DNA from: Fulvivirga imtechensis AK7
GTDB taxonomy: Bacteria; Bacteroidota; Bacteroidia; Cytophagales; Cyclobacteriaceae
DNA length: 64,000 nt
Assembly (NCBI RefSeq): GCF_000331535.1
Contig: NZ_AMZN01000055.1
Coordinates: 1-64,000, forward strand
Direction: 5' to 3'
In this document: piece after piece, positions 1-64,000 of the stretch
How positions within the stretch are numbered: position 1 is the first letter of the stretch
Layout of the letters: each line of letters starts with the position of its first letter
Translations under genes and position numbers: made by a program
The notes under the pieces: generated by a model
Seen by the model: the letters and a program-made list of their open reading frames with translations, nothing else
Databases searched by the model: none
Told to the model about the DNA's origin: nothing

Positions 1-274
1 TGCATCGGGATAAACTTCTCGCCCAAGCCATAAACGAAAAAAGCCCAGCTAAACGCTGAGCTTTTTTGCTCCCCCTCTTGGGCTTCCCGATATCCGCTAC
101 CGCTGCATCGGGATAAACTTCTCGCCCAAGCCATAAACGAAAAAAAGCCCAGCTAAACGCTGAGCTTTTTGCTCCCCCTCTTGGGCTTCCCGATATCCGC
201 TACCGCTGCATCGGGATAAACTTCTCGCTCAAGCCATAAACGAAAAAAGCCCAGCTAAACGCTGAGCTTTTTTG
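1..274. repeat. 103-bp tandem repeat, three copies, each with a tRNA-Asn 3' fragment and a terminator
   Basis: Three near-identical units begin at 1, 104 and 207. Each contains a hairpin with flanking A and T runs (AAAAAAGC..CAGC / GCTGAGCTTTTTT, about 36-67, 139-170 and 243-273) and the last 17 nt of the tRNA-Asn gene (GCTCCCCCTCTTGGGCT at 68-84, repeated in unit 2, and in the intact gene at 274-290). Unit junctions also hold TCCCGAT...ATCGGGA as an inverted repeat. Units differ by single bases (A-run length, one CGCCC/CGCTC change), so they are diverged duplicates. No open reading frame of note is present; the stretch acts as a triplicated tRNA terminator. Confidence 0.85.
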
Positions 275-348
275 CTCCCCCTCTTGGGCTCGAACCAAGG
301 ACCTACTGATTAACAGTCAGCCGCTCTAACCAGCTGAGCTAAGGGGGA
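275..348 (-). tRNA. tRNA-Asn (anticodon GTT)
   Basis: Read on the minus strand, the 74 nt fold into a cloverleaf. The acceptor arms are TCCCCCT and AGGGGGA. The D-arm contains TTAGCTCAGCTGGTTAGAGC, the anticodon arm is GCTGA-CTGTTAA-TCAGT with anticodon GTT, and the T-arm contains GGTTCGA. The discriminator is G and no CCA is encoded. A bidirectional-looking hairpin with a T run follows immediately, and the gene's 3' end is duplicated twice further downstream in the 103-bp tandem repeat. Confidence 0.95.
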
Positions 349-449
349 ATATTTTTGTTTCCCTCATTTGGGTGTGCAATATTAGAACTTCGATTTCTAT
401 TTTGCAAAAAATAATTTCTAAAATTTTTAAGTTTTTTACTCTCCTTAGA

Positions 450-1694
450 TCACTTGCCCGCAAGTATGTAAAAATATATGAGTGTAAAGCCGATCAGGAA
501 TATCAACCCTGCAACAGCCAGCCATTTCAGCCATTTTGGAGGCACGAACTCTCCCGTTATATCCTTAGAGAATATAACTTTATAATTCAAAAATGCTGCC
601 AAAGGTGCAATAATGAAAGAGACAACAGTTGCTAAATCTACAAGGCTCTTCAGGTTATTCAGGAATTGAGAGATAACAAGAAATGCACCTACCGCAATGA
701 TTATTACCCAAAAGAAATATAAAGCCTTTTTCTTCCCTTCAAAAAGAACCTGAACAATTCTTTCCATAGATCTGCCGTATCCGTCCAGCACCGTAATAGT
801 TGTGCTGAACATGGTGCTGAAAGCGGCTATTGCTATTACAAAATAGCTCCATGGACCGATTGCGCCTGTATACATACCTATCAATTGACCTGCAAAGGCA
901 GAGGCGCTATTCGACAACTCTATGCCGCTCCCGTACATGACTAATGCTCCCAGCGACAAGAAAACTACTGCCAGGATAGCCGTGATCACATATCCGATAT
1001 TGAAGTCCAGCAAAGTTTCCTTTAGTGTAGGCTTGTATCCGGTCTGTTTAATTCTGGCCTCTGCCCAAAGACCCGTCCAGGTCGACATATCAACAGCAGT
1101 GGGCATCCAGCCCATCAGAGCTATCAGAAATATAAGGCCTTCGGCATTCATTAGCTCCTTAGGTATAAATTGATCGACCGGAGCTGGTCGTCCCTTGATG
1201 AAAGCCGCTACCACTGCTGTAATGGTAGATAGTAACAACACTACACTAACTGCTTTCAGTAATCCATCCAGCGCCCCGTACTTACCACTCGCGAGAATGA
1301 TCACACATACACCCAAAATCATAGCCGCCCACCAGTTAGTAGTAAGATCCAGTCCCATCAAATTGCTAAGGAGTCCGGCTGCTACAAAGGAAACAGCGGC
1401 TGTTACAATAAACATTGTTATTATGGTAATGATGCCGTATATCCAGAGTATCCATTTGCCTACCTTGGCATAACCATCGATGATGCTGCGCCCTGTAGCG
1501 CCTGTATACCGGGACGAAAATTCAAAAAAGGGATATTTGAAGAGATTGGCTGCTATTACAGCAATTAAAAGGGTAAATCCATAATCGGCACCAGCACGGG
1601 TAGATTGCACCAGGTGTGATACCCCGATGCACATACCGGCAAACACGATTCCCGGACCCAGGGTTTTAAGAAAATTTCGAAGCTGCGTATTCAT
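450..1694 (-). CDS. Nramp-like divalent metal transporter, divergent
   Basis: A 414-aa polytopic membrane protein with about eleven hydrophobic segments and an overall Nramp/MntH-like pattern: it opens with LKTLGPGIVFAG, as Nramp TM1 does. The family normally imports Mn2+ or Fe2+ with protons. Two metal-site motifs are altered. The TM1 DPGN motif is missing (the equivalent stretch reads GVSHLVQSTRAG), and the TM6 MPH motif reads MPTAVD. The substrate may therefore differ from canonical Nramp. It starts divergently from the hsp20 gene across a 215-bp region with two palindromes. Family assignment is fairly sure; the substrate is not known. Confidence 0.8.
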   Translation of the reverse strand: MNTQLRNFLKTLGPGIVFAGMCIGVSHLVQSTRAGADYGFTLLIAVIAANLFKYPFFEFSSRYTGATGRSIIDGYAKVGKWILWIYGIITIITMFIVTAAVSFVAAGLLSNLMGLDLTTNWWAAMILGVCVIILASGKYGALDGLLKAVSVVLLLSTITAVVAAFIKGRPAPVDQFIPKELMNAEGLIFLIALMGWMPTAVDMSTWTGLWAEARIKQTGYKPTLKETLLDFNIGYVITAILAVVFLSLGALVMYGSGIELSNSASAFAGQLIGMYTGAIGPWSYFVIAIAAFSTMFSTTITVLDGYGRSMERIVQVLFEGKKKALYFFWVIIIAVGAFLVISQFLNNLKSLVDLATVVSFIIAPLAAFLNYKVIFSKDITGEFVPPKWLKWLAVAGLIFLIGFTLIYFYILAGK

Positions 1695-1770
1695 ATATCA
1701 GTGGACACAATTTTAATGGCCACCAATATATAAAAAAGAAGGCTCTATTGTCATAAAATTTTATATCTAA

Positions 1771-1832
1771 TACTGACTTATTGTCAGTAATTATTCAATA
1801 ATCTATGACTTTAATGACAAAACGTCATTAAA
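1771..1832. promoter_or_regulatory. Paired TGAC-N5-GTCA palindromes in a divergent promoter region
   Basis: Two perfect inverted repeats share one core and spacing. TACTGAC-TTATT-GTCAGTA lies at 1771-1789, and TTTAATGAC-AAAAC-GTCATTAAA lies at 1810-1832. Their centres are 41 bp apart, close to four helical turns. A half-site TTGTCA occurs near 1748. They sit between the divergent Nramp-like and hsp20 genes, so a dimeric regulator could bind both. The regulator is not identifiable from sequence. Confidence 0.5.
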
Positions 1833-1909
1833 AACTTCGCTTTTTCGCCTTGGTACAATTTTGAAGAAATTCTTTTCGAGTAGATTATTAAAAGTAAAAA
1901 TATATAGCC

Positions 1910-2335
1910 ATGACACTAGTAAGATACAATCCATTAAACAATTTCGTACCCGGAACTTTCGGAGATTTTATTGAAAGCGTGTTACGAGATGCTCCTGCAA
2001 GAAAGGACATCGACTTTACCCCTGCTGTAGACATTTTAAAGGAAAAAGATCATGTTGAGCTACAATTGGTGGCGCCGGGCATGAGCAAGGAAGATTTTAA
2101 AATTGACGTGGACCAAAACTCTCTCACTATCAGGGGGGAAAGGGTGCTCTCAGATGAGGCAAAGACCAAACTTCAAAAGCGTGAATCTAATTATGGCAAA
2201 TTTAGCCGGGCCTTTAAGCTGACCGATGATATCAACCAGGAAAAGATCACAGCCACTTATGTAGAAGGCATACTGAAGGTAAAACTTCCACTGATCGAGA
2301 AGAAAGAAACAAAAAGCATTATTGAGGTAAAATAG
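1910..2335 (+). CDS. Small heat shock protein (Hsp20/alpha-crystallin)
   Basis: A 141-aa ATP-independent holdase chaperone. The alpha-crystallin domain covers about residues 35-140. It includes the strand pattern VELQLVAPGMSKEDFKIDVD, then LTIRGER, and the family's G-x-L motif in GILKVKLPLIEKK near the C-terminus. Length is typical for bacterial IbpA/Hsp20 proteins. The ATG at 1910 is the only sensible start. It is monocistronic, ending in a strong hairpin terminator at 2351-2380. Two palindromes upstream may mediate regulation; no CIRCE element is seen. Confidence 0.95.
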   Translation: MTLVRYNPLNNFVPGTFGDFIESVLRDAPARKDIDFTPAVDILKEKDHVELQLVAPGMSKEDFKIDVDQNSLTIRGERVLSDEAKTKLQKRESNYGKFSRAFKLTDDINQEKITATYVEGILKVKLPLIEKKETKSIIEVK

Positions 2336-2350
2336 GTTAGTTGGTTTAAA

Positions 2351-2381
2351 AAAAAAAGCTGCTCGAGGGCAGCTTTTTTTC
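2351..2381. terminator. Bidirectional rho-independent terminator
   Basis: AGCTGC (2357-2362) pairs with GCAGCT (2369-2374). The stem is flanked by an A run on the left and a T run on the right, so it can terminate hsp20 from the left and the FecR-like gene from the right. Confidence 0.85.
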
Positions 2382-2397
2382 TATTCATATTTTTGTT

Positions 2398-3291
2398 TTA
2401 CTCTCCCAGTCTATTTCTTAAGAGGAATTCTACATAAGCTTCTCTGTAGCTATCTACTTCCGGGGCCAGTTTAATTGCCTCTTCGTAGCTGGTGAGGGCA
2501 TCTATCAAAAGATTATTTTCTTCATAGAAGCCAGCCAGTATGTACTTATTGAGTGCTGTAGCTTGGTCAACGTCTGACATCAGTGCATTTAAGGTTTCTT
2601 TTACCTTAGTAGCATCTGCTTCTGGCAATCTTTTGATTGCGTAAGTGCCCGACTTTACCTCTTCATCTCCTTTAGAAGTAACTGAAAGAAGAACAACATT
2701 TTCCTTAGACAATTTCTCGTTGGTCAAATCAAGTTCAATGTTGGGTTCGTTAGTTTCAATGGATACCAACACATCATCAAACATATTTTTCAGTGTAACA
2801 ACGTATACATTTTCTCCATCAACGGAATCCCATCTGATGATGGCCTTATCGCTAAAAACACCCACTGAGCTTGGCATGAATACATGTATAGCATCATTTG
2901 AGCCTCTATGTACCGCTCCTGTGGCGCTTAATCTGTTCTTTTTGCCTTCAGCAGACATTTTGCTCAGTACAAAGTCAGCGTATTTACTGGCTACACTTGA
3001 TCCGCCTGTATTGACTTTGGCGGCAAGATCAGAAACTTTATGATTACCTGCAGCTTTGAGCTCAAGCGTTTTGCCGCTGGCATGAACAAGGCCGAGGTAT
3101 GCATTTTCAGAAATGACCAATTCATCATTATCCTGAAGCGAAGCTCCGGTTTTAAGGGGCTCCCAATCTGCTCCTGCTTTAATTTTGTTGGTTCCTTTAT
3201 TCGCAAGTACTTTGAAAGTATAACCTTGTCCAAAGGCTATTCCGGTAAGGAAGATAAGCGAAAGAGTTAAAATTGTTGAAATACTTTTCAT
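2398..3291 (-). CDS. Secreted FecR-like/TPR-like protein, partner of the CHASE2 protein
   Basis: A 297-aa protein with a signal peptide (MKSISTILTLSLIFLTGIAFG, cleavage near GQ). Residues about 40-90 resemble a FecR-type domain (LKTGASLQDNDELVISENAYLGL... with GKTLEL): an 'above threshold' strand pattern also seen in periplasmic sensors. The C-terminal 60 residues look like one or two TPR helices (AGFYEENNLLIDALTSYEEA). It follows the CHASE2 gene by 62 bp in the same direction, and FecR-like proteins often accompany CHASE2 proteins, so a joint envelope-sensing role is plausible. The function itself is unknown. Confidence 0.6.
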   Translation of the reverse strand: MKSISTILTLSLIFLTGIAFGQGYTFKVLANKGTNKIKAGADWEPLKTGASLQDNDELVISENAYLGLVHASGKTLELKAAGNHKVSDLAAKVNTGGSSVASKYADFVLSKMSAEGKKNRLSATGAVHRGSNDAIHVFMPSSVGVFSDKAIIRWDSVDGENVYVVTLKNMFDDVLVSIETNEPNIELDLTNEKLSKENVVLLSVTSKGDEEVKSGTYAIKRLPEADATKVKETLNALMSDVDQATALNKYILAGFYEENNLLIDALTSYEEAIKLAPEVDSYREAYVEFLLRNRLGE

Positions 3292-3353
3292 GGTTTACGC
3301 ATCTTATTTAATAATTCTTATACTCAATACGATTTTTTATATAACATACTCTT

Positions 3354-4631
3354 TTATACTCTTTTATGCCTGATGGTAAACAGCAGTTTACGACTTTCTT
3401 TATTAAAAAGATTTTTGACCACCCCATAATATACTTCCAAACCGTCTCCTGCCAGCGCAATGGCAGCCAAAGTAATCACCAAATTTAGTTTAAAACTGTA
3501 TTCGCTGAAAACAATTACCATTAAAAATATAATTAACATGATCTCTATCAACTGAATAATCTTGGTAATGCCATCATACCATGGAGGAAGAACGTGATAT
3601 ATGTAGGAAAATAGGGTTATATTCAAGAAGCAAATAATTATAGCCAACAATATCCCAAATCCTTCTTTATCATTAAGCTCATTGACATAATCTTCCTTTA
3701 AGATCATAGAGATGATATTAGCATGAACTACTGCTCCGTACATATCCGGGTTTGCTTTTCCTGCATAATCCTTGTTCAAGGGGGTGAAAAATTTATCGTC
3801 CCATGAGGTGTCAAAGAAATCCTTTCCCAAAAACCCAAAAATTACGATTTTCCCCTTGATCATTTCGGGTACAAAGTTTTCGTTAAATACATCATCCACA
3901 TCCAATGCGTAAAACATATTCGGATATCCGGTACGGCCAAAGAAGTCAACCAGGTTGCCTCTATAATTAATAATTTCAAAAGGATTATCCCGCTCCAGTA
4001 GGTTCTGGGCCTTTTCTGAGTCATATAGCTCCGCCATTTTAACAGCAAAAGCTACATGCTGCTCTTCGTTTACCATACGCATGGTCGGGAAGGCACGGCA
4101 GGTTTTGAAATCCTCCTGGTTTGCGGCTTCGGTATCTAAATTCGCAAAGGCCAGGTGTGCATTCTTCACAAAGATGGGATGAGAGATCTCAAGTGAATCG
4201 TATATATCCAATCCCTCGCCAAGCATAATAATGGAATCTGTTTGAAGAAGCTTAGTTACCATTACCAAATTCTTCACTTCAGCCAAGGCATTACTTAACG
4301 CCAGATCACCCAAGGTGTCGGGACTTAGAAAATCGAAAAAACTATCAAATCCAATAACGGCAGGGTCATATTTATTAATGATAGCCACCTGTTCAGCGAT
4401 TTTGGCTCTGGATATTTCTCCAAAATTAACCAACACAATATTGGTATCCGGCACCGGGTCTTTTCTTAGTTGAGAAAAAGCTACATCAGTCATTTCCATA
4501 TCATCCAAAGCCTCCCCAATGGGGTCAAAAGCATCAAATATTCCAAACTGACTAACGTTAAAGAACATCCACATCATACCAAAGATAAATATGGTGCCGA
4601 ACACACAGTCGAGCCAAAACTTCTTATTCAT
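3354..4631 (-). CDS. CHASE2 domain membrane protein
   Basis: A 425-aa protein. One N-terminal membrane segment (about 5-25) is followed by a large extracytoplasmic CHASE2 domain (about 30-320). That domain carries the family pattern of DTNIVLVNFGEISRAKIAEQ, then PAVIGFDSFF, and near its end MIKGKIVIFGFLG. Three membrane segments (about 325-405) end the protein. CHASE2 is an extracellular sensory domain normally attached to kinases, cyclases or GGDEF proteins. Here no cytoplasmic output domain is fused; only about 20 residues follow the last helix. Output must come through a partner, perhaps the FecR-like protein encoded next. Confidence 0.8.
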   Translation of the reverse strand: MNKKFWLDCVFGTIFIFGMMWMFFNVSQFGIFDAFDPIGEALDDMEMTDVAFSQLRKDPVPDTNIVLVNFGEISRAKIAEQVAIINKYDPAVIGFDSFFDFLSPDTLGDLALSNALAEVKNLVMVTKLLQTDSIIMLGEGLDIYDSLEISHPIFVKNAHLAFANLDTEAANQEDFKTCRAFPTMRMVNEEQHVAFAVKMAELYDSEKAQNLLERDNPFEIINYRGNLVDFFGRTGYPNMFYALDVDDVFNENFVPEMIKGKIVIFGFLGKDFFDTSWDDKFFTPLNKDYAGKANPDMYGAVVHANIISMILKEDYVNELNDKEGFGILLAIIICFLNITLFSYIYHVLPPWYDGITKIIQLIEIMLIIFLMVIVFSEYSFKLNLVITLAAIALAGDGLEVYYGVVKNLFNKESRKLLFTIRHKRV

Positions 4632-4746
4632 AGACTTTAAGATTAGTGTAGTAAAAAGAAAAAGATTACCGAATCACTAGTAAAAATATAAAATTCGGGC
4701 AGTTTAAGGTAATATAATTAAATTTAATGCCTCAACAAAAGAACAT

Positions 4747-5748
4747 ATGGCTATAAAAAGGAAAAGACTGAGTATCAATGAGTATGTAGAAGGTATATTG
4801 CAGGGGAATACTGTTGTCTTAAGCCGGGCCATTACAATAATTGAAAGCAGCCTTGACACAGATCAGTTTTTGGCTGAGGAAGTTCTTAAGCAAGTGTTGC
4901 CCAATACCGGAGTGTCAAAACGTATGGGAATTACAGGCGTGCCCGGTGTTGGCAAGAGTACCTTTATCGAAGCGATGGGCATGTACCTGGTTGAAAATGG
5001 GCACAAACTGGCAGTACTTGCCGTTGATCCGAGTAGTCAACGAAGCAGGGGAAGTATTTTGGGGGATAAAACACGTATGGAACAACTTTCCCACCACCCT
5101 AATGCCTATATACGTCCCTCCGCTACGGGGTCCTCATTAGGAGGCGTTGCCAATAAAACAAGAGAAACCATGCTTTTGTGTGAAGCAGCCGGCTATGAGA
5201 TCATATTTATTGAAACAGTTGGAGTAGGCCAGTCTGAAGTAGCCGTGAAAGGTATGGTGGATTTTTTTCTTCTACTCATGCTGGCCGGTGCGGGTGATGA
5301 ACTTCAGGGGATAAAAAAAGGTATTATGGAAATGGCAGATGCCATAGCCATTACCAAAGCCGATCAGGATAATATCAAAGCTTCAAAAAAAGCTAAAGTG
5401 GAATACCAAAATGCACTTCATTTGTTCCCGCCAACAAACACCGGCTGGACCCCACAAGTGCTGACCTGTTCGGCCATTACCAATGAAGGACTCGAGGATA
5501 TCTGGAAAATGATAGAAGACTATTATCAACATATCGGGAACGAGCTGGAATCCATACGAAAGCACCAAAGCATTAATTGGATGCACGAAACCATTGGCTA
5601 CCTGCTCAAGCAGAACTTTTACAACGCACCACAAGTAGCAGAGAAGATAGCAGATTTCGAAAGGAAAGTAGGCATGGGACAGATTACACCGCAGGCGGCT
5701 GCGAGAGAGTTGATGGACCTGGCAAAACAGAAGAATGGAGATAGTTGA
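4747..5748 (+). CDS. meaB: Methylmalonyl-CoA mutase-associated GTPase MeaB
   Basis: A 333-aa G3E-family P-loop GTPase that protects and reloads the B12-dependent methylmalonyl-CoA mutase. Visible motifs are Walker A GVPGVGKST (about residue 63), VDPSSQRSRGSILGDKTRM, switch region ETVGVGQSE, and base-specificity TKAD. Length matches MeaB/ArgK. The start at 4747 gives the standard N-terminus. No mutase subunit gene lies in the window, but the gene faces the B12 salvage operon, end to end across a shared terminator. Confidence 0.95.
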   Translation: MAIKRKRLSINEYVEGILQGNTVVLSRAITIIESSLDTDQFLAEEVLKQVLPNTGVSKRMGITGVPGVGKSTFIEAMGMYLVENGHKLAVLAVDPSSQRSRGSILGDKTRMEQLSHHPNAYIRPSATGSSLGGVANKTRETMLLCEAAGYEIIFIETVGVGQSEVAVKGMVDFFLLLMLAGAGDELQGIKKGIMEMADAIAITKADQDNIKASKKAKVEYQNALHLFPPTNTGWTPQVLTCSAITNEGLEDIWKMIEDYYQHIGNELESIRKHQSINWMHETIGYLLKQNFYNAPQVAEKIADFERKVGMGQITPQAAARELMDLAKQKNGDS

Positions 5749-5764
5749 GGTTTGTGACATTAGT

Positions 5765-5802
5765 AAGTGATCAGATGACTTCGAGTCATCTGATCACTTT
5801 TT
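5765..5802. terminator. Bidirectional terminator between meaB and the cob operon
   Basis: A 15-bp perfect stem (AGTGATCAGATGACT at 5766-5780 against AGTCATCTGATCACT at 5784-5798) with a 3-nt TCG loop and a T run on the plus side. It separates convergent meaB and the DUF71 gene. Confidence 0.9.
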
Positions 5803-5816
5803 AAGTTCAAGATGCC

Positions 5817-6530
5817 TCACCTAATATCCTGAAACCAAAAAGAAGACTTCATCTCCACCTCAGTTCCATCATCCTCAGTTTTCTTATATTCGTAAGTCTT
5901 CTCCACCACATCACCCAATGTAAACTTGACAGGTTGTTTAAATAAAGGCCCGTCATATACAAAGGTGTGAAATTCGCCATTCTCTCCGCACGGATCAACA
6001 TTTTCAGGTAAATGGTTTAACCAGTTGTCATCTATCGTTTTGCCGGCCTGGCTTTTATCAAACATAGTTGTATTGGCCGCGCAAACACACGTTTTGAAGC
6101 CATCATTTATGAAATTTAGCATTAGTTCCCGGGTATTTAGCTTCCATATCGGGTATACGCCTTCCATATCCACTGTGCCCAGTTGCAGGTCTCTGTAGGC
6201 TTTCAGGTCTTCAAGAAAAATATCGCCATACATCACATGATCAATTCCCTGAGCTTTCAACTTCAGACAGAATTCTCTAATCGTCCGTTCATATGTATCA
6301 TGAGAATTGTCCTTTGACAAGTAGATTTTTCTTAAGGGAAAGCCAATTGCCTGTGCCTGGGCTTCAATCAAATGTTCAGGCACGCCATGCAGCCCTACGC
6401 GCTTCAAGTCAGCATCAAATACGGTGTGTAAACTGTCAATTTCGTATTCCCTTGATTGTAGTAGCTGATATAAAGCATAAGCAGAGTCCTTACCGCCACT
6501 CCAACTTATGCTGATCTTCTTTTTGTTCAT
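5817..6530 (-). CDS. DUF71/COG2102 ATP pyrophosphatase, B12-salvage subgroup
   Basis: A 237-aa N-type ATP pyrophosphatase. The start is placed at the ATG at 6530 (MNKKKISISWSGGKDSAYAL), because the 40 codons upstream are low-quality repeat-derived sequence. The PP-loop SGGKDS at residues 10-15 binds ATP. The family includes diphthine-ammonia ligase (Dph6), but bacteria lack diphthamide, and comparative genomics has linked a bacterial DUF71 subgroup to B12 salvage. Placement as the last gene of a btuB-cobUTSC operon agrees with that. The reaction is unproven; an amidation or adenylation in corrinoid salvage is the inference. Confidence 0.8.
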   Translation of the reverse strand: MNKKKISISWSGGKDSAYALYQLLQSREYEIDSLHTVFDADLKRVGLHGVPEHLIEAQAQAIGFPLRKIYLSKDNSHDTYERTIREFCLKLKAQGIDHVMYGDIFLEDLKAYRDLQLGTVDMEGVYPIWKLNTRELMLNFINDGFKTCVCAANTTMFDKSQAGKTIDDNWLNHLPENVDPCGENGEFHTFVYDGPLFKQPVKFTLGDVVEKTYEYKKTEDDGTEVEMKSSFWFQDIR

Positions 6531-6569
6531 ATATATTAGTATTGAGATATTAGTATTGAGTATTGAGAT

Positions 6570-6610
6570 GGAAAAGCTCGAAGTCCGAAGCCTGAAGACC
6601 GAGCGACTCT
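6570..6610. repeat. GAAGTC-type degenerate intergenic repeat
   Basis: The segment CTCGAAGTCCGAAGCCTG followed by AAGACCGAG belongs to a simple repeat family of the GAAGTCnGAAGTC type. Other copies in the window are at about 8038-8080 and 20703-20745. It fills part of the 168-bp gap between cobC and the DUF71 gene. Confidence 0.6.
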
Positions 6611-6698
6611 CATCCGATGAAAGCACGCCACACCGACCACCAGTTATCATTTACTTCATCCACTCCATTTGTATTAACCCTCATTTCCCAATGACTAG

Positions 6699-7244
6699 TC
6701 ATTCACCACTAAAAGTGTTCCTGTTCAGCTTCAATCTGATTACTTCACCATAATTCAGATTCCTCTCAAAAGCCATATTCAACGGCCTGTCTTCAACAAG
6801 GCAGAGTGTTATCCGCATCACTACACTATGCGTGATTACTGCCACCCGATTGTAGTTCTTTTGCGCCAGTTCTGAAAAAAAACTTTTTACCCTTTTACTC
6901 ATGTCCAGCATGCTCTCACCTTCCGGCGCTGGGTAATGTACGAAGTCACTCATCCACGGATCGATATCTGCCCGGGGGATATCATCCCACCTCTTCATCT
7001 CCCAACTACCGAAGTTATATTCTTTCAGACGATCGTCCATAATAAAAAGGGGGCTCAGATGACTGGCCAGTAAGGCGCAACGTTTCAGTGGACTGGAATA
7101 GAAAGCGTCAAATTTTTTTGGGATCTGCTTTACAATAGCCTCAAATTCCTCAGTATAGCTTTTCTTTAATTCCAGGTCGGTTTGCCCGTAACAAACTCCT
7201 TTATCGATCTCGGGCGTGGTATGTCGGATCAGATAAACTTCCAT
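6699..7244 (-). CDS. cobC: Alpha-ribazole-5'-phosphate phosphatase (histidine phosphatase family)
   Basis: A 181-aa histidine phosphatase that dephosphorylates alpha-ribazole phosphate (or adenosylcobalamin phosphate) in the nucleotide-loop pathway. It has the catalytic motif RHTTP at residues 6-10 (RHG-type), YSSPLKRC at about 55-62 and the second histidine in VITHSVVMR. The start at 7244 (MEVYLIRH) is chosen over an upstream ATG because it puts the catalytic histidine at the normal position; it overlaps the end of cobS by 16 bp. The role is inferred from family plus operon. Confidence 0.9.
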   Translation of the reverse strand: MEVYLIRHTTPEIDKGVCYGQTDLELKKSYTEEFEAIVKQIPKKFDAFYSSPLKRCALLASHLSPLFIMDDRLKEYNFGSWEMKRWDDIPRADIDPWMSDFVHYPAPEGESMLDMSKRVKSFFSELAQKNYNRVAVITHSVVMRITLCLVEDRPLNMAFERNLNYGEVIRLKLNRNTFSGE

Positions 7245-8002
7245 AACACTATTATTGAAAGATAAACAACCACTTCCGCTACTTGTTGCGTAGCGCCAAG
7301 GCAATCTCCGGTATAGCCGCCAATCCACTTCTTGTAATACCTCCACAGCCAGACTACCGTGATACCTACCGGAATAACGCTCAACAGATACCAGAAATTA
7401 TTAAAAGCCGCCAAGGGTGCTAAACCGATAAAGAGTGCAACAAGAAAATTACCCGGTGACAACTTCTTTGCTACGGGCCTTACTTTACTTGAGGCGTCTT
7501 CCCTTGCATAATTTCCATAATAGATCATAGTCACGGCTGCTATCCTGCTCATGGTATGAGCAGAAATGATGGTCCAGAATAAAAACCATACCGATAGCTC
7601 GCCAGCAATAAATGTAAGGGCAGCATATTTGAGCAACAAGATCAATACCAGGCCTACCACCCCATAGGCGCCAATCAGGCTGTCTTTCATGATCTCCAGG
7701 ATATTTGCTTTGGTCCAGCCGCCTCCAAAACCATCACAAACATCGGCAAAGCCATCTTCATGGAAAGCTCCTGTGAAAAGAATGCCTGCGATCATAGACA
7801 AAACAACACTTATCGACACCGGAAATATGATCATGCCCAACCATAATACTCCTGCGGTCGCAGCTCCCATCAACCACCCAATCAGTGGAAAATATTTCGT
7901 GCATTGATCCAGGTATTCAGCAGAGTGATCCACCCACTTGGGACATGGTATTCTGGTGTAGAACATTAAAGCTGTGAAGAATAGCCTGATGTCGTATTTC
8001 AT
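7229..8002 (-). CDS. cobS: Adenosylcobinamide-GDP ribazoletransferase (cobalamin synthase)
   Basis: A 257-aa integral membrane enzyme with about six helices that joins adenosylcobinamide-GDP to alpha-ribazole (phosphate), the last step of B12 assembly. The family signature is present: FHEDGFADVCDGFGGG followed by ILEIMKDSLIGAYG at about residues 80-115. Length is normal. It lies 90 bp after cobT, with a repeat in the gap, and overlaps cobC. Confidence 0.95.
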   Translation of the reverse strand: MKYDIRLFFTALMFYTRIPCPKWVDHSAEYLDQCTKYFPLIGWLMGAATAGVLWLGMIIFPVSISVVLSMIAGILFTGAFHEDGFADVCDGFGGGWTKANILEIMKDSLIGAYGVVGLVLILLLKYAALTFIAGELSVWFLFWTIISAHTMSRIAAVTMIYYGNYAREDASSKVRPVAKKLSPGNFLVALFIGLAPLAAFNNFWYLLSVIPVGITVVWLWRYYKKWIGGYTGDCLGATQQVAEVVVYLSIIVLWKFI

Positions 8003-8035
8003 TTATTTAGATGAGATATAAGATTTGATACTTTA

Positions 8036-8082
8036 GAAGTTTGAAGTCTGAAGTCGGGAGTCGGGAGTCGGAAGTTTGAAAA
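8036..8082. repeat. GAAGTCGGGAGTCGG-type degenerate repeat
   Basis: Several partial copies of a GAAGTC/GGAGTC heptamer-like unit lie in the cobT-cobS gap (GAAGTCTGAAGTCGGGAGTC, then GGGAGTCGGAAGTTTG). The sequence matches the family at 6570-6610 and 20703-20745. It appears to have expanded inside an operon without breaking a gene. Confidence 0.6.
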
Positions 8083-8092
8083 CATCAGATTT

Positions 8093-9139
8093 TCAATTAA
8101 ATTTTGTGGAAACGCGTGCTTCTTCGAAGGAGGCCATTTCGTTTAAAAAATTTACAGCCGACTGGATGATCGGATACGCTATGGCGGCTCCGGTACCTTC
8201 TCCTAATCTCATGTTGAGTTGTAAAATTGGCCTTACCCGGAGAAATTCCATTGCCTTGATGTGGCCCTGCTCTTCTGATAAATGAGTAAAAAAGCTGTAT
8301 GCCAGAATCGTAGGCTGCAAAGCATGCGCTGCGAGAAAGGCAGCCGAAGCAATAAACCCATCCACCAGGATGATTATTCGTTTCTGAGCCGCTTTTAACA
8401 TGGCACCGGTCATCATGGCTATTTCAAAGCCTCCAAAGGTGCTAAGCACCTGGATTGGATCTGCGTCTGGTGTCAATCGGTGAAACTGAGATGCCTGTTC
8501 TAGCACACTCAATTTTTTTCTTCTCTGATCATCATCAAGTCCGGTACCTTTTCCTACGCAATGCAGCAGCGGAATATCACATAAAATGTGGGTTAACATA
8601 CTGGCTGCGGAAGTATTTCCAATACCCATTTCGCCAAAGCCGATGATGTTGCAGCCTTTGTCAGCGATCTCTTCCACAATCTTCATACCTGCCATCAAGG
8701 CTTGTTCACATTGCTTTTGGGTCATAGCCGGGCCAAAAAGAAAATTGTCTGTTCCTGCCCCCATCTTTTTATCGATCAAAAGCGGATGCGCTGGCAGTTC
8801 ACTTGTTACCCCTGCATCTACCACGGCCAATTCGATGCCATGCTGACGGCAAAACACATTTATAGCGGCCCCTCCGCTCAAAAAGTTGAGCACCATCTGT
8901 CCCGTCACTTCCTGCGGGTACGCACTCACTCCCTCATTTGCAATGCCATGATCTGCCGCAAAAACAACCATATTCGGACTTAAAAGTGCAGGGGTCAGTG
9001 TGTTTTGGATGAGTCCTACCTGCAAAGCTATACTCTCCAACATACCCAATGCACCGGCAGGTTTGGTTTTGCTATTAATTTTATGTTGTAGCGCCTCAAG
9101 TAAACTATTATCACAGGGGCGGATGTTTATATCAATCAT
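8093..9139 (-). CDS. cobT: Nicotinate-nucleotide-dimethylbenzimidazole phosphoribosyltransferase
   Basis: A 348-aa enzyme that transfers the ribose phosphate from nicotinate mononucleotide to the lower-ligand base, giving alpha-ribazole 5'-phosphate. Family motifs include VVFAADHGIANEGVSAYP, the GEMGIGNTSAAS loop and the C-terminal RVRPILQLNMRLGEGTGA with the catalytic glutamate. Length matches E. coli CobT. It starts 8 bp after cobU, which indicates co-transcription. The last residues run close to a downstream repeat but the domain is complete. Confidence 0.95.
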   Translation of the reverse strand: MIDINIRPCDNSLLEALQHKINSKTKPAGALGMLESIALQVGLIQNTLTPALLSPNMVVFAADHGIANEGVSAYPQEVTGQMVLNFLSGGAAINVFCRQHGIELAVVDAGVTSELPAHPLLIDKKMGAGTDNFLFGPAMTQKQCEQALMAGMKIVEEIADKGCNIIGFGEMGIGNTSAASMLTHILCDIPLLHCVGKGTGLDDDQRRKKLSVLEQASQFHRLTPDADPIQVLSTFGGFEIAMMTGAMLKAAQKRIIILVDGFIASAAFLAAHALQPTILAYSFFTHLSEEQGHIKAMEFLRVRPILQLNMRLGEGTGAAIAYPIIQSAVNFLNEMASFEEARVSTKFN

Positions 9140-9147
9140 TTGAAATA

Positions 9148-9651
9148 TTATTTTACTTTCATGGGCAGGCCGGAAATCATAAAATATACCTCATCGGCCT
9201 GGTTAGCAATATATTGGTTAACCCAACCCTGTGCTTCAACAAAATCGCGCCCGGTCTTCGTACTGGCATGCAGCCCCATTCCAAGTTCGTTGGAAATAAT
9301 AATAAGATTACCATTATAGCTGCTCATCCTGTCAAACTCCTTTTTGGCAGCATCTACTACCATATCCCTGTCTCCCTTTAGCTTTGAATAGAAATTAGTC
9401 AGCCAAAGTGTTACACAATCAATAACTACCGTATTTACAGGAGGCAAAACTTCTGACAAGGCAAACTGCTCCTCGATGGTCGTCCAGCGCTCATCCCGCT
9501 CATTCCGATGGCGTTTCACCCGTTCCGCAAAATCATCATCCCAGACCTTTGAAGTAGCCAGATAAACAGGCCTTTGAGAAAACTTTAGCGCCAGCGACTG
9601 TGCATAACTACTCTTTCCGGACCTTTCACCTCCGGTAATAAAGATGATCAT
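9148..9651 (-). CDS. cobU: Bifunctional adenosylcobinamide kinase / guanylyltransferase
   Basis: A 167-aa enzyme that phosphorylates adenosylcobinamide and then attaches GMP. Walker A is GGERSGKSSYAQ at residues 7-18. KRHRNERDERWTTIEE carries the guanylylated-histidine region, and VIDCVTLWLTN is the Walker B region. Typical length is 170-180 aa. The start codon overlaps the stop of the upstream 49-codon DUF5522 gene (ATGA), so translation is probably coupled. Confidence 0.95.
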   Translation of the reverse strand: MIIFITGGERSGKSSYAQSLALKFSQRPVYLATSKVWDDDFAERVKRHRNERDERWTTIEEQFALSEVLPPVNTVVIDCVTLWLTNFYSKLKGDRDMVVDAAKKEFDRMSSYNGNLIIISNELGMGLHASTKTGRDFVEAQGWVNQYIANQADEVYFMISGLPMKVK

Positions 9652-9797
9652 GATTTTTCTTTTTTAAAACCATACGGACAATGGCGACAACCGCTCTTAC
9701 AGCAGTAACCTCTTTTCAAATGATAAGCCTCGGTAAAAACATACAGGCCGTTTTCGATGTAAAACATTGGTCCGTTATCGTCCTTCTGCTTGCTCAT
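9648..9797 (-). CDS. Small DUF5522 family protein, in the B12 operon
   Basis: A 49-aa gene read directly from the sequence. It begins MSKQKDDNGPMFYIENGLYV, continues FTEAYHLKRGYCCKSGCRHC, and ends PYGFKKEKS. The cysteine motif CC-x3-C-x2-C with a nearby histidine matches the short DUF5522 family, which may bind metal. Its ATG directly follows the thioesterase TAA (TAAATG), and its stop overlaps the cobU start by 4 nt, so it is very likely translated. The function is unknown. DUF5522 is generally a conserved Bacteroidota family, so the link to B12 may be only co-transcription. Confidence 0.85.
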   Translation of the reverse strand: MSKQKDDNGPMFYIENGLYVFTEAYHLKRGYCCKSGCRHCPYGFKKEKS

Positions 9798-10184
9798 TTA
9801 CAATACGCTCACCGGATTTTTATCTTTGTCGATGGCTACAAAGGTAAATTCACCTTCAATGGCTTTCTGACGTTCTTCGGAGTACATCTGCTCAATGAAT
9901 ATCTCTACCCGTACTTTCAGACTGGTATTTCCCACCTTGATCACCTCACCCTGCAACTCCACGAAAGTGCCTGCAGGTATAGGGTGATTGAAATCCACCC
10001 GCTCCGAGGATACGGTAACTACCCGCTTCCTGGAAAAGCGGGTAGCCGTGATAAATGCCACTTCATCCATCAATTGCAAAGCTGTACCCCCAAATAAAGT
10101 ATCATAGTGGTTGGTGGTATTGGGGAAAACGGCTTTAAAGATAGAAGTACGCGAATCAGCTATTCTTTGATCAAGATTATCCAT
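9798..10184 (-). CDS. Acyl-CoA thioesterase (hotdog fold)
   Basis: A 128-aa hotdog-fold protein resembling YciA/ACOT-type acyl-CoA hydrolases. Residues about 27-60 carry HYDTLFGGTALQLMDEVAFI with the catalytic-type aspartate, followed by the strand VTVSSERVDFNHPIPAGTFV. It sits 3 bp after btuB and immediately before the DUF5522 gene, inside the riboswitch-controlled B12 operon. The substrate is not predictable, and a link to propionyl- or methylmalonyl-CoA metabolism would be speculation. Confidence 0.85.
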   Translation of the reverse strand: MDNLDQRIADSRTSIFKAVFPNTTNHYDTLFGGTALQLMDEVAFITATRFSRKRVVTVSSERVDFNHPIPAGTFVELQGEVIKVGNTSLKVRVEIFIEQMYSEERQKAIEGEFTFVAIDKDKNPVSVL

Positions 10185-10187
10185 GAA

Positions 10188-12059
10188 TTAAAACTTATAG
10201 CTTATACCTATATTATAATTTCTACCACGGGTATTAAACCCAACAGTATTTACAAATTGCTCATCAAAGATATTATTTACAGCGCCATAAACCTTAAGTC
10301 TATCAAGCAGCGTATAATCGGCATAAACATCCATGACATCATAACTTTCGAGCACCACTTCACTATAGGTAATGAAATCCAGATCTGTACGCTCACCGGT
10401 ATGCTTGTAGGTTAGCGAAAGGTTTCCACTCCTGAGTGGCTGCCAGTTGATGCCCGCTCCCCACTTACTTGCTGGTATTCTGTAGAATTCAGAAGAATTT
10501 TCCTGGTCTATTTTTGAATAGTAAACGTTCATACCTAAAGATTTAATAATAGCCCAATCTGCCTGAAATTCAACCCCTTTCACTTTCCTTTCAGCTTGAA
10601 TGTTTTGGTATTGCCCGCCCACATAGTTTCCGTCTTCGTCAAATATTGAAACAAAGCCGATAGGTTGCTCCTCATCGCGAACGTAGTAGGTAGCGTTTAT
10701 GGATACCTGCTTGCCAAGATAAAAAGACAGGCCAGCATCATAATTGGTGCTTTCCTCGGGCTTAAGGTCAGTATTTCCATAAACCGAATATAGTTGATAT
10801 AGCGAAGGAGTAATAAAAGCCGTAGAAACCGACCCTCTGAACTTCAACTGCATATTACCGTTGAGGTCAATCAAATAGGATGGGTTGATATTGTAGATCA
10901 GGTGATTGCCGTACTCACTATGGTGATTTAACCGCGTACCGACATGAACATTCAATCCAAAATTTGATTCATAAAGCAAAGACGCGTAAGGGTCTACGAT
11001 AGTAAATTCATTGTCGTCAAACTCCGAAACTCCTTCTTGTGCATACCTTGGACGTTGCAGGTTGATGCCAAACAATCCCTTTATCCCACTAGTAAACTGA
11101 TGTTCATTAATTAGGTCCACCTGCCAGTTTCTTCCCTCGTATTCCGTTGGATAGCTGCTCTGATAATTAGTATTGTTGATGTTGTAGACCGTGTTTAAAG
11201 AAACACTTCCTTTTCCATACTTAAATGTTGGCTTCACAGTAAACCTTAACTCATAACTCTCCAACTCGTTATCGGCATCGAAGAAAGCTCCATCATCATA
11301 TTCCGCAGCATATTGGTTGAAAGCACTACCGAATGTTACTTCAAACTTATCATTGAACTCATACCCCAGTTTAGCCAAGATATTCTGCCTGCTAAATCCA
11401 TCATTATCAAATTCATCCACCGGTGTGCCCTCTTGTGCAGCCGAAAAGCCCTCGGATTTTGTGTTACCGGCTGATAACAGATAAGAAAATCCCTGCGAGC
11501 TGCCATTTAAGTTCAGGTTTTGCGCCAAGGTGCCGTAAGAACCTCCGTTGATGTCCACCGACCCGGCCAGTACGTCTTCCGAAGCGCTTTTCAGGCGAAT
11601 ATTGATCACACCTGCCGCTGCACCGGTTCCATACAGGGTGCTTAAGCCGCCATTCAATATTTCGATGGATTCCACCTGCTCCAGAGATAGAAATCGCAGG
11701 TCGTATGAGGCTGTAATGGCGGCCGGATCGTTAAGTGGCACACCGTCAATCAGTATTAATGTGTGTTTACTACGTCCGCCACGCATGGAGTAGCTAATAT
11801 TTGAACCGGCAGGCCCGTAAGCACCATTCATTTCCATTCCAGGTACCTGGTTAAGCAGATCAGCCACCGATTTACCGGCATTGCGCTCAATTTCCTGCTG
11901 CGAAATTTTGTAGATCGTTTTACCGGATTTCTCTATGGGAACTTCAAATTTGGTCCCTGTTACCACCACTTCCTGAAGTTGAAGTGTGTCTTGCATTTCC
12001 TGTGCATACACAGAAGAGGCTGCCACTGTGAGTACGGCTGCCATCATTTTTTTTCTCAT
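10188..12059 (-). CDS. btuB: TonB-dependent cobalamin receptor BtuB
   Basis: A 623-aa outer-membrane receptor with a signal peptide (MRKKMMAAVLTVAASSVYA), TonB-box-like segment LQEVVVTGT, plug domain (about 45-150, with MRGGRSKHTLILIDGVPL and GAAAGVINI) and a beta barrel ending in an aromatic residue (GRNYNIGISYKF). Specificity for corrinoids is supported by the adenosylcobalamin riboswitch directly upstream and by the downstream cobUTSC genes. It is the first gene of the long minus-strand operon. Length is typical of BtuB. Confidence 0.95.
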   Translation of the reverse strand: MRKKMMAAVLTVAASSVYAQEMQDTLQLQEVVVTGTKFEVPIEKSGKTIYKISQQEIERNAGKSVADLLNQVPGMEMNGAYGPAGSNISYSMRGGRSKHTLILIDGVPLNDPAAITASYDLRFLSLEQVESIEILNGGLSTLYGTGAAAGVINIRLKSASEDVLAGSVDINGGSYGTLAQNLNLNGSSQGFSYLLSAGNTKSEGFSAAQEGTPVDEFDNDGFSRQNILAKLGYEFNDKFEVTFGSAFNQYAAEYDDGAFFDADNELESYELRFTVKPTFKYGKGSVSLNTVYNINNTNYQSSYPTEYEGRNWQVDLINEHQFTSGIKGLFGINLQRPRYAQEGVSEFDDNEFTIVDPYASLLYESNFGLNVHVGTRLNHHSEYGNHLIYNINPSYLIDLNGNMQLKFRGSVSTAFITPSLYQLYSVYGNTDLKPEESTNYDAGLSFYLGKQVSINATYYVRDEEQPIGFVSIFDEDGNYVGGQYQNIQAERKVKGVEFQADWAIIKSLGMNVYYSKIDQENSSEFYRIPASKWGAGINWQPLRSGNLSLTYKHTGERTDLDFITYSEVVLESYDVMDVYADYTLLDRLKVYGAVNNIFDEQFVNTVGFNTRGRNYNIGISYKF

Positions 12060-12181
12060 AGTTATTTAATGTTGATGTAAAAAACTATGAGCTTTTGGTA
12101 GAAAAAAAAGAATAATTTCAGTGAAGCCTAACGGTTCATTCATTACTCATCACCTTTCACCCGAAAGCTCAGATTAAAACT

Positions 12182-12396
12182 ATCATTGGCAGGTCTCCTG
12201 GCTTTCCCGACTTTGAGGACCTTCCCATCCATACAGGACAGTGGTAAAAGATGATCAAAGCATACTGAAGCTGTTCCAAAACAGCTTCCGGGATTACAGT
12301 TGCGGGGACAGCTCCGGAATCTTCCAATCTATAGTGAAACCACCGGATTCCCTTTTCATCATGATAATCTGAACTATCACCATGAACCAATAATCA
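12182..12396 (-). promoter_or_regulatory. Adenosylcobalamin (B12) riboswitch
   Basis: On the minus strand the conserved core elements occur in order. AAAAGGGAATCCGGTG lies near 12340-12356, GGAGCTGTCCCCGCAACTG at about 12296-12314, and the peripheral-domain ATGGGAAGG near 12222-12231. GTCGGGAAAGCCAGG is followed by the B12 box AGCCAGGAGACCTGCC (12188-12203). It lies 120 bp upstream of btuB and should repress the whole btuB-cob operon when coenzyme B12 is plentiful. Further hairpins (for example CTTTCGGGTGAAAG near 12158-12171) may form the expression platform. Confidence 0.95.
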
Positions 12397-12496
12397 GGGT
12401 CAAAGTTAGAAAAGATTTCAGAAGCTCTATGCAAATTGTTTAATATTGTTGCTCAATATACCAACAAATAGTACCTAACCACACTTGAAATTCACT

Positions 12497-13645
12497 ATGA
12501 AAATACCTTATCTCTTATCAATTATAGTCATGGCTTTTTTGGGGTGTAACTCTGCTGAAAAACAACAGGAAAAGAATACTCCGCAGTCGGCACCTACTGA
12601 TCTTTCAACGAAAATAGACTATGCCACAGGCTTTAACGTGAAGTATGAAAATGGTTATAAGTGGGTGGAAATACCGCGCCCATACCAGGAGGCCAAAGAA
12701 GGTTTTAAGTACCTGCTTGTGCAAAAAGGGCAAGATATTCCCGAACATGACGTAAGCGTTCAGGTGATCTCTATCCCCCTGGAAACCATCATCTGTACAT
12801 CTACCTCACACATTCCTCTTTTGGATTACCTCAATGAAACGGAAAAGCTTATCGGATTTCCATCCACTCAATACATCAGCTCCTCCAATGCCCGCAAATT
12901 GATAGATGCCGGCAAAGTGACGGAGTTGGGTATCGATAGTAAAATGAACATCGAAAAGGTAATTGAGCTGGATGCTGAAATGGTGATGGGTTACTCTATC
13001 ACAGGTGATTACGGGCAATTCAGAAAACTTCAACAGGCGGGAATTCCTGTGGTGATCAATGCGGAATACATAGAAGAGCACCCCTTGGGCCGGGCGGAAT
13101 GGATCAAGTTTATGGCTTTGTTCTTTAACAAAGAAAAAATGGCTGACTCCGTTTTCAACGAAATAAAATATAATTATCTGAAGTTAAAAAATGCCACAGA
13201 CACTATTAGCTCAAGGCCCACAGTATATAGTGGAGTAGTATACGGTGACGCCTGGTTTTTGCCTGGTGGACAGAACAATATGGCGAAACTGTTTAAGGAT
13301 GCCGGGGCGAAATATTTATGGAGTGAAGATAACTCCACCGGATACCTTGAATACAGCTTTGAGAGTGTTTATGAAAAAGCTCACAATGCAGACTTTTGGG
13401 TAGGGGTTGCGTCTTACAATTCTTTGGAAGAAATAAAGCAAGCTGACAAGCGATATACTGATTTCGAGGCCTTCCAAAATGGCAACGTCTATAGCTACAA
13501 TGCCCGTATGGGCCCCACAGGCGGTAATGAATTTCTTGAGCTCGGCTACCTGCGCCCCGATTTGATCCTCGAAGACCTGATCAAGATCTTTCATCCGGAG
13601 CTGCTGGAGGATGAAGAGTTGTATTTTCATAGAAAGGTTGAGTAG
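12497..13645 (+). CDS. btuF: Cobalamin ABC transporter substrate-binding lipoprotein
   Basis: A 382-aa lipoprotein (lipobox MAFLGC at about residues 13-18) of the helical-backbone metal/corrinoid-binding family. It binds its ligand in the periplasm and delivers it to BtuCD. The N-terminal lobe contains LETIICTSTSHIPLLDYLNE and the interlobe region VIELDAEMVMGYS. It is longer than E. coli BtuF, as is usual in Bacteroidota. The ATG at 12497 is preferred over an in-frame TTG at 12485. It is divergent from btuB, 100 bp from the riboswitch, and belongs with btuCD downstream. Confidence 0.88.
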   Translation: MKIPYLLSIIVMAFLGCNSAEKQQEKNTPQSAPTDLSTKIDYATGFNVKYENGYKWVEIPRPYQEAKEGFKYLLVQKGQDIPEHDVSVQVISIPLETIICTSTSHIPLLDYLNETEKLIGFPSTQYISSSNARKLIDAGKVTELGIDSKMNIEKVIELDAEMVMGYSITGDYGQFRKLQQAGIPVVINAEYIEEHPLGRAEWIKFMALFFNKEKMADSVFNEIKYNYLKLKNATDTISSRPTVYSGVVYGDAWFLPGGQNNMAKLFKDAGAKYLWSEDNSTGYLEYSFESVYEKAHNADFWVGVASYNSLEEIKQADKRYTDFEAFQNGNVYSYNARMGPTGGNEFLELGYLRPDLILEDLIKIFHPELLEDEELYFHRKVE

Positions 13646-13646
13646 T

Positions 13647-13690
13647 TTTAACCGCAGAGGGCGCGGAGAGGCAAGAGAGAGACACAGAGA
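13647..13690. repeat. CACAGAG-type repeat, left flank of the GxxExxY gene
   Basis: TTTAACCGCAGAGGGCGCGG and following purine-rich sequence match, in reverse complement, the end of the larger repeat at 14093-14200. Together the two segments enclose the GxxExxY gene as imperfect inverted ends. Confidence 0.6.
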
Positions 13691-13702
13691 ACCTGGAAAA
13701 AG

Positions 13703-14086
13703 ATGAAAGATAACGAGATAACGGAAGCTGTAATTGGAGCAGCGATCAAGGTGCATCGGGAGCTTGGACCTGGGCTTTTGGAGTCGGCTTATCAGGAATG
13801 TCTTTATTATGAACTGGTAAAAAGTGGTCTGATTACTGAAAAGGAGAAGCCATTGCCACTGATTTATGAAGAAATTAAATTAGAATGTGGTTACAGAATT
13901 GATCTTTTTGTTGAAAAGCGCATAATTGTAGAGATCAAATCAGTCGAGGCTTTAAATGATGTACATTTGGCGCAAGTACTGACTTATTTAAAGCTTAGCA
14001 ATGCAAGGATTGGTTTGCTTATTAATTTTAACGTTGTGAAACTCACGAATGGCGTCCGTAGAGTTATAGATAAATATCATAAATAA
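13703..14086 (+). CDS. GxxExxY family protein
   Basis: A 127-aa protein of the GxxExxY family. It has the name-giving motif G-LLESAY (in LGPGLLESAYQECL, about residues 24-37) and the conserved EKPLPLIYEEIKLECGYRIDL. VEIKSVEAL resembles the E-x-K end of a PD-(D/E)XK nuclease fold, and the family has been suggested to be nuclease-like. The biochemical role is not established. It splits the btuF and btuC genes, is flanked by CACAGAG-type repeats, and has nothing to do with B12, so it looks like an insertion. Confidence 0.85.
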   Translation: MKDNEITEAVIGAAIKVHRELGPGLLESAYQECLYYELVKSGLITEKEKPLPLIYEEIKLECGYRIDLFVEKRIIVEIKSVEALNDVHLAQVLTYLKLSNARIGLLINFNVVKLTNGVRRVIDKYHK

Positions 14087-14092
14087 GATGGC

Positions 14093-14200
14093 TTAACCAC
14101 AGAGGAAGCAGAGTAAAAAACAGAGGGAGCAGAGTAGGAAAAATAACAAAAGCCTCTGCGCCCTCCGCGAAGCCTCCGTGGTCTCTGCGGTTTAAAACAA
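14093..14200. repeat. CACAGAG/CTCTGCGG palindromic repeat element
   Basis: It begins TTAACCACAGAGGAAGCAGA and ends CTCCGTGGTCTCTGCGGTTT, imperfect inverted ends about 100 bp apart with purine-rich middle sequence. A second copy lies at 16334-16425 and a half copy at 13647. No gene is inside. It occupies the space between the GxxExxY gene and btuC. Confidence 0.75.
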
Positions 14201-14202
14201 GA

Positions 14203-15240
14203 ATGAATAAAAACTACACCATAAAGCTAACGCTCTTACTACCGGCCGTTATTCTGATCCTGTTTTTGGTCAACATCTCTTTGGGTAGTGTCCATATTCC
14301 TTTAGACGAAATATTCCAGGTGCTGATTGGTGGTGAGACAAGCAAGGGTAGCTGGACCAATATCATCACTACTTTCAGGCTTCCCAAGGCGTTGACTGCC
14401 GTACTTGTGGGGGCGGGATTGGCGGTGAGTGGACTACAAATGCAAACACTGTTTCGGAATCCGCTGGCAGGGCCTTTTGTGCTGGGTATCAGTTCGGGAG
14501 CGAGCTTGGGAGTGGCTTTACTGCTGTTGGCGGGGGTTTCCATTACCAGTGGGCTGGCAATTTCAGGATTGGGCAACTGGTTAGTCGTATTGGCTGCTAC
14601 AGCAGGCTCATCACTGGTACTGGTGCTGGTTGTGGCGGTATCTGTAAGAGTACGGGATAGCATGACCCTGCTGATCATAGGATTGATGTTCGGAAGTCTG
14701 ACAGGAGCCATAGTGAGCATCCTGCAGTTCTTCAGCACTGGTGAAGAAATACAGCTATACTTATTCTGGACGTTTGGCAGCTTGGGCGGACTCAACTGGA
14801 ATGAGGTTTATATTCTATTGGCCTTAGTACTGGCAGGACTTTTCATTGCCGTTACACTGGTAAAATCCTTAAATACATTGCTCTTAAGTGAAAACTATGC
14901 CCGCAGCATGGGTGTTAATGTAAAAAAGTCGCGGCTGTGGATCATTATCAGTACCAGTTTGCTGGCAGGAAGCGTAACTGCATTTTGTGGGCCCATCGCT
15001 TTTATAGGACTGGCGGTGCCTCACCTGACCAGGCTGCTGGTCAATACGTCTGACCATAAAATAATGATCCCGGCTGTAGCTCTGACAGGAATTATCGTGA
15101 TGCTGGTATGCGATGTAGTCGCACAAATACCATATAGCGACCATGTGCTGCCAATCAATGCCATCACCTCATTGATCGGTGCACCTGTCGTGATCTGGAT
15201 AATATTGAGAAAAGGTACTATTAAACACTCGTTCTCCTGA
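14203..15240 (+). CDS. btuC: Cobalamin ABC transporter permease
   Basis: A 345-aa FecCD-family inner-membrane permease with about ten helices, forming the BtuC channel with BtuD and BtuF. Motifs include LPKALTAVLVGAGLAVSGLQ and RNPLAGPFVLGISSGASLG near residues 65-105, and FCGPIAFIGLAVPHLTRLL in the C-terminal third. Length is normal. The stop codon overlaps the btuD start (TGATG). Cobalamin specificity is inferred from the neighbouring riboswitch operon. Confidence 0.9.
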   Translation: MNKNYTIKLTLLLPAVILILFLVNISLGSVHIPLDEIFQVLIGGETSKGSWTNIITTFRLPKALTAVLVGAGLAVSGLQMQTLFRNPLAGPFVLGISSGASLGVALLLLAGVSITSGLAISGLGNWLVVLAATAGSSLVLVLVVAVSVRVRDSMTLLIIGLMFGSLTGAIVSILQFFSTGEEIQLYLFWTFGSLGGLNWNEVYILLALVLAGLFIAVTLVKSLNTLLLSENYARSMGVNVKKSRLWIIISTSLLAGSVTAFCGPIAFIGLAVPHLTRLLVNTSDHKIMIPAVALTGIIVMLVCDVVAQIPYSDHVLPINAITSLIGAPVVIWIILRKGTIKHSFS

Positions 15241-16259
15241 TGACGGAAGTTGAAAACAATGACATAGCACTGGCTGTAAAAGGCCTTCACGTGGGGTATC
15301 AACTGAAAAGAGAAAACCTGGTTGTCCTTCGAGGCCTCAATCTGGACCTTAAACACGGTGAGTTGGTGTGCTTTATGGGCCCCAATGGCGTTGGAAAGTC
15401 TACGCTACTAAGAACCATTGCCGGTGTGCAGCAACCTTTGTCCGGAACGGTTGAAATAGAAGAAAAGCCTTTGAAAAACTTCTCTGCGGCCGAGCTGGCG
15501 ACCAAGATCAGCCTGGTACTCACCGACCGGATTAATGCGGGTAATATGACGGCACGTGAGCTTATAGGCCTCGGACGATACCCTTACCTCAACTGGAGTG
15601 TAAAATTCAAAGACGATGACCTGATAAAAATAGAACAGTCCATAGCACTTTCTGAAGTGGGAGCCTATGCCCATAAGAAGATATATGAGCTCAGTGATGG
15701 CCAGATGCAGAAGGTGATGATTGCCCGCGCCTTGTGCCAGGACACATCCATCCTCATTCTGGATGAACCCACGGCCCACCTGGACCTTAACAATCGTGTG
15801 GCCATTATTAACCTGCTGAAAAATCTCACCCGGCAGACAGGAAAGGCCGTTCTGATGGCCACCCATGAACTGGACCTGGCGCTGCAGGCTGCTGACAAGC
15901 TCTGGCTGGCCGGGTTCAATGTCCCGGTAGTTTCGGGTTTCCCGGAAGACCTCGTACTCAATGGTGCCATCGACCGCGTTTTCGAACTCAAAGGCTTCGA
16001 CCTGAAAACCGGCCAGCTCGAAAAGAAAAGCCTTGGCAAGAAAGTAGCCCTCAAAGGCTCCGGTCATGAATACCTATGGACCAAGAATGCGCTGGAAAGA
16101 AATGGTTATGAGGTAAGCGATGAAGCTGATTACAGAATCCACATCCTTACCTCCGAAAATACCATTAGCTGGGAAATAGAAAGTGAAGGTGTGGTAGCTA
16201 CCAATACACTGGAAGACCTGGTGAGCTATTTGAATAATGAGATAGTGGAGGTGGTGTAG
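15240..16259 (+). CDS. btuD: Cobalamin ABC transporter ATP-binding protein with C-terminal extension
   Basis: A 339-aa ATPase. Walker A is GPNGVGKST (about residue 44), the signature is LSDGQ (instead of LSGGQ), Walker B is ILILDEPTAHLD and the H-loop is ATHELD. The ABC domain ends near residue 235-250. A further roughly 85 residues (from about EKKSLGKKVALKGSG to the end) are extra compared with E. coli BtuD (about 250 aa) and contain no motif I recognise. It is translationally coupled to btuC. Confidence 0.9.
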   Translation: MTEVENNDIALAVKGLHVGYQLKRENLVVLRGLNLDLKHGELVCFMGPNGVGKSTLLRTIAGVQQPLSGTVEIEEKPLKNFSAAELATKISLVLTDRINAGNMTARELIGLGRYPYLNWSVKFKDDDLIKIEQSIALSEVGAYAHKKIYELSDGQMQKVMIARALCQDTSILILDEPTAHLDLNNRVAIINLLKNLTRQTGKAVLMATHELDLALQAADKLWLAGFNVPVVSGFPEDLVLNGAIDRVFELKGFDLKTGQLEKKSLGKKVALKGSGHEYLWTKNALERNGYEVSDEADYRIHILTSENTISWEIESEGVVATNTLEDLVSYLNNEIVEVV

Positions 16260-16333
16260 TGGTTTGCAATCGGGTATTGGGTGATCGGTAATCAACTTTA
16301 AAATGTAAAAGGCCAATTCTGATAAATAGCTGG

Positions 16334-16425
16334 GTGAACCACAGAGAAATCAGAGGAATCACAGAGAACACGGAGAGCTACTCTGCTAGCTCTGTGTACT
16401 TCTCCGTGGTCTCTGCGGTTAAAAT
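16334..16425. repeat. CACAGAG/CTCTGCGG palindromic repeat element
   Basis: It starts GAACCACAGAGAAATCAGAG, has an internal CACAGAGAACACGGAGAGCT facing AGCTCTGTGTACTTCTCCGT, and ends GGTCTCTGCGGTTAA. It folds into a long imperfect hairpin between the convergent btuD and DUF547 genes and may serve as their terminator. It belongs to the same family as 14093-14200. Confidence 0.75.
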
Positions 16426-17154
16426 TTAACTCTCATTCAAGCTCCAGTTATACTCGTAATAATCGACCTTAAACGTGCCGGGTATTTTCTTGGTGCGGTA
16501 CTTATTGATGAAATCGAGCACGGAGCTCTCTCCACTCATAGTGAAGTCTTTCTTGTACCAGTCGAATATCTTGGAGAGGTAAACCTTATTTTGATCGGTT
16601 CTTATCTTCAGCCATTCGGGATCATTGAGGGCCAGGGTGGTTCTTTCCTGAAGCTGCCGGTCGAGTTGCTTCGGATCATAACCAAAGCTGGCGAGGGGTG
16701 GGCAGCTAACTGCTGCACAGGCCAGGGTAAAGTGTATCCTGGGGTCTTTGTATGTGAGGATAAGCTTTTTTATCTCCAGGGCGTTCAGGGTCATTGATTC
16801 ACCTGCTACCGTGTGCTTTACCTTATCGAAAAAGCCGCTCTGATCTAAAGCCGACTTTAATGGGTAATATTTTGACACCTGATAGATCACAATGAGGTTA
16901 TAGGCATTGATATAAAAGGCTTTCTTCTCCAGATCACTTGCAGATGACAGGTCAGCAGCATTGATCGTCTTATACAGGCTTTCTATTCCTGAAAAATTGC
17001 TGTTGATCTCCTTATAGGCTACGCGGCCATCTTTCACATATTTTTTTAAAAAAGCATCTGTCTGCTCAAAAAAAGGGTCCAGGTTTTCCGCCTCGGCTGG
17101 TGCCAGGGCAGATAAAAGTAAAATAATTGAAAATGAATAAATAAATTTCTTCAT
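16426..17154 (-). CDS. Secreted DUF547 domain protein
   Basis: A 242-aa protein with a signal peptide (MKKFIYSFSIILLLSALAPAEA). The start at 17154 gives a normal signal sequence; 19 codons upstream are not needed. It has the DUF547 features KKAFYINAYNLIVIYQV, LTYKDPRIHFTLACAAVSCP and FDWYKKDF. Members are widespread in bacteria and plants and resemble cysteine-protease-like folds, but the activity is not established. It is a single gene, convergent with btuD. Confidence 0.85.
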   Translation of the reverse strand: MKKFIYSFSIILLLSALAPAEAENLDPFFEQTDAFLKKYVKDGRVAYKEINSNFSGIESLYKTINAADLSSASDLEKKAFYINAYNLIVIYQVSKYYPLKSALDQSGFFDKVKHTVAGESMTLNALEIKKLILTYKDPRIHFTLACAAVSCPPLASFGYDPKQLDRQLQERTTLALNDPEWLKIRTDQNKVYLSKIFDWYKKDFTMSGESSVLDFINKYRTKKIPGTFKVDYYEYNWSLNES

Positions 17155-17477
17155 GACTCTTTGTGTTTGATAACATGATAATACGTAAGCCAGCCGTTGG
17201 CAGTTTGTCATGAATGAGACATATGATGCGTTTTTTGAGGTAAAGTAGTCTTTTGAGTTTGTGCCAGGTTAAGCTCCCTAACTTTGAAAGTATAGTATAA
17301 ATTTTGTCGCGCTCAACCCTTTTTAAGGTCGCGTTTACACCCTCCTGATCCGGGATAGAGGTCATATTTTTGTATAGTTATTTAAGCCTGTTTCCACCGG
17401 GAATTGGAAATGGCGGCCACTGGCTACAATTATACAAATCCGGGAAACCGAAGCTGAGGACAAAGAACAGAGCACAT

Positions 17478-17927
17478 ATGAAAACAGTATTTGACCAATC
17501 GACAAGGGATGAATTGATTGCCAGGATTAATTCTCTCGATGAAACCAGCATGGCACAATGGGGAAAAATGAATCTCTACCAGATGTTAAAACACTGCACC
17601 ATATGGGACGAATGGATGCTGGGTGTAAATAATCCGGTGTATGAACAATCATGGTTGGGCAAAATATTTGGAAAAATGGCTTTAAAAAGTTCTTTAAGTG
17701 ATAAGCCACTGAAACGAAATATGCCGGCCGGTGCAGGATTTACAACAAAGCAAAGCCATGGAGATATCTATCTTCAAAAAAAGAAGTGGATGGAACTCAT
17801 AGCTGCGTATGCTCATTATTCAAACCCAAATTTTATCCACGATTTTTTCGGAAAAATGAACAAAGATCAGATCGGAATTTTTGCCTACAAGCATAGCGAC
17901 CATCATTTGAGACAATTCGGAGTATAA
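17478..17927 (+). CDS. DUF1569 (DinB-like) protein
   Basis: A 149-aa protein starting at the ATG at 17478. Residues about 15-50 (LDETSMAQWGKMNLYQMLKH) and the C-terminal FAYKHSDHHLRQFGV carry the three histidines characteristic of the DinB/DUF1569 four-helix bundle, a presumed metal site. A longer reading frame begins at 17370, but its first 36 residues are not family-like. The function is unknown; stress or thiol-related roles are typical guesses for DinB-like proteins. It is monocistronic, followed by a MITE-like element. Confidence 0.8.
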   Translation: MKTVFDQSTRDELIARINSLDETSMAQWGKMNLYQMLKHCTIWDEWMLGVNNPVYEQSWLGKIFGKMALKSSLSDKPLKRNMPAGAGFTTKQSHGDIYLQKKKWMELIAAYAHYSNPNFIHDFFGKMNKDQIGIFAYKHSDHHLRQFGV

Positions 17928-17933
17928 TGAATT

Positions 17934-18310
17934 TAGCTAGTGGCTCTAAGAAAACGCCAATGTCCGCGTTACGCTCATTCCAAAAATGCTCTCGTACCTC
18001 AGTACGCTCCGCTTCTTGGAACTTCATCCCGCCCTTTGGCCATAGCCGTTAACTTAAGCACTTGAACAGGCTGAAATATAAGCACGGAAGAACCGCCCTC
18101 TCCTCAAGGAGAGGGATGTACAGACTGCAGTAAAAGCACAGGCTTTTGATGGGTGAGGTGTGAAACATGTATTTTCTAAAAGTCATAGTTTCTTTAAGTT
18201 ACCCGCGTATCTCCTCTGGGACTATATTTACTGTTAAGTTAACGGCTATGGCCCTTTGGCGGGAACGTTTTTCTTAAAACTACATAGAGTTTTCTTATAG
18301 ACACTAGCTA
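17934..18310. mobile_element. MITE-like element, 377 bp, copy 1
   Basis: Terminal inverted repeats of 22 nt with 20 matches lie at 17934-17955 and 18289-18310; the shared inner part reads TAAGAAAAC. An internal perfect 20-bp inverted repeat (TTAAGTTAACGGCTATGGCC against its complement, near 18037-18056 and 18234-18253) makes a long cruciform. The left 90 bp also occurs, inverted, in copy 2 at 42957-43090. A nested CCCTCTCCTCAAGGAGAGGG hairpin lies near 18096-18115. No transposase is encoded. It fills most of the 588-bp gap between the DUF1569 and SnoaL-like genes; 18311-18515 holds nothing else recognisable. Confidence 0.75.
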
Positions 18311-18515
18311 GTCAACTAATCTGATAAAGCCACATGGTATGTCTATGGAAATGCTATTTCCTCAAAACCCGTTAGGCCATAAATCGACTTCAATATAATT
18401 CATACCTATTCATCAGCAGCAACTTATATTATTCAGGTACCTTTTACTCGCAATATGATTTTCCACTAACAGAATTAATTAGGAGTTTGTACTATCACTA
18501 AAAAAACCAACAGTT

Positions 18516-18977
18516 ATGAAAGTTTTAACCTATCTCCTTGTTGTCTTCGGACTCCTGTTTAGTGCTTGTGAAAGCGATGATTTCCCTCCTCCGGGGGGTG
18601 AAGATCCTCCCTGCGGACCACTTATTGATGTAGAGATCACCGCTCAGGTGCTCGAGCATCACCTGACAGGCTTCGCCCTACGTGATGTCGCTAAGATCAT
18701 GGTAGACTATACTGAATCTTCCATCCTCATTACTCCGGATGGCACCTTCAAAGGGCGGGATCAGATACAGATCTACTATGAAAAGCTACTGCCAGCCTTC
18801 CCGGCAGATGAGACCCTCTTTGAAATAGATGTGCAAAAAGTGGAAAAAGAAGTAGCCTACATTATCTGGAATGCAGAAACACCTACATTCACTGTGCCGC
18901 TAGGTACAGATACTTTTGTGGTGGAAGACGGCAAGATCATGAGGCAGACTTTTGTAGCTCAGATCATGCCGAAGTGA
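18516..18977 (+). CDS. SnoaL/NTF2-like lipoprotein
   Basis: A 153-aa lipoprotein (signal peptide ending LLFSAC, lipobox cysteine at residue 18) with a proline-rich linker (DFPPPGGEDPPCG). An NTF2/SnoaL-like domain follows (about 40-150: VAKIMVDYTESSILITPDGT, then FKGRDQIQIYYEKLLPAFP). The fold is a small cone-shaped ligand-binding or enzyme domain. No catalytic residues can be assigned. It is a single gene between two repeat-rich gaps. Confidence 0.8.
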   Translation: MKVLTYLLVVFGLLFSACESDDFPPPGGEDPPCGPLIDVEITAQVLEHHLTGFALRDVAKIMVDYTESSILITPDGTFKGRDQIQIYYEKLLPAFPADETLFEIDVQKVEKEVAYIIWNAETPTFTVPLGTDTFVVEDGKIMRQTFVAQIMPK

Positions 18978-19025
18978 CCAGGGTTGGGTAGGCAATTGGC
19001 AGAAGCAGCAGGCAACCGCTGATTT

Positions 19026-19070
19026 GCACTAGTTCCCGGCCACGTGGCAAGCCGTGTGCCGGGTTCCCGC
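19026..19070. repeat. thr-region palindromic repeat, copy A
   Basis: GCACTAGTTCCCGGCC and GTGTGCCGGGTTCCCGC form a hairpin (CCCGGC against GCCGGG). The sequence is related to copies B and C at 20492-20533 and 20654-20693. It lies downstream of thrC, in the convergent space with the SnoaL-like gene, and could act as a terminator. Confidence 0.65.
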
Positions 19071-19118
19071 TTTTAACCGGTGCGTTTGTTTTGACTATTT
19101 GACTACCGGTTTGCCTGA

Positions 19119-20417
19119 TCATCTTTTTTCCAAACTTACCATCAAATACTCCTTCAACTCTTCAAAATTACTGCCCATTTCAACGCTCTTTCTCTCTTCG
19201 TGCATGTATTTGGCCAGCCGTTCGGGCACCTCTACATTTCCTACAACCTCATCGACAACATCTTTGAATTTAGCTGGGTGGGCGGTTTCGAGAAAAATGC
19301 CGGTGGCATCGTTTTCTTTCAGGTAATTTTTCAGCCCCAGGTAGCCCACAGCTCCGTGAGGGTCAAGGACGTAACCTGTGCGGTCATAGACCTCTTTCAT
19401 GGCAGCGCGAGTCTGGTCGTCATTGAAACTGTAGCCTTTGATGTCACTGATGATGCTTTTCCATTCATCATTATACAGGTCCAGCATACGGTAGAAGTTG
19501 CTTGGACTGCCCACATCCATTGCATTTGAAATGGTCTGCCGTGAAGCAGTAGGTTTAAAATCACCGGTAGCCAGATAATTGGGCACCACATCGTTGATGT
19601 TGGACGAAGCAACAAAGGCCCTGATGTCGAGGCCCAATCTTTTTGCGAGCAGACCGGCAGTAAGGTTGCCATAGTTGCCGCTTGGCACGGAAAATACCAG
19701 GTCACGACCGGGCAGTTGTGCCTTAGCCCAGAAGTAATAAAAAGATTGTGGCAGCAGTCGCGCCATGTTGATGGAGTTGGCAGAGGTCAACCGTACACTT
19801 TCGTTGAGTGACTTATCGAGAAAAGCTGATTTTACCATTCGCTGGCAATCATCAAAGGTACCGTTGATCTCCAGGGCGGTGATGTTCTGACCTAGTGTGG
19901 TGAGTTGCTGCTCCTGCAGTGTGCTGACCTTGCCCTTTGGATAAAGGATCACCACATCTACGTTAGGAACACCAAGGAAACCATGCGCCACTGCACTGCC
20001 TGTATCACCGGAGGTAGCTACCAGTACCGTTACCTTTTGCTGTTCGTTTTTGGAAAAATAGCTCAGGCAGCGGGCCAGAAACCGAGCCCCAACATCTTTG
20101 AAGGCCAGGGTAGGACCATGGAACAACTCGAGTGCATAGATACCCTCTTCTACTTTTACAACAGGGATATCAAAATTGAGTGTATCTTCGATAATAGCCA
20201 GCATCTCTTGCTCAGGGATGTCATCGCCCACAAAAGGCTGTGCCACATTGTAGCCAATTTCAGCCAGGCTTGTGTCCGGCAGCTTTTCAAAAAAAGAAGG
20301 AGGCAGGGGAGTGATCATCTCCGGCATATATAAACCATTATCCTCAGGCAAACCCTTGATCACAGCTTCTCTAAAGCTGACGCGTTCTGCCTTGTGATTA
20401 GTACTGTAGTATTTCAT
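19119..20417 (-). CDS. thrC: Threonine synthase
   Basis: A 432-aa PLP enzyme converting O-phosphohomoserine to threonine. The PLP lysine lies in HGPTLAFKDVGARF (about residue 108), the phosphate-binding loop is TSGDTGSAVAHGF, and SVPSGNYGNLTAGL follows. Length matches the bacterial type. The start at 20417 (MKYYSTNHKAERV) is the family-like N-terminus; an ATG 4 codons upstream is possible. It is the last gene of thrABC, separated from thrB by a 270-bp repeat-filled gap. Confidence 0.95.
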   Translation of the reverse strand: MKYYSTNHKAERVSFREAVIKGLPEDNGLYMPEMITPLPPSFFEKLPDTSLAEIGYNVAQPFVGDDIPEQEMLAIIEDTLNFDIPVVKVEEGIYALELFHGPTLAFKDVGARFLARCLSYFSKNEQQKVTVLVATSGDTGSAVAHGFLGVPNVDVVILYPKGKVSTLQEQQLTTLGQNITALEINGTFDDCQRMVKSAFLDKSLNESVRLTSANSINMARLLPQSFYYFWAKAQLPGRDLVFSVPSGNYGNLTAGLLAKRLGLDIRAFVASSNINDVVPNYLATGDFKPTASRQTISNAMDVGSPSNFYRMLDLYNDEWKSIISDIKGYSFNDDQTRAAMKEVYDRTGYVLDPHGAVGYLGLKNYLKENDATGIFLETAHPAKFKDVVDEVVGNVEVPERLAKYMHEERKSVEMGSNFEELKEYLMVSLEKR

Positions 20418-20491
20418 TTTTTTTATCATTCTTATTTTTCATTCTAATAAACGATCGCACTAGTGCCGGCCATCCCAGTGGCGTTTCCCTT

Positions 20492-20693
20492 GCACTAATC
20501 CCCCCACCAGTTCCAGGCCCTGTGCCGGGACCCTTTAGCAAAGAAATTCTTCCCAAAGTAGGCAGAGTTACTGTTCTAGAAAATGGCAAAGAAATTTCTT
20601 CGGATTTCCATGGTGAAGTCAGAAGGCGTACCTTGGACAGAGCTCTGATATTCGGGGTCCCGGCACAAGGCCGGGAACTGGTGCGATTAGTTC
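20492..20693. repeat. Inverted repeat pair (copies B and C) in the thrB-thrC gap
   Basis: Copy B (20492-20533, containing CCACCAGTTCCAGGCC and TGTGCCGGGACCC) and copy C (20654-20693, its inverted counterpart GGGTCCCGGCACAAGGCC and GGGAACTGGTG) are arms about 40 bp long, enclosing 120 bp. The enclosed part has a GCAAAGAAATT direct repeat. There is no gene. It looks like a small non-autonomous insertion inside the thr operon. Confidence 0.7.
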
Positions 20694-20698
20694 TGTTC

Positions 20699-21688
20699 TT
20701 ACTGAACCTTCCGGCTTCTTACTTCGGTCTTCCGACTTCCTCCGGTCACCGAATCACTCACCTTCACTACCTTAGCACCCTCGGGATTAATATCCGAGAT
20801 ATACACCCTATGGTCAATATTGAGTTCAGAATAGTATCCTTCAAAGGCTTTTGCGATCTTTTTAGCAGTGGTCTTTCCTTCACTCAGAGCGAAAATGGAC
20901 GGTCCGGAGCCGGAAATACTGCACCCTAAAGCTCCTGAAGCCATAGCCTGATGTTTGGCTCCGGCATACCCGGGGATCAATACTGAACGTACCGGTTCTA
21001 TAATATGGTCTTCCAGCGACCTGCCGATGAGGTCGAAATCTCCACTGGCCAGCCCTGCTACCAATCCGGCTACATTGCCCCACTGGCTGATGGCGACCTC
21101 CAGGCTCACTTCCTTTTTCAGGATACGTTTCGAATCAGCCGTTTTTACCTCTATTTGAGGGTGTACAACCGTTGCAAACATATTTTTCGGGTATTGAAGG
21201 CTCACCACATCCAGCGGGCCATAGCTTCTTACCAGTGTAAATCCTCCCAGCAGGGAAGGAGCCACGTTATCAGCATGAGCCTTTCCTGAGCTCGCTCTTT
21301 CGCCTTCCATGGCAAATTTTACCAACTCTCTTTTACTGAAAGGATTGCCCAAAAGCACGTTTGCAGCATATACCGCGGCAGCAGAGCTTGACGCGCTGGA
21401 GCCCAGCCCGCTTCCCGGCATCACCCGCTTTTTAATGGTGATCTCAAAGCCCTGATCTAAGTTCAGCTCTTGCAACAAAGCCCTGATGGCTATGCCCACA
21501 ACGTTTTGTCCGGGGTCGGTAGGCAGGTCTTCATACCCTTCGATCTTATTGATCCTGATTTTATCATCTGATGTCATTGATACTTCCAGTTCATCACCAA
21601 TATCGTTGAGTGCGAAGCCCAACACATCAAAACCGGGGCCTACATTGGCCACTGTGGCCGGGGCGAATACTTTTATGCTTTTGTTCAT
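20699..21688 (-). CDS. thrB: Homoserine kinase
   Basis: A 329-aa GHMP kinase that phosphorylates homoserine. The ATP-binding motif is PGSGLGSSASSSAAAVYAAN (about residues 91-110), with an early VANVGPGFDVLG and the late glycine-rich GALGCSISGSGPSIFAL. The last roughly 15 residues (GGSRKTEVRSRKVQ) are encoded by a GAAGTC-type repeat, so the original C-terminus has been extended by repeat sequence. It is 10 bp after thrA, in the same operon. Confidence 0.95.
   Translation of the reverse strand: MNKSIKVFAPATVANVGPGFDVLGFALNDIGDELEVSMTSDDKIRINKIEGYEDLPTDPGQNVVGIAIRALLQELNLDQGFEITIKKRVMPGSGLGSSASSSAAAVYAANVLLGNPFSKRELVKFAMEGERASSGKAHADNVAPSLLGGFTLVRSYGPLDVVSLQYPKNMFATVVHPQIEVKTADSKRILKKEVSLEVAISQWGNVAGLVAGLASGDFDLIGRSLEDHIIEPVRSVLIPGYAGAKHQAMASGALGCSISGSGPSIFALSEGKTTAKKIAKAFEGYYSELNIDHRVYISDINPEGAKVVKVSDSVTGGSRKTEVRSRKVQ
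20703..20745. repeat. GAAGTC-type repeat overlapping the thrB 3' end
   Basis: Plus-strand ACCTTCCGGCTTCTTACTTC followed by GGTCTTCCGACTTCC is the reverse complement of the GGAAGTCGGAAGACC-type units seen in the cob operon gaps. It encodes the non-conserved last residues of ThrB. Confidence 0.6.
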
Positions 21689-21698
21689 GATTAAAGGA

Positions 21699-24152
21699 TC
21701 AGTTAGTGTTGGCGATTCTCATTACATCTGCAAAAATTCCTGAGGCGGTTACCTCCGCGCCCGCACCGGCTCCTTTTATCACCAAAGGCTGCTCAGGATA
21801 TCGTTTGGTGGTAAACAGCACTATATTGTCTTTTCCCTCCAGGTTGTAGAATGGGTGTGATTTCTCAACAAACCGCAGTCCGGTTTCAGCCTTCCCTTTG
21901 TTGAAAGAAGCTACATATTTTATCTTTGTTTCGCTCTTTTCCGCCTTGGTAAGCAGTTTTTGAAACTCGTCTTCATATTTTTCCAGTCCGGAAAAGAACT
22001 CGTCTACACTGGGTGCATTCATACATTCTGCCGGGATGAAAGCCTGAGAAGGAATGTCTTCCATTTCCATCGCCAAACCACTCTCCCGGATCAGGATCAG
22101 GATCTTTCTCTTAACATCAGCCCCACTTAGGTCAATTCGTGGGTCCGGTTCCGTATACCCTTCTTTTTGGGCTTGCCGCACAATATCAACAAACTTCTTA
22201 TCACGGTTGAAATTGTTGAAAATAAAATTGAGACTACCCGAAAGCACTGCCTCTATTTTCAATACCTCATCGCCACTTTTTATCAGGTCGTTCAGTGTGT
22301 TGATCACGGGTAATCCTGCACCTACATTGGTTTCGAAAAGGAACTTCGCCTTGTATTGCAATGCTATTTTTTTCAAGTCCATGTACTCCTGCTGTGATCG
22401 TGTACAGGCAATTTTGTTGGGTGTCACTACCGAAATACTCTTTTCCAACACCCGTTTGTAGAGATCTGCGATATCAGCATTGGCTGTATTGTCAATAAAA
22501 ATACTGTTTCGCAGGTTGAGTTCTTCCATTTGAGTCAGAAACGCTTCCATCTTCATTTTTTCTCCTTTTTCCTCCAGTTGCTCCTTCCAGTTTTTCAGCG
22601 CGATCCCTTCTTCTGCAAACAACATCTTCCGGCTGTTGGCCAGGGCTACCACCCTTACATCCAGGTGATGATGTTGCGATAGATAGGCCTTTTGTTTCTT
22701 CAACTGCTCTACAAAAGCAGACCCGACATTTCCCACACCGATCAGGAAGAGGTTCATGCGTTTCTTTTCAGAAAGGAAAAAGCTTTCATGCAAGCTATTG
22801 AGCGCCTTTTTTACCTCTTTCTCACGAATCACCACCGAGATGTTCTTCTCTGATGACCCCTGGGCTATAGCCTTGATATTTACCCCGTTCTGTCCGAGAA
22901 CACTAAACATTTGACCGCTTACACCTACTTTAGCTTTCATGTTAGAGCCTACCAGTGCGATGATAGACAGATCCCTTTCGATCTGCACAGGATCTATCTT
23001 GTGTGACTCCAGCTCATAGGCAAACTCACTTTCAATGGCTTTTTGTGAGGTAGCCACATCTTTGGCATCAATACCCACACAGATAGTGTGCTCAGATGAG
23101 GCCTGGGTGATCAGCACCACATTTACCCGGGCAGCAGATAGCGCCCGGAACAACCTGTGTGAGAAGTTAGGTATTCCCACCATACCACTGCCTGACAGGT
23201 TGAACAGTGCGATATTCTGTATACTCGACAAGCCTTTGATCAAATGCCCGTTGCTCGCTGAAGCCTCGGTGATCAAGGTGCCGTCATCGTCCTTTTTAAA
23301 GGTGTTTTTTATTCGGATCGGTATCTTTTTCTCCAAAACCGGCTGTATGGTCGGGGGGTAGATCACCTTGGCTCCGAAGTGTGACAGTTCCATGGCTTCC
23401 TCATAAGAGATCTCCTTGATAGCATACGCTGAAGATACAAGCCGCGGGTCTGCCGTCATCATACCACTTACATCAGTCCAGATCTCCAGCTCAGAAGAAT
23501 TGAGTGCGGCCGCCAGAATGGCAGCGGTATAATCCGAGCCTCCCCGTCCCAGGGTGGTGATCTCTCCTTCCTTTGACGCAGCAATAAAACCAGGGCAGAT
23601 CACCAGTTTCTCCTTCAAACTTTTGAAAAGGGCTTTGATCTTTTCATTTGTTGCTTTAAAATCTACTTCTGCACGGCCATAGTTATTATCTGTTGTGATA
23701 AATTCACGAGGGTCAGCCAGGAAGGCGGAGTGCCCCAGGTCGTTAAAATAGTCTGCGATGATGGTAGAAGACAGCCTTTCGCCAAAGCTTAATATCTTAT
23801 CACTCGTTTTGGAGGTAAGCTCATGGATGAGAAAAACCCCACGGCAGATATCTTCCAGCTCGTTGAGGAGTATCTTCACCTTACCCATGGTTTTGCTCTG
23901 ATTTTTGAGTGATATCAGCTCCTGTACTGTTTTGATGTGCTTTTGCTCGATCTGTGTCAGTTCTTTCAGATACTCTGCATCCCCGGTAGCTGCCATTGCG
24001 CTACAGTTGACCAGTTGTGTAGTAACGCCCCCCAGGGCTGACACGACAGCCAGAAGTGGTTGATCGGATTTTTTTTCGAAGATTACATCTTTTACTAAGG
24101 CGATGTTTTTTGCGGAAGCTACAGAAGTGCCTCCAAATTTTAAGACCTGCAT
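21699..24152 (-). CDS. thrA: Bifunctional aspartokinase / homoserine dehydrogenase
   Basis: An 817-aa fusion enzyme catalysing steps 1 and 3 of the threonine/methionine branch. The aspartokinase domain (about 1-290) begins MQVLKFGGTSVAS and has TTLGRGGSDYTAA. Regulatory ACT domains (about 310-460) include MVGIPNFSHRLFRAL. The dehydrogenase domain (about 465-817) opens with the NAD(P) motif LIGVGNVGSAFVEQL and has the catalytic-region DLSGADVKRKILIL. Length equals E. coli ThrA. It is the first gene of thrABC and lies behind a candidate attenuation leader. Confidence 0.96.
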   Translation of the reverse strand: MQVLKFGGTSVASAKNIALVKDVIFEKKSDQPLLAVVSALGGVTTQLVNCSAMAATGDAEYLKELTQIEQKHIKTVQELISLKNQSKTMGKVKILLNELEDICRGVFLIHELTSKTSDKILSFGERLSSTIIADYFNDLGHSAFLADPREFITTDNNYGRAEVDFKATNEKIKALFKSLKEKLVICPGFIAASKEGEITTLGRGGSDYTAAILAAALNSSELEIWTDVSGMMTADPRLVSSAYAIKEISYEEAMELSHFGAKVIYPPTIQPVLEKKIPIRIKNTFKKDDDGTLITEASASNGHLIKGLSSIQNIALFNLSGSGMVGIPNFSHRLFRALSAARVNVVLITQASSEHTICVGIDAKDVATSQKAIESEFAYELESHKIDPVQIERDLSIIALVGSNMKAKVGVSGQMFSVLGQNGVNIKAIAQGSSEKNISVVIREKEVKKALNSLHESFFLSEKKRMNLFLIGVGNVGSAFVEQLKKQKAYLSQHHHLDVRVVALANSRKMLFAEEGIALKNWKEQLEEKGEKMKMEAFLTQMEELNLRNSIFIDNTANADIADLYKRVLEKSISVVTPNKIACTRSQQEYMDLKKIALQYKAKFLFETNVGAGLPVINTLNDLIKSGDEVLKIEAVLSGSLNFIFNNFNRDKKFVDIVRQAQKEGYTEPDPRIDLSGADVKRKILILIRESGLAMEMEDIPSQAFIPAECMNAPSVDEFFSGLEKYEDEFQKLLTKAEKSETKIKYVASFNKGKAETGLRFVEKSHPFYNLEGKDNIVLFTTKRYPEQPLVIKGAGAGAEVTASGIFADVMRIANTN

Positions 24153-24189
24153 AGATCAAATCAATTATGAAGTGAAAATTGGATTTATA

Positions 24190-24275
24190 AAACTTTTCTA
24201 AGAAAAATCGGAGCACGCGCCCCTTACGGTGGTATGTAGATAGTAACCCCCTACGGGGTTGTAATAAACGTAATG
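24190..24275 (-). terminator. Candidate attenuator hairpins of the thr leader
   Basis: On the minus strand a perfect hairpin AACCCC-GTAG-GGGGTT (about 24246-24261) overlaps the leader stop codon. It is followed by GGGGC-GCGT-GCTCC (about 24208-24221, one G-T pair) and then GATTTTTC, a terminator-like arrangement 40-50 nt before the thrA ATG. Which alternative pairing acts as antiterminator is not clear from inspection. Confidence 0.5.
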
Positions 24276-24343
24276 GTAGTGCCTGTCAACCCTGTGGTGG
24301 GGTTGGTTGAAGCAGAAGAAAATATGCTATTTTGTTGGTGCAC
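24251..24343 (-). CDS. thrL: Candidate thr operon leader peptide
   Basis: A short reading frame that ends TNPTTGLTGTTITFITTP-stop: eight threonines and two isoleucines in the last 18 codons, the hallmark of a thr attenuation leader (E. coli ThrL is similarly rich). It sits 98 bp upstream of thrA with a terminator-like hairpin between. The start is uncertain. A GTG at 24343 would give 30 aa. An ATG at 24460 would give 69 aa, but a possible Bacteroidota-type promoter (TTTG ... TAnnTTTn, about 24370-24403) lies downstream of it. Confidence 0.55.
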   Translation of the reverse strand: MHQQNSIFSSASTNPTTGLTGTTITFITTP

Positions 24344-24608
24344 TACAATTAAATTCGTTTTGACGAGGTAAAAGTAGTAGTTAATAATTATCAAGCAAAC
24401 AATTAATATGAAAAAATTTCCGCATTCGTTTGCAGGAAATGATGTTTTTTTGACCTCCAAAACTGATTTTGTTAGTTTCAGAGCCTTTGGAAGATATAGC
24501 TTCAGATAAGTATAGCCAACGCTTTTCTCCTTTTTACCGTACCGGAGTTGTTAACTTCATTGGAGGACCAGTAATATGCTGCAACCCAATCTTTTATTTT
24601 ATTTTTAT

Positions 24609-25637
24609 ATGATGAATGAAAACGCCAAATATCGTCCATGGACTGCCCGGGAAGCGCCAAAAAAAGTGCTTTTTATTCGGTTACAGGCCATGGGCGATAT
24701 GGCCATCACCTTACCTTATATTCAGGGGTTTAAAAGATGCTTTCCTGAGGCGCAGATAGATTTTGTCACACGTGAAGAACTTGATACTATTCCTAATTCC
24801 ATAGCATTGTTTTCTAATGTCTATACTTTAAGAGGCGGCAGAAGCACCAGGAAGCAGGCATTTTATGCTGTTATGCTGGCGTTGAAGCTAAGAATGACCA
24901 ATTATGATGTGGTGGTGGACCTGCAAAACAACAAGATAAGTAAGATAATAAGGAAGTTGCTTGCTCCTGCCTCATGGAGCGAATTTGACAAACATTCATA
25001 CAACCCTGCAGGGGTAAGGACAGAGAATACGATCAGGAGTATAGGACTTGGAGACATTTCTCCGGATTTTAAATTTCGCTTAAAAGACCCTTCTGAAGGT
25101 GTTGCCCTTCTTAAGGAGGTGGGATGGCGTGAGGGAAATAAGCTTGTAGTACTCAATCCTGCCGGTTTTACACCTTCAAAAAACTGGCCCTTAGACTACT
25201 ACGTAGAGTTTGGAAGGTTATTTTTGAACGAATACCCTAATACTCAATTTCTTGCTTTAGGTATCGAAAGGATAAGGGAGAAGGTCGATTATTTGCAAGT
25301 GCAATTGGGGGAGAGCCTGATCAATTTAGTAGGAAAGACCTCTCCGGCTACGGCATTTGCCGTTATACAAAAGGTTTCTTTGGTTTTGTCAGAGGATTCC
25401 GGTCTCATGCACATGGCCTGGGTTTCGGGTAGGGCAACCATTGCTTTATATAGCGTGACAATAAGTGAACGCTCAAGACCTTTGGGAGAACATTCCATAT
25501 GTCTGAGCTCGGCCGATATGGAATGCGGAGGATGCATGCAGGCAGAATGTATGTTTGGAGATGTACGCTGCCTCACCAGATTTACTCCTCAAATGGTATT
25601 AAAAGAGGCAATTAAACTTATGAAGGCCAGTGAATAA
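24609..25637 (+). CDS. Glycosyltransferase family 9 (heptosyltransferase-like)
   Basis: A 342-aa GT-B enzyme of the ADP-heptose:LPS heptosyltransferase family. The N-terminal motif is VLFIRLQAMGDMAITLPYI, the linker region NPAGFTPSKNWPLDYYVEF, and the nucleotide-sugar loop VLSEDSGLMHMAWVSG. The start is set at the ATG at 24609 (MMNENAKYRP); an earlier ATG adds eleven residues of no similarity. It leads a three-gene cluster for surface glycan assembly and overlaps the next gene by 8 bp. Confidence 0.9.
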   Translation: MMNENAKYRPWTAREAPKKVLFIRLQAMGDMAITLPYIQGFKRCFPEAQIDFVTREELDTIPNSIALFSNVYTLRGGRSTRKQAFYAVMLALKLRMTNYDVVVDLQNNKISKIIRKLLAPASWSEFDKHSYNPAGVRTENTIRSIGLGDISPDFKFRLKDPSEGVALLKEVGWREGNKLVVLNPAGFTPSKNWPLDYYVEFGRLFLNEYPNTQFLALGIERIREKVDYLQVQLGESLINLVGKTSPATAFAVIQKVSLVLSEDSGLMHMAWVSGRATIALYSVTISERSRPLGEHSICLSSADMECGGCMQAECMFGDVRCLTRFTPQMVLKEAIKLMKASE

Positions 25638-26739
25638 AAAGAGAATTGCAGTTGTTGTTCCGGGTGGTGTGGGAAGTGGTTTTTATAACCAGGGGCTTCC
25701 CGCGTTGATGAACCTGATCTCGGGGCTTGCCGAGCGCTTTGATGTGACTGTTTATTCTATGGTGAGCATTAGTGACACTTTCTCCCCTGATGGTTTTGCT
25801 GTCAGGTTTCTTCAGGCGGATCATCGTCAGTGGACGCCCTGGAGAATGCTGAAACTATCGGTAATGATACTAAAGGATCACAAAAAGCGACCTTACGAGC
25901 TGTTTCACGGTATATGGGGTGGTGCATCAGGGATGCTTGCTGTACTCTTAGGGAAATGGCTCGACCGGCCATCAGTGGTGAGCCTTCGTGGTGGGGAAAC
26001 AGCCGATGTACAAACCATTGGGTACGGACACTTGCATAAAAGGACAAAACGAAAACGGCTTTTCCGAAGTCTTTATACAGCGAACCAGGTAACAGCCCTT
26101 ACTCGGTTTCAGGTGGAGGCTTTGCGAAAATATGGTTTTGAAAAAGAAGTAGTGGTTGTTCCTACGGGAGTGGATACTTCATTGTTTGTACCCGTTGAGA
26201 AGGAATTTAGGGCGCCCTTTCATTTCCTTCATATAGCGAACCTCACTGAGGTAAAGGACCAGGAAACGCTGCTTCGGACTTTTCGACTGATCAGGGATGA
26301 GGTAGACTGTAAATTGATTATTATCGGGGCCGATTATCTGCACGGAAAACTTCAAAGGTTGTGTCATGAACTACAGCTTGAGCATGAGGTTTTATTTTTA
26401 GGCCCTGTCAGGAATACAGAGTTACCCCACCATTTTGCCAAAGCGCATATTCTTCTGCATACTTCGCTTTATGAATCACAAGCCGTGGTGGTGGCCGAGG
26501 CCGCTGCGTGTAAGGTGCTGGTTTGTGGTACGAAAACCGGCTTGATCGCTGATCTCGGGCAGCAAACCATAGCTGTGGAGCCAGGTGATCACGCAGGCCT
26601 GGCAAATAAGGTGCTGTCCATACTTGAGGATAAGGAAAGATATGAGTCTATCGTTGAAAGCGCTTACACCTGGGCTAAAGCACATAGTATTGAATATACC
26701 GTTGACCAATTTACCACTATTTATAATTCTCTGACTTGA
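25630..26739 (+). CDS. Glycosyltransferase family 4
   Basis: A 369-aa GT-B retaining glycosyltransferase. It starts with GTG at 25630 inside the 3' end of the previous gene (MNKKRIAVVVPGGVGSGFYNQ). The acceptor-side glycine-rich loop is near residue 10. The donor-binding half has VVPTGVDTSLFVP at about 180, HIANLTEVKDQETLLRTFRL, and the ESQAVVVAEAAACKVLV motif near 280. Donor and acceptor sugars cannot be predicted. It is co-transcribed with the GT9 gene. Confidence 0.9.
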   Translation: MNKKRIAVVVPGGVGSGFYNQGLPALMNLISGLAERFDVTVYSMVSISDTFSPDGFAVRFLQADHRQWTPWRMLKLSVMILKDHKKRPYELFHGIWGGASGMLAVLLGKWLDRPSVVSLRGGETADVQTIGYGHLHKRTKRKRLFRSLYTANQVTALTRFQVEALRKYGFEKEVVVVPTGVDTSLFVPVEKEFRAPFHFLHIANLTEVKDQETLLRTFRLIRDEVDCKLIIIGADYLHGKLQRLCHELQLEHEVLFLGPVRNTELPHHFAKAHILLHTSLYESQAVVVAEAAACKVLVCGTKTGLIADLGQQTIAVEPGDHAGLANKVLSILEDKERYESIVESAYTWAKAHSIEYTVDQFTTIYNSLT

Positions 26740-26836
26740 TGTTGGTTCTCAGTCTTCATATCATCGGTAAAGAGTTGACAGGGGTATTCCTGGCGCTCAA
26801 GAGCAATTTACAATTACACGCTAAACCACCAGAGGT

Positions 26837-27856
26837 ATGAAGGCCGAAGTAAGTGTTGTCATTCCGACCAGGAACAGACCAGGCAGTGTGCGCGACCTGC
26901 TCGCAGATCTTTCAAAACAGACTTATCCTTTGAAGGAAGTGATCATAGTTGATTCTAGTGATCAAAAGATGGATGGAAAGCTATTGAATGAGCAATTTCC
27001 CATTTTGAAAATCCGCTATATGCAATCCCAGCCTTCAGTTTGCATCCAGCGCAATCTCGGCATTTTAAAGGCTACATCGCCTTACATTTTCCTGTGCGAT
27101 GATGATATCAGTATCGGGGAAAGTTATCTATCCATCCTGATGGCACATCTGCAAAAGAGTGGAGCAGGAGCAGCTTCTGGGTTGATCATGCAGTATGAAA
27201 ATGGAAAGTGGTGCCACGAGTATCCTCCTACTTCATTTGGTAAGCTGCTTTTTGCATTCGCTTTCCAGCACTCCATCTGGGGTAATATTGATCATATTCC
27301 GGTTTCATTTTGGCAACGTCCATTTTACTTCCTTTTAAGAAGGTATTACCACCGCAGAGGCAATAGTATTTCCAAGGCAGGATGGCCGGTGCTTACAGAA
27401 TTTAAGGCTCCGGTTTCCAAAGCCACTATTTATGGGTTGGGTGCATCTGTTATCAAAAAGGAATGGCTGCTACACTCCCCATATGATGAAGTGCTGGATG
27501 CACATGGCATTGGTGATAACTACGGTGTGGCGATCAATTTCCCGGGAGCAAAACCCATTGAGGTGGTGACCGCTGCTGAGGCCTATCATCTTCAAAGCAC
27601 GGACAACAGGCTGGAGGGGGCTACCACATACTACAGAAGGTTGCTGGCCCTTGGTTATTTTTTGAAGAAGTACCCTCGTTTTAACTGGTGGAACAGGGTA
27701 TGGTTTTGCTGGTCGTTGGCAGGGAACCTGGTTTTATTCAGGAGTAGAAGAGCACATCGTGATGCAACCTATAAAGTATTAGGTGCTGTACTGGTGGGAA
27801 AAAACCCGTATTGGATGGGGTTTGGAGAGGGGAAAAAGGTGGTGGAGGCGGAGTGA
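26837..27856 (+). CDS. Glycosyltransferase family 2
   Basis: A 339-aa GT-A inverting glycosyltransferase. The N-terminal nucleotide-binding strand is VSVVIPTRNRPGSVRDLL, and the metal-binding DxD-type motif is CDDDISIGESYL (about residues 90-100). The region after residue 170 (FLLRRYYHRRGNS) is basic, and the C-terminal part contains HLQSTDNRLEGATTYYRR. It is 97 bp after the GT4 gene on the same strand. It is probably part of LPS or exopolysaccharide assembly. Confidence 0.9.
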   Translation: MKAEVSVVIPTRNRPGSVRDLLADLSKQTYPLKEVIIVDSSDQKMDGKLLNEQFPILKIRYMQSQPSVCIQRNLGILKATSPYIFLCDDDISIGESYLSILMAHLQKSGAGAASGLIMQYENGKWCHEYPPTSFGKLLFAFAFQHSIWGNIDHIPVSFWQRPFYFLLRRYYHRRGNSISKAGWPVLTEFKAPVSKATIYGLGASVIKKEWLLHSPYDEVLDAHGIGDNYGVAINFPGAKPIEVVTAAEAYHLQSTDNRLEGATTYYRRLLALGYFLKKYPRFNWWNRVWFCWSLAGNLVLFRSRRAHRDATYKVLGAVLVGKNPYWMGFGEGKKVVEAE

Positions 27857-28003
27857 TGATGATGGGTCGTGCGCCACGAACCAATGAAGGGAGACACGAA
27901 CCAACACGAGCCATTGGCTATCCACCCGGTATATGAGCCGTATCATAGGGTAAAACTGATCATCGTCATGTTTAATCCCCGACATTATTGATAGTATTGA
28001 CCT

Positions 28004-29671
28004 ATGATAGAAGGATGGCGATTTTTAGCTGGTCTGGGCCTTTTCCTATACGGGATGGATCTGCTGGAGCATGTGATGAAAAAGCTGGGAGGGCGTTCTT
28101 TTAAGCTTTTTCTGCGAAAATATACTCAAAGCCTTTTTAAATCGATCACAGGTGGTGTACTCATTACCGGTTTGCTCCAAAGTAGTTCGGTAGTATCACT
28201 GCTTGTGCTTGCGTTTGTTGAGAGTGGAATTTTGTCATTCCGAAATGCTCTGGGTATAATTTTGGGCTCTAATGTGGGTACTACATTAAGCAGTTGGATA
28301 GTGGCTACAGTGGGCTTTAAGCTGGATATTGAGAGTTACTCTCTACCTGTGGTGGCAGTTTCGGCCATAGTTATGTTTTTCCTTCGCCGAGCACCGGCAT
28401 TTTACAATGGAGCCCGAATGTTATTTGCTCTTGGACTTTTATTCATGGGGTTAGGGTTTATGAAGGCCGGAGCAGATATATTGGTGACTGATATTGACCT
28501 GAGTGTGTACGAACAATATGGGACACTGATGTTTGTACTTATTGGGTTCATCATCACCATACTCATACAGTCCAGCTCCGCTACGGTAGCTATCACGCTT
28601 ACAGCACTTCATGCCGGTATTATTAGCCTGACTTTTGCTGCGGCTGTTGTTATTGGTTCCGGGCTGGGCACTACCATTAAGATCTTGCTGGGGGCGTTGC
28701 AGGGCTCACCTGATAAGAAAAGGGTGGCATCCAGCAATTTTTTCTTCAATGTCGTCACCTGTATTGTAGCGTACTTGCTCCTGCCACTACTTATTTTCTT
28801 TATCACAGACATTATGCACATCAGCGATCCACTTATAGCGCTGGTGACTTTCCAAACTACTATAAACCTGCTGTCTATCCTACTGTTTGTGCCATTTGTC
28901 AACCTTTTTGCCAGATGGTTGGAAAGTATGTTTAAAGGTACGAATGAACAGGAGGTATCCTTTATTAGTCCCAATCTGCCTGTAATTCCCGAACTTGCTA
29001 TCGATGCACTCTACAAGGAAGCTGAGAATTTGATGAGAAAAACTACTGAGTTTATTAAATATGTACTGAATATTCACCTAAAAGCTTCTCCCGAACATTT
29101 TTTCCATAGCATTCGGTCATTTACCAGGGCATCTCAATCATTTGACTCTCGCTATGAACGTTTAAAGCGCACCGAAGGTGATATACTGGAATACTATGCC
29201 AATCTGCAACTCCATGATCTCGACACGAGTCAGTATAGTATGATGAATCAGTATATTACAGCTCTTCGCAACAATATTCATGCTGCCAAGTCTATGAAAG
29301 ATATTCATCACGACCTTAAAGAGTTTGAAGCCTCGGGCAATGATATTATATACGACCATTACACAGCCTTACAGAATAACTGGACTGAGTTTGATACCGC
29401 ATTAGTTAATCTGCTGACTCTGAACGATAAGCCTACATTGTTTGAGCAGCTTACCACCGTCATGAAAGGAGTTTTTCGGGATTATAACAGGCAAAATACG
29501 CTGGTTCTGGAGCAACTTAAGAAGAAACAGTTATCAGAAATGGAAACTTCCACACTTCTGAATGTACAAAGAGAGGTGCTTTCAGCCAAGAAGTCTTTAC
29601 TAAGAGCGATTGCTTACCTCAAGCTTACCTCTGATCAGGCGCATGAATTCGAATTTCTGCCGGAGTTTTGA
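28004..29671 (+). CDS. Na/Pi cotransporter family protein with PhoU-like tail
   Basis: A 555-aa protein. The membrane half (about 1-310) holds the duplicated NptA/SLC34 repeat, each with a QSSS motif (LLQSSSVVSLLVLAF near 60 and ILIQSSSATVAITLTAL near 190). The cytoplasmic half (about 335-540) is all-helical and PhoU-like, with YKEAENLMRKTTEFIKYVL. The family imports phosphate with sodium, and the PhoU domain may regulate it. Length is typical. It is monocistronic, between repeats and the DUF892 gene. Confidence 0.92.
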   Translation: MIEGWRFLAGLGLFLYGMDLLEHVMKKLGGRSFKLFLRKYTQSLFKSITGGVLITGLLQSSSVVSLLVLAFVESGILSFRNALGIILGSNVGTTLSSWIVATVGFKLDIESYSLPVVAVSAIVMFFLRRAPAFYNGARMLFALGLLFMGLGFMKAGADILVTDIDLSVYEQYGTLMFVLIGFIITILIQSSSATVAITLTALHAGIISLTFAAAVVIGSGLGTTIKILLGALQGSPDKKRVASSNFFFNVVTCIVAYLLLPLLIFFITDIMHISDPLIALVTFQTTINLLSILLFVPFVNLFARWLESMFKGTNEQEVSFISPNLPVIPELAIDALYKEAENLMRKTTEFIKYVLNIHLKASPEHFFHSIRSFTRASQSFDSRYERLKRTEGDILEYYANLQLHDLDTSQYSMMNQYITALRNNIHAAKSMKDIHHDLKEFEASGNDIIYDHYTALQNNWTEFDTALVNLLTLNDKPTLFEQLTTVMKGVFRDYNRQNTLVLEQLKKKQLSEMETSTLLNVQREVLSAKKSLLRAIAYLKLTSDQAHEFEFLPEF

Positions 29672-29762
29672 TACTAATGACATTAATCATGCGATTGGGC
29701 AAACATTCATCAGTATCCGGTTGTTCATTTGCTCATAACTTTACCTCAAAAAGCAGGAAATT

Positions 29763-30275
29763 ATGCAACCAGCTATTTCAAATCTTACAGAGGCATTGGC
29801 TTATCAACTGAATGAGTTATATGATGCTGAAAAAAAACTCCGGGAGGCTATTCCCGGCTGCCTGGATAAAGTAAAATCTACCTCATTGAAGAACGAACTT
29901 AGGCAATATGGAGAAAGCTGCCGGGATAAACTGGTTAAACTGGAGCGCGTTTATAACTATCTGATGAAGGAACCTGCGGACAATAAATCAAAGATCATCG
30001 ATAAGCTCATAGAGAACACCAAGGGAATGCTTGCATCAGCAATGGCCAATGAGATGAAAGATGTGATGCTAACTGCATGTCTGCATACTATTAATCATTA
30101 TAAAATAGCCGGGTACAGCACAGCGTTGGTTTTTGCCGAGCAACTGGAACTGGATAACGCTGTAGACCTGCTGGCAGAAGTATTGGCATGGGAGAAAAAG
30201 ACCAATAGCAGCTTGTTGGATGTTGCGGTATACGATGTGAATACCAAGGCATCGGAGTATGGAAAGAGCTCGTAA
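29763..30275 (+). CDS. DUF892 (YciF-like) ferritin-like protein
   Basis: A 170-aa four-helix protein. The N-terminus (LAYQLNELYDAEKKLREAIP) carries the family's ELYDAE motif; later helices contain HTINHYKIAGYSTALVFAEQ and LAWEKKTNSSL. Glutamate and histidine residues fit a di-iron ferritin-like site. DUF892/YciF proteins are stress-induced, with an uncertain role. The next gene begins 11 bp downstream, so the two are probably an operon. Confidence 0.88.
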   Translation: MQPAISNLTEALAYQLNELYDAEKKLREAIPGCLDKVKSTSLKNELRQYGESCRDKLVKLERVYNYLMKEPADNKSKIIDKLIENTKGMLASAMANEMKDVMLTACLHTINHYKIAGYSTALVFAEQLELDNAVDLLAEVLAWEKKTNSSLLDVAVYDVNTKASEYGKSS

Positions 30276-30286
30276 AATCATGGTGT

Positions 30287-30748
30287 ATGCTTGGAGTATT
30301 GACCGATGAACAAATAGACCAGGTACTGCACAGCCAGACCATTGGCAGGCTTGGATGCTATGCCAGTGGAGAAATATATGTGGTGCCGGTTACCTATGCA
30401 TTTGATGGTCAGCATATATATGCTCATTCGAGGGAGGGAATGAAGATTCGGATGATGCGAGAGAATAAGCAGGTGTGTTTTGAGGTAGATGCTATCCAAA
30501 ATATGGCCAATTGGCGTAGTGTTATCCTGTGGGGTACCTTTGAAGAATTGCAGGAACAGAGTGCTCAAAAACAGGCCATGAAAGTTATGGACTCAAAACT
30601 TTCTCCCCTCATTACCAGTGCTACAGCGCGACCTCACCGGCAGACTATGATCCCTCACTTTGTGGAGAAGGAGCGCAAACCAATAATCTATCGTATCCAC
30701 ATCGATCGGAAAACCGGCCGTTTTGAGAAAAGTGACGAGCAAGTCTGA
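30287..30748 (+). CDS. Pyridoxamine 5'-phosphate oxidase-like flavin-binding protein
   Basis: A 153-aa split-barrel protein with the family pattern TIGRLGCYASGEIYVVPVTY, IYAHSREGMKIRMMRENKQV and the strand WRSVILWGTFEEL. It resembles nitroimidazole-resistance NimA-like or general FMN-binding proteins; the substrate is unknown. The partner DUF892 gene suggests a stress-response pair. Confidence 0.85.
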   Translation: MLGVLTDEQIDQVLHSQTIGRLGCYASGEIYVVPVTYAFDGQHIYAHSREGMKIRMMRENKQVCFEVDAIQNMANWRSVILWGTFEELQEQSAQKQAMKVMDSKLSPLITSATARPHRQTMIPHFVEKERKPIIYRIHIDRKTGRFEKSDEQV

Positions 30749-30775
30749 TTGGGCCTACTTGAATTTTAGCCGCAA

Positions 30776-33133
30776 CTACTCATTGCGAAGTATTTTTGCA
30801 GGGTTGGCCATAGCAGCAGTAATAGACTGGTAGCTGACAGTGGCAAGTGCTATGGCCAGGGCCATCCCACCTGACACAAGAAAGATGGAAACGCCAAGAT
30901 TGATCCTATAAGCAAAGCTATTCAGCCACATGGTCATCAGATACCAGCCGACCGGCACTGAAATAATGAAAGAGATCAGCACCAGCCTGGTAAAGTCCTT
31001 TGAAACCAGGTAAAAAAGTCCGCGTACCGGGGCTCCGAATACTTTTCTTATACTTATTTCTTTTGTACGTTGTTCTGCTATGAATGATGCCAGGCCAAAC
31101 AGTCCCAAACCGGAAATGATAATAGCCAGTGTAGCAAAGTACTTAAATAGCGTTGCAGTCCGTTTTTCGGCAGCGTAGAGTTTATCAAAATCTTCATCTA
31201 GAAAGCTGGCTCTAAAAGTCTTTTTGGGGTTCAGTTTTTGCCATTGCCCCTCTATCTTAGCCATAGCATCTCCTACCTGCCGGCCATCTATTTTCACTAC
31301 AGTTCTGCTGAGCTGTTGTGGACTCATAAACATTATCAGGGGTTCGATTGGTTGATGTATCGACTTGAAGTGAAAATCTTTAGCAACACCAACAATGGTG
31401 TACTGCTTGTCTCCGGCACGCAGGCGCCCACCTATTGGCTTTTCATACCCGATTGTCTTTAATGCCTGCTGGTTAATGATAACGGCATTGCTGTCTGAGG
31501 CTATTTCTTCTGAAAAGTTTCGACCCTCGGCCATTTCAATCTGCATTGTAGTAATGTATCCGGGGTCTACTGCCTGAAGATGGATGAGGATCGTTTCATC
31601 GGGATTGGCCCCCTCCCAGGAAATTCCCGAGGTAGAATTTTCTACATAAGCAGGATGCTGATTAGTAAAACCTACTGACTTTATACCCTCCTGCTGCATC
31701 AGTTCGTGCTGGAAAATTTCATGATTGTCACTGAGTGATGAAATATAAACTACCTGCTCCTTATTGATACCTAGATTTTTACTTTGAATAAAGCTTAGCT
31801 GGGTAGAAACTGTTATGGTGCCTATCATCAAAACGATAGAAACAGTAAACTGAAGTACCACCAACACTTTTCTGAAAAAGCTGCCTCCGGTTTTGCTGTT
31901 TTTGCTCTTGAGTACATTAGCAGGCTGAAAAGAAGATAAAAAGATAGCCGGATAGCTGCCAGCCAGCAAACCTGTACCAATAACTGCCACGGCCATTAAT
32001 GCTGTTATCTTTAGTCCGTTTTCAGGGTTCAACAGGTCAAGCTCCAATGTTTTTTCTGAGAGCTGGTTAAAGGAAGGCAGGAGCAGGTCAACGAGCAGAA
32101 TGGATAGCAAAACCGACACCAATGATAATAACACTGATTCACCCAGAAACTGATAGATCAACTGAAAGCGACTCGCCCCAACGGTTTTGCGCAGTCCTAC
32201 CTCCTTGGCTCTTCTGGCTGACCGTGCAGTCGACAGGTTCATAAAATTGATGCAGGCAATTACTAGTATGAATGCTGCCACAATAGAAAATATCTCTACG
32301 TAAGTCCTGTTGCCCTTGCCAGAAATATCGGCTGTAAAACTCACCTCACCAAGATGGATATCTGTTAAGGGCTGAAGATAGATATCGGTGACAGAACCTT
32401 CCTTGTACTTTTTAATCTGTCCTTTTATCTTTTCATTAAGTATTTTGATATTGGCATCTTCGCTGATCTTTATATAGGTGTAAAGGGTATTATTGCTCCA
32501 GGCACTACTCATTTCTTTCCAGGTAGTCCCCAGTTTTTTGGTCGACATTAAATAGTCAAACTGAAGATGAGAATTTTTTGGTACATCTTTGAAAACACCT
32601 GTCACCATCATGTCGTCTTTGCCATTAATACGGATGGTTTTTCCAATTGGATCCTGCTCTGGAAAATACTTTGCAACCAGCGTTTCGTTGATCACCAGCG
32701 CATTTAGAGGCTCAAATACCTGCTTGGTATCTCCGTTTACAAGTTCAAAGGAAAAGATATCCAGAAATTCCTGATCCACATAAATACCCCTTTCCAAAAA
32801 ATGTTGATCTCCGTATTCAAACTGGTTATTGGTAAACTGAACCCTGGTAGCGTGTGTTACTTCCGGATACTCGTCTTTAAGCGAAGGTGCCAGCGGACCT
32901 GGAGTAACCGCAACAGGGAATACCGGTTGACCAGCGTAATACTGATTTTCGACCACCCGGAATACACGGTCATGGTCTTTGTGGAATTTGTCGTAGCCCA
33001 ACTCATCTACTACGTAAAGCAATATAAAGATCACACTGGTCAGGCCAACAGTGAGCCCAAATATATTGACTATAGAATAAAACTTATGTTTGCGAAGATT
33101 TCTTAAAGCAATTTTGAAATAGTTTTTCAGCAT
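30776..33133 (-). CDS. FtsX/MacB-type ABC transporter permease
   Basis: A 785-aa permease. The start is placed at the ATG at 33133 (MLKNYFKIALRNLRKHKFYS), which is the typical N-terminus; the 35 upstream codons are not. Layout: TM1 at about 20-40, a MacB-PCD periplasmic domain, three TMs at about 280-430 with ARRAKEVGLRKTVGA, a second periplasmic domain, and three C-terminal TMs with RTKEISIRKVFGA. Members export antimicrobials or sense the envelope. The duplicate core is standard for Bacteroidota. No ATPase gene lies beside it, so it must pair with one elsewhere. Confidence 0.9.
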   Translation of the reverse strand: MLKNYFKIALRNLRKHKFYSIVNIFGLTVGLTSVIFILLYVVDELGYDKFHKDHDRVFRVVENQYYAGQPVFPVAVTPGPLAPSLKDEYPEVTHATRVQFTNNQFEYGDQHFLERGIYVDQEFLDIFSFELVNGDTKQVFEPLNALVINETLVAKYFPEQDPIGKTIRINGKDDMMVTGVFKDVPKNSHLQFDYLMSTKKLGTTWKEMSSAWSNNTLYTYIKISEDANIKILNEKIKGQIKKYKEGSVTDIYLQPLTDIHLGEVSFTADISGKGNRTYVEIFSIVAAFILVIACINFMNLSTARSARRAKEVGLRKTVGASRFQLIYQFLGESVLLSLVSVLLSILLVDLLLPSFNQLSEKTLELDLLNPENGLKITALMAVAVIGTGLLAGSYPAIFLSSFQPANVLKSKNSKTGGSFFRKVLVVLQFTVSIVLMIGTITVSTQLSFIQSKNLGINKEQVVYISSLSDNHEIFQHELMQQEGIKSVGFTNQHPAYVENSTSGISWEGANPDETILIHLQAVDPGYITTMQIEMAEGRNFSEEIASDSNAVIINQQALKTIGYEKPIGGRLRAGDKQYTIVGVAKDFHFKSIHQPIEPLIMFMSPQQLSRTVVKIDGRQVGDAMAKIEGQWQKLNPKKTFRASFLDEDFDKLYAAEKRTATLFKYFATLAIIISGLGLFGLASFIAEQRTKEISIRKVFGAPVRGLFYLVSKDFTRLVLISFIISVPVGWYLMTMWLNSFAYRINLGVSIFLVSGGMALAIALATVSYQSITAAMANPAKILRNE

Positions 33134-33259
33134 ATGGAATGGGTATTTCGTTTTGAAAATGGTATTCAACAAGAATGCCAAATTACTAATGAATTGATAA
33201 TCAATGTATTGTGATGATTTTAGGGCTAAAATAACCAATCAAGTGCCCACTGATAAAAC

Positions 33260-33289
33260 AATAGACTGTCCATGGGTGGACAGTCTATT
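33260..33289. repeat. 13-bp perfect inverted repeat upstream of divergent genes
   Basis: AATAGACTGTCCA (33260-33272) and TGGACAGTCTATT (33277-33289) with a 4-nt loop. It lies between the divergent permease gene and the frameshifted secreted-protein gene, so it is upstream of both. It could be a terminator remnant, an operator or an attenuator. Confidence 0.6.
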
Positions 33290-33366
33290 TGTATCTTGAC
33301 TTTACATATTACTGTAGAATTGTTTTTGCATATTGAAATTGTCTGTTTTAAAATCTGCAGAATGCT

Positions 33367-33862
33367 ATGAAAATTACTGTTGTTGTACTGCTTTTTTTGT
33401 GTCTGTCAGAAGTCAGCCAGTCGCAGATACCCGCGTGGTATCAGCATGAAATGAACAGAAAGGTGGGTGTCTGGGTTGCCGACAACTCTGCCTATAAACA
33501 TGAGCATGAGCCTATAGATGCCTACGGTATCGAATGGAAGTGGTGTATTGCGAAAAACTGCCTGTCAGGTGAGTTATTTAGCATAAAAAAAGGTGAAAGA
33601 ACCGATAGATATTGGTACTTCTCCCAATATTGGGATTTTGAAAGCGGAAAACCCACTCTGATCCAGGTCAATTCTTTTGGTACAGTTGGCAGAGGTACTG
33701 TCGATATGCTGAAGGAAGATAAAACTTAACCAACCGGATGGCACGGCATATAAAGAAGGTCATATCGTCCAAATTTATGATGGTTATGAAGTCGGTACTT
33801 CATATAATATCAATGATGATGAATGGACTGAAAGGAGGACCTACAAATGGGTTAAGCAGTAG
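33367..33862 (+). pseudogene. Secreted protein disrupted by a frameshift
   Basis: The first frame gives 120 aa from a signal peptide (MKITVVVLLFLCLSEVSQSQ) to DMLKEDKT-stop at 33729. A +1 shift at the AAAA run near 33720-33724 lets reading continue as KLNQPDGTAYKEGHIVQIYD, then GYEVGTSYNINDDEWTERRT, and YKWVKQ-stop at 33860-33862. The continued frame is coherent (aromatic, beta-rich) and gives about 164 aa in total. The protein has no recognised domain (lipocalin or DUF1579-like is a guess). It is either a recent single-base insertion or a sequencing error. Confidence 0.7.
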
Positions 33863-33881
33863 CATTACAATGGTTTGGTAT

Positions 33882-34700
33882 TTATTCATGAAAAACCAGA
33901 ACCGGATAATCGGCGATGCTGCTGATCTTTTTGGTGAGGCTCTTATGAAATATACTTTCCATCAGGGAATAATGATGTATACTGAGGGCCAATATGTCAG
34001 CCTTATTCCTCAATACATACCGGTGAATGCTCTCGCTGAGTTCTCCGCTATGGATCAGGTCAAATATTACATCCTGTTTATCTTCAAAGAGGTCTCTTAA
34101 GAGCGCTTGTTGTTCTCTTACTTCAACTTCCATTTCTTGTGTGTAGTTGCCATCGAGGACCTGGAGCACACACACTCTGCTATTGAAAGGGCGTAATAGA
34201 GAGGTGAGTTGATTTAATGCGGGTACTCCTTTGTGCACATAGTCGTAAGCATATACTACAAGATCTACAGCGGAATAGCCGCAATCAGCAGGTATAAGCA
34301 ATACAGGTATGCTGGACTTGCGAATGACATTATAGGTATTGCTTCCCATGAAAAATTGGTACAAATCATCTGTGCCATTTGTGCCCATTATTATCAGGTC
34401 AAATTCTTTTCCCCGGTCACTGATGATAGACGAAAGAGGGGTATTTGAAACCTCTACTTCCCCGTAGCAGGATATGTTAAACTCTTTGGCAACTTCGAGC
34501 GCTTGTGCCTCAAGGTTTCTTCTTACAAAGTCAACTGCCTCCGAATGGCCTTTTATTATCTCTACCGGTGATATATCAAACACCGATTGTACATTGAAGA
34601 TGATCAACTGCGCTTCATTGGCTTGAGCAAATTTAGCTGCATACGCAATGGCATTATGCGCAGTATCTGTGAAATCTGTTGGACAAAGTATCTTTTTCAT
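33882..34700 (-). CDS. Universal stress protein, tandem domains
   Basis: A 272-aa protein with two Usp domains. The start at 34700 (MKKILCPTDFTDTAHNAIAY) is the standard Usp N-terminus; the longer frame from 34844 overlaps mlaD and is rejected. Domain 1 ends with the ATP-binding motif MGTNGTDDLYQFFMGSNTYN (G-x2-G-x9-G-S/T type). Domain 2 (about 150-272) is more degenerate. Tandem Usp proteins are typical of Bacteroidota. It follows mlaD by 25 bp, so it is probably the last gene of the mla operon. Confidence 0.9.
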   Translation of the reverse strand: MKKILCPTDFTDTAHNAIAYAAKFAQANEAQLIIFNVQSVFDISPVEIIKGHSEAVDFVRRNLEAQALEVAKEFNISCYGEVEVSNTPLSSIISDRGKEFDLIIMGTNGTDDLYQFFMGSNTYNVIRKSSIPVLLIPADCGYSAVDLVVYAYDYVHKGVPALNQLTSLLRPFNSRVCVLQVLDGNYTQEMEVEVREQQALLRDLFEDKQDVIFDLIHSGELSESIHRYVLRNKADILALSIHHYSLMESIFHKSLTKKISSIADYPVLVFHE

Positions 34701-34725
34701 ATCCTGATCGGTTTTTTCTATATAG

Positions 34726-35706
34726 CTACCTTTCTTTTTTGTTCGCTTTTTCCTGTTTTTCAAGCTTTTTGAAGTATCCTCTGAAAAGAAAATTATGACG
34801 CATCGCTTCCATATTCTCATTAAAACGGGAGGTGCCTTCTTCAATATTTTCGAGGCTTTGGTTGAGTTTATGGACCAGTAATGTGTCGGAGATTAATGCT
34901 CCGGCTGCGCCCTCACCCTCTTTAACTTTTTGAAACAGCTCTTGCAGGTCGTTTGTTGCTTCCGCAGCGCCCAGGCTTGCCTGATGGATCTCATCCAGAC
35001 TTTCCCGCAGACGTGTAACCAGTGCTGTATCGGCAATCAAAGCACCGGCTAAACCTTCCCCCTTTCTCATTTGGCGCGCCAGATCAGCGATCTCATTACC
35101 GGCAATAGTAGCGCTCTGCCCTGCACGCCTGATATTGACAGCCGCCTGTTTAAGGTCACTGGCAATAAGCGTATCAGATAGTAATTGCCATAAGCTGTTA
35201 CTATTATTGATCTTTTTGGTGATCTTTCTCAAGTCAGTGGTGATGATGGCTATGTTTTCGTTAGTAGTGTTCAGCGTTCGCAGCATCTCATCTGTTTCCA
35301 CAGGCTTTAGCGAGCGGATGCGGGCACCTTCTTCTATGGGTGGGGCGTCTCCCGGTATGGAGCTGATGTTTACAAGCTGATTGCCCATCAGGCCATCCGT
35401 ACCTATTGCGGCTATGGAATTCTTCTTGATGTAAGGGCGTGCCTTTTTATCAATGACCATTGTCACCAATATCGAAGTGTCATTTTCTATAATGATCTTA
35501 CGAACAGTACCCACATCAATGCCGGCAAAACGAACGTTGTTTCCAGGTGTTAATCCTTTAACATCAAGGAAACTGGCTTCAACAGTAAAAGTGGAACCAA
35601 AAATATTACGGTTGCGGCCTATCATGTAGAGTGAAAAAATTAAAAATACCAATCCTGCCAGTACGAAAAGACCAAGCTTGACATTATCAATGGGTTTAGT
35701 TTTCAT
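34726..35706 (-). CDS. mlaD: MCE-family lipid transport protein MlaD
   Basis: A 326-aa protein with an N-terminal membrane anchor (LGLFVLAGLVFLIFSLYMIG) and an MCE domain at about residues 38-120 (FTVEASFLDVKGLTPGNNVR and FAGIDVGTVRKI). A long helical tail of about 200 residues has repeated segments (MRKGEGLAGALIADTALVTR / VKEGEGAAGALISDTLLVHK). It assembles on MlaE to carry phospholipids across the periplasm. E. coli MlaD is only 183 aa, so the tail is an extension usual in this phylum. Confidence 0.93.
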   Translation of the reverse strand: MKTKPIDNVKLGLFVLAGLVFLIFSLYMIGRNRNIFGSTFTVEASFLDVKGLTPGNNVRFAGIDVGTVRKIIIENDTSILVTMVIDKKARPYIKKNSIAAIGTDGLMGNQLVNISSIPGDAPPIEEGARIRSLKPVETDEMLRTLNTTNENIAIITTDLRKITKKINNSNSLWQLLSDTLIASDLKQAAVNIRRAGQSATIAGNEIADLARQMRKGEGLAGALIADTALVTRLRESLDEIHQASLGAAEATNDLQELFQKVKEGEGAAGALISDTLLVHKLNQSLENIEEGTSRFNENMEAMRHNFLFRGYFKKLEKQEKANKKER

Positions 35707-35734
35707 AGGTCATAAATTTTTTTAGAGGCCACTT

Positions 35735-36475
35735 TTACTTAAAGAATTCCCTAACCTTAGGGTCTTCAGACCCTGATAGCTCTTGATAAGTTCCTTCGGC
35801 ATAGCATCTGCCATCAATCAACATTACTACCCTGTTGGAGGTAATGCTTATACAGTTGATATCATGAGAAATAATGATGGAAGAGGCATTATACTTTTTT
35901 TGCACCTCTACTATCAGTTCACTGATCTCCCGACCGGTTATCGGGTCGAGGCCGGTGGTCGGTTCATCGTACAAGATTATCTCCGGTCGCAGGATGAGGG
36001 TCCTCGCCAACGCTATGCGCTTTCTCATTCCTCCCGACAGCTCTGCCGGCATCATATCCACTGTATGCTCCAGGCCCACGTTGCCAAGTGCTTCCATTAC
36101 CATTACTTCTACTTCTTCTGCATCCTGTTTTCCCTTTATGTGGTGCCTGCGCAGCGGAAATTCCAGGTTTTCACGGACAGTCATCGAATCATAAAGGGCA
36201 TTGCTCTGGAAAAGAAATCCTACTTTTACCCGCATCCTGTCAAGCTCTCTACGGTCATACTCACTAATATCTTCACCAAATACTTTTATCGAGCCGCTAT
36301 CGGGAGTCAGCAATCCGATAATACATTTGATCAATACCGATTTGCCCGATCCGGATTTTCCCAACACCACAAGATTCTCTCCTTTATACAAGTTCATGGT
36401 GAAATCACGCAGCACATGGTTGTCACCGAAGGACTTGTTAATATCGACTATCTCAATAACAGGTTCGGCATTCAT
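35735..36475 (-). CDS. mlaF: Phospholipid ABC transporter ATPase MlaF
   Basis: A 246-aa ATPase. Walker A is GKSGSGKSVL (about 38-47), the Q-loop LFQSNALYDS, signature LSGGMRKRIALAR, Walker B IILYDEPTTGLDP and H-loop IISHD. The LSGGM signature and SGSGKS are typical of MCE-associated ATPases. It is 28 bp from mlaD and 6 bp from mlaE. Confidence 0.94.
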   Translation of the reverse strand: MNAEPVIEIVDINKSFGDNHVLRDFTMNLYKGENLVVLGKSGSGKSVLIKCIIGLLTPDSGSIKVFGEDISEYDRRELDRMRVKVGFLFQSNALYDSMTVRENLEFPLRRHHIKGKQDAEEVEVMVMEALGNVGLEHTVDMMPAELSGGMRKRIALARTLILRPEIILYDEPTTGLDPITGREISELIVEVQKKYNASSIIISHDINCISITSNRVVMLIDGRCYAEGTYQELSGSEDPKVREFFK

Positions 36476-36481
36476 GATCTG

Positions 36482-37261
36482 TCAGGTCAGGCCTAAAATA
36501 TCTGTGATCTGAACTGCTATCAAATCAATGATAAACACCAGCAGTGATGCTACAACCACCGCTGAATTAGCTGAACGGCCTACGCCTTCAGTTCCTTTGG
36601 TGGAGTAGTAGCCTTTGTAACAGCCTACTAAACCTATGGCAAAACCAAAGAAGAAAGTTTTGATGATCGAAGGTATGAGATCTCCGTAGCTCAGTGCATC
36701 GTATACCTGAGACCAGTATAAGTGCCAGCTCACTGTACCTCGTATATTTACACCCAAATAGCCTCCATATAAAGCCACGGCATTGGATAGATTCGACAGC
36801 ACCGGCAGCATGAGAGTGGTGGCCAATATTCTGGTCACGATCAGGTATTTGAAGGGATTGGTTCCTGACACTTCCATGGCGTCTATCTGTTCGGTTACGC
36901 GCATAGAGCCTAATTCGGCGCCCATACCCGACCCCACCTTACCAGCACAGATCAGGGCAGTAATTACCGGGGATATTTCCCGTACCAATGAGATAGACAC
37001 CATGGCAGGGAGCATGGATTCAGCACCAAATTCTACCAATGTAGGCCGCGACTGAATAGTGAGGACCAATCCCATGATGAAAGCAGTGATACCTACAAGT
37101 GGTAAAGACTTATAACCAACCCAATAGCACTGCCTTATAAATTCACGAAATTCATAGCGAGGCTTAAAACCTTCCACAAAAAATCTTCCTGCAAAACGGG
37201 TAATGTTCCCCATTTCCGCGAGAAAAACATTTTTACCAACAATGGAGAGAAAACGGCCCAT
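36482..37261 (-). CDS. mlaE: Phospholipid ABC transporter permease MlaE
   Basis: A 259-aa integral membrane permease with the family pattern VGYKSLPLVGITAFIMGLVL, LGSMRVTEQIDAMEVSGTNP (the EQIDAM coupling region) and GCYKGYYSTKGTEGVGRS. It heads mlaEFD plus a Usp gene. No mlaB or mlaC homologue is adjacent, as is common in Bacteroidota. Confidence 0.94.
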   Translation of the reverse strand: MGRFLSIVGKNVFLAEMGNITRFAGRFFVEGFKPRYEFREFIRQCYWVGYKSLPLVGITAFIMGLVLTIQSRPTLVEFGAESMLPAMVSISLVREISPVITALICAGKVGSGMGAELGSMRVTEQIDAMEVSGTNPFKYLIVTRILATTLMLPVLSNLSNAVALYGGYLGVNIRGTVSWHLYWSQVYDALSYGDLIPSIIKTFFFGFAIGLVGCYKGYYSTKGTEGVGRSANSAVVVASLLVFIIDLIAVQITDILGLT

Positions 37262-37472
37262 AAGCTCACTTTTACGAAAGCAAAGTTGGTAAGTATGCAG
37301 GCATGTTCCCGTGATAAACGTTAGACAAACACATGATATTTGTCATAAAAGAAGATTGCCAACGGAATGGTGTTCCCTGGAATGATAATGATTTATCCCC
37401 GGGTTATTATTCGCAGTTAGGATGAGCTATAACTGGAGGGGTCCGATCTGCTAATATTGCGTTATTACAAAT

Positions 37473-38096
37473 TTAAAGGGCATCGATAGCTTTTTTCATA
37501 TGTTTGTAAGCAAGGGCAGCCTCTTTTTTAAAATATTCATACTTTGTTGGTTCTGGTTGCGCCTTACTTTTTATTTTATCGGCAACTTGCTTGATCTTTT
37601 TTTGAGCATTGAGCATGTTTTTTTTGAAAGTCTCTTTTATTTCTATCTTTTTCAAGGCAAAAATCAGTCGCAGAATTTCTAGCTTGAGTTTGAATTTTTC
37701 CATTTCATGTTCGAAATATTCTCGTTCGGCAGCCAGGGGTAGCTGTTTTCGTGATTCCAATGCAAGCCTCTCCAGCGCATGTTCTATTTTGTTTTTTTGC
37801 TCTTCGAACATCTCTCTGAATTCGACCCTTCCCAGGCTTAGTTGTAGCTCCAGGTCTTCAAATTTATCCTTTAGGTGGGTGGATACCCCCGCTAATTGAT
37901 TGGCAAGCGTTGTATTTTTGAATTCATCCACACGTTGTTTAAACTCCTTTTTTATCTCCTCAAATTTCGCTTTGGCTTCCGCCTTTCCTAAGGCAAACTG
38001 TACCACCAGTTCATCAACCTCCTGTTGCGTCTCCTTTAATTTATCTGCAATCTTTATCAGAATGGGTGCTTCTGATGATGTGTTTAATGTTTCCAT
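37473..38096 (-). CDS. Coiled-coil protein of unknown function
   Basis: A 207-aa, highly charged, almost wholly alpha-helical protein (heptad-like stretches throughout, e.g. LKETQQEVDELVVQFALGKA and FEEQKNKIEHALERLALESR). Three segments share an L-x-LGRVE / FALGKAE type repeat, so it may be built of repeats. There is no signal peptide or membrane segment. I do not recognise a family. It stands alone between mlaE and the RES toxin gene, with 165-210 bp gaps holding nothing obvious. Confidence 0.6.
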   Translation of the reverse strand: METLNTSSEAPILIKIADKLKETQQEVDELVVQFALGKAEAKAKFEEIKKEFKQRVDEFKNTTLANQLAGVSTHLKDKFEDLELQLSLGRVEFREMFEEQKNKIEHALERLALESRKQLPLAAEREYFEHEMEKFKLKLEILRLIFALKKIEIKETFKKNMLNAQKKIKQVADKIKSKAQPEPTKYEYFKKEAALAYKHMKKAIDAL

Positions 38097-38261
38097 GGCA
38101 TTGTCTTTTAGCGTTGAATAATGTCAGCACAGGTATATCTGATCCCGTATCAACTTTATTCAAGCTATTATCATTTACCTTACCAAAGAATGACCTTACT
38201 CCAGGCAGATTATGATTTTTATCATAGGTAGGTAAGGGTTTAAGGCGCGAACAAGACTTCC

Positions 38262-38708
38262 TTACCAAAGCCTTTTGTCAAAAGTAATTTCTTTCATTGA
38301 GATTACTTTTACTTCCTGAAATCGTGGATGCTCAGGGTTTACCAGGAAATTAGAGTTGTCTTCATTGATCACAGAGGGTACCTTTAGCAGCAGGCTGTTG
38401 CCACTGGTGAGCCATTTGGTGCCAATCTCACGGGTTTTTACCACGTCCTCTTTCCACTTGACCAACAACTGTTTTAAGGTAATAGTTTGAATTTTGTCTT
38501 CAGGCGTTTCAATAGTGATGAGCTGGTAGGGCAACCTTCTCGTAAGTCCTTCTGTATGTGCAAGGTATTCCAACAGAGCGAGACTGGAGTTTTCAGCAGT
38601 GTATAGTATCCTGTGTCCTTTAAAATTCCACCTTCCCGGAACCATCATAGAGCCGTACCCAGAGATATCTTTGGCGTATTTAGGATGCGCAAGCCTGTAG
38701 ATGAGCAT
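38262..38708 (-). CDS. RES-domain toxin (NAD+-targeting)
   Basis: A 148-aa RES family protein. The ATG at 38708 (MLIYRLAHPKYAKDISGYGS) is the family start and overlaps the antitoxin stop by one base (TAATG). Conserved RES residues are visible: the early arginine in YRL, GRWNFKGHRILYTAENSSLA with its GRWN and Y-x-A, and E in LLEYLAHT. RES toxins such as MbcT degrade NAD+ and ParT ADP-ribosylates. The toxin follows its antitoxin, as in other Xre-RES modules. Confidence 0.92.
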   Translation of the reverse strand: MLIYRLAHPKYAKDISGYGSMMVPGRWNFKGHRILYTAENSSLALLEYLAHTEGLTRRLPYQLITIETPEDKIQTITLKQLLVKWKEDVVKTREIGTKWLTSGNSLLLKVPSVINEDNSNFLVNPEHPRFQEVKVISMKEITFDKRLW

Positions 38709-39151
38709 TAAGATAAAATACCTAGTTTGGTGCGGATAATTTCTTCCTTTACCTGCTGAATACCGGTAATGGAGTGCATGAGTTCGAAAGGTTTTTTTCC
38801 ATGGAATGCCGATTTGCCCGTGGCAAGCCACTGTTTAAAGGTATCGAGATCATAAAAGGCCTCAAGACCCTCTTTATACAGATCCATAAGCTGTAAAAAC
38901 CGGTCGGATAACTCGCTGCTGAGGTGAGTGCTGTTAAGCTCTCTTTGTAGTGTGCGCGTAGCTATGCCCAGCAGCTTAGCGGCCGTATTTTGACTGGCCC
39001 CGATAGAGTCGATGAATGCTTTTAAGAAAGAAGTAGGTATTAATTCTTCTTTGTATAAAAAACCATTAAGCAACTCGTAAATTGTGTGTTTCTTAAGAAT
39101 TGGTACGGCTCCCATATTGCTCTTTTTCTTTACTAACGACAAATTAACCAC
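38708..39151 (-). CDS. Xre/MbcA/ParS-type antitoxin
   Basis: A 147-aa antitoxin. A central helix-turn-helix (about 55-80: QNTAAKLLGIATRTLQREL) leads to a C-terminal DUF2384/MbcA-ParS toxin-binding domain (about 85-147: WLATGKSAFHGKKPFELMHS, GIQQVKEEIIRTKLG). It neutralises the RES toxin and is expected to autoregulate the pair. The true start may be the ATG at 39115 (MGAVPILKK). Confidence 0.92.
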   Translation of the reverse strand: MVNLSLVKKKSNMGAVPILKKHTIYELLNGFLYKEELIPTSFLKAFIDSIGASQNTAAKLLGIATRTLQRELNSTHLSSELSDRFLQLMDLYKEGLEAFYDLDTFKQWLATGKSAFHGKKPFELMHSITGIQQVKEEIIRTKLGILS

Positions 39152-39351
39152 ATTAGTTGTTATTTTGTCGCATATCTTTAAATATTTTTAAAGCCGTTCA
39201 ACAATTTAAAACCGGAATTGGTAAAAATGTGCATAGAGAATATCCTCTCTGCAGTTTATATTCACGCCTTTGTTTATAATGCCCTAATTTTCAACTCATT
39301 GATACTTTCCCATCGGGGGTTATGCTGAGCGATGGGAATAACACATACACT

Positions 39352-40824
39352 ATGACCTACATAATTGTTACCATTGCTTACCTCTTATTTTTAACTGGTA
39401 TTATCATTTATAAAAGTCGTTCGGTTAAGACTCAGGATGATTTTGTAGTAGCAGGACGAGGAGTGCCGGTTTATTTACTGGTAGGCACCCTGGTTTGTAC
39501 CTGGATCGGATCAGGCAGTTTATTTGGTACAGCCGGTCTAACCTTTAGGTCCGGTTTTTCAGAACTCTGGTTTTCAATGGGCGCATGGATCGGGATCATT
39601 GTTATTTATTTCATAGCAGCCCGTATCAGAGCCATTTCAAAGTATACACTAACCGATCTTTTAGAAACGAGATACAATAAAACTGCCCGCTTACTCGGCA
39701 CTATCACCATTATTGTGGCCTATTTGGTAATAGCAGGCTATCAATTTAAAGGTGGAGGCCGGTTTATTAGCATTCTTACAGAGGGTTCAATTTCTCCTGA
39801 AACAGGTACTCTGATTACATGTATAGTAGTAATAGGTTTTACAGCCCTGGCAGGAATGGTCTCTATTGTAAGCATCGACATTTTCAATGGGATCATCATG
39901 ACACTGGCAGTGATCATAGCTGTTCCTCTGGCTATCTCATCTCATGGTGGATGGGGCGAAGTGGTGCAAACTATTAGCGAAACCAGGCCCGAGTACCTGT
40001 CAATGACCGAAGGGATAGACTTCACCTGGGCTTTGGGAGTGATACTACCTACACTGCTGTTGCTTTTAAGCGAGAGTAGTATCTACCAAAAGTTCTCTTC
40101 TGCCAAAGATGCCCGGTCAGCTAAAAAAGCTGTGGTAGGTATGCTAACCGGTGTTGTGATCATCGAACTGTTGATGTGCGTATTAGCCGTAGTAGGATTT
40201 GCCATTTATGCTCATGACCCACGCTTTTTCCTGCCTGATGGATCGATTGACCGTACTATGTCGGAGGAGATCATACTCAGGATCGGTTACGAACAGGTTC
40301 CTGTTTATGCCGGCTCTTTGATTTTCGCTGCCGGTGTAGCCATTATCCTCTCCACCGGAAACACTTTTTTAATTGTAGCTTCCACAAATGTTACACGGGA
40401 CTTGCTACAAAACATGTTTGGAGAGACTGTGGAGAAGAAATTCCTGCTTGTGCAGAGAATTTGTATAGTTGTATTAGGCATACTGGCCTATGTGCTCATC
40501 TCTCAGTTCACTACTATTCTGGAGATGGCCTTTATTTCCTATACCATGATCGGAGCTTCAATAGCGCCTGTTTTGATGGCATCTTTTTTCTGGAAGCGTG
40601 TGACTCCGGCAGGAGGTGTGGCCTCGATATTGGGTGGCATGGCCATGCCGGTGATCAATAAGGTGATGGAATCAGTTGAAGTAAGCTTCTGGGTATTTCC
40701 TTTGGATACCGATTATATTGCCATTCCATCAGTGATCGTGTCAATTGTACTGCTGGTAGTGGTGAGCTTAATGACCAAGCCATCACCTGAAAGCAAGTGG
40801 AAGCCTTTTTTTGAGCGGGCTTAG
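39352..40824 (+). CDS. Sodium:solute symporter family transporter
   Basis: A 490-aa SSS-family (LeuT-fold) transporter with about thirteen helices. The start at 39352 gives a normal first helix (MTYIIVTIAYLLFLTGI); an ATG ten codons upstream is possible. Family features are DDFVVAGRGVPVYLL, TWIGSGSLFGTAGLTFRSG and TLTDLLETRYNKTARL near residues 30-125. Substrate (sugar, amino acid, or carboxylate) cannot be told. Single gene. Confidence 0.88.
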   Translation: MTYIIVTIAYLLFLTGIIIYKSRSVKTQDDFVVAGRGVPVYLLVGTLVCTWIGSGSLFGTAGLTFRSGFSELWFSMGAWIGIIVIYFIAARIRAISKYTLTDLLETRYNKTARLLGTITIIVAYLVIAGYQFKGGGRFISILTEGSISPETGTLITCIVVIGFTALAGMVSIVSIDIFNGIIMTLAVIIAVPLAISSHGGWGEVVQTISETRPEYLSMTEGIDFTWALGVILPTLLLLLSESSIYQKFSSAKDARSAKKAVVGMLTGVVIIELLMCVLAVVGFAIYAHDPRFFLPDGSIDRTMSEEIILRIGYEQVPVYAGSLIFAAGVAIILSTGNTFLIVASTNVTRDLLQNMFGETVEKKFLLVQRICIVVLGILAYVLISQFTTILEMAFISYTMIGASIAPVLMASFFWKRVTPAGGVASILGGMAMPVINKVMESVEVSFWVFPLDTDYIAIPSVIVSIVLLVVVSLMTKPSPESKWKPFFERA

Positions 40825-40919
40825 ATTGAGCTGGTTTAATGGTATTGAGTTGGCAATAACGAGTCAATGCACCTTCTATTAGTTAATGGTTTTTATTATC
40901 TTCCCCTCAAAATTTTTAT

Positions 40920-41810
40920 ATGCTACCCCTGGCGGAAGACTTAAAACAGAAGAAAAACAGCTTAATTGAGTTTGCGGCAATTGCTAAGCGGGTGCTACAG
41001 CACCTTCCAGATGTCTTAACAAGTTTTGAGGAAAAGAATGGATATCGCTTGTATGTATCTAAAAGTGGAAGCACAACTAAGCATGTGCGACCAATCAATT
41101 ACAATATATTTATACCAGATCCGGAGAGTTTTGCCGATGCCTTCGGTGAGTATGAAAAGATTACCCTCAAGTTAAAAAATAGAGAGCTTCATTTTAACAA
41201 AGAAGAAAAAAATATAATCAACAATGTTCTTTATACTATACAGCAATCTATAGGCGTAGGATTAGACCTTTTTGTAAATCCAAACAGTGCGAGGAAACAT
41301 GTTGGTAACAGATTTGAAGAGTTAATTAAGGCTATATTCGTTGACCTGGATGTTACGAACAAAAAGATTGTACTTCAGATTCCCTATGAAACTGACGAGG
41401 GAAAGAAGATCTATAAATGTGAGACTGACTTAATTTTGTCTCCATATACAAATGTAAAATCGACCAACAAATATGTAGATGAAAAAGAAGTCATTGTTTC
41501 CGTAAAGACTACGTCCAAAGATAGAATGGGGAAAATATTCATGGATCGCATATTAATGGAACATTTTGTAGGACACAATATTAAAATGATTGGATTATTC
41601 CTGAATGATGTCCAGAGAAAGGAAAATAATAATATAAGCTATACACTCGTATCTGGTTTATTTATGGTGTATACCAAGTTTTTGAAAGAATTAGAAGGCG
41701 TATACTATTTTGATGCTCCCCCAAATGCTTTTAAATCACCCTATAAAAGGCATATGAAACCTTTTTCGGAGTTGTTGACAAAAGATTTGTGGGAATTACT
41801 GACCCCTTAA
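40920..41810 (+). CDS. Putative type II restriction endonuclease
   Basis: A 296-aa protein convergent with the DNA methyltransferase gene, overlapping it by 15 bp at the 3' ends. It has a plausible PD-(D/E)XK core: GNRFEELIKAIF (Glu near 134), then KCETDLILSP (Asp near 170), then EVIVSVKTTSKDR (Lys near 197). The E-x-K position reads S-V-K, an unusual replacement of the acidic residue. I do not recognise the specificity family. The role is inferred from fold motif and pairing with the methylase. Start: ATG at 40920. Confidence 0.75.
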   Translation: MLPLAEDLKQKKNSLIEFAAIAKRVLQHLPDVLTSFEEKNGYRLYVSKSGSTTKHVRPINYNIFIPDPESFADAFGEYEKITLKLKNRELHFNKEEKNIINNVLYTIQQSIGVGLDLFVNPNSARKHVGNRFEELIKAIFVDLDVTNKKIVLQIPYETDEGKKIYKCETDLILSPYTNVKSTNKYVDEKEVIVSVKTTSKDRMGKIFMDRILMEHFVGHNIKMIGLFLNDVQRKENNNISYTLVSGLFMVYTKFLKELEGVYYFDAPPNAFKSPYKRHMKPFSELLTKDLWELLTP

Positions 41811-42869
41811 TTTATCTCTTCTGGCCTGAGACTCTTTTTCATCTTTACCTGAAAATATCCTTTCAATGTGTTGTAAATCGGTTACACGAGTTTTTATGGT
41901 CTTACAATAATCTTCTTCAAGTTCTGTTCCAAGCCATTTTCTGCTATAAGCCTCTGCTACAGCGTAAGTAGTGCCCGATCCACCAAATGGATCAAGAATT
42001 ATACTGTCATGATTCGAGGAAGAAAGAATAACTCTTCTTAGTAGTTCAACCGGTTTTTGGGTTGCATGGTCATACCTTTCCCATGAACCATTGGATATGG
42101 TAGGAATTTCAAAAACATCTTTCGGTTTTGCTCCCAAAGGATTCGGCTCCCATTCATAGTCCTTTTTTCTGTTGCCATTTGAAAACTGTGAAGATTCAGC
42201 CTGCTTTCGTTTTGGGTATTTTAAAGTATGCTCATTATAGGGAATTCGGACCTCGTCAATGTTAAAGATATAATCTCTGCTTTTTCTGAAGTGTAAGATA
42301 CTTTCATGCGATCTTCCCCAATCATTACCCAGATTGCCTTTATTCCTGTAAAACCATATTAACCACTTGCAACCCTTGAATAGACTTGTTGCTGACCATT
42401 TTATATCAGCCAGGATTTCAGAAAATCCACATATATATAGAGAACCTCTTTTTGTCAAGACCCTCTGTGCCTCTTTAATCCACTCCATACTCCAATCCAC
42501 ATATTCTTTTTGAGAAGAAAATGTATCCCATTGAGCCTTTTTAATATTATACGGAGGATCTGCAAAAATTAAGTCAATGGAGTTGTTCTCTAAAGATTGT
42601 AAAAATTTTAATGCATCTGCCTGGTATAATTTACCATGTACGGTCTCAAAGTATGGAGTAAAATTGGTTTCTCTCTTAGGAGAACTATACCTTAATTCAA
42701 GTTGAAGCTCTTCAACGATTGAAAGTAAATTGTTCTCCGGATATACTCTGTAGTTATTTATTGGGTGCCGGACACTCCTGAATTTTCCCGATTTGTCCCA
42801 ACGTCTCAGGGTTTCGGGGCTTACTCCAAGAAGCTTGGCGGCTTCGCTGATGGTTAAGTAGTTATCCAT
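41796..42869 (-). CDS. DNA N4/N6 methyltransferase with N-terminal MerR-like HTH
   Basis: A 357-aa beta-class aminomethyltransferase. Motif IV is LIFADPPYNI at about 104 and motif I is LDPFGGSGTTYAVAEAY at about 295, the beta-class order, with TRD between. Residues 1-45 form an excisionase/MerR-type helix-turn-helix (LTISEAAKLLGVSPETLRRW), absent from many methylases and likely to bind DNA, possibly its own promoter. It modifies the site cut by the convergent endonuclease. A MITE-like element lies just upstream. Confidence 0.92.
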   Translation of the reverse strand: MDNYLTISEAAKLLGVSPETLRRWDKSGKFRSVRHPINNYRVYPENNLLSIVEELQLELRYSSPKRETNFTPYFETVHGKLYQADALKFLQSLENNSIDLIFADPPYNIKKAQWDTFSSQKEYVDWSMEWIKEAQRVLTKRGSLYICGFSEILADIKWSATSLFKGCKWLIWFYRNKGNLGNDWGRSHESILHFRKSRDYIFNIDEVRIPYNEHTLKYPKRKQAESSQFSNGNRKKDYEWEPNPLGAKPKDVFEIPTISNGSWERYDHATQKPVELLRRVILSSSNHDSIILDPFGGSGTTYAVAEAYSRKWLGTELEEDYCKTIKTRVTDLQHIERIFSGKDEKESQARRDKLRGQ

Positions 42870-42956
42870 GTAAATGCTTATACAACCTTAAACAACATTA
42901 TGCATCAAAAGTATATAAATACAAAAGAAAAGCAAACAATTACATAAATAAAGGTT

Positions 42957-43090
42957 TAAGTAGTGCTGCTAGGAAAACCCTAAGTGGCTTTAAAAAAATG
43001 AAGTTCCAAAAAGCGGAGCGTACTGAGGTAGGAGCATTTTTGGAACGAGCGTAACGCGGAACATTGGCGTTTTCTTAGAGACACTAAGTA
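42957..43090. mobile_element. MITE-like element, 134 bp, copy 2
   Basis: Ends TAAGTAGTGCTGCTAGGA and, inverted, TACTTAGTGTCTCTAAGA are imperfect terminal inverted repeats. The interior (GAAGTTCCAAAAAGCGGAGC to GGAACATTGGCGTTTTCT) is the reverse complement of 17942-18026 in copy 1 with a few changes. No gene is inside. It lies between the methylase and sigma-factor genes in a 343-bp gap that holds nothing else recognisable. Confidence 0.75.
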
Positions 43091-43212
43091 ATTATTAATT
43101 TAATTGGTAAATGACCACTGCTCGCGTCTTAATATCGTTTTATAAAAAAAAGTCACAGAATTCGGGTGATACTATACCTGTTTTTGACACTTTAATAACA
43201 AATACGAGCCTT

Positions 43213-43752
43213 ATGTTGGACACCTTAAACCATACAAAAACTGTTGAAGACCGGGAAATTTTCCTGACAGAGCTTTATAAAGGAGCCTTTCCACTTGTTG
43301 CAACTTATATCAGCCGATCCCAAGGCACTTTTGAGCAGGCGAAAGATGTATTTCACGATGCGTTGGTCATCTACTATGAAAAGGTAGTGCTTGAAGGTAC
43401 TCCTATTGAAAAAGGTAGTAAAGCTTATTTGCTCGGCATAGCCCGCCACCTTTGGATTAGACAAAGCCAAATACAAAGGACTTCTTTAGACGGGTATGAA
43501 GACAGGTTGCCAGACATTAAAGATGCCTTTCCTGCTGAAAATAAATTGCTTCGCTTTCTGAAAGTGGCTGGTGAAAAATGCATGAGCATGCTCAAAGCAT
43601 TCTACTACGACAGGCAATCTCTGGAAGAGATCTCCCGGGAATACGGCTACACAAGCACGAGGTCGGCTACTGTACAGAAGTATAAGTGCCTCGAAAAGTT
43701 ACGAGATCAGGTAAAAGAAAAATCATTGGTTTATGAGGACTTCCTTGAATGA
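43213..43752 (+). CDS. Sigma-70-like (ECF-type) RNA polymerase sigma factor
   Basis: A 179-aa protein; the ATG at 43213 (MLDTLNHTKTVEDREIFLTE) is preferred over 43111, whose first 34 codons lack family character. Region 2 is recognisable (GTFEQAKDVFHDALVIYYEK, then KAYLLGIARHLWIRQ). Region 4 has a helix-turn-helix (SLEEISREYGYTSTRSATVQ, KYKCLEKLRDQ). It is compact and divergent from typical ECF factors. It overlaps the next gene by 20 bp and heads an operon with a small protein and ClpP. Confidence 0.85.
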   Translation: MLDTLNHTKTVEDREIFLTELYKGAFPLVATYISRSQGTFEQAKDVFHDALVIYYEKVVLEGTPIEKGSKAYLLGIARHLWIRQSQIQRTSLDGYEDRLPDIKDAFPAENKLLRFLKVAGEKCMSMLKAFYYDRQSLEEISREYGYTSTRSATVQKYKCLEKLRDQVKEKSLVYEDFLE

Positions 43753-44011
43753 GATAAAGGTTATTGAAGATTATCTTTTCCGGAATATGAAAGGAGAAGA
43801 TGTTACATTATTTGAAGCGCAACTGTTGCTGAACAGTGAGTTGGCAGAGAAGGTGCAGCTCCAGAAAAAGGTTTACCACCTCATTCACCAGTGTGGACGA
43901 AATGCATTAAAAGAGGAGATTCAGGCCATTCATGACAAACTGTTTATCGAGCCCCGGTACTCAACATTTCGAAAGAGAGTACTGAAATTATTTTTCAACC
44001 AAAAAGATTAA
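43733..44011 (+). CDS. Small helical protein, candidate anti-sigma factor
   Basis: A 92-aa protein starting inside the sigma gene (20-bp overlap). It is helical and charged, with VIEDYLFRNMKGEDVTLFEA and QLLLNSELAEKVQLQKKVYH; the second half of the N-terminal helix pattern resembles anti-sigma N-termini that bind sigma factors. No membrane segment is present. The ClpP gene starts 3 bp downstream. Anti-sigma role is an inference from position and coupling only. Confidence 0.65.
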   Translation: MRTSLNEIKVIEDYLFRNMKGEDVTLFEAQLLLNSELAEKVQLQKKVYHLIHQCGRNALKEEIQAIHDKLFIEPRYSTFRKRVLKLFFNQKD

Positions 44012-44014
44012 AGA

Positions 44015-44671
44015 ATGATTACTGCAAGTGGAATAATACCTATGGTGCTGGATAATAACGGCCGTGGTGAACGAGCTTTTGATATATACAGCCTTTTGCT
44101 CAAGGAGCGTATTATCTTCTTGGGCAGTGCTATTGATGATCAGGTGGCCAATGTCATAGTTGCTCAACTGCTATATCTAAACAGCCAAAATTCAAAGGAG
44201 CAGATCAATTTGTATATCAACAGCCCGGGAGGAAATGTATATGCCGGTTTGGCCATTTATGATGCTATGCAAATGATCACAGCACCTGTTTCTACAGTGT
44301 CGGTCGGTTTCTCTGCCAGCATGGGTACAGCATTACTGGTAGCCGGCCATAAAGGTAAGCGATATGCCTTGCCACACGCAACAATACATATGCATCCCAC
44401 AGGTGGTGGAGCCAAAGGTTACACTGAAGACGTACGGATTGCTACCCGGGAGCAGGAGCGAATTCAGGCGCAACTATTCCACCTGATAGGCAAACACTCC
44501 GGCCACTCGTGGCGGGAAATAGAAGAGTTCTTCATCCGCGACCGGTATATGAATTCTTTGGAAGCCAAAGAGTACGGTCTCATCGATGAGGTGCTGGGCG
44601 ATACCAGCGACCTGGTGCGCCTCAAAACTATTTTACCCGAAGTGGAGTTCGTTAATAAAACGGCCAGTTAA
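44015..44671 (+). CDS. clpP: ClpP-type serine protease
   Basis: A 218-aa ATP-dependent protease subunit with the catalytic triad visible: Ser in GFSASMGTALLVAG (about 102), His in ATIHMHPTGGG (about 125) and Asp in FIRDRYMNSLEAKEYGLID (about 174). The usual HQPLGG around the His reads HMHPTGG, one residue longer. Length is slightly above E. coli ClpP (207). The gene is in an operon with a sigma factor and small protein rather than with clpX or tig, so it is probably a second ClpP. The next gene's stop is 4 bp away, convergent. Confidence 0.9.
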   Translation: MITASGIIPMVLDNNGRGERAFDIYSLLLKERIIFLGSAIDDQVANVIVAQLLYLNSQNSKEQINLYINSPGGNVYAGLAIYDAMQMITAPVSTVSVGFSASMGTALLVAGHKGKRYALPHATIHMHPTGGGAKGYTEDVRIATREQERIQAQLFHLIGKHSGHSWREIEEFFIRDRYMNSLEAKEYGLIDEVLGDTSDLVRLKTILPEVEFVNKTAS

Positions 44672-44675
44672 CAAA

Positions 44676-45506
44676 TTACTTGATCAGTATTCCAATCTTT
44701 AACTTGGCAGTGGCAGCTATAGGTGAATTCCTTTCACCAACAATAAAGCCGTAGTGGTAGACCCGGAACCTGTCATAATCATTAAACCCTCTGCGTTCTT
44801 TTTGATTGCTGAATCCATAACCAAGTCCCACGGAATAGTCGATCAGGAAAAAATTGTCATAGATAATCTGCTTGCCAAGGTTGATGATCAAAGCTCCAGC
44901 CACGATGTCCTGTTCTATGTTTTGCTGTGGGTATCCCACATCCTTCATCTCATTGTGATAGATGGAAAGCAAAACCTGTGGCTTCACATAGCTGCCTTTC
45001 AGGATATGAGCGTATTTCATCCTTTGTGCGTAGAAATCCGGTGTTTTCATAAATTTATAACCGGAAGATATATAAGCGCCACTACTCTTTACATAACTGT
45101 CGGAGTTAAATCCGGCACCTATTATGCCCAGGCCAGTTTCAAAACTTCTGCCCGGCCTGATACTTTTTTCATAGGAAAAGCCCAGGTGCTCTGCAAGTGG
45201 TGATAAAAAATGAAACTTTAATGCCTGTTTCCTGTCATCCACATAGGAGATGGGGTCTGTCAGTGGATCTTTAAACTCTATTTCCCGACCACTGCTGAGT
45301 AGAACTCTCACCACATCAGTAACAGCAATAGCGATCACGGGAGAGTCATCGAGTTCTTTATCGGGTATTTTATATTTGATTTCATTAATACCAATTTCTG
45401 TGATCTTACAATCGATAATGGTCTTGTCTTTTTTATAGATCTTATCCTGTGCGTGAACGGTAGCAATTGCTACTATGAATAGGAGAATAGAAAAGGTGAG
45501 CTTCAT
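44676..45506 (-). CDS. Secreted/outer-membrane protein of unknown function
   Basis: A 276-aa protein with a signal peptide (MKLTFSILLFIVAIATVHAQ). The first half has a short beta-rich segment with DKIYKKDKTIIDCKITEIGI, and the second half alternates hydrophobic and polar residues (GLGYGFSNQKERRGFNDYDR) as outer-membrane beta barrels do. No family is certain. It ends 4 bp from clpP, so the convergent genes have no separate terminator. Confidence 0.7.
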   Translation of the reverse strand: MKLTFSILLFIVAIATVHAQDKIYKKDKTIIDCKITEIGINEIKYKIPDKELDDSPVIAIAVTDVVRVLLSSGREIEFKDPLTDPISYVDDRKQALKFHFLSPLAEHLGFSYEKSIRPGRSFETGLGIIGAGFNSDSYVKSSGAYISSGYKFMKTPDFYAQRMKYAHILKGSYVKPQVLLSIYHNEMKDVGYPQQNIEQDIVAGALIINLGKQIIYDNFFLIDYSVGLGYGFSNQKERRGFNDYDRFRVYHYGFIVGERNSPIAATAKLKIGILIK

Positions 45507-45695
45507 TGGTGATTTAAGGTTAATGGAAGTAAAGTTCTAATAAAAAATTGAGAAAATCAAGATATATTATGAATTAATGAAGTGCATACCTGCGGCAATT
45601 TATTTATCGAATAGCGGATGTAATTTTGTGTCTTCTTTTGACTTTAAGAAATGGCTATAATTGATTAAATTGAGTTTAAAACCAACTAATCAGCC

Positions 45696-47561
45696 ATGAA
45701 AACCAACTTTTTTAGTGGGGGTGTAGCTATACTCCTGCTCTTGCAAACAGGGTGTGCTCAGGAAAAGGCTGCTGAGGAGAATCTACAGGTCGTGATAGAC
45801 AAACAGGCCAGTGAAGGCATCTGGTATGGCGAAGATTCTTTAAGCTACGGAATTATTGGAGTTGAAGAAGGGGAGTTTAATTTCATTAATGGAAGGCTTT
45901 CAAGCGGTTACATCAACCTCAATCCTCAAAAGATTGATACACTTCAGTATCAGAATAACCAATCGGTTGCCCGGAAAACGATACCATCAAAATTCAAGAT
46001 AGAGCGTGTTGAAGAAGCTGCTGATGAAAAGGAGGGTACTACACACACTCTGGTAGGCCGGTTTGAATATGATGATACCTCAGTTTCTGAAAAGGAAGTG
46101 CGTATGCCGGTGGTGATGAATTATAACCATAACCAACTGATCATGACAAGTAAGTCTGCCGACCGAGCCAGCGGCACGTCCAACCTTGCTTTTCATATTA
46201 TAGCCGATGTTGACAACCAGGAGCTGGTTCAGCAGCAGGTGAGCCAAAAGATGAGGCCAAGAAATATTGAGCTGCCGGTGAAAGTTCAGGTAAGGCAGGA
46301 TTCTCTAATGAAGATAAGGAAGCGAATACCCACCAAAATAGTGCTGCAATTGAACATGAAGAAGAGAGTTTACCAGCAGGGCGACACTGTGCCGGTAAGT
46401 ATTGGCCTTTATAATGATAACAACGAGTACGCGGGAGCGCCCAAAGCATTGGAAATTCAGTTGTTTAACAGTAGAAAGAAGGGAGATCCATTGGAGACCG
46501 TTCATTTTGATAGGGGGCAGTCTCTAAGAGAAACCACAATTGTCTTACAGGAAGAAGGCGTACTTGAACTTTTGGCTGTGCATCCAGAGCTGTATTCCGG
46601 CTCCTTGTTCATTAAGGTGATGCCACGCTATGGCATGTTTGTACCCAAACCGCGGAGCTTCAGAGTGTGGCTGGCTAATTATCAGCCTGACAATAATGTT
46701 TATATCGAAGCTTACAGCCAGAGCCGCAGCTTTAAGGCCAATGGTAAAGACAGTGCTGAGGTCAGCTTCTTTCTTTTCGACCGCGAGGGTTGGTATCCCG
46801 AGGGTGTAAGGCTCAATATTATCCCCAGCTATGGCAGGGTCTACCCTCCCCAACTGGTAGTGAAAGGGGACGAGCCTGGTATTGTGAAACTCGTAAGCAA
46901 AGACCAGGAGGATGTAACACTTCAGGTTGTCGCCAACCCTGATATAGAAGTAGTCAACGATGTAAAGGTAAAATTTGTGCCACCGGTCACATATATCCAG
47001 TGCGTCAGCAGCCCGCCTTCGATCAATTTTCTGGAGAAATCAAAGATATTGGTCAGGCTTCTTGATGAAGATAGTGCGGCTCTAACAGTGAAAACGCCGT
47101 GGGAGGTGAGCCTGGAGATCAGTCAGGGTGGAGGAGAGATCAGTCCGCAGTTGATCACCATTCAGCCTAATAAATTTGAAGATAAGGCAGAGTTTGCACC
47201 CAAAAGTTTTATCGGTACGGCCAAGGTAAGGGCGGTGTCCAGTAACTTGTATGCGAATAACAATACGATAACCGTTACCTGGCCGGTACTTATTATCATA
47301 GCCAGCATAGTAGGTGGCCTGGTGGGAGGGTTCATCTCCTATTTCCATGAAGGCGATAAAGCGAAAAAATGGAAAATATTCACCGGATTTTTCACTGGGA
47401 TGGTGCTGTATTGGGCCATTATCGTTTTCGGCATAGTCGATTTTGCCCCTGATATTCTGCTCAATGTCTTCAGTGTGTTTATTATCAGCCTTATTGGCGG
47501 CTATCTGGGTGTTGGGTCCATCAATTTTGTGCTCAAGAAGTTCGGTTTGAGTAAGGTGTGA
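45696..47561 (+). CDS. Large lipoprotein with Ig-like segments and C-terminal membrane helices
   Basis: A 621-aa protein with a signal peptide and lipobox (LLLLQTGC, Cys near 20). The middle (about 170-510) is beta-rich and likely Ig-like (KKRVYQQGDTVPVSIGLYND; SLEISQGGGEISPQLITIQP). The end (about 525-620) has about three hydrophobic helices (PVLIIIASIVGGLVGGFISY). A lipoprotein that also has polytopic C-terminal helices is unusual; the signal may instead act as a first membrane anchor. The function is unknown. It is monocistronic and followed by the REP-rich region. Confidence 0.7.
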   Translation: MKTNFFSGGVAILLLLQTGCAQEKAAEENLQVVIDKQASEGIWYGEDSLSYGIIGVEEGEFNFINGRLSSGYINLNPQKIDTLQYQNNQSVARKTIPSKFKIERVEEAADEKEGTTHTLVGRFEYDDTSVSEKEVRMPVVMNYNHNQLIMTSKSADRASGTSNLAFHIIADVDNQELVQQQVSQKMRPRNIELPVKVQVRQDSLMKIRKRIPTKIVLQLNMKKRVYQQGDTVPVSIGLYNDNNEYAGAPKALEIQLFNSRKKGDPLETVHFDRGQSLRETTIVLQEEGVLELLAVHPELYSGSLFIKVMPRYGMFVPKPRSFRVWLANYQPDNNVYIEAYSQSRSFKANGKDSAEVSFFLFDREGWYPEGVRLNIIPSYGRVYPPQLVVKGDEPGIVKLVSKDQEDVTLQVVANPDIEVVNDVKVKFVPPVTYIQCVSSPPSINFLEKSKILVRLLDEDSAALTVKTPWEVSLEISQGGGEISPQLITIQPNKFEDKAEFAPKSFIGTAKVRAVSSNLYANNNTITVTWPVLIIIASIVGGLVGGFISYFHEGDKAKKWKIFTGFFTGMVLYWAIIVFGIVDFAPDILLNVFSVFIISLIGGYLGVGSINFVLKKFGLSKV

Positions 47562-47565
47562 TGGA

Positions 47566-47640
47566 TTTGCCACGAAGGCACCAAGGCACAAAGTGTTGTG
47601 CTTTCTTGCGCATTGGTGTCTTTGCGGCAAAGACTTCACG
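47566..47640. repeat. CACGAAGGCACCAAGG-type palindromic repeat
   Basis: TTGCCACGAAGGCACCAAGG and its imperfect inverse CATTGGTGTCTTTGCGGCAA form a long hairpin after the lipoprotein gene. It is similar in style to the CACAGAG repeats in the btu region and may act as a terminator. Confidence 0.55.
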
Positions 47641-47683
47641 TGTTAGACCACTACGTAGTCATTTTTGTTATTCTAATTTTCGT

Positions 47684-47807
47684 GCTTTACTAAACTTTAA
47701 GAGTTTGGTAAAGCTTGCCTTTCATAGCCGAAAAGCTTTACTAATCCTCACAGGCTTAGTAAAGCAGGCTCCGTTATCCTTAGTCTTACCGCAGGGCGAC
47801 TAAGGAT
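47684..47807. repeat. Three consecutive REP-like palindromes
   Basis: Palindrome 1 is GCTTTACTAAACT/AGTTTGGTAAAGC (47684-47714). Palindrome 2 is GCTTTACTAA/TTAGTAAAGC (47735-47765). Palindrome 3 is ATCCTTAGTC/GACTAAGGAT with loop TTACCGCAGGGC (47776-47807). The loop of palindrome 3 is the reverse complement of the loop in the palindrome at 48512-48540, indicating one REP family with different stems, associated with the RAYT gene between them. Confidence 0.7.
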
Positions 47808-47821
47808 TTTAAATGGCCATG

Positions 47822-47842
47822 AGTGGTCTGTGACACGGTGAA
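47822..47842. repeat. Left inverted end flanking the RAYT pseudogene
   Basis: GGTCTGTGACACGG at about 47825-47838 is matched inversely at 48480-48495 (CCGTGTCACAGACACC), enclosing the RAYT pseudogene of about 570 bp with short spacers. Confidence 0.6.
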
Positions 47843-47859
47843 ATTAAAGCTACTTTTAT

Positions 47860-48427
47860 TTACAACATCTCAATCTCAACCAGCCCTTTCATACCGGCAT
47901 AGTCCCTCGCGCTTGACCACCTGTAATGCTCCGGGTCATCTACTATACCAGTCTGAACTGAGTTCGTATGAATATAATCTAACTTTTGATCCTTAAAATT
48001 ATTAGTTTCTAATTCCTCTGGATGGTTATCCTGGCGCCAGCCTGTACCGATTACTATCGGTAAATTGATAATCTTTATTTCTTTTGTTCTTTGCGCCTGC
48101 CGAACGGAAAAGCCATAACATCCAATTCTTTCGACTTCCGATATTATCGTTATTGATTGACTTTATGATCTCTCGGGCAGTAAACTTCTTAAAATCACGG
48201 AGTACATCGGAAAGGTTATCATCTTTGGCTGATACAATTAAATGCAAATGATTGCTCATAATCACCCATGCATATACAACCAGACCTTTTTTCTGTATAC
48301 AATGATTTAAGCGATCAACAATAATCTCACAATAGGCTCTTCGGGTAAAGACGTCAACCCATTCAACTACTGCAAAAGAAAGAAAATGAATACCCGACTG
48401 GTTTCTTATTTTATAGCCACTAGACAT
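47860..48427 (-). pseudogene. REP-associated tyrosine transposase (RAYT), disrupted by a 22-nt palindromic insertion
   Basis: The N-terminal part (MSSGYKIRNQSGIHFLSFAV) and the HUH motif in VIMSNHLHLIVSAKDDN identify the Y1/RAYT family, single-strand DNA transposases of REP sequences. The frame stops at 48026 because of an insertion at 48040-48061 (ACCGATAGTAATCGGT on the minus strand plus six bases). Without it the frame runs FWRQDNHPEELETN, then DQKLDYIHTNSVQTGIVDDP and EHYRWSSARDYAG, a typical RAYT C-terminus, ending at 47860. The insertion adds a frameshift, so the copy is presumably inactive. Confidence 0.85.
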
Positions 48428-48479
48428 TTGATGAAGATAAGCAATGAATATTTGAAATAATAGAGATTTGCTACCTAAT

Positions 48480-48540
48480 GCCGTGTCACAGACACCGGTG
48501 GCTATTGAGGAGTTCGTAGTCCCTGCGGTAGACTACGAAC
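48480..48540. repeat. Right inverted end and REP-like palindrome flanking RAYT
   Basis: CCGTGTCACAGACACC is the inverse of the left end. It is followed by GTTCGTAGTC/GACTACGAAC (48512-48540) with the loop CCTGCGGTA, the reverse complement of the loop at 47786-47796. The rest of the 48428-48896 gap (after 48541) shows nothing recognisable. Confidence 0.65.
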
Positions 48541-48896
48541 AACGGGTGGCCTTGGTATCTTTGAGGTACTAGTGCTTGCCTGTACCTTTTTCGATATTTT
48601 AACTCAGAAGTATTATGCATGCCAGGAATTTTTCAGTAGCTTAGGCTGTTAACCGATAATGGCAAAGGGGACCAGCCCTTAATTTTTTAAACTAACGTAG
48701 TTGTAGATCTTTTTGTGATTGAAAAAATAACTCGTATATTATTTCGCATAACTAACTAATCTTAACCTGGGCTTTATTTTTGTTGTTCATGTAGTAATGT
48801 GCACCAGAAGTGTGAGCTGATCAATAGAATTCGTAGCCGGTTTATTGAAAATTTTAAACTCACTCAGGAACCTGACGTCCTGGTCTATTTTTTTAA

Positions 48897-50711
48897 ATGA
48901 AGGAAACGACAAGAGGCAAACAGACACATTCGCTGAATTTTAAATCGATATTTGATCATGCGCCTACCGGGATGGTTTTGCTCTCATCTGCAGGCGAGAT
49001 TCTGCAGGCTAATATCCTGTTCTGCCGTTTATTGAAGTTTGAAGAAGGGGAACTGCTATATAAGAACCTTCATGACTTTATACACCCAGATGATCTGATA
49101 TTGTACCAGGAAAGGGAACAAAGTTTAGTAAATGGGGAGGAGGCGAAGCTGGAGATGAAGGTGCGTTTCAGAATAAGGGATGCATATGTTTTGGTTAACT
49201 ACCATGCCAGCCTCATACCCGCAGCAGACGGAGAGCCCGCCTGTCAACATGGGCAACTGGTAGAGTTACCGCATAGCGCTGATGACATTGTTTTGTTGAA
49301 TGCATTAATGGAGCATTTTCCCGGCAGTATTTATTTTAAAGACAGGTTAAGCCGATTCTTAAAAATTAATAAAGCTTTTGAAAAGAAATTCGGGCTCTCG
49401 AGAGAAGATATCATTGGAAAATCAGACTTTGATCTTTTTACAGATGAGCATGCCGAGCAAGCTTTTGATGATGAAAGGCGGATCATGCAAACCGGCCGGC
49501 CGATGCTCAACCAGGAAGAGAAAGAAACCTGGCCGGATGGGCATATTACCTGGGTGGCGTCCACCAAAATGCCACTTTACAATCAGGCCAATGAACTAAT
49601 TGGTACTTTCGGGATTTCCACGGATATCACCGAAAAGAAAACCAGTGAAATAGAAATAAAGGAAAAAACCAGTATCCTGAATGCCATTACCTCCAAAATG
49701 CCGGTGGTAATCTATAAATACTATGGAAATAAAAAACTGGATATCTTACTAGGCGCCCCAAAGCTAAAAACGGATTTCAAGAAAAGTAAAATCATAAAAC
49801 TGAGCATTGCCGAAGGACTTTCCAGCCTGGTAGAGAAAATATCTGCACAAAAAGATAAAAACGAATACCTACATTTTGCCAGTGCTACACAAAACCGGTA
49901 TTTTGAAAATTATGTATTTGAAGGGCAACCGGAAAAGAAGGAATATATCGGCCTGGCACTGGATGTAACGGACAACAAGATATCGAAGCAAAAACTCAAG
50001 AAAAATGCCAAAGAGCTTGAGAAGATCAACAGGGAGCTTAACCAGTTTGCCTACATAATTTCTCATGATCTCAAGGCGCCTCTCCGTGCCATCACTAATC
50101 TTTCAGAATGGATAGAAGAAGATCTTGAGGAGGTGGAAAATGATGATGTGAAGGATAATCTAAAGCTTTTACGCATAAGGGTACATCGGATGGAGAGCCT
50201 TATCAACGGCATTTTGGCCTACTCCAGGGTGAGCCGTGGCGACATTGTATATGAAGAAATTGATACCCATAAACTGGTAAAGGATCTGGTAGACTCGCTG
50301 ATGGTGCCTGAAAAATTTAATGTGAAGATCTCCGACAAATTACCTGTTATCATGTTTCCCCGCGTAAACCTGGAGCAGTTGTTCTCCAATCTGGTAAGCA
50401 ATGCTGTAAAATATCACGATAAACCCGAGGGCCGGATCGACATAGGGTATAAAGAGTTACCTGAATGGCACGAATTTTTTGTGGCTGATGATGGTCCGGG
50501 TATAGCTCCTGAATATCACGAAAAAATATTTGTAATATTTCAGACTTTACAGGCCAGGGATAATGTGGAAAGCACCGGAATTGGCCTGACCATCGTGAAG
50601 AAGATCATTGAAGACAGAGGAGGATCAATTAAAGTAGATTCGGCTGAGGGAAAAGGCACCAGGTTTATCTTCAGGTTGCCAAAAGCAGTAGTTAATAATG
50701 AAATAAAATAA
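48897..50711 (+). CDS. PAS-domain sensor histidine kinase
   Basis: A 604-aa cytoplasmic kinase. PAS domains lie at about 15-110, 135-245 (GSIYFKDRLSRFLKINKAFE, KKFGLSREDIIGKSDFDLF) and, weaker, 255-350. HisKA has the phosphoacceptor in LNQFAYIISHDLKAPLRAIT (about 390). The HATPase_c domain has NLVSNAVKYHD, DDGPGIAPEYHEKIF and STGIGLTIVKKII. No membrane segment is present, so it senses an internal signal. The response regulator starts 5 bp after its stop; the three genes to 53550 form one operon. Confidence 0.92.
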   Translation: MKETTRGKQTHSLNFKSIFDHAPTGMVLLSSAGEILQANILFCRLLKFEEGELLYKNLHDFIHPDDLILYQEREQSLVNGEEAKLEMKVRFRIRDAYVLVNYHASLIPAADGEPACQHGQLVELPHSADDIVLLNALMEHFPGSIYFKDRLSRFLKINKAFEKKFGLSREDIIGKSDFDLFTDEHAEQAFDDERRIMQTGRPMLNQEEKETWPDGHITWVASTKMPLYNQANELIGTFGISTDITEKKTSEIEIKEKTSILNAITSKMPVVIYKYYGNKKLDILLGAPKLKTDFKKSKIIKLSIAEGLSSLVEKISAQKDKNEYLHFASATQNRYFENYVFEGQPEKKEYIGLALDVTDNKISKQKLKKNAKELEKINRELNQFAYIISHDLKAPLRAITNLSEWIEEDLEEVENDDVKDNLKLLRIRVHRMESLINGILAYSRVSRGDIVYEEIDTHKLVKDLVDSLMVPEKFNVKISDKLPVIMFPRVNLEQLFSNLVSNAVKYHDKPEGRIDIGYKELPEWHEFFVADDGPGIAPEYHEKIFVIFQTLQARDNVESTGIGLTIVKKIIEDRGGSIKVDSAEGKGTRFIFRLPKAVVNNEIK

Positions 50712-50715
50712 AACC

Positions 50716-51144
50716 ATGAGTGAAAAGTACTTACATATTCTTTTGGTAGAGGACGATGAGGTGGATATTAAAAATGTGCAGAGAGCCTTTAAGAAAAACC
50801 ATATCTCCAACCCACTACACATAGCCAGAAATGGTCTGGAGGCTCTGGAAATGCTTAGAGGTACAGGTGGAAAAGAGAGGCTTAATCCTTTACCTAAGGT
50901 TATTTTACTTGACCTTAATATGCCGAAAATGGGTGGGTTGGAATTTTTACAGGAAGTGCGGGAAGATCCTGAATTGAGGACCCTTAGCGTTTTTGTGATG
51001 ACCACATCTGATGAGGAAAGTGACAAATTCGCAGCATATAATTTAAACGTAGCAGGCTATATCCTTAAGCCACTTTCTTTCGAACGATTCGTGCAGGCTG
51101 TATCTATATTAAATCATTATTGGACACTGTGTGAACAGCTTTAA
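50716..51144 (+). CDS. Single-domain response regulator (Rcp1-like)
   Basis: A 142-aa receiver domain only. Acidic pocket LLVEDDEVD (residues 8-16), phosphoacceptor Asp in VILLDLNMPKMGGLEFLQEV (about 61) and the lysine in YILKPLSFERF are all present. With no output domain, it probably passes phosphate to the adjacent hybrid kinase or acts on proteins, as Rcp1-type regulators do. It lies between two kinases in one operon. Confidence 0.92.
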   Translation: MSEKYLHILLVEDDEVDIKNVQRAFKKNHISNPLHIARNGLEALEMLRGTGGKERLNPLPKVILLDLNMPKMGGLEFLQEVREDPELRTLSVFVMTTSDEESDKFAAYNLNVAGYILKPLSFERFVQAVSILNHYWTLCEQL

Positions 51145-51150
51145 AAAAAA

Positions 51151-53550
51151 ATGGATAGCGAAATAAAGGTACTGGTAATAGATGACGATGAGGTGGATAG
51201 AATCACCTTAAAGCGGGCTTTGAAAAAGGCTGACCTTGAATTTTCTCTTACAGAATGTTCGGAGGCAGAAGAAGCATTGACCCGGCTCAGGGAGGAAGAA
51301 TTCGATTGTGTCTTCCTCGATTATCTTCTACCCGGTACCGATGGCCTGACATTGTTGAAGCGCTTACGGAGAAGTGGAGTTAAAGTACCTATTATTATTA
51401 TCACCTCGCAGGGAGATGAGAAAGTAGCGGTGGAAATGATGAAATCCGGAGCTTCTGACTATGTGGTGAAGGATCAGATCAACCCTATGAATGTCAAAAA
51501 ACTCATCCAGACAGCCACGGTAGTAAGGGAAATTGAGCGCGAAAAGGAAATAGCAGAACGAGCAAGAAAGGTAAGTGAGGTTCGGCTTTCGGAGGCTCAG
51601 AGGATAGCAAAGATCGGAAACTGGGAGTATAGCTTTAAAACCGATGAAACTTATTGGTCAGAGGAGATGTATCGCATTTTCGAGGTAGATACGGATTCGT
51701 TCCTTCCGAGTGTAAAACACTTTACCGACTTATTCCATCCGGATGACAGGCCAAAAATAGAAGCTGAAATCAAGATGTGTATGGATGGTGGTCATATCTT
51801 CAATCTCGATCTTCGGGCCGTGATGCCTGACAATTCCATTAAATACGTCAACGTCCACTCTTACATGCAATATGATGTAGATGGTAGCTATGATAAATTT
51901 GTAGGTACTACGCAAGACATTAATAAGCGCAAGCAGGTAGAGCAGGAGTTGATAGAAGCTAAAAAAATGGCCGAGGAGTCTGGACGCGTAAAGGAGCAGT
52001 TTCTGGCAAACATGAGCCATGAGATCAGAACCCCTATGAACGCTATTATTGGTTTTGCCAATTTGCTGCTAAAAGAAAAAGACGCATTTACTCCTGAACA
52101 GCGCAAATACATTAATGCAATTCATAACTCCGGGGAAAATCTGCTGGTGATCATCAACGATATCCTGGATTTTTCCAAGATTGAATCCGGGAAATTTGAA
52201 CTTGAGAATGTTGATTTTATTCTGCCACAAGTTGTCAGTAATGTGCTGCATCTTTTCAAACACAAAGTTGTGGAGAAGGATATCAAACTACTTCATGAGA
52301 TAGGTAAAGATGTTCCACATCATTTGGTTGGGGATCCGGTTCGTTTAAACCAGGTATTGGTAAACCTCATTAATAATGCTATAAAATTTACTGAAAAAGG
52401 ACATGTGAAGCTAAAGGTGGAGAAACTTAAAAAAGACAGCGACAAAGCGCTTATCCGATTCTCAGTGCAGGATACAGGTATTGGTATTCCATCAGACAAG
52501 CTTGAATCCATCTTTGATAGCTTTACTCAGGCCAGCAGTGATACCACCAGAAAGTATGGTGGTACAGGGCTTGGGTTGACCATTGTAAAAACAATTGTAG
52601 AACTACAGCAAGGAGAGATATCCGTTCAGAGTCAACTGGGAGAGGGAGCTACCTTTACTATTGATCTGCCATTTGAAATAAGCCAATGTCCTGAAAAGGT
52701 CATTGAGCAGGAAGATACGAGTGGCTTCGAAGAGATCGGTAATCTGAAAGGCGTTAAAGTGCTTATGGCCGAGGATAATGAGATCAATCAGGAACTGGCC
52801 AAGTTTATTTTTGAAGATCTCGGTTGGGCTCTCGATATCGCAGAAAATGGGATAGTAGCACTTGAAAAGCTAAGGGAAAATAAGTACGACATTGTGTTAA
52901 TGGATATTCAGATGCCTGAAATGGATGGATATCAGGCGACACTTAAGATCCGAAATGATTTTGATCCACCGCTGTCTCAAATTCCTATCATGGCTATTAC
53001 TGCCCATGCATTAAAATCAGAGGTGCAAAAATGCCTGGATGCGGGCATGGACGACTATATTTCCAAGCCATTTCAGGTAGAGGAGCTGGCGCGAAAGGTA
53101 GCGACACTGGTGAGGAATAATGAGGAGCACCTGGAAGGGGAAACCGTGGAGCAGAAGACGACTCCTCAGGAGAAACAAGACCAACAAGAGGAGCCTGTGG
53201 ATGAAGGGCCGGTGATAAACCTGGGGCATCTTCATGCTCTTTCCGGAAAGAACTCTGCAATGGTCAATAACATCATCAATATTTTCATCAAAGAAACTCC
53301 GAAAGTGATTGATGAGATCAAGACATACTTTGAACAAAAAGACTGGAAAAGCCTGCAGAGCGTCTGCCATAAAATGAAATCGTCATGCTCTGTGGTGGGG
53401 GCCTCTGCACTGCATAAAAATATGGAAACCTTGGAGATAGACTGCCATCATCAAAATATTGACGAACAAAAATTCCTTGATCTGATCAACCGGTCAGAAA
53501 TACTGCACAAGCGTGCTATAGAAGAATTACAAAGTGAGGTAGGAAGTTAA
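51151..53550 (+). CDS. Hybrid histidine kinase with two receivers and Hpt domain
   Basis: A 799-aa multidomain protein. An N-terminal receiver (about 5-120; DDDEVDRITLK, FLDYLLPGTDGL) is followed by a PAS domain (about 150-270), HisKA (about 280-345; FLANMSHEIRTPMNAIIGFA), HATPase (about 395-505; NLINNAIKFT, GTGLGLTIVKTI), a second receiver (about 535-655; IVLMDIQMPEMDGYQ) and an Hpt (about 695-790; HKMKSSCSVVGASAL). All phosphorelay residues appear intact, so signal can run within one chain. It starts 6 bp after the response regulator. Confidence 0.92.
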   Translation: MDSEIKVLVIDDDEVDRITLKRALKKADLEFSLTECSEAEEALTRLREEEFDCVFLDYLLPGTDGLTLLKRLRRSGVKVPIIIITSQGDEKVAVEMMKSGASDYVVKDQINPMNVKKLIQTATVVREIEREKEIAERARKVSEVRLSEAQRIAKIGNWEYSFKTDETYWSEEMYRIFEVDTDSFLPSVKHFTDLFHPDDRPKIEAEIKMCMDGGHIFNLDLRAVMPDNSIKYVNVHSYMQYDVDGSYDKFVGTTQDINKRKQVEQELIEAKKMAEESGRVKEQFLANMSHEIRTPMNAIIGFANLLLKEKDAFTPEQRKYINAIHNSGENLLVIINDILDFSKIESGKFELENVDFILPQVVSNVLHLFKHKVVEKDIKLLHEIGKDVPHHLVGDPVRLNQVLVNLINNAIKFTEKGHVKLKVEKLKKDSDKALIRFSVQDTGIGIPSDKLESIFDSFTQASSDTTRKYGGTGLGLTIVKTIVELQQGEISVQSQLGEGATFTIDLPFEISQCPEKVIEQEDTSGFEEIGNLKGVKVLMAEDNEINQELAKFIFEDLGWALDIAENGIVALEKLRENKYDIVLMDIQMPEMDGYQATLKIRNDFDPPLSQIPIMAITAHALKSEVQKCLDAGMDDYISKPFQVEELARKVATLVRNNEEHLEGETVEQKTTPQEKQDQQEEPVDEGPVINLGHLHALSGKNSAMVNNIINIFIKETPKVIDEIKTYFEQKDWKSLQSVCHKMKSSCSVVGASALHKNMETLEIDCHHQNIDEQKFLDLINRSEILHKRAIEELQSEVGS

Positions 53551-53573
53551 AATCTTCAATATATACTTTATAC

Positions 53574-54074
53574 TTAGGGTATATTAATTACTTCTTTTAC
53601 TGTTATCAGCTTTCCTTCCGGATCAAAAGTAAGCAGGTAGGCAGGGCCTCTTTCATTCTCTACAGCATCATCTTGTTCTTCTTCATCCAGAAGGAAATCG
53701 TCATTTTCTGTCTGTATTTTTATAATGTAAACTTTATCGCCTTTGTGTGTAATCCGATATTCGCTGAAAAGAACAATAGCATTTATATAGTTGTTACTGA
53801 TCTCATCAGCAACATTTTCGGGCAATTCCCTATCATCCAGCATGGTGGAAGTATATAGCCAAATGCCCTTATCATCAAAACATGCCCGCTTTTCCAGATC
53901 CTGCATATAAAAGCTGGCAATATAGTTCTTTGATTCGCTCTCTGCTGACCACCGTAAGCTCTGAGCCGCAGGAAATTTGGCGTTGAAGTTGCTCACAACC
54001 CGCTGTGGCACATTTGGCTGAGCGAAAATGATAGTGGAGCAAAAGCAAAATACTGCAATCAATGACGTTTTCAT
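53574..54074 (-). CDS. Secreted PepSY-like protein
   Basis: A 166-aa protein with a signal peptide (MKTSLIAVFCFCSTIIFAQ) and a PepSY-like/DUF2874 region (FNAKFPAAQSLRWSAESESK, NYIASFYM; LPENVADEISNNYINAIVLF). Such proteins occur as small periplasmic beta-lactamase-inhibitor-like domains, role unknown. It overlaps the 49-codon ORF upstream by 4 bp. Confidence 0.75.
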   Translation of the reverse strand: MKTSLIAVFCFCSTIIFAQPNVPQRVVSNFNAKFPAAQSLRWSAESESKNYIASFYMQDLEKRACFDDKGIWLYTSTMLDDRELPENVADEISNNYINAIVLFSEYRITHKGDKVYIIKIQTENDDFLLDEEEQDDAVENERGPAYLLTFDPEGKLITVKEVINIP

Positions 54075-54220
54075 TTTGCTTTGCGATCGCCTTTCCTTTT
54101 TTTCCTGGTCTTTGTAACACTGGTCTTTTTTATTTCGCTGATCACAGCAGTCTCCAGCGGCTCATAGCTTTCAGCATCGGCAGGAGCTGAGGGGGCGGAC
54201 ATTAATCTTACCTTTTTCAT
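54071..54220 (-). CDS. Candidate 49-codon small basic protein
   Basis: Reads MKKVRLMSAPSAPADAESYE, then PLETAVISEIKKTSVTKTRK, KRKGDRKAK-stop. Its TGA overlaps the ATG of the PepSY-like gene (ATGA), which suggests translational coupling. The C-terminus is strongly basic. No family is recognised. It could instead be a chance ORF in a 5' leader. Confidence 0.5.
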   Translation of the reverse strand: MKKVRLMSAPSAPADAESYEPLETAVISEIKKTSVTKTRKKRKGDRKAK

Positions 54221-54317
54221 AGCATTATTTTTTAATTAGACGAAAAAATTAACAAAAGTCACGGTCAGTAGTAGTTAAGATCAAGTGACCTTATGGCTCA
54301 TCTTTCGTCAAAAGTTT

Positions 54318-55127
54318 ATGATAGATACCATTAAAACAACAATGGACCGCAAAGAGTTGGTGATACAGGCATGGCATTTAAAAGATAATATTGACATTCG
54401 ACAATGTAGGGAAAAAAATTGCTATAAAATAATATCTGAAAGTAAGAGCGATATCTTTTTTGAGCCGTTTCCGGGGAAGTATGTCTTTATCTTCAACTAT
54501 GGGGTTATCGTTTTTTACCACCTCTCTGTACAAGAAATTGATTCGGTACTCAAGCAGCTTTTTCCCGGTACCAGAAAAGCATCGTTGTTCCATGATACCT
54601 TCGGGCTGATAAGAAGTGATTCTGATGAAATTAATATTCAGTTCAACAGCCTGTCACTAAAACTGATCAATGAGGAAACTATTAAGATCATCATGCTCAA
54701 CCTGGCGCAAAGCGTAGCACTGATATATTATGACGAAGTGTCTCAGGACCTGCTTGCCCATGTAAGACAATTTACCAGCCAAATGGAGGAACAGGGAAAA
54801 CTGAAGATTAGCAGAAAGAACATTTTAAGATTTATAGGTAAGGCGCTGAACACCAAAAACAAGATTGCCGAGAACCTATATATATTTGATGCGCCTCCGG
54901 TAACATGGAATAATGAATACCTTGACAAAGTGCATACCACACTTTCCAGGCATTTCGACCTTGGCCCCAGGTATAGGTCCATCGAAAATACATTTAACAT
55001 TGTAGAGGCTAACCTGGACACGTATATGGAGCTATATCATCAAAAGGAGAGTAGTAAGCTGGAATGGATCATTATCATCCTCATCTTTGTAGAGGTAATC
55101 GACACTTTTCTTACAAAGGTGCTCTAG
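54318..55127 (+). CDS. RMD1/YagE-type DUF155 protein
   Basis: A 269-aa protein of the DUF155 (RMD1/SIF2-like) family with a C-terminal membrane segment (LEWIIIILIFVEVIDTFL). It contains YVFIFNYGVIVFYHL, DFLxSEI-like ELIQFNSL and MLNLAQSVALIYYDEVSQDL. Eukaryotic members act in mitochondrial or vacuolar membranes; bacterial function is not known. Start: ATG at 54318 (an ATG at 54285 is less likely, and MDRKELVIQ at 54342 possible). Single gene. Confidence 0.8.
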   Translation: MIDTIKTTMDRKELVIQAWHLKDNIDIRQCREKNCYKIISESKSDIFFEPFPGKYVFIFNYGVIVFYHLSVQEIDSVLKQLFPGTRKASLFHDTFGLIRSDSDEINIQFNSLSLKLINEETIKIIMLNLAQSVALIYYDEVSQDLLAHVRQFTSQMEEQGKLKISRKNILRFIGKALNTKNKIAENLYIFDAPPVTWNNEYLDKVHTTLSRHFDLGPRYRSIENTFNIVEANLDTYMELYHQKESSKLEWIIIILIFVEVIDTFLTKVL

Positions 55128-55483
55128 TGTTGTGTCAAGCATGCTTTATCCAGATCAAACCCTGTTTTTATCTGCACATTGTAAAAACGTACACTGTGTA
55201 AACCTCACTGTTTGAGACCGATGATATTTTGTTACTTTTTTGTGTCCAAGACAAAAAAATAAGACATATGCTATGAAAAGTCAAAATAGACGCAAAAGTA
55301 CAAACTGAGCAATAAGATGTCATCTTGTCATTGGTAACCAATTGCGACAATCCCCTCTTTCTTGGCGTGCATTAAGAGGGGATCGCTTCTACTCCTCCCC
55401 GTGGCAAGCCTTTGCATTCTACACACTGGCATTAGCTTAATATCACTGCTAAATGTGGGTTTACAGCCAGATTTGACCCCAGG
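55128..55483. other. Gene-free gap with one long inverted repeat
   Basis: No gene is supported in this 356-bp gap. ATCCCCTCTT (55350-55359) and AAGAGGGGAT (55374-55383) form a 10-bp inverted repeat with a 14-nt loop, and TTGGTAACCAA lies just upstream at 55331-55341. It may be a terminator or repeat remnant; nothing else is recognisable. Confidence 0.5.
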
Positions 55484-56056
55484 TTATTTTTTGGCTGATT
55501 TGTATTTCTGATACAGCTTATTTACCTTATCCTTGGCTCTTTTTAACCGCATTTTTACGGCACTTTCCGAAAGACCCAACGTTAGCTGAATATCCTTTAT
55601 GGGGTGTTTCTCCTTGTACTTTAGCAAGAGGATCATTTTTTCATCGGGAGATATTTCTTCCAAAAGCTCCTCCAGGATCTTTACCGATAGCTCTTCCGGG
55701 ATGTCATCCACACCATCGATCATCTCTGATACTTCATCGGCCATTTTTTCGGTGATCACCTGTCGCACATTTTTCTTATTTCTTCGTAAATGGTCCATAC
55801 ATGTATTATGTATAATAGCAAAGAGCCACGTGGAAAAACGGGCCTCTCCCTTGAATGTTTTTATTTTTAAAAAAAGCTTTATCAGTATCTCCTGGCATAG
55901 GTCTTCGGCAACATCTTCGTCTTTTACATAACTCTTGCACTTCTTTAGTATGTATTTTTCATGTCGCTGTGTCAGCACTGAAAAATATCGCAGGTTTGAA
56001 TCTTCCTGCAATAGAAGTACAAGCTCTTCGTCCGGTATATTTTTATCGATCATCAA
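55484..56056 (-). CDS. ECF RNA polymerase sigma factor
   Basis: A 190-aa sigma factor with region 2 (CKSYVKDEDVAEDLCQEILI, then TFKGEARFSTWLFAIIHNTC) and region 4 (DEKMILLLKYKEKHPIKDIQ, LTLGLSESAVKMRLKRAKDK). Length is standard for ECF. It is divergent from the C39-peptidase/ATP-grasp operon, with starts 63 bp apart, so it may regulate that operon; no anti-sigma gene is adjacent. Confidence 0.93.
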   Translation of the reverse strand: MMIDKNIPDEELVLLLQEDSNLRYFSVLTQRHEKYILKKCKSYVKDEDVAEDLCQEILIKLFLKIKTFKGEARFSTWLFAIIHNTCMDHLRRNKKNVRQVITEKMADEVSEMIDGVDDIPEELSVKILEELLEEISPDEKMILLLKYKEKHPIKDIQLTLGLSESAVKMRLKRAKDKVNKLYQKYKSAKK

Positions 56057-56119
56057 AAAAATAAAGGTGACTTTTTAACCTAACCGCGTCAAAACAGTGG
56101 ATTTGAAAATTAGGCAAAG

Positions 56120-56863
56120 ATGCTGTTAAAAACCAAAGAAAAGGTGCTGGATTTAAACATTAAGGCGCAACCTGACGATGTTACCTGCGGACCCACCTGC
56201 TTACATGGCGTATACCAATACTATAAAGATGATATACCGCTAAAGCAGGTGATCAGCGAGGTAAAGCAGCTTTCCTCAGGAGGGACCATCGCGGTGTTGC
56301 TCGCTAATCATGCTTTAAAAAGAGGCTATAACACCACTATTTATACCTATAACCTCAGCACTTTCGACCCCTCCTGGTTCAAGCAGAAGGTCGACTTTGA
56401 GGCTAAGTTGAAGCAACAGTTGGCTGTGAAGCAGGGCGACCACAGACTACAAGTGGCAACCAGCGGTTATCTGCAGTTTTTGGCCAATGGAGGGCAACTG
56501 AAGTTTGAAGAATTGACCCCGGCGCTGATCAAATATTTTCTGACAAAGAAGATCCCGATCTTAACAGGACTTAGCGCAACTTACTTGTATGAAAGCCCTC
56601 GCGAAACCGGAGAGTTCATTACCGGAACAGGTGAATTTGTAGTGCGATACGATGATATCAACGGATTGGCTACAGGTCATTTTGTAATTATCAATGGGTT
56701 TAACCAGAAGCAACGGATGGCTTATATAGCTGACCCTTTAGATCCAAATCCTATTAGTGAAAAGCAATACTACAAAGTGAGCTTTCAGAAGCTTATAAAC
56801 TCAATAATGTTGGGCGTCATGACCTATGATGCCAATTTATTAATTATATACCCTAAAAAGTAA
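56120..56863 (+). CDS. C39-like cysteine peptidase
   Basis: A 247-aa protein with the papain-like C39 signature. The catalytic Cys lies in AQPDDVTCGPTCLHGVYQYY (about 23-27). The His in GHFVIINGFNQKQRMAYIAD and the following Asp fit the second and third catalytic positions. C39 peptidases cleave leader peptides at double glycine sites or trim peptides. Its stop overlaps the next start by one base. It is the first gene of a four-gene operon with peptide-bond forming and removing enzymes. Confidence 0.85.
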   Translation: MLLKTKEKVLDLNIKAQPDDVTCGPTCLHGVYQYYKDDIPLKQVISEVKQLSSGGTIAVLLANHALKRGYNTTIYTYNLSTFDPSWFKQKVDFEAKLKQQLAVKQGDHRLQVATSGYLQFLANGGQLKFEELTPALIKYFLTKKIPILTGLSATYLYESPRETGEFITGTGEFVVRYDDINGLATGHFVIINGFNQKQRMAYIADPLDPNPISEKQYYKVSFQKLINSIMLGVMTYDANLLIIYPKK

Positions 56864-58308
56864 TGCCGAAAATTATTATAACAGAAACTCCGGAAAAATG
56901 GAACCTTAAATTTGAAGGGGTAGAGGTAGTATCTCCTTCAGAGTATTTTAGTAAACCTGAATACCAGGAGTCAAAAGCCTTTAAGATCGTTAACCTTTGC
57001 CGTTCACACCAATATCAGAGTCTGGGGTATTATGTTTCTTTGCTGGCAGAGGCCAGGGGGCATAAGGTTTTACCTGAGATATCTACATTACAGGACTTCC
57101 GGTTTCCCTCGCTGATAAAGGACGATGCCGAGGAGTTCGACACTTTGATACAAAACAGCTTAAAAACACAGCAGGATAGTAAAGTTATCATCAACATCAT
57201 GTTTGGTCAGGTTGAAAACTCTCAATTTTCCAGGTTGGGAGTTTTGTTGTTCAACCTTTTTCAGATACCCATCATTCAGGCCACCTTCATGAGAAAAGAT
57301 AAATGGCAACTTCAGGGGTTAAAGCCTTTACACCTCAAAGACCTTGATGAAGCAAACATTAAAAAGCTACAGGAGGCGCTTTACTATTATATTTCAGGAA
57401 AAAAAGTGGTCAGGAAAAAATATAGCAGAAAGAAATATGATCTGGCATTAATGGTTAGCCCCGATGATCCCACCCCTCCATCAAACGCCAAAGCTTTGCA
57501 GAAGTTTATAGCAGCAGCCGATAAACTTGGTTTCAATACCGAAGCGATTACCAAAAACGATTTCGGTAAGCTGGTACAGTTTGATGCTTTGTTCATACGG
57601 GAGACCACAAATGTGAACCATTACACCTACCGTTTTGCCAAAAAGGCTGAAGCGGAGGGTCTGGTAGTGATAGATGACTCCAATTCCATTCTAAAATGCA
57701 CTAACAAGGTTTATTTACACGAATTATTGGTTGCCAATAAAATAGCAGTGCCCAAGTCACACATTATCAGAAAGGACTATCAGCAAATACCTGCCGATTT
57801 TAATTATCCGATGGTAATCAAGCAGCCTGATGGTTCTTTTTCAAAAGGCGTGAAGAAAGTTTCCGATGAACAGCAACTTCGTGAGACACTAAAAGACCTG
57901 TTTCAGAAATCGGAACTCCTTATTGTGCAGGAATTTGTGCCAACAGCTTACGACTGGCGAGTAGGGGTCATCAATAAACAGCCCCTATATGTATGTAAAT
58001 ATTATATGGCACAAAACCACTGGCAGATCGTAGACTGGAAGAAAAATGGTCAGCACCGGGAGGGGAAGAGCGAAACCATTGCTGTAGCGGATGCTCCCAA
58101 AGCTTTAATAGACACAGCTTTGAAGGCTACAGCCCTGATAGGCTCGGGCTTATATGGGGTGGATATAAAAGAGATTAATGGAAAGTTTTATGTAATTGAA
58201 ATTAATGACAACCCGAACATTGATGCAGGGGTCGAGGATAGAGTGATTAAAAACGGCCTTTACACCAAGGTAATGGAGACATTTATCGAGAGGCTTCAAA
58301 AACGATGA
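56863..58308 (+). CDS. RimK-like ATP-grasp ligase with RLAN-type N-terminal domain
   Basis: A 481-aa protein. The N-terminal half (about 1-185) has no known catalytic motif and matches the RimK-like ATP-grasp N-terminal (RLAN) type. The C-terminal half is an ATP-grasp ligase (PMVIKQPDGSFSKGVKKVSD; LLIVQEFVPTAYDWRVGVI; YVIEINDNPNIDAGVED). ATP-grasp ligases join a carboxylate to an amine through an acyl-phosphate. The substrate is unknown. It overlaps its neighbours by 1 and 4 bp. Confidence 0.88.
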   Translation: MPKIIITETPEKWNLKFEGVEVVSPSEYFSKPEYQESKAFKIVNLCRSHQYQSLGYYVSLLAEARGHKVLPEISTLQDFRFPSLIKDDAEEFDTLIQNSLKTQQDSKVIINIMFGQVENSQFSRLGVLLFNLFQIPIIQATFMRKDKWQLQGLKPLHLKDLDEANIKKLQEALYYYISGKKVVRKKYSRKKYDLALMVSPDDPTPPSNAKALQKFIAAADKLGFNTEAITKNDFGKLVQFDALFIRETTNVNHYTYRFAKKAEAEGLVVIDDSNSILKCTNKVYLHELLVANKIAVPKSHIIRKDYQQIPADFNYPMVIKQPDGSFSKGVKKVSDEQQLRETLKDLFQKSELLIVQEFVPTAYDWRVGVINKQPLYVCKYYMAQNHWQIVDWKKNGQHREGKSETIAVADAPKALIDTALKATALIGSGLYGVDIKEINGKFYVIEINDNPNIDAGVEDRVIKNGLYTKVMETFIERLQKR

Positions 58309-59567
58309 ATAATTCAAGACTACACCTGTTCCAGGGCTATGGTATAGAGCTGGAGTACATGATCGTACATAAAGATTCATTGGCCATTAAACCGGTTACA
58401 GATGAATTATTTAAAAAAATATCAGGCAAGTATACCAGTGAGATAGAAAGGGGCAAGGTGAGCTGGTGCAATGAACTTGTGCTACATGTAGTGGAGCTGA
58501 AAAGTACCAGGCCTGAAAAGGGCCTGGTAGAACTGGCTGATCAGTTCAGCAAAGACATTCGGTCTATCAACAAAGAACTTGCCTCTTTCGATGCCAGGTT
58601 ACTCCCAACGGCGGCTCATCCATTGATGGACCCGGATAGAGATACTTTCCTTTGGCCCCATGATAACAATGAGATATATGAGACTTATAACAGGATATTT
58701 AACTGTCGCGGACATGGCTGGTCTAACTTGCAGAGCACGCACCTCAATCTCCCGTTTTATGACGATGAGGAGTTTGCCCGACTTCATGCTGCCATTAGAA
58801 TAATACTTCCGTTATTGCCTGCTATTGGAGCGAGTTCCCCGGTTCTCAGTGGTAGAAATACGGGATTTTTGGACAAACGGCTCGATTATTATCAGAAAAA
58901 CCAGCGGATCATTCCTTCACTTACAGGAAAGGTGATACCTGAAAGAGCATTTTCGAAGAGACAATATCATAAGATGATCTACGATCGGATTATCCACGAC
59001 ATTACTCCTCATGATCCTAATAACATTCTGCAGCCGGTATGGCTTAATTCGAGAGGGGCAATTGCCCGATTCGACCGAGGCTCCATCGAGATAAGGATTC
59101 TGGATATTCAGGAATGTCCGCGGGCGGATATGGCTATTGTGGCATTGATCATCGGTGTGCTGAAAGTGCTCGTTGATGAGAAACTCGTATCCTTTCATGA
59201 TCAGCAGGCATGGGAGGTTGATCCCCTGCATCAGATCTTTCAAAAAACCATCAAAGATGCAGAACATGCCCTAATTGATAATTTGGATTATATGGCCATG
59301 TTTGGTGTCGGAGCTCATGCACCATTGAAAGCAGTAGAGGTCTGGAGGCATCTTCTGAATTTGGTCAGCAAATATTATCCGGAAGAAATAAAACCATGGC
59401 TGCCACAAATTAATACCATACTGGAGCATGGTACACTCGCAAGCAGGATAGTGAGAACTCTTGGGGGCATATATACCCCTGAAAATATTACCATGGTGTA
59501 TCGTGAATTGGCGGATTGTCTAATGTACAACGAAATGTTTGGTCTATGCATGGAAGAAAGATCTTAA
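58305..59567 (+). CDS. GCS2-type glutamate-cysteine ligase (YbdK-like)
   Basis: A 420-aa carboxylate-amine ligase of the GCS2/COG2170 family. The N-terminus carries GYGIELEYMIVHKDSLAIKP, and the body has NELVLHVVELKSTRPEKGL and STHLNLPFYDDEEFARLHAA, with GSIEIRILDIQECPRADM toward the end. Members make gamma-glutamyl peptide bonds, including weak glutathione-type activity. The context suggests a nonribosomal gamma-glutamyl peptide product; the substrates are not known. It overlaps the following gene by 52 bp (or 22 bp with the later start). Confidence 0.88.
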   Translation: MNNSRLHLFQGYGIELEYMIVHKDSLAIKPVTDELFKKISGKYTSEIERGKVSWCNELVLHVVELKSTRPEKGLVELADQFSKDIRSINKELASFDARLLPTAAHPLMDPDRDTFLWPHDNNEIYETYNRIFNCRGHGWSNLQSTHLNLPFYDDEEFARLHAAIRIILPLLPAIGASSPVLSGRNTGFLDKRLDYYQKNQRIIPSLTGKVIPERAFSKRQYHKMIYDRIIHDITPHDPNNILQPVWLNSRGAIARFDRGSIEIRILDIQECPRADMAIVALIIGVLKVLVDEKLVSFHDQQAWEVDPLHQIFQKTIKDAEHALIDNLDYMAMFGVGAHAPLKAVEVWRHLLNLVSKYYPEEIKPWLPQINTILEHGTLASRIVRTLGGIYTPENITMVYRELADCLMYNEMFGLCMEERS

Positions 59568-60244
59568 TTACCTGCGAACACGCAGGAAACTATATCCCCA
59601 AAGATTATCGGTTCATGTTTGCAGGGGCTGATACAATTTTGATGTCACACCGTGGGTGGGACCCCGGTGCACTGAATCTTGCGAAGTATCTGGCAAGGCA
59701 ACTGGAAGCTCCGCTTTTTATTCAAAAGGCATCTCGTCTCTTGATCGAAATGAACCGTTCATTATACAATAAAGAACTGTTTTCAGAGTTTACAACTAAC
59801 ATCGAACAACGGCTTAAGGACCACCTGCTTGAAAAATACTACTACCCGTACAGGACTGAGGTAGAACAAAAAATTGCTGAGTATATCAATCAGGGTAGCC
59901 CGGTGTTGCATCTTTCCGTGCATACCTTTACCCCGGTGCTCAATGGTATAATCAGAACGGTAGACATCGGCCTTTTGTATGATGATGCCAGGCTGGCTGA
60001 AAAGCGGTTTTGCGAAGAATGGAAACTACGGCTTAATGCCGAATTAACTGAGTCCGTGATTATGCTTAATTGCCCATATAATGGCGCTGACGATGGATTT
60101 ACCACCTACCTCAGAACGAAGTTTCAGGAAAATGACTACCTCGGCATCGAGCTGGAGATCAATCAAAAGCACAATGACACCCCGGAGATGAAACAGATCA
60201 AAGAAGCTCTGGTGTATTCACTGTCCCCATTTATCTACAGGTGA
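59546..60244 (+). CDS. N-formylglutamate amidohydrolase family protein
   Basis: A 232-aa hydrolase. The start is set at the ATG at 59546 (MHGRKILITCEHAGNYIPKD), which gives the normal N-terminus; an ATG 30 bp upstream is possible. Family motifs are ITCEHAGN, HRGWDPGALNLAKYLARQLE and LLIEMNRSLYN, zinc-binding residues being the His and Glu types. The classical role is the last step of histidine degradation. Beside an ATP-grasp and GCS2 pair it more likely hydrolyses or cyclises a gamma-glutamyl or formyl-type intermediate. Confidence 0.88.
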   Translation: MHGRKILITCEHAGNYIPKDYRFMFAGADTILMSHRGWDPGALNLAKYLARQLEAPLFIQKASRLLIEMNRSLYNKELFSEFTTNIEQRLKDHLLEKYYYPYRTEVEQKIAEYINQGSPVLHLSVHTFTPVLNGIIRTVDIGLLYDDARLAEKRFCEEWKLRLNAELTESVIMLNCPYNGADDGFTTYLRTKFQENDYLGIELEINQKHNDTPEMKQIKEALVYSLSPFIYR

Positions 60245-60287
60245 GTTGTGGAAATTTTACACACAATTTTGGTTGCAAGATCCCTGT

Positions 60288-60310
60288 AAATTATTAAGCG
60301 TTAATAATTT
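60288..60310. terminator. AT-rich hairpin after the four-gene operon
   Basis: AAATTATTAA-GCG-TTAATAATTT, a perfect 10-bp AT-rich stem 44 bp after the amidohydrolase stop. Weak as a terminator, but the only hairpin in the gap. A TAnnTTTG-type -7 box (TACTTTTG, about 60405-60412) for the next gene lies further on. Confidence 0.4.
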
Positions 60311-60505
60311 GTAGTGGGATTAGACGCCCATAGACTATATTCTTGCCTCATCGGTAAAAGTTGCAGCTCATATATTAGTATAGTGCAATGCGTTTTCCCT
60401 TACTATACTTTTGTGGCGTCAGTTAAGTGAGTTTGGCACGCGTAGAGAATGGTTCACACCTGCAACTGATAGAAATCAATTTTTCAAGTTTAACAGATTA
60501 TTTCC

Positions 60506-63292
60506 ATGAAGTTAACAATCACAATGCTGTTAATTTTAGCCAGTTTTGCTGCCTTTGCGCAAAACTCCGCTTTAAAGTACAACAAAGTAAAGACAGTTAA
60601 TCTGAACAAGGTCCAGGGGTATTTGGAGCACCTGCCCCCTGGTTACGCAAGCAATCCCACCAAAAAGTATCCGTTGCTTATTTTTTTACATGGTGCTGGT
60701 GAAAGAGGGTCCAGTCCTGCTGATATGCATAAAGTAGCTAAGATTGGTCCACCAAAGGAAGTTGAAAACAATGGAAGCCTTTGTTTTAATGTAAATGGCA
60801 AACAGGAGTGTTTCATTGTCATTTCTCCGCAATTGACCGGGAACGGGAACTGGACCGGTTATGCTCAAAGAGAATTCTGGGATTATATCCTTAACGGCCC
60901 TGAAAACTACAGATATGACCCAAACAGGATATATCTCACCGGGTTATCGCTGGGGGGTAATGGTGTATGGGAACGTGCCTATGATGATGAGAACGGACCT
61001 AATAAATTAGCCGCTATTGCCCCACTGTGCGCCTGGGGAAAGACCAGTAACGGGTGTACCGTAGCCAATAGGAAAATACCCGTATGGGCTTTTCATGGAA
61101 CCAGTGATGATGTAATTAACTATAATTCAGGGTTGAACATGTTTAATTCTGTAAAAAACTGTGGCGCTACGGCTGAAACCAAATGGACCGCTATTCAGGG
61201 TGGTGAACACTGGATTTGGAATGATATATACAAACCTGACCACTCCAATTACAGCCAAAATGTATATGAGTGGATGCTGACCAAAACACTTAACAACTCA
61301 GGCGGTGGAGATGGCGGTAGCAATGACAATACACTTAATCAGTCGCCTGTTGTTGATGCCGGAGATGATATCAATGCAACACTCGAAGATGACCCTGTAT
61401 ACATTACAGCCGAGGCTTCCGACCCTGACGGCTCTGTGGCATCATTTCAATGGAAAAAAATTAGCGGGCCTTCGGCTACCTTATGGAATACTAACAGGTC
61501 AAAACTTACTGTTAAAGACCTGCAAATAGGACAATATACCTTTGAGGTAGTGGTAAAGGATAACGAAGGAAAATCAGCGTCAGATCGTGTATTGTTGAAT
61601 GTAGCTGATGATAACAATACCACGACCACTCGAATAGTAAGTAAAACAACCGGCTATGGACAGAAATACCTGGAGTTTTTGCCTGATGGCTATGACCCTT
61701 CCAAAAGTTATCCGGTTATGGTATACCTGCATTCTGCAGCGGCAGAAGGAACTAACCTGGATCTGATCAAGCAGGAAGGCCCACTGTATTATATCAACCA
61801 GGGAAAAGACCTGTGCTCAAACAATGAGTGTTTTATAGTAGTTGCTCCGCAAATTGCTAAGGGAGCAGGCTTCTGGAAGGGCAAAATAGATCAGTTTTAC
61901 AATTATGTGACCTCTAAATATTCCGTAGCGCCTGACAAGGTCTATCTGGCAGGGTTTGATGAAGGGGCTTCTGATGCGATTGCCCGTTTGCAAGACGATA
62001 CGAACAATCCAAATCGCTGGGCAGGAGCTGCTGTGGTGAGTTACAGCGCCCCTTCTTCTCAGGCCTGCAATGTTGCAGGAACCGATGCCGCCCTCTACTT
62101 CTCACATGGGAAGTCAGATGCCACTAACGACTATAATGCTGCACAAAAATTTTATAACGATGTAGTGGGTTGCGGGGTATCATCTTCAAAATTCCTGTCA
62201 TCTCCTGGCACACAGGCGCAAAGCTGGAAGGCGCTTTTTGACCCGGGTACTTCAGATGTTTACGCTTGGTTATTGGCACGGCCATTAGGCACTGGTGGCA
62301 ATGACTCTAACACAGGCACATCTCCCGGAGGGATCACAAAGAAGACTTCTTCTGACGGCAGAGCATACCTGGAGTATTTACCTGCCGGATATAGCACGAG
62401 CAAAAAGTATCCAGTGATCCTTTATCTTCACTCAGGAGAGGCAGAAGGCACCAATACAGATCTTTTGAAGAGTGAGGGACCGCTTTATTTTGCTAACCAG
62501 GGACAGGCAATCAGTGCAAACGGACAAGGATTTATCGTTCTGAGCCCGCAAATAGCTAAAGGAGCAGGCTTCTGGAAGGGAAAAATAGACAGGTTCTATA
62601 ATTTTATGATGAGCAAGTATTCTATCGATCCTAACCGCGTTTACATTGTAGGCTATGACGAAGGCGCTATCGATGCCTTGTTCAGAATTACCGACACCAG
62701 CAATAGCCCTAACCGATGGGCAGCGGCTGCAGTAGTGAGCTACAGTATGCCATACTCAGTAGCATGCCAGGTGGGAGGTAGCGGTCCGTCACTTTATATG
62801 GCCAATGGAAAGCTTGACGAAGTATATAGCTTTAGCAATGCGCAGACATTTTACAACAAAGTAGATAACTGTTCGTCTGCTACAACGAGATTCGTAACTG
62901 AGTCAGGAGGGCAGACACAAAGCTGGAAACGTACTTTCGACCCCGGGGTAACTACATTGTACTCCTGGCTGCTTAACCAGCAGTTGACCGGACAGACAGC
63001 TTCAGGAGCACGTACCACGGACGAGGCCATGACTATTGAAGATGACCTTAATGAGATGGGCAACCTGACCCAGGTTGAAAAGAACTTCAGAACAGACCAG
63101 TACCAGATCGCTTTGACATCAAGCAATGAGCCGGTTCAGATCACCCTGAACGCCATCGATGGCAGAGCTGTAAAAACGGTAACCAGTCAGGGAGACCTGC
63201 CGTTGGATGGTATTGAGAATGGAATTTACCTATACAGTGTTGTAGATCAGTCGGGAGCTCCGATACAGCGTGGTAGAATAGTGAAACACTAG
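60506..63292 (+). CDS. T9SS-exported protein with three esterase-like modules and a PKD domain
   Basis: A 928-aa protein. A signal peptide (MKLTITMLLILASFAAFAQ) leads to module 1 (about 20-270), an alpha/beta hydrolase with LIFLHGAGERG, nucleophile motif GLSLGG and His in GGEHWIWND. A PKD-like domain follows (about 280-375), then modules 2 and 3 (about 390-600 and 615-830) and a T9SS type A sorting domain (about 855-928, ending GAPIQRGRIVKH). In modules 2 and 3 the nucleophile elbow reads GFDEGA/GYDEGA and the His is lost, so only module 1 looks catalytic. Polysaccharide-ester or polyhydroxybutyrate-type substrates are possible. Confidence 0.85.
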   Translation: MKLTITMLLILASFAAFAQNSALKYNKVKTVNLNKVQGYLEHLPPGYASNPTKKYPLLIFLHGAGERGSSPADMHKVAKIGPPKEVENNGSLCFNVNGKQECFIVISPQLTGNGNWTGYAQREFWDYILNGPENYRYDPNRIYLTGLSLGGNGVWERAYDDENGPNKLAAIAPLCAWGKTSNGCTVANRKIPVWAFHGTSDDVINYNSGLNMFNSVKNCGATAETKWTAIQGGEHWIWNDIYKPDHSNYSQNVYEWMLTKTLNNSGGGDGGSNDNTLNQSPVVDAGDDINATLEDDPVYITAEASDPDGSVASFQWKKISGPSATLWNTNRSKLTVKDLQIGQYTFEVVVKDNEGKSASDRVLLNVADDNNTTTTRIVSKTTGYGQKYLEFLPDGYDPSKSYPVMVYLHSAAAEGTNLDLIKQEGPLYYINQGKDLCSNNECFIVVAPQIAKGAGFWKGKIDQFYNYVTSKYSVAPDKVYLAGFDEGASDAIARLQDDTNNPNRWAGAAVVSYSAPSSQACNVAGTDAALYFSHGKSDATNDYNAAQKFYNDVVGCGVSSSKFLSSPGTQAQSWKALFDPGTSDVYAWLLARPLGTGGNDSNTGTSPGGITKKTSSDGRAYLEYLPAGYSTSKKYPVILYLHSGEAEGTNTDLLKSEGPLYFANQGQAISANGQGFIVLSPQIAKGAGFWKGKIDRFYNFMMSKYSIDPNRVYIVGYDEGAIDALFRITDTSNSPNRWAAAAVVSYSMPYSVACQVGGSGPSLYMANGKLDEVYSFSNAQTFYNKVDNCSSATTRFVTESGGQTQSWKRTFDPGVTTLYSWLLNQQLTGQTASGARTTDEAMTIEDDLNEMGNLTQVEKNFRTDQYQIALTSSNEPVQITLNAIDGRAVKTVTSQGDLPLDGIENGIYLYSVVDQSGAPIQRGRIVKH

Positions 63293-63307
63293 TGGCTTTA
63301 GGAACAA

Positions 63308-63342
63308 AAGAGGGCCGTCTTCGAAAGGAGACGGCTTTTTTT
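63308..63342. terminator. Bidirectional terminator
   Basis: GCCGTCT (63314-63320) pairs with AGACGGC (63329-63335), followed by a T run. It lies between the convergent esterase-repeat and MFS genes. Confidence 0.85.
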
Positions 63343-63359
63343 GTTCAGTTTAAATCAAT

Positions 63360-64000
63360 TTAACTTATCTTTCTCAACGTTTTAGCCGCAAAAGCCAGGC
63401 TGATCAACGTAAGTACCGAACCCAGAATAAAAGGAGCTCCCGGCAGGTACAACGAATACTTATTAGGATCAGTAAAGTAAGCAAAGATCCCTGTCATAAG
63501 AGGAGGTCCGACAATTGATGTGACACTGATCAAACTTGTTAGCCCGCCCTGTAGTTCCCCTTGCTCTGAAGACGGTACCTGACTCGACATAATTCCTTGC
63601 AGCGATGGCCCTGCTATTCCGCCAAGTGCATATACGGTTGTAAAAGCAAACATCATCCATCCCGTATTGGCAAAAGCGTACAACATGAATCCCACCGAAT
63701 ATAACAACAAGCCGATATAAACACCGTTGACCTGACCTATCTTGGGAATGATCTGCCGGATGAGCAGTCCTTGTACCAGGGCTATCATTAGTCCGACAAA
63801 GGCCAGAGAATATCCCACCCACTTTTCAGTCCAGCCAAATTTTTCCATAGTATAATAGGCCCAGGTACTTTGAGTGGCGTGTGCAGCAATGTAGACAAGC
63901 ACCAGGGAGGAAACCAATCCTATTATCACAGGATATCTTTTCAACTGTGTCAAAGAACCAATGGGATTGGCACGCTTCCATTCGAATGGTCTTCTGTTTT
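63360..64000 (-). CDS. TCR/Tet-type MFS transporter, partial
   Basis: The reading frame continues to the window edge, so the true start lies outside; at least 213 residues are present (begins RPFEWKRANPIGSL at the edge). The visible part holds about six helices of the C-terminal half of a 12-helix MFS exporter (LAFVGLMIALVQGLLIRQII, YALGGIAGPSLQGIMSSQVP). The GEx-QG and QG-L pattern resembles the tetracycline-efflux group. Drug specificity cannot be claimed. Confidence 0.85.
   Translation of the reverse strand, partial: NRRPFEWKRANPIGSLTQLKRYPVIIGLVSSLVLVYIAAHATQSTWAYYTMEKFGWTEKWVGYSLAFVGLMIALVQGLLIRQIIPKIGQVNGVYIGLLLYSVGFMLYAFANTGWMMFAFTTVYALGGIAGPSLQGIMSSQVPSSEQGELQGGLTSLISVTSIVGPPLMTGIFAYFTDPNKYSLYLPGAPFILGSVLTLISLAFAAKTLRKIS

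Follow-up and report, generated by a model that had tools for sequence, protein, structure and literature searches.

A conserved C39, RLAN/ATP-grasp, GCS2 and FGase operon in Fulvivirga imtechensis AK7 that may make and break down a small N-capped peptide

Clusters of genes of the RLAN, GCS2 and FGase families were reportedly predicted as amidoligase pathways by Iyer et al. in 2009, which agrees with the present case in gene families and in overall prediction, and families of this sort are predicted, from earlier computational work, to make peptide-like metabolites. We know of no product for the four-gene set, and a literature search, in which subscription papers were thinly covered and from which absence from print is not claimed, found no paper on the four-gene operon. 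Among the known systems, glutathione synthesis taken together with the phytochelatin synthase Alr0975 shares with this operon a carboxylate-amine ligase, an ATP-grasp ligase and a papain-fold, Alr0975-shaped hydrolase; Alr0975 was solved as an acyl-enzyme with glutathione, according to the titles of its structures. The operon differs from glutathione synthesis by an extra RLAN domain and an FGase, by GCS2 and ATP-grasp proteins that score under the cut-offs of the glutathione models, and by lying in a genome that also has BshC. In the NAGGN osmolyte operon (asnO-ngg-peptidase, PA3459-PA3461), whose Ngg protein performs both N-acetylation and peptide-bond formation according to excerpts of the published account (PMC8070244), N-capping, ligation and a peptidase are likewise combined, and the GNAT-RLAN loci described below follow the same logic. 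Compared with the NAGGN operon, the operon studied here has no AsnO-like gene among its named genes, GCS2 replaces GNAT, and C39 and FGase stand where NAGGN has an aminopeptidase. RimK, LysX and ArgX also offer a likeness, with a RimK-like ATP-grasp ligase and, in the case of RimK, an opposing protease, RimB, as stated in excerpts of two reports (PMC12239564; PMC11957791); compared with RimK/RimB, the operon has RLAN, a GCS2 partner and, where RimK/RimB has a retropepsin, a cysteine hydrolase and an FGase.

The window, that is, the whole stretch of 64,000 nucleotides that was analysed, carries the four genes on its forward strand. The first encodes a C39-like (papain-fold, clan CA) cysteine hydrolase of 247 aa (56120..56863), taken from the open reading frame list and matched by Pfam above cut-off (Peptidase_C39_2, 4.6e-7), and the second a 481-aa ligase (56863..58308) in which an RLAN domain (PF14401, 3.5e-44, 150.5 bits against a gathering cut-off of 25) precedes a RimK-like ATP-grasp half (RimK domain, 2.4e-14, 53.8 against 21). 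These are followed by a GCS2-family carboxylate-amine ligase of 420 aa (58305..59567; PF04107, 3.7e-26, 92.6 bits against a gathering cut-off of 21, and an alignment of 21 sequences) and by an FGase-family amidohydrolase of 232 aa counted from its ATG (59546..60244; Pfam 6.6e-20, 72.6 against 28.9), with TTG 59516 as another possible start. The open reading frame coordinates bear out the overlaps named in the original prediction, namely 1 bp between the C39-like and ATP-grasp genes, 4 bp between the ATP-grasp and GCS2 genes, and 22 bp (from ATG 59546) or 52 bp (from TTG 59516) between the GCS2 and FGase genes; the ATG start agrees with the alignment of the family, and same-genus loci likewise show an overlap of 22 bp. 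Upstream of the operon, Pfam identified a divergent ECF sigma gene (189 aa from ATG, 55484..56053, reverse strand; Sigma70_r2 1.8e-17, above cut-off; TTG at 56056 possible), a gene for a DUF155 (RMND1/Sif2-Sif3) protein (269 aa, 54318..55127, forward strand; 1.3e-31; likely start ATG 54318) and a PepSY-like gene (53574-54074, reverse strand) that adjoins a small ORF of 49 aa. The gap of 63 bp first given between the ECF gene and the operon is right if the ECF gene starts at TTG 56056; read from its ATG, the gene spans 55484-56053.

Catalytic residues are intact in the aligned families. In the ATP-grasp half, K282, K320, R366, D434, E446 and N448 are invariant across 29 aligned sequences, and its nearest solved relatives by sequence are LysX/RimK/ArgX, while the RLAN domain with its linker (56863..57426, forward strand) is modelled as a reduced ATP-grasp-like fold by VIA-align comparison. 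The FGase protein keeps E10, H11, H34, D38, H121 and H125 invariant in 27 aligned sequences (numbered in a 231-aa piece starting at 59549), and its closest solved structure is 2odf (E 2.4e-37); for the GCS2 family, no solved structure matches significantly by sequence. The C39-like protein has the Cys-His-Asp residues, invariant in its family alignment, and the papain-like fold of C39-like cysteine peptidases, and its modelled fold appears equally close to Alr0975 and to C39 peptidases (VIA-align). It is not a double-glycine leader peptidase of an ABC exporter, being a protein of 247 aa whose Pfam matches are all of C39 type.

When compared with curated NCBIfam models, the GCS2, ATP-grasp and FGase proteins fall short of the families named here. 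The GCS2 protein reaches the cut-off of none of the nine models listed, including gshA_cyano (36.1/249.05), the YbdK family (45.8/176.4), EgtA (16.4/370.8) and PRK13515 (52/371); the same holds for the ATP-grasp protein against glutathione synthetase PRK12458 (50.5/408) and the RimK family alpha-L-glutamate ligase TIGR00768 (89.5/143.4), and for the FGase protein against the N-formylglutamate deformylase HutG (12.1/278.75). NAGGN synthetase Ngg (TIGR03103) does not appear among the 25 families listed, out of 47, for the protein of the window, and the GNAT part of one GNAT-type locus, L192, scores 38.1/569 against it. Whether these might be ordinary glutathione enzymes, a question raised with the original prediction, is answered in the negative by these models.

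The four-gene order is widely conserved. The GCS2 protein was searched against 117 genomes and matched in 30, at full length in 27 including its own, and the loci of the 26 other genomes with full-length matches were fetched as a set of relatives. Among these, fetched for their GCS2 match, 23/26 have the complete order C39-RLAN-GCS2-FGase, the exceptions being L040 (contig end), L053 (without C39) and L044 (without FGase). A GCS2 profile scan of named genomes gave at least 559 confirmed relatives, and in the best 80 of these, again picked by GCS2, all four genes are in order at 41, RLAN-GCS2-FGase occurs without C39 at 22 (at least four of which end near a contig end), C39-RLAN-GCS2 occurs without a nearby FGase at 13 (three near a contig end, and L084 with an FGase gene about 1.9 kb further on), RLAN-GCS2 stands alone at two, and GCS2 lacks RLAN at two. 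Judged by contig and length, some places are counted in both sets (L063/L038, L064/L040, L081/L046, L089/L043, L092/L051 and L141/L053). By their titles, the named loci come from Bacteroidota, Planctomycetota, Acidobacteriota, Hydrogenedentota and desulfobacterial groups, with MAG labels that may be wrong. Among the named GCS2 matches listed, those of the Cytophagales genera Fulvivirga, Reichenbachiella and Roseivirga are nearest. In eight flavobacterial genomes, a search run without a positive control gave no C39 protein. Since the order is complete in so many relatives and named loci, it is not due to chance, and the four genes, first proposed as one unit from their spacing, can be regarded as a conserved unit present in several phyla. 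Neither hydrolase is essential, given that C39 or FGase is absent from some loci, and in this set picked by GCS2, no pair is as constant as RLAN-GCS2, and it is the hydrolases that get lost. Outside the core of four, DUF155 and ECF genes are the most frequent neighbours (29/106 loci each); a divergent ECF gene lies beside the operon in 13/26 relatives and in 8/80 of the named loci (best 80 of at least 559), and in other Cytophagales loci DUF155 is found directly upstream of C39.

The RLAN domain has a distribution of its own, being found in 35/296 genomes of the window's phylum, 53/199 of the phylum of L099 (titled Planctomycetaceae) and 4/148 of the phylum of L094 (titled Pelobacter), with the genome of the window, L099 and L094 included in the respective counts. 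From these phyla 20, 33 and 3 RLAN-picked loci were fetched, 56 in all, and partners were counted when at most 6 kb from RLAN on the same strand. In this set, chosen to include odd-length frames and therefore not a random sample as to proportions, GCS2 accompanies RLAN at 37 loci, a GNAT acetyltransferase at 18, both at none, and neither at one (L217). A GCS2 ortholog was found in 0/14 of the GNAT-type genomes searched (of 18) and in 4/4 controls. The GNAT part can be fused ahead of RLAN (for example in L183 and L188), fused with DUF3335 in a neighbouring gene (L192, L199, L200, L221, and also the plasmid records L195 and L196), or encoded by a separate gene (L218, L219, L220, L223, L229). DUF3335 is itself related to the C39 protein of the window (96% probability, E 4.9e-9, in a profile comparison with a three-sequence alignment), and its fusion with GNAT is noted in an excerpt of a published classification (PMC10318531). 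In addition, RLAN and GCS2 are fused in single frames of 974-1022 aa in L213, L214, L215 and L222, and five plasmid records divide into GNAT type (L195, L196), GCS2 type (L197) and loci with neither partner (L194, L198).

An RLAN tree was built of 76 proteins: that of the window, 20 selected others, and those of sufficient length from 55 RLAN-picked or plasmid loci; L173, L192, L217, L218, L219, L223 and L136 were dropped as short. In this quick tree eight GNAT fusions fall inside a GCS2-type branch and three changes are needed, and in a second tree of 55 rows, with long branches and others left out, two changes are needed. A single GNAT clade is not rejected by either (p-AU 0.43 for 76 rows and 0.58 for 55 rows), so one event may account for the alternation, and the idea of repeated GNAT/GCS2 swaps was dropped; the sequences support at least one replacement beside RLAN, and several are not claimed.

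With regard to regulation, a motif scan detected a promoter-like site, GTGAC-N15-CGTC, before the operon (56067..56090, forward strand), a second, GTGAC-N16-CGTC, before DUF155 (54285..54309, forward strand) and a divergent third, GTGAC-N15-CGTC, ahead of the 49-aa small ORF (54239..54262, reverse strand); the GTG at 54285, near the DUF155 start, is part of the second site. We take this motif to resemble ECF promoters. The three are the only GTGAC-N14-16-CGTC matches in the window. When the 390 nt surrounding the C39 start, or the RLAN start in loci without C39, were scanned in the other loci, leaving out 7/106 with less than 200 nt to search or with neither C39 nor RLAN, the site was found ahead of the operon in 21/21 loci with a divergent ECF gene (two same-genome pairs, L038/L063 and L043/L089, among them) and in 1/78 without. 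The lone exception is L066, in whose 21 kb tblastn found no ECF homologue. By background alone 0.005 sites would be expected per 390 nt, and each of three permuted motifs was found in 0/21 loci. Moreover, in 10/10 ECF-bearing loci with an adjoining DUF155 gene a site is seen by eye at or just before its called start. Genome-wide, the exact pattern GTGACTTTN12-13CGTC is not enriched: in its own genome it occurs three times and its reversed control six times, and for all six genomes searched the totals are 17 and 16, so a genome-wide ECF regulon was rejected and the local sites alone count; a distal site shared with two relatives (L235-L237) was also dropped, as it appeared inside a reading frame. 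A conserved promoter site tied to a sigma gene, as expected from an ECF-controlled regulon, points to an operon that in this organism is probably switched on by the adjacent ECF sigma factor, and the link suggested as a possibility in the original prediction gains support.

The small ORF behind the third site (54071..54220, reverse strand), abutting the PepSY-like gene, bears on whether a precursor peptide is encoded nearby. Similar ORFs of 45-51 aa are present in five same-genus loci, and in L035 the similarity covers the N-terminal part of a longer frame; altogether this type is found behind such sites in seven same-genus genomes, window included. When 25 small ORFs lying outside genes (53001-61000) were searched by tblastn against the 26 relatives' loci, matches were confined to L032, L033 and L034, the three nearest relatives, which speaks against a precursor in or beside the operon; the 49-aa ORF, one of the 25, gave no match at threshold and was found via its promoter site. 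As it has so far been seen in same-genus loci only, a general precursor role is improbable for it, and on this point the search for a small peptide near the operon came back without wider matches. Behind other sites of the GTGAC/CGTC type other genes are found; in L049, what follows another such site is a further set of ligases that includes an FGase-MATCAP fusion.

Taken together, these results somewhat favour, at little better than even odds, an operon that makes and breaks down a small N-capped non-ribosomal peptide of two to three residues, different from glutathione and from the NAGGN product. Both GNAT and GCS2 families form an amide on an amino group, and because they also replace each other beside RLAN, we infer N-capping followed by ATP-grasp extension. 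GCS2 would couple a carboxylate, probably that of glutamate, to a first amino acid at its amino group, and the GNAT version would perform the equivalent N-acylation with acetyl-CoA. The RLAN/RimK-like ATP-grasp enzyme would then activate the free carboxyl group of the product and add a second amino compound. Of the two hydrolases, the C39/Alr0975-like one may cut the bond that the ATP-grasp enzyme had formed and the one of the FGase family may take off the N-acyl cap, which would make the pool recyclable; degradation by two hydrolases would fit the presence of C39 and FGase. The divergent ECF sigma factor would act, in this genus, as a common switch for the operon, DUF155 and the small ORF. 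Against this reading weigh the loci that lack C39 or FGase, an alternation that may go back to a single event, and L217 and the two plasmid-borne RLAN genes with neither GCS2 nor GNAT (L194, L198). The substrates, the reaction order and a product released as a free metabolite are all proposed here by reasoning from the enzyme families.

The main rival to the small-peptide reading is a protein or peptide tagging cycle, in which the ATP-grasp enzyme would add amino acids, GCS2 would add or cap a side-chain tag, and C39 and FGase would remove it. The ATP-grasp half is closest to RimK/LysX/ArgX, which act on proteins (RimK on S6, LysX/ArgX on LysW), so that a protein target is possible; RimK has its opposing protease in RimB, and the second ligase set of L049 includes the FGase-MATCAP fusion. 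Tagging is nevertheless unlikely in our judgement, as no further gene common to most loci could serve as the target, with DUF155 and ECF the commonest, the two supposed tag-removing enzymes can be absent, and the GCS2 enzymes known to us all act on free amino acids. Two amide-bond hydrolases in one operon would also suit a pathway that salvages or degrades N-acyl or gamma-glutamyl peptides and in which the ligases act as side activities, but the retention of all six checked residues in the ATP-grasp half and the constancy of RLAN-GCS2 in the set picked by GCS2 make this quite improbable.

Maturation of a ribosomal peptide, with the 49-aa ORF as the substrate, would account for the operon-type site in front of that ORF, which seems to be truly coding, since differences over 33 codons in three pairs fall mainly on third positions (2/2/17, 5/5/23 and 4/6/14 by codon position). 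This too has a low probability, because the ORF has been seen in the seven same-genus genomes and lies outside the operon, and other such sites precede other genes. Ordinary glutathione or gamma-glutamylcysteine synthesis, finally, would follow the GshA/GshB plan of a GCS2 family protein and an ATP-grasp enzyme, and the operon's GCS2 gene is the sole one found in the genome, where no PF04262 gene was found. As a claim of family membership it is rejected by the gshA_cyano and PRK12458 scores, far under the curated cut-offs, and as chemistry we consider it a very slim prospect; the genome has BshC, which suggests bacillithiol as its thiol, and BshC together with one GCS2 gene and no PF04262 gene suggests that a thiol role is not needed, though it is conceivable. 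For the small N-capped peptide, a more specific version can be offered only tentatively, as somewhat less than an even bet: an undescribed peptide of low molecular weight, matching RLAN ligases in how widely it is spread in Bacteroidota and Planctomycetota, made by a tandem ATP-grasp enzyme (RLAN as a degenerate N-terminal copy plus an active copy) and an interchangeable GCS2/GNAT cap, and serving an ECF-controlled response in Cytophagales.

The operon is real and conserved. It represents a variant of a pathway type already predicted, and its computed link to the sigma factor is strong. The original interpretation is borne out in part: the conserved unit, the non-glutathione enzymes and the sigma link have held, the two hydrolases would fit the removal that it supposes, and its gamma-glutamyl product stays a conjecture. 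New are the GCS2/GNAT alternation at RLAN loci, the association of the site with the ECF gene, the modelled RLAN fold and the likeness of C39 to Alr0975. With the gene order, the alternation and the sigma site, a vague prediction becomes a small testable pathway of four enzymes, with a candidate circuit for its control and with two natural versions of the ligase to compare. Given how often RLAN occurs in the phyla of the window and of L099 (35/296 and 53/199 genomes), the metabolite or tag could be common and overlooked.

The lysine-rich small ORF of 49 aa in the window (54071-54220, minus strand) lies behind an ECF-type promoter-like site (GTGAC-N14-16-CGTC) and abuts a PepSY-like gene. ORFs resembling it are present at five loci of the same genus (L032, L033, L034, L037 and L039), while at a sixth, L035, the counterpart is the start of a longer frame; in the three pairs compared, most of the differences fall at third codon positions.

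Further genes stand behind GTGAC-CGTC sites in relatives. At locus L049 another such site precedes a second ligase/hydrolase set adjoining the operon (L049:9312-11787), in which a glutathione-synthetase-like ATP-grasp ligase, scoring 441.8 against the PRK12458 cut-off of 408, is paired with an FGase-MATCAP (QEGLA) fusion. At three other loci the gene behind the site encodes about 245 aa with a lipoprotein-like N-terminus (L038:10275-11009, L041:11220-11966 and L050:6842-7579).

A remnant, with an FGase split over two frames and a GCS2 fragment, was observed at L058:1808-2729, and RLAN was not found within the 15 kb examined there. A Legionella adelaidensis record labelled plasmid carries RLAN-GCS2-FGase (L197:1-3232) adjoining fur, bamE and dapF, and may therefore be a chromosomal fragment; a P. 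aeruginosa plasmid carries an orphan RLAN ligase (L194:5902-7491), with gamma-glutamyltransferase and glutamate/aspartate transporter genes close by.

The DUF155 gene of the window (54285-55127, plus strand) has a promoter-like site of the type found before the operon, and its called GTG start (54285) is this promoter-like site of its own. At other Cytophagales loci a DUF155 gene directly precedes C39, and this position, together with the shared type of site, ties the DUF155 family to the operon's pathway.
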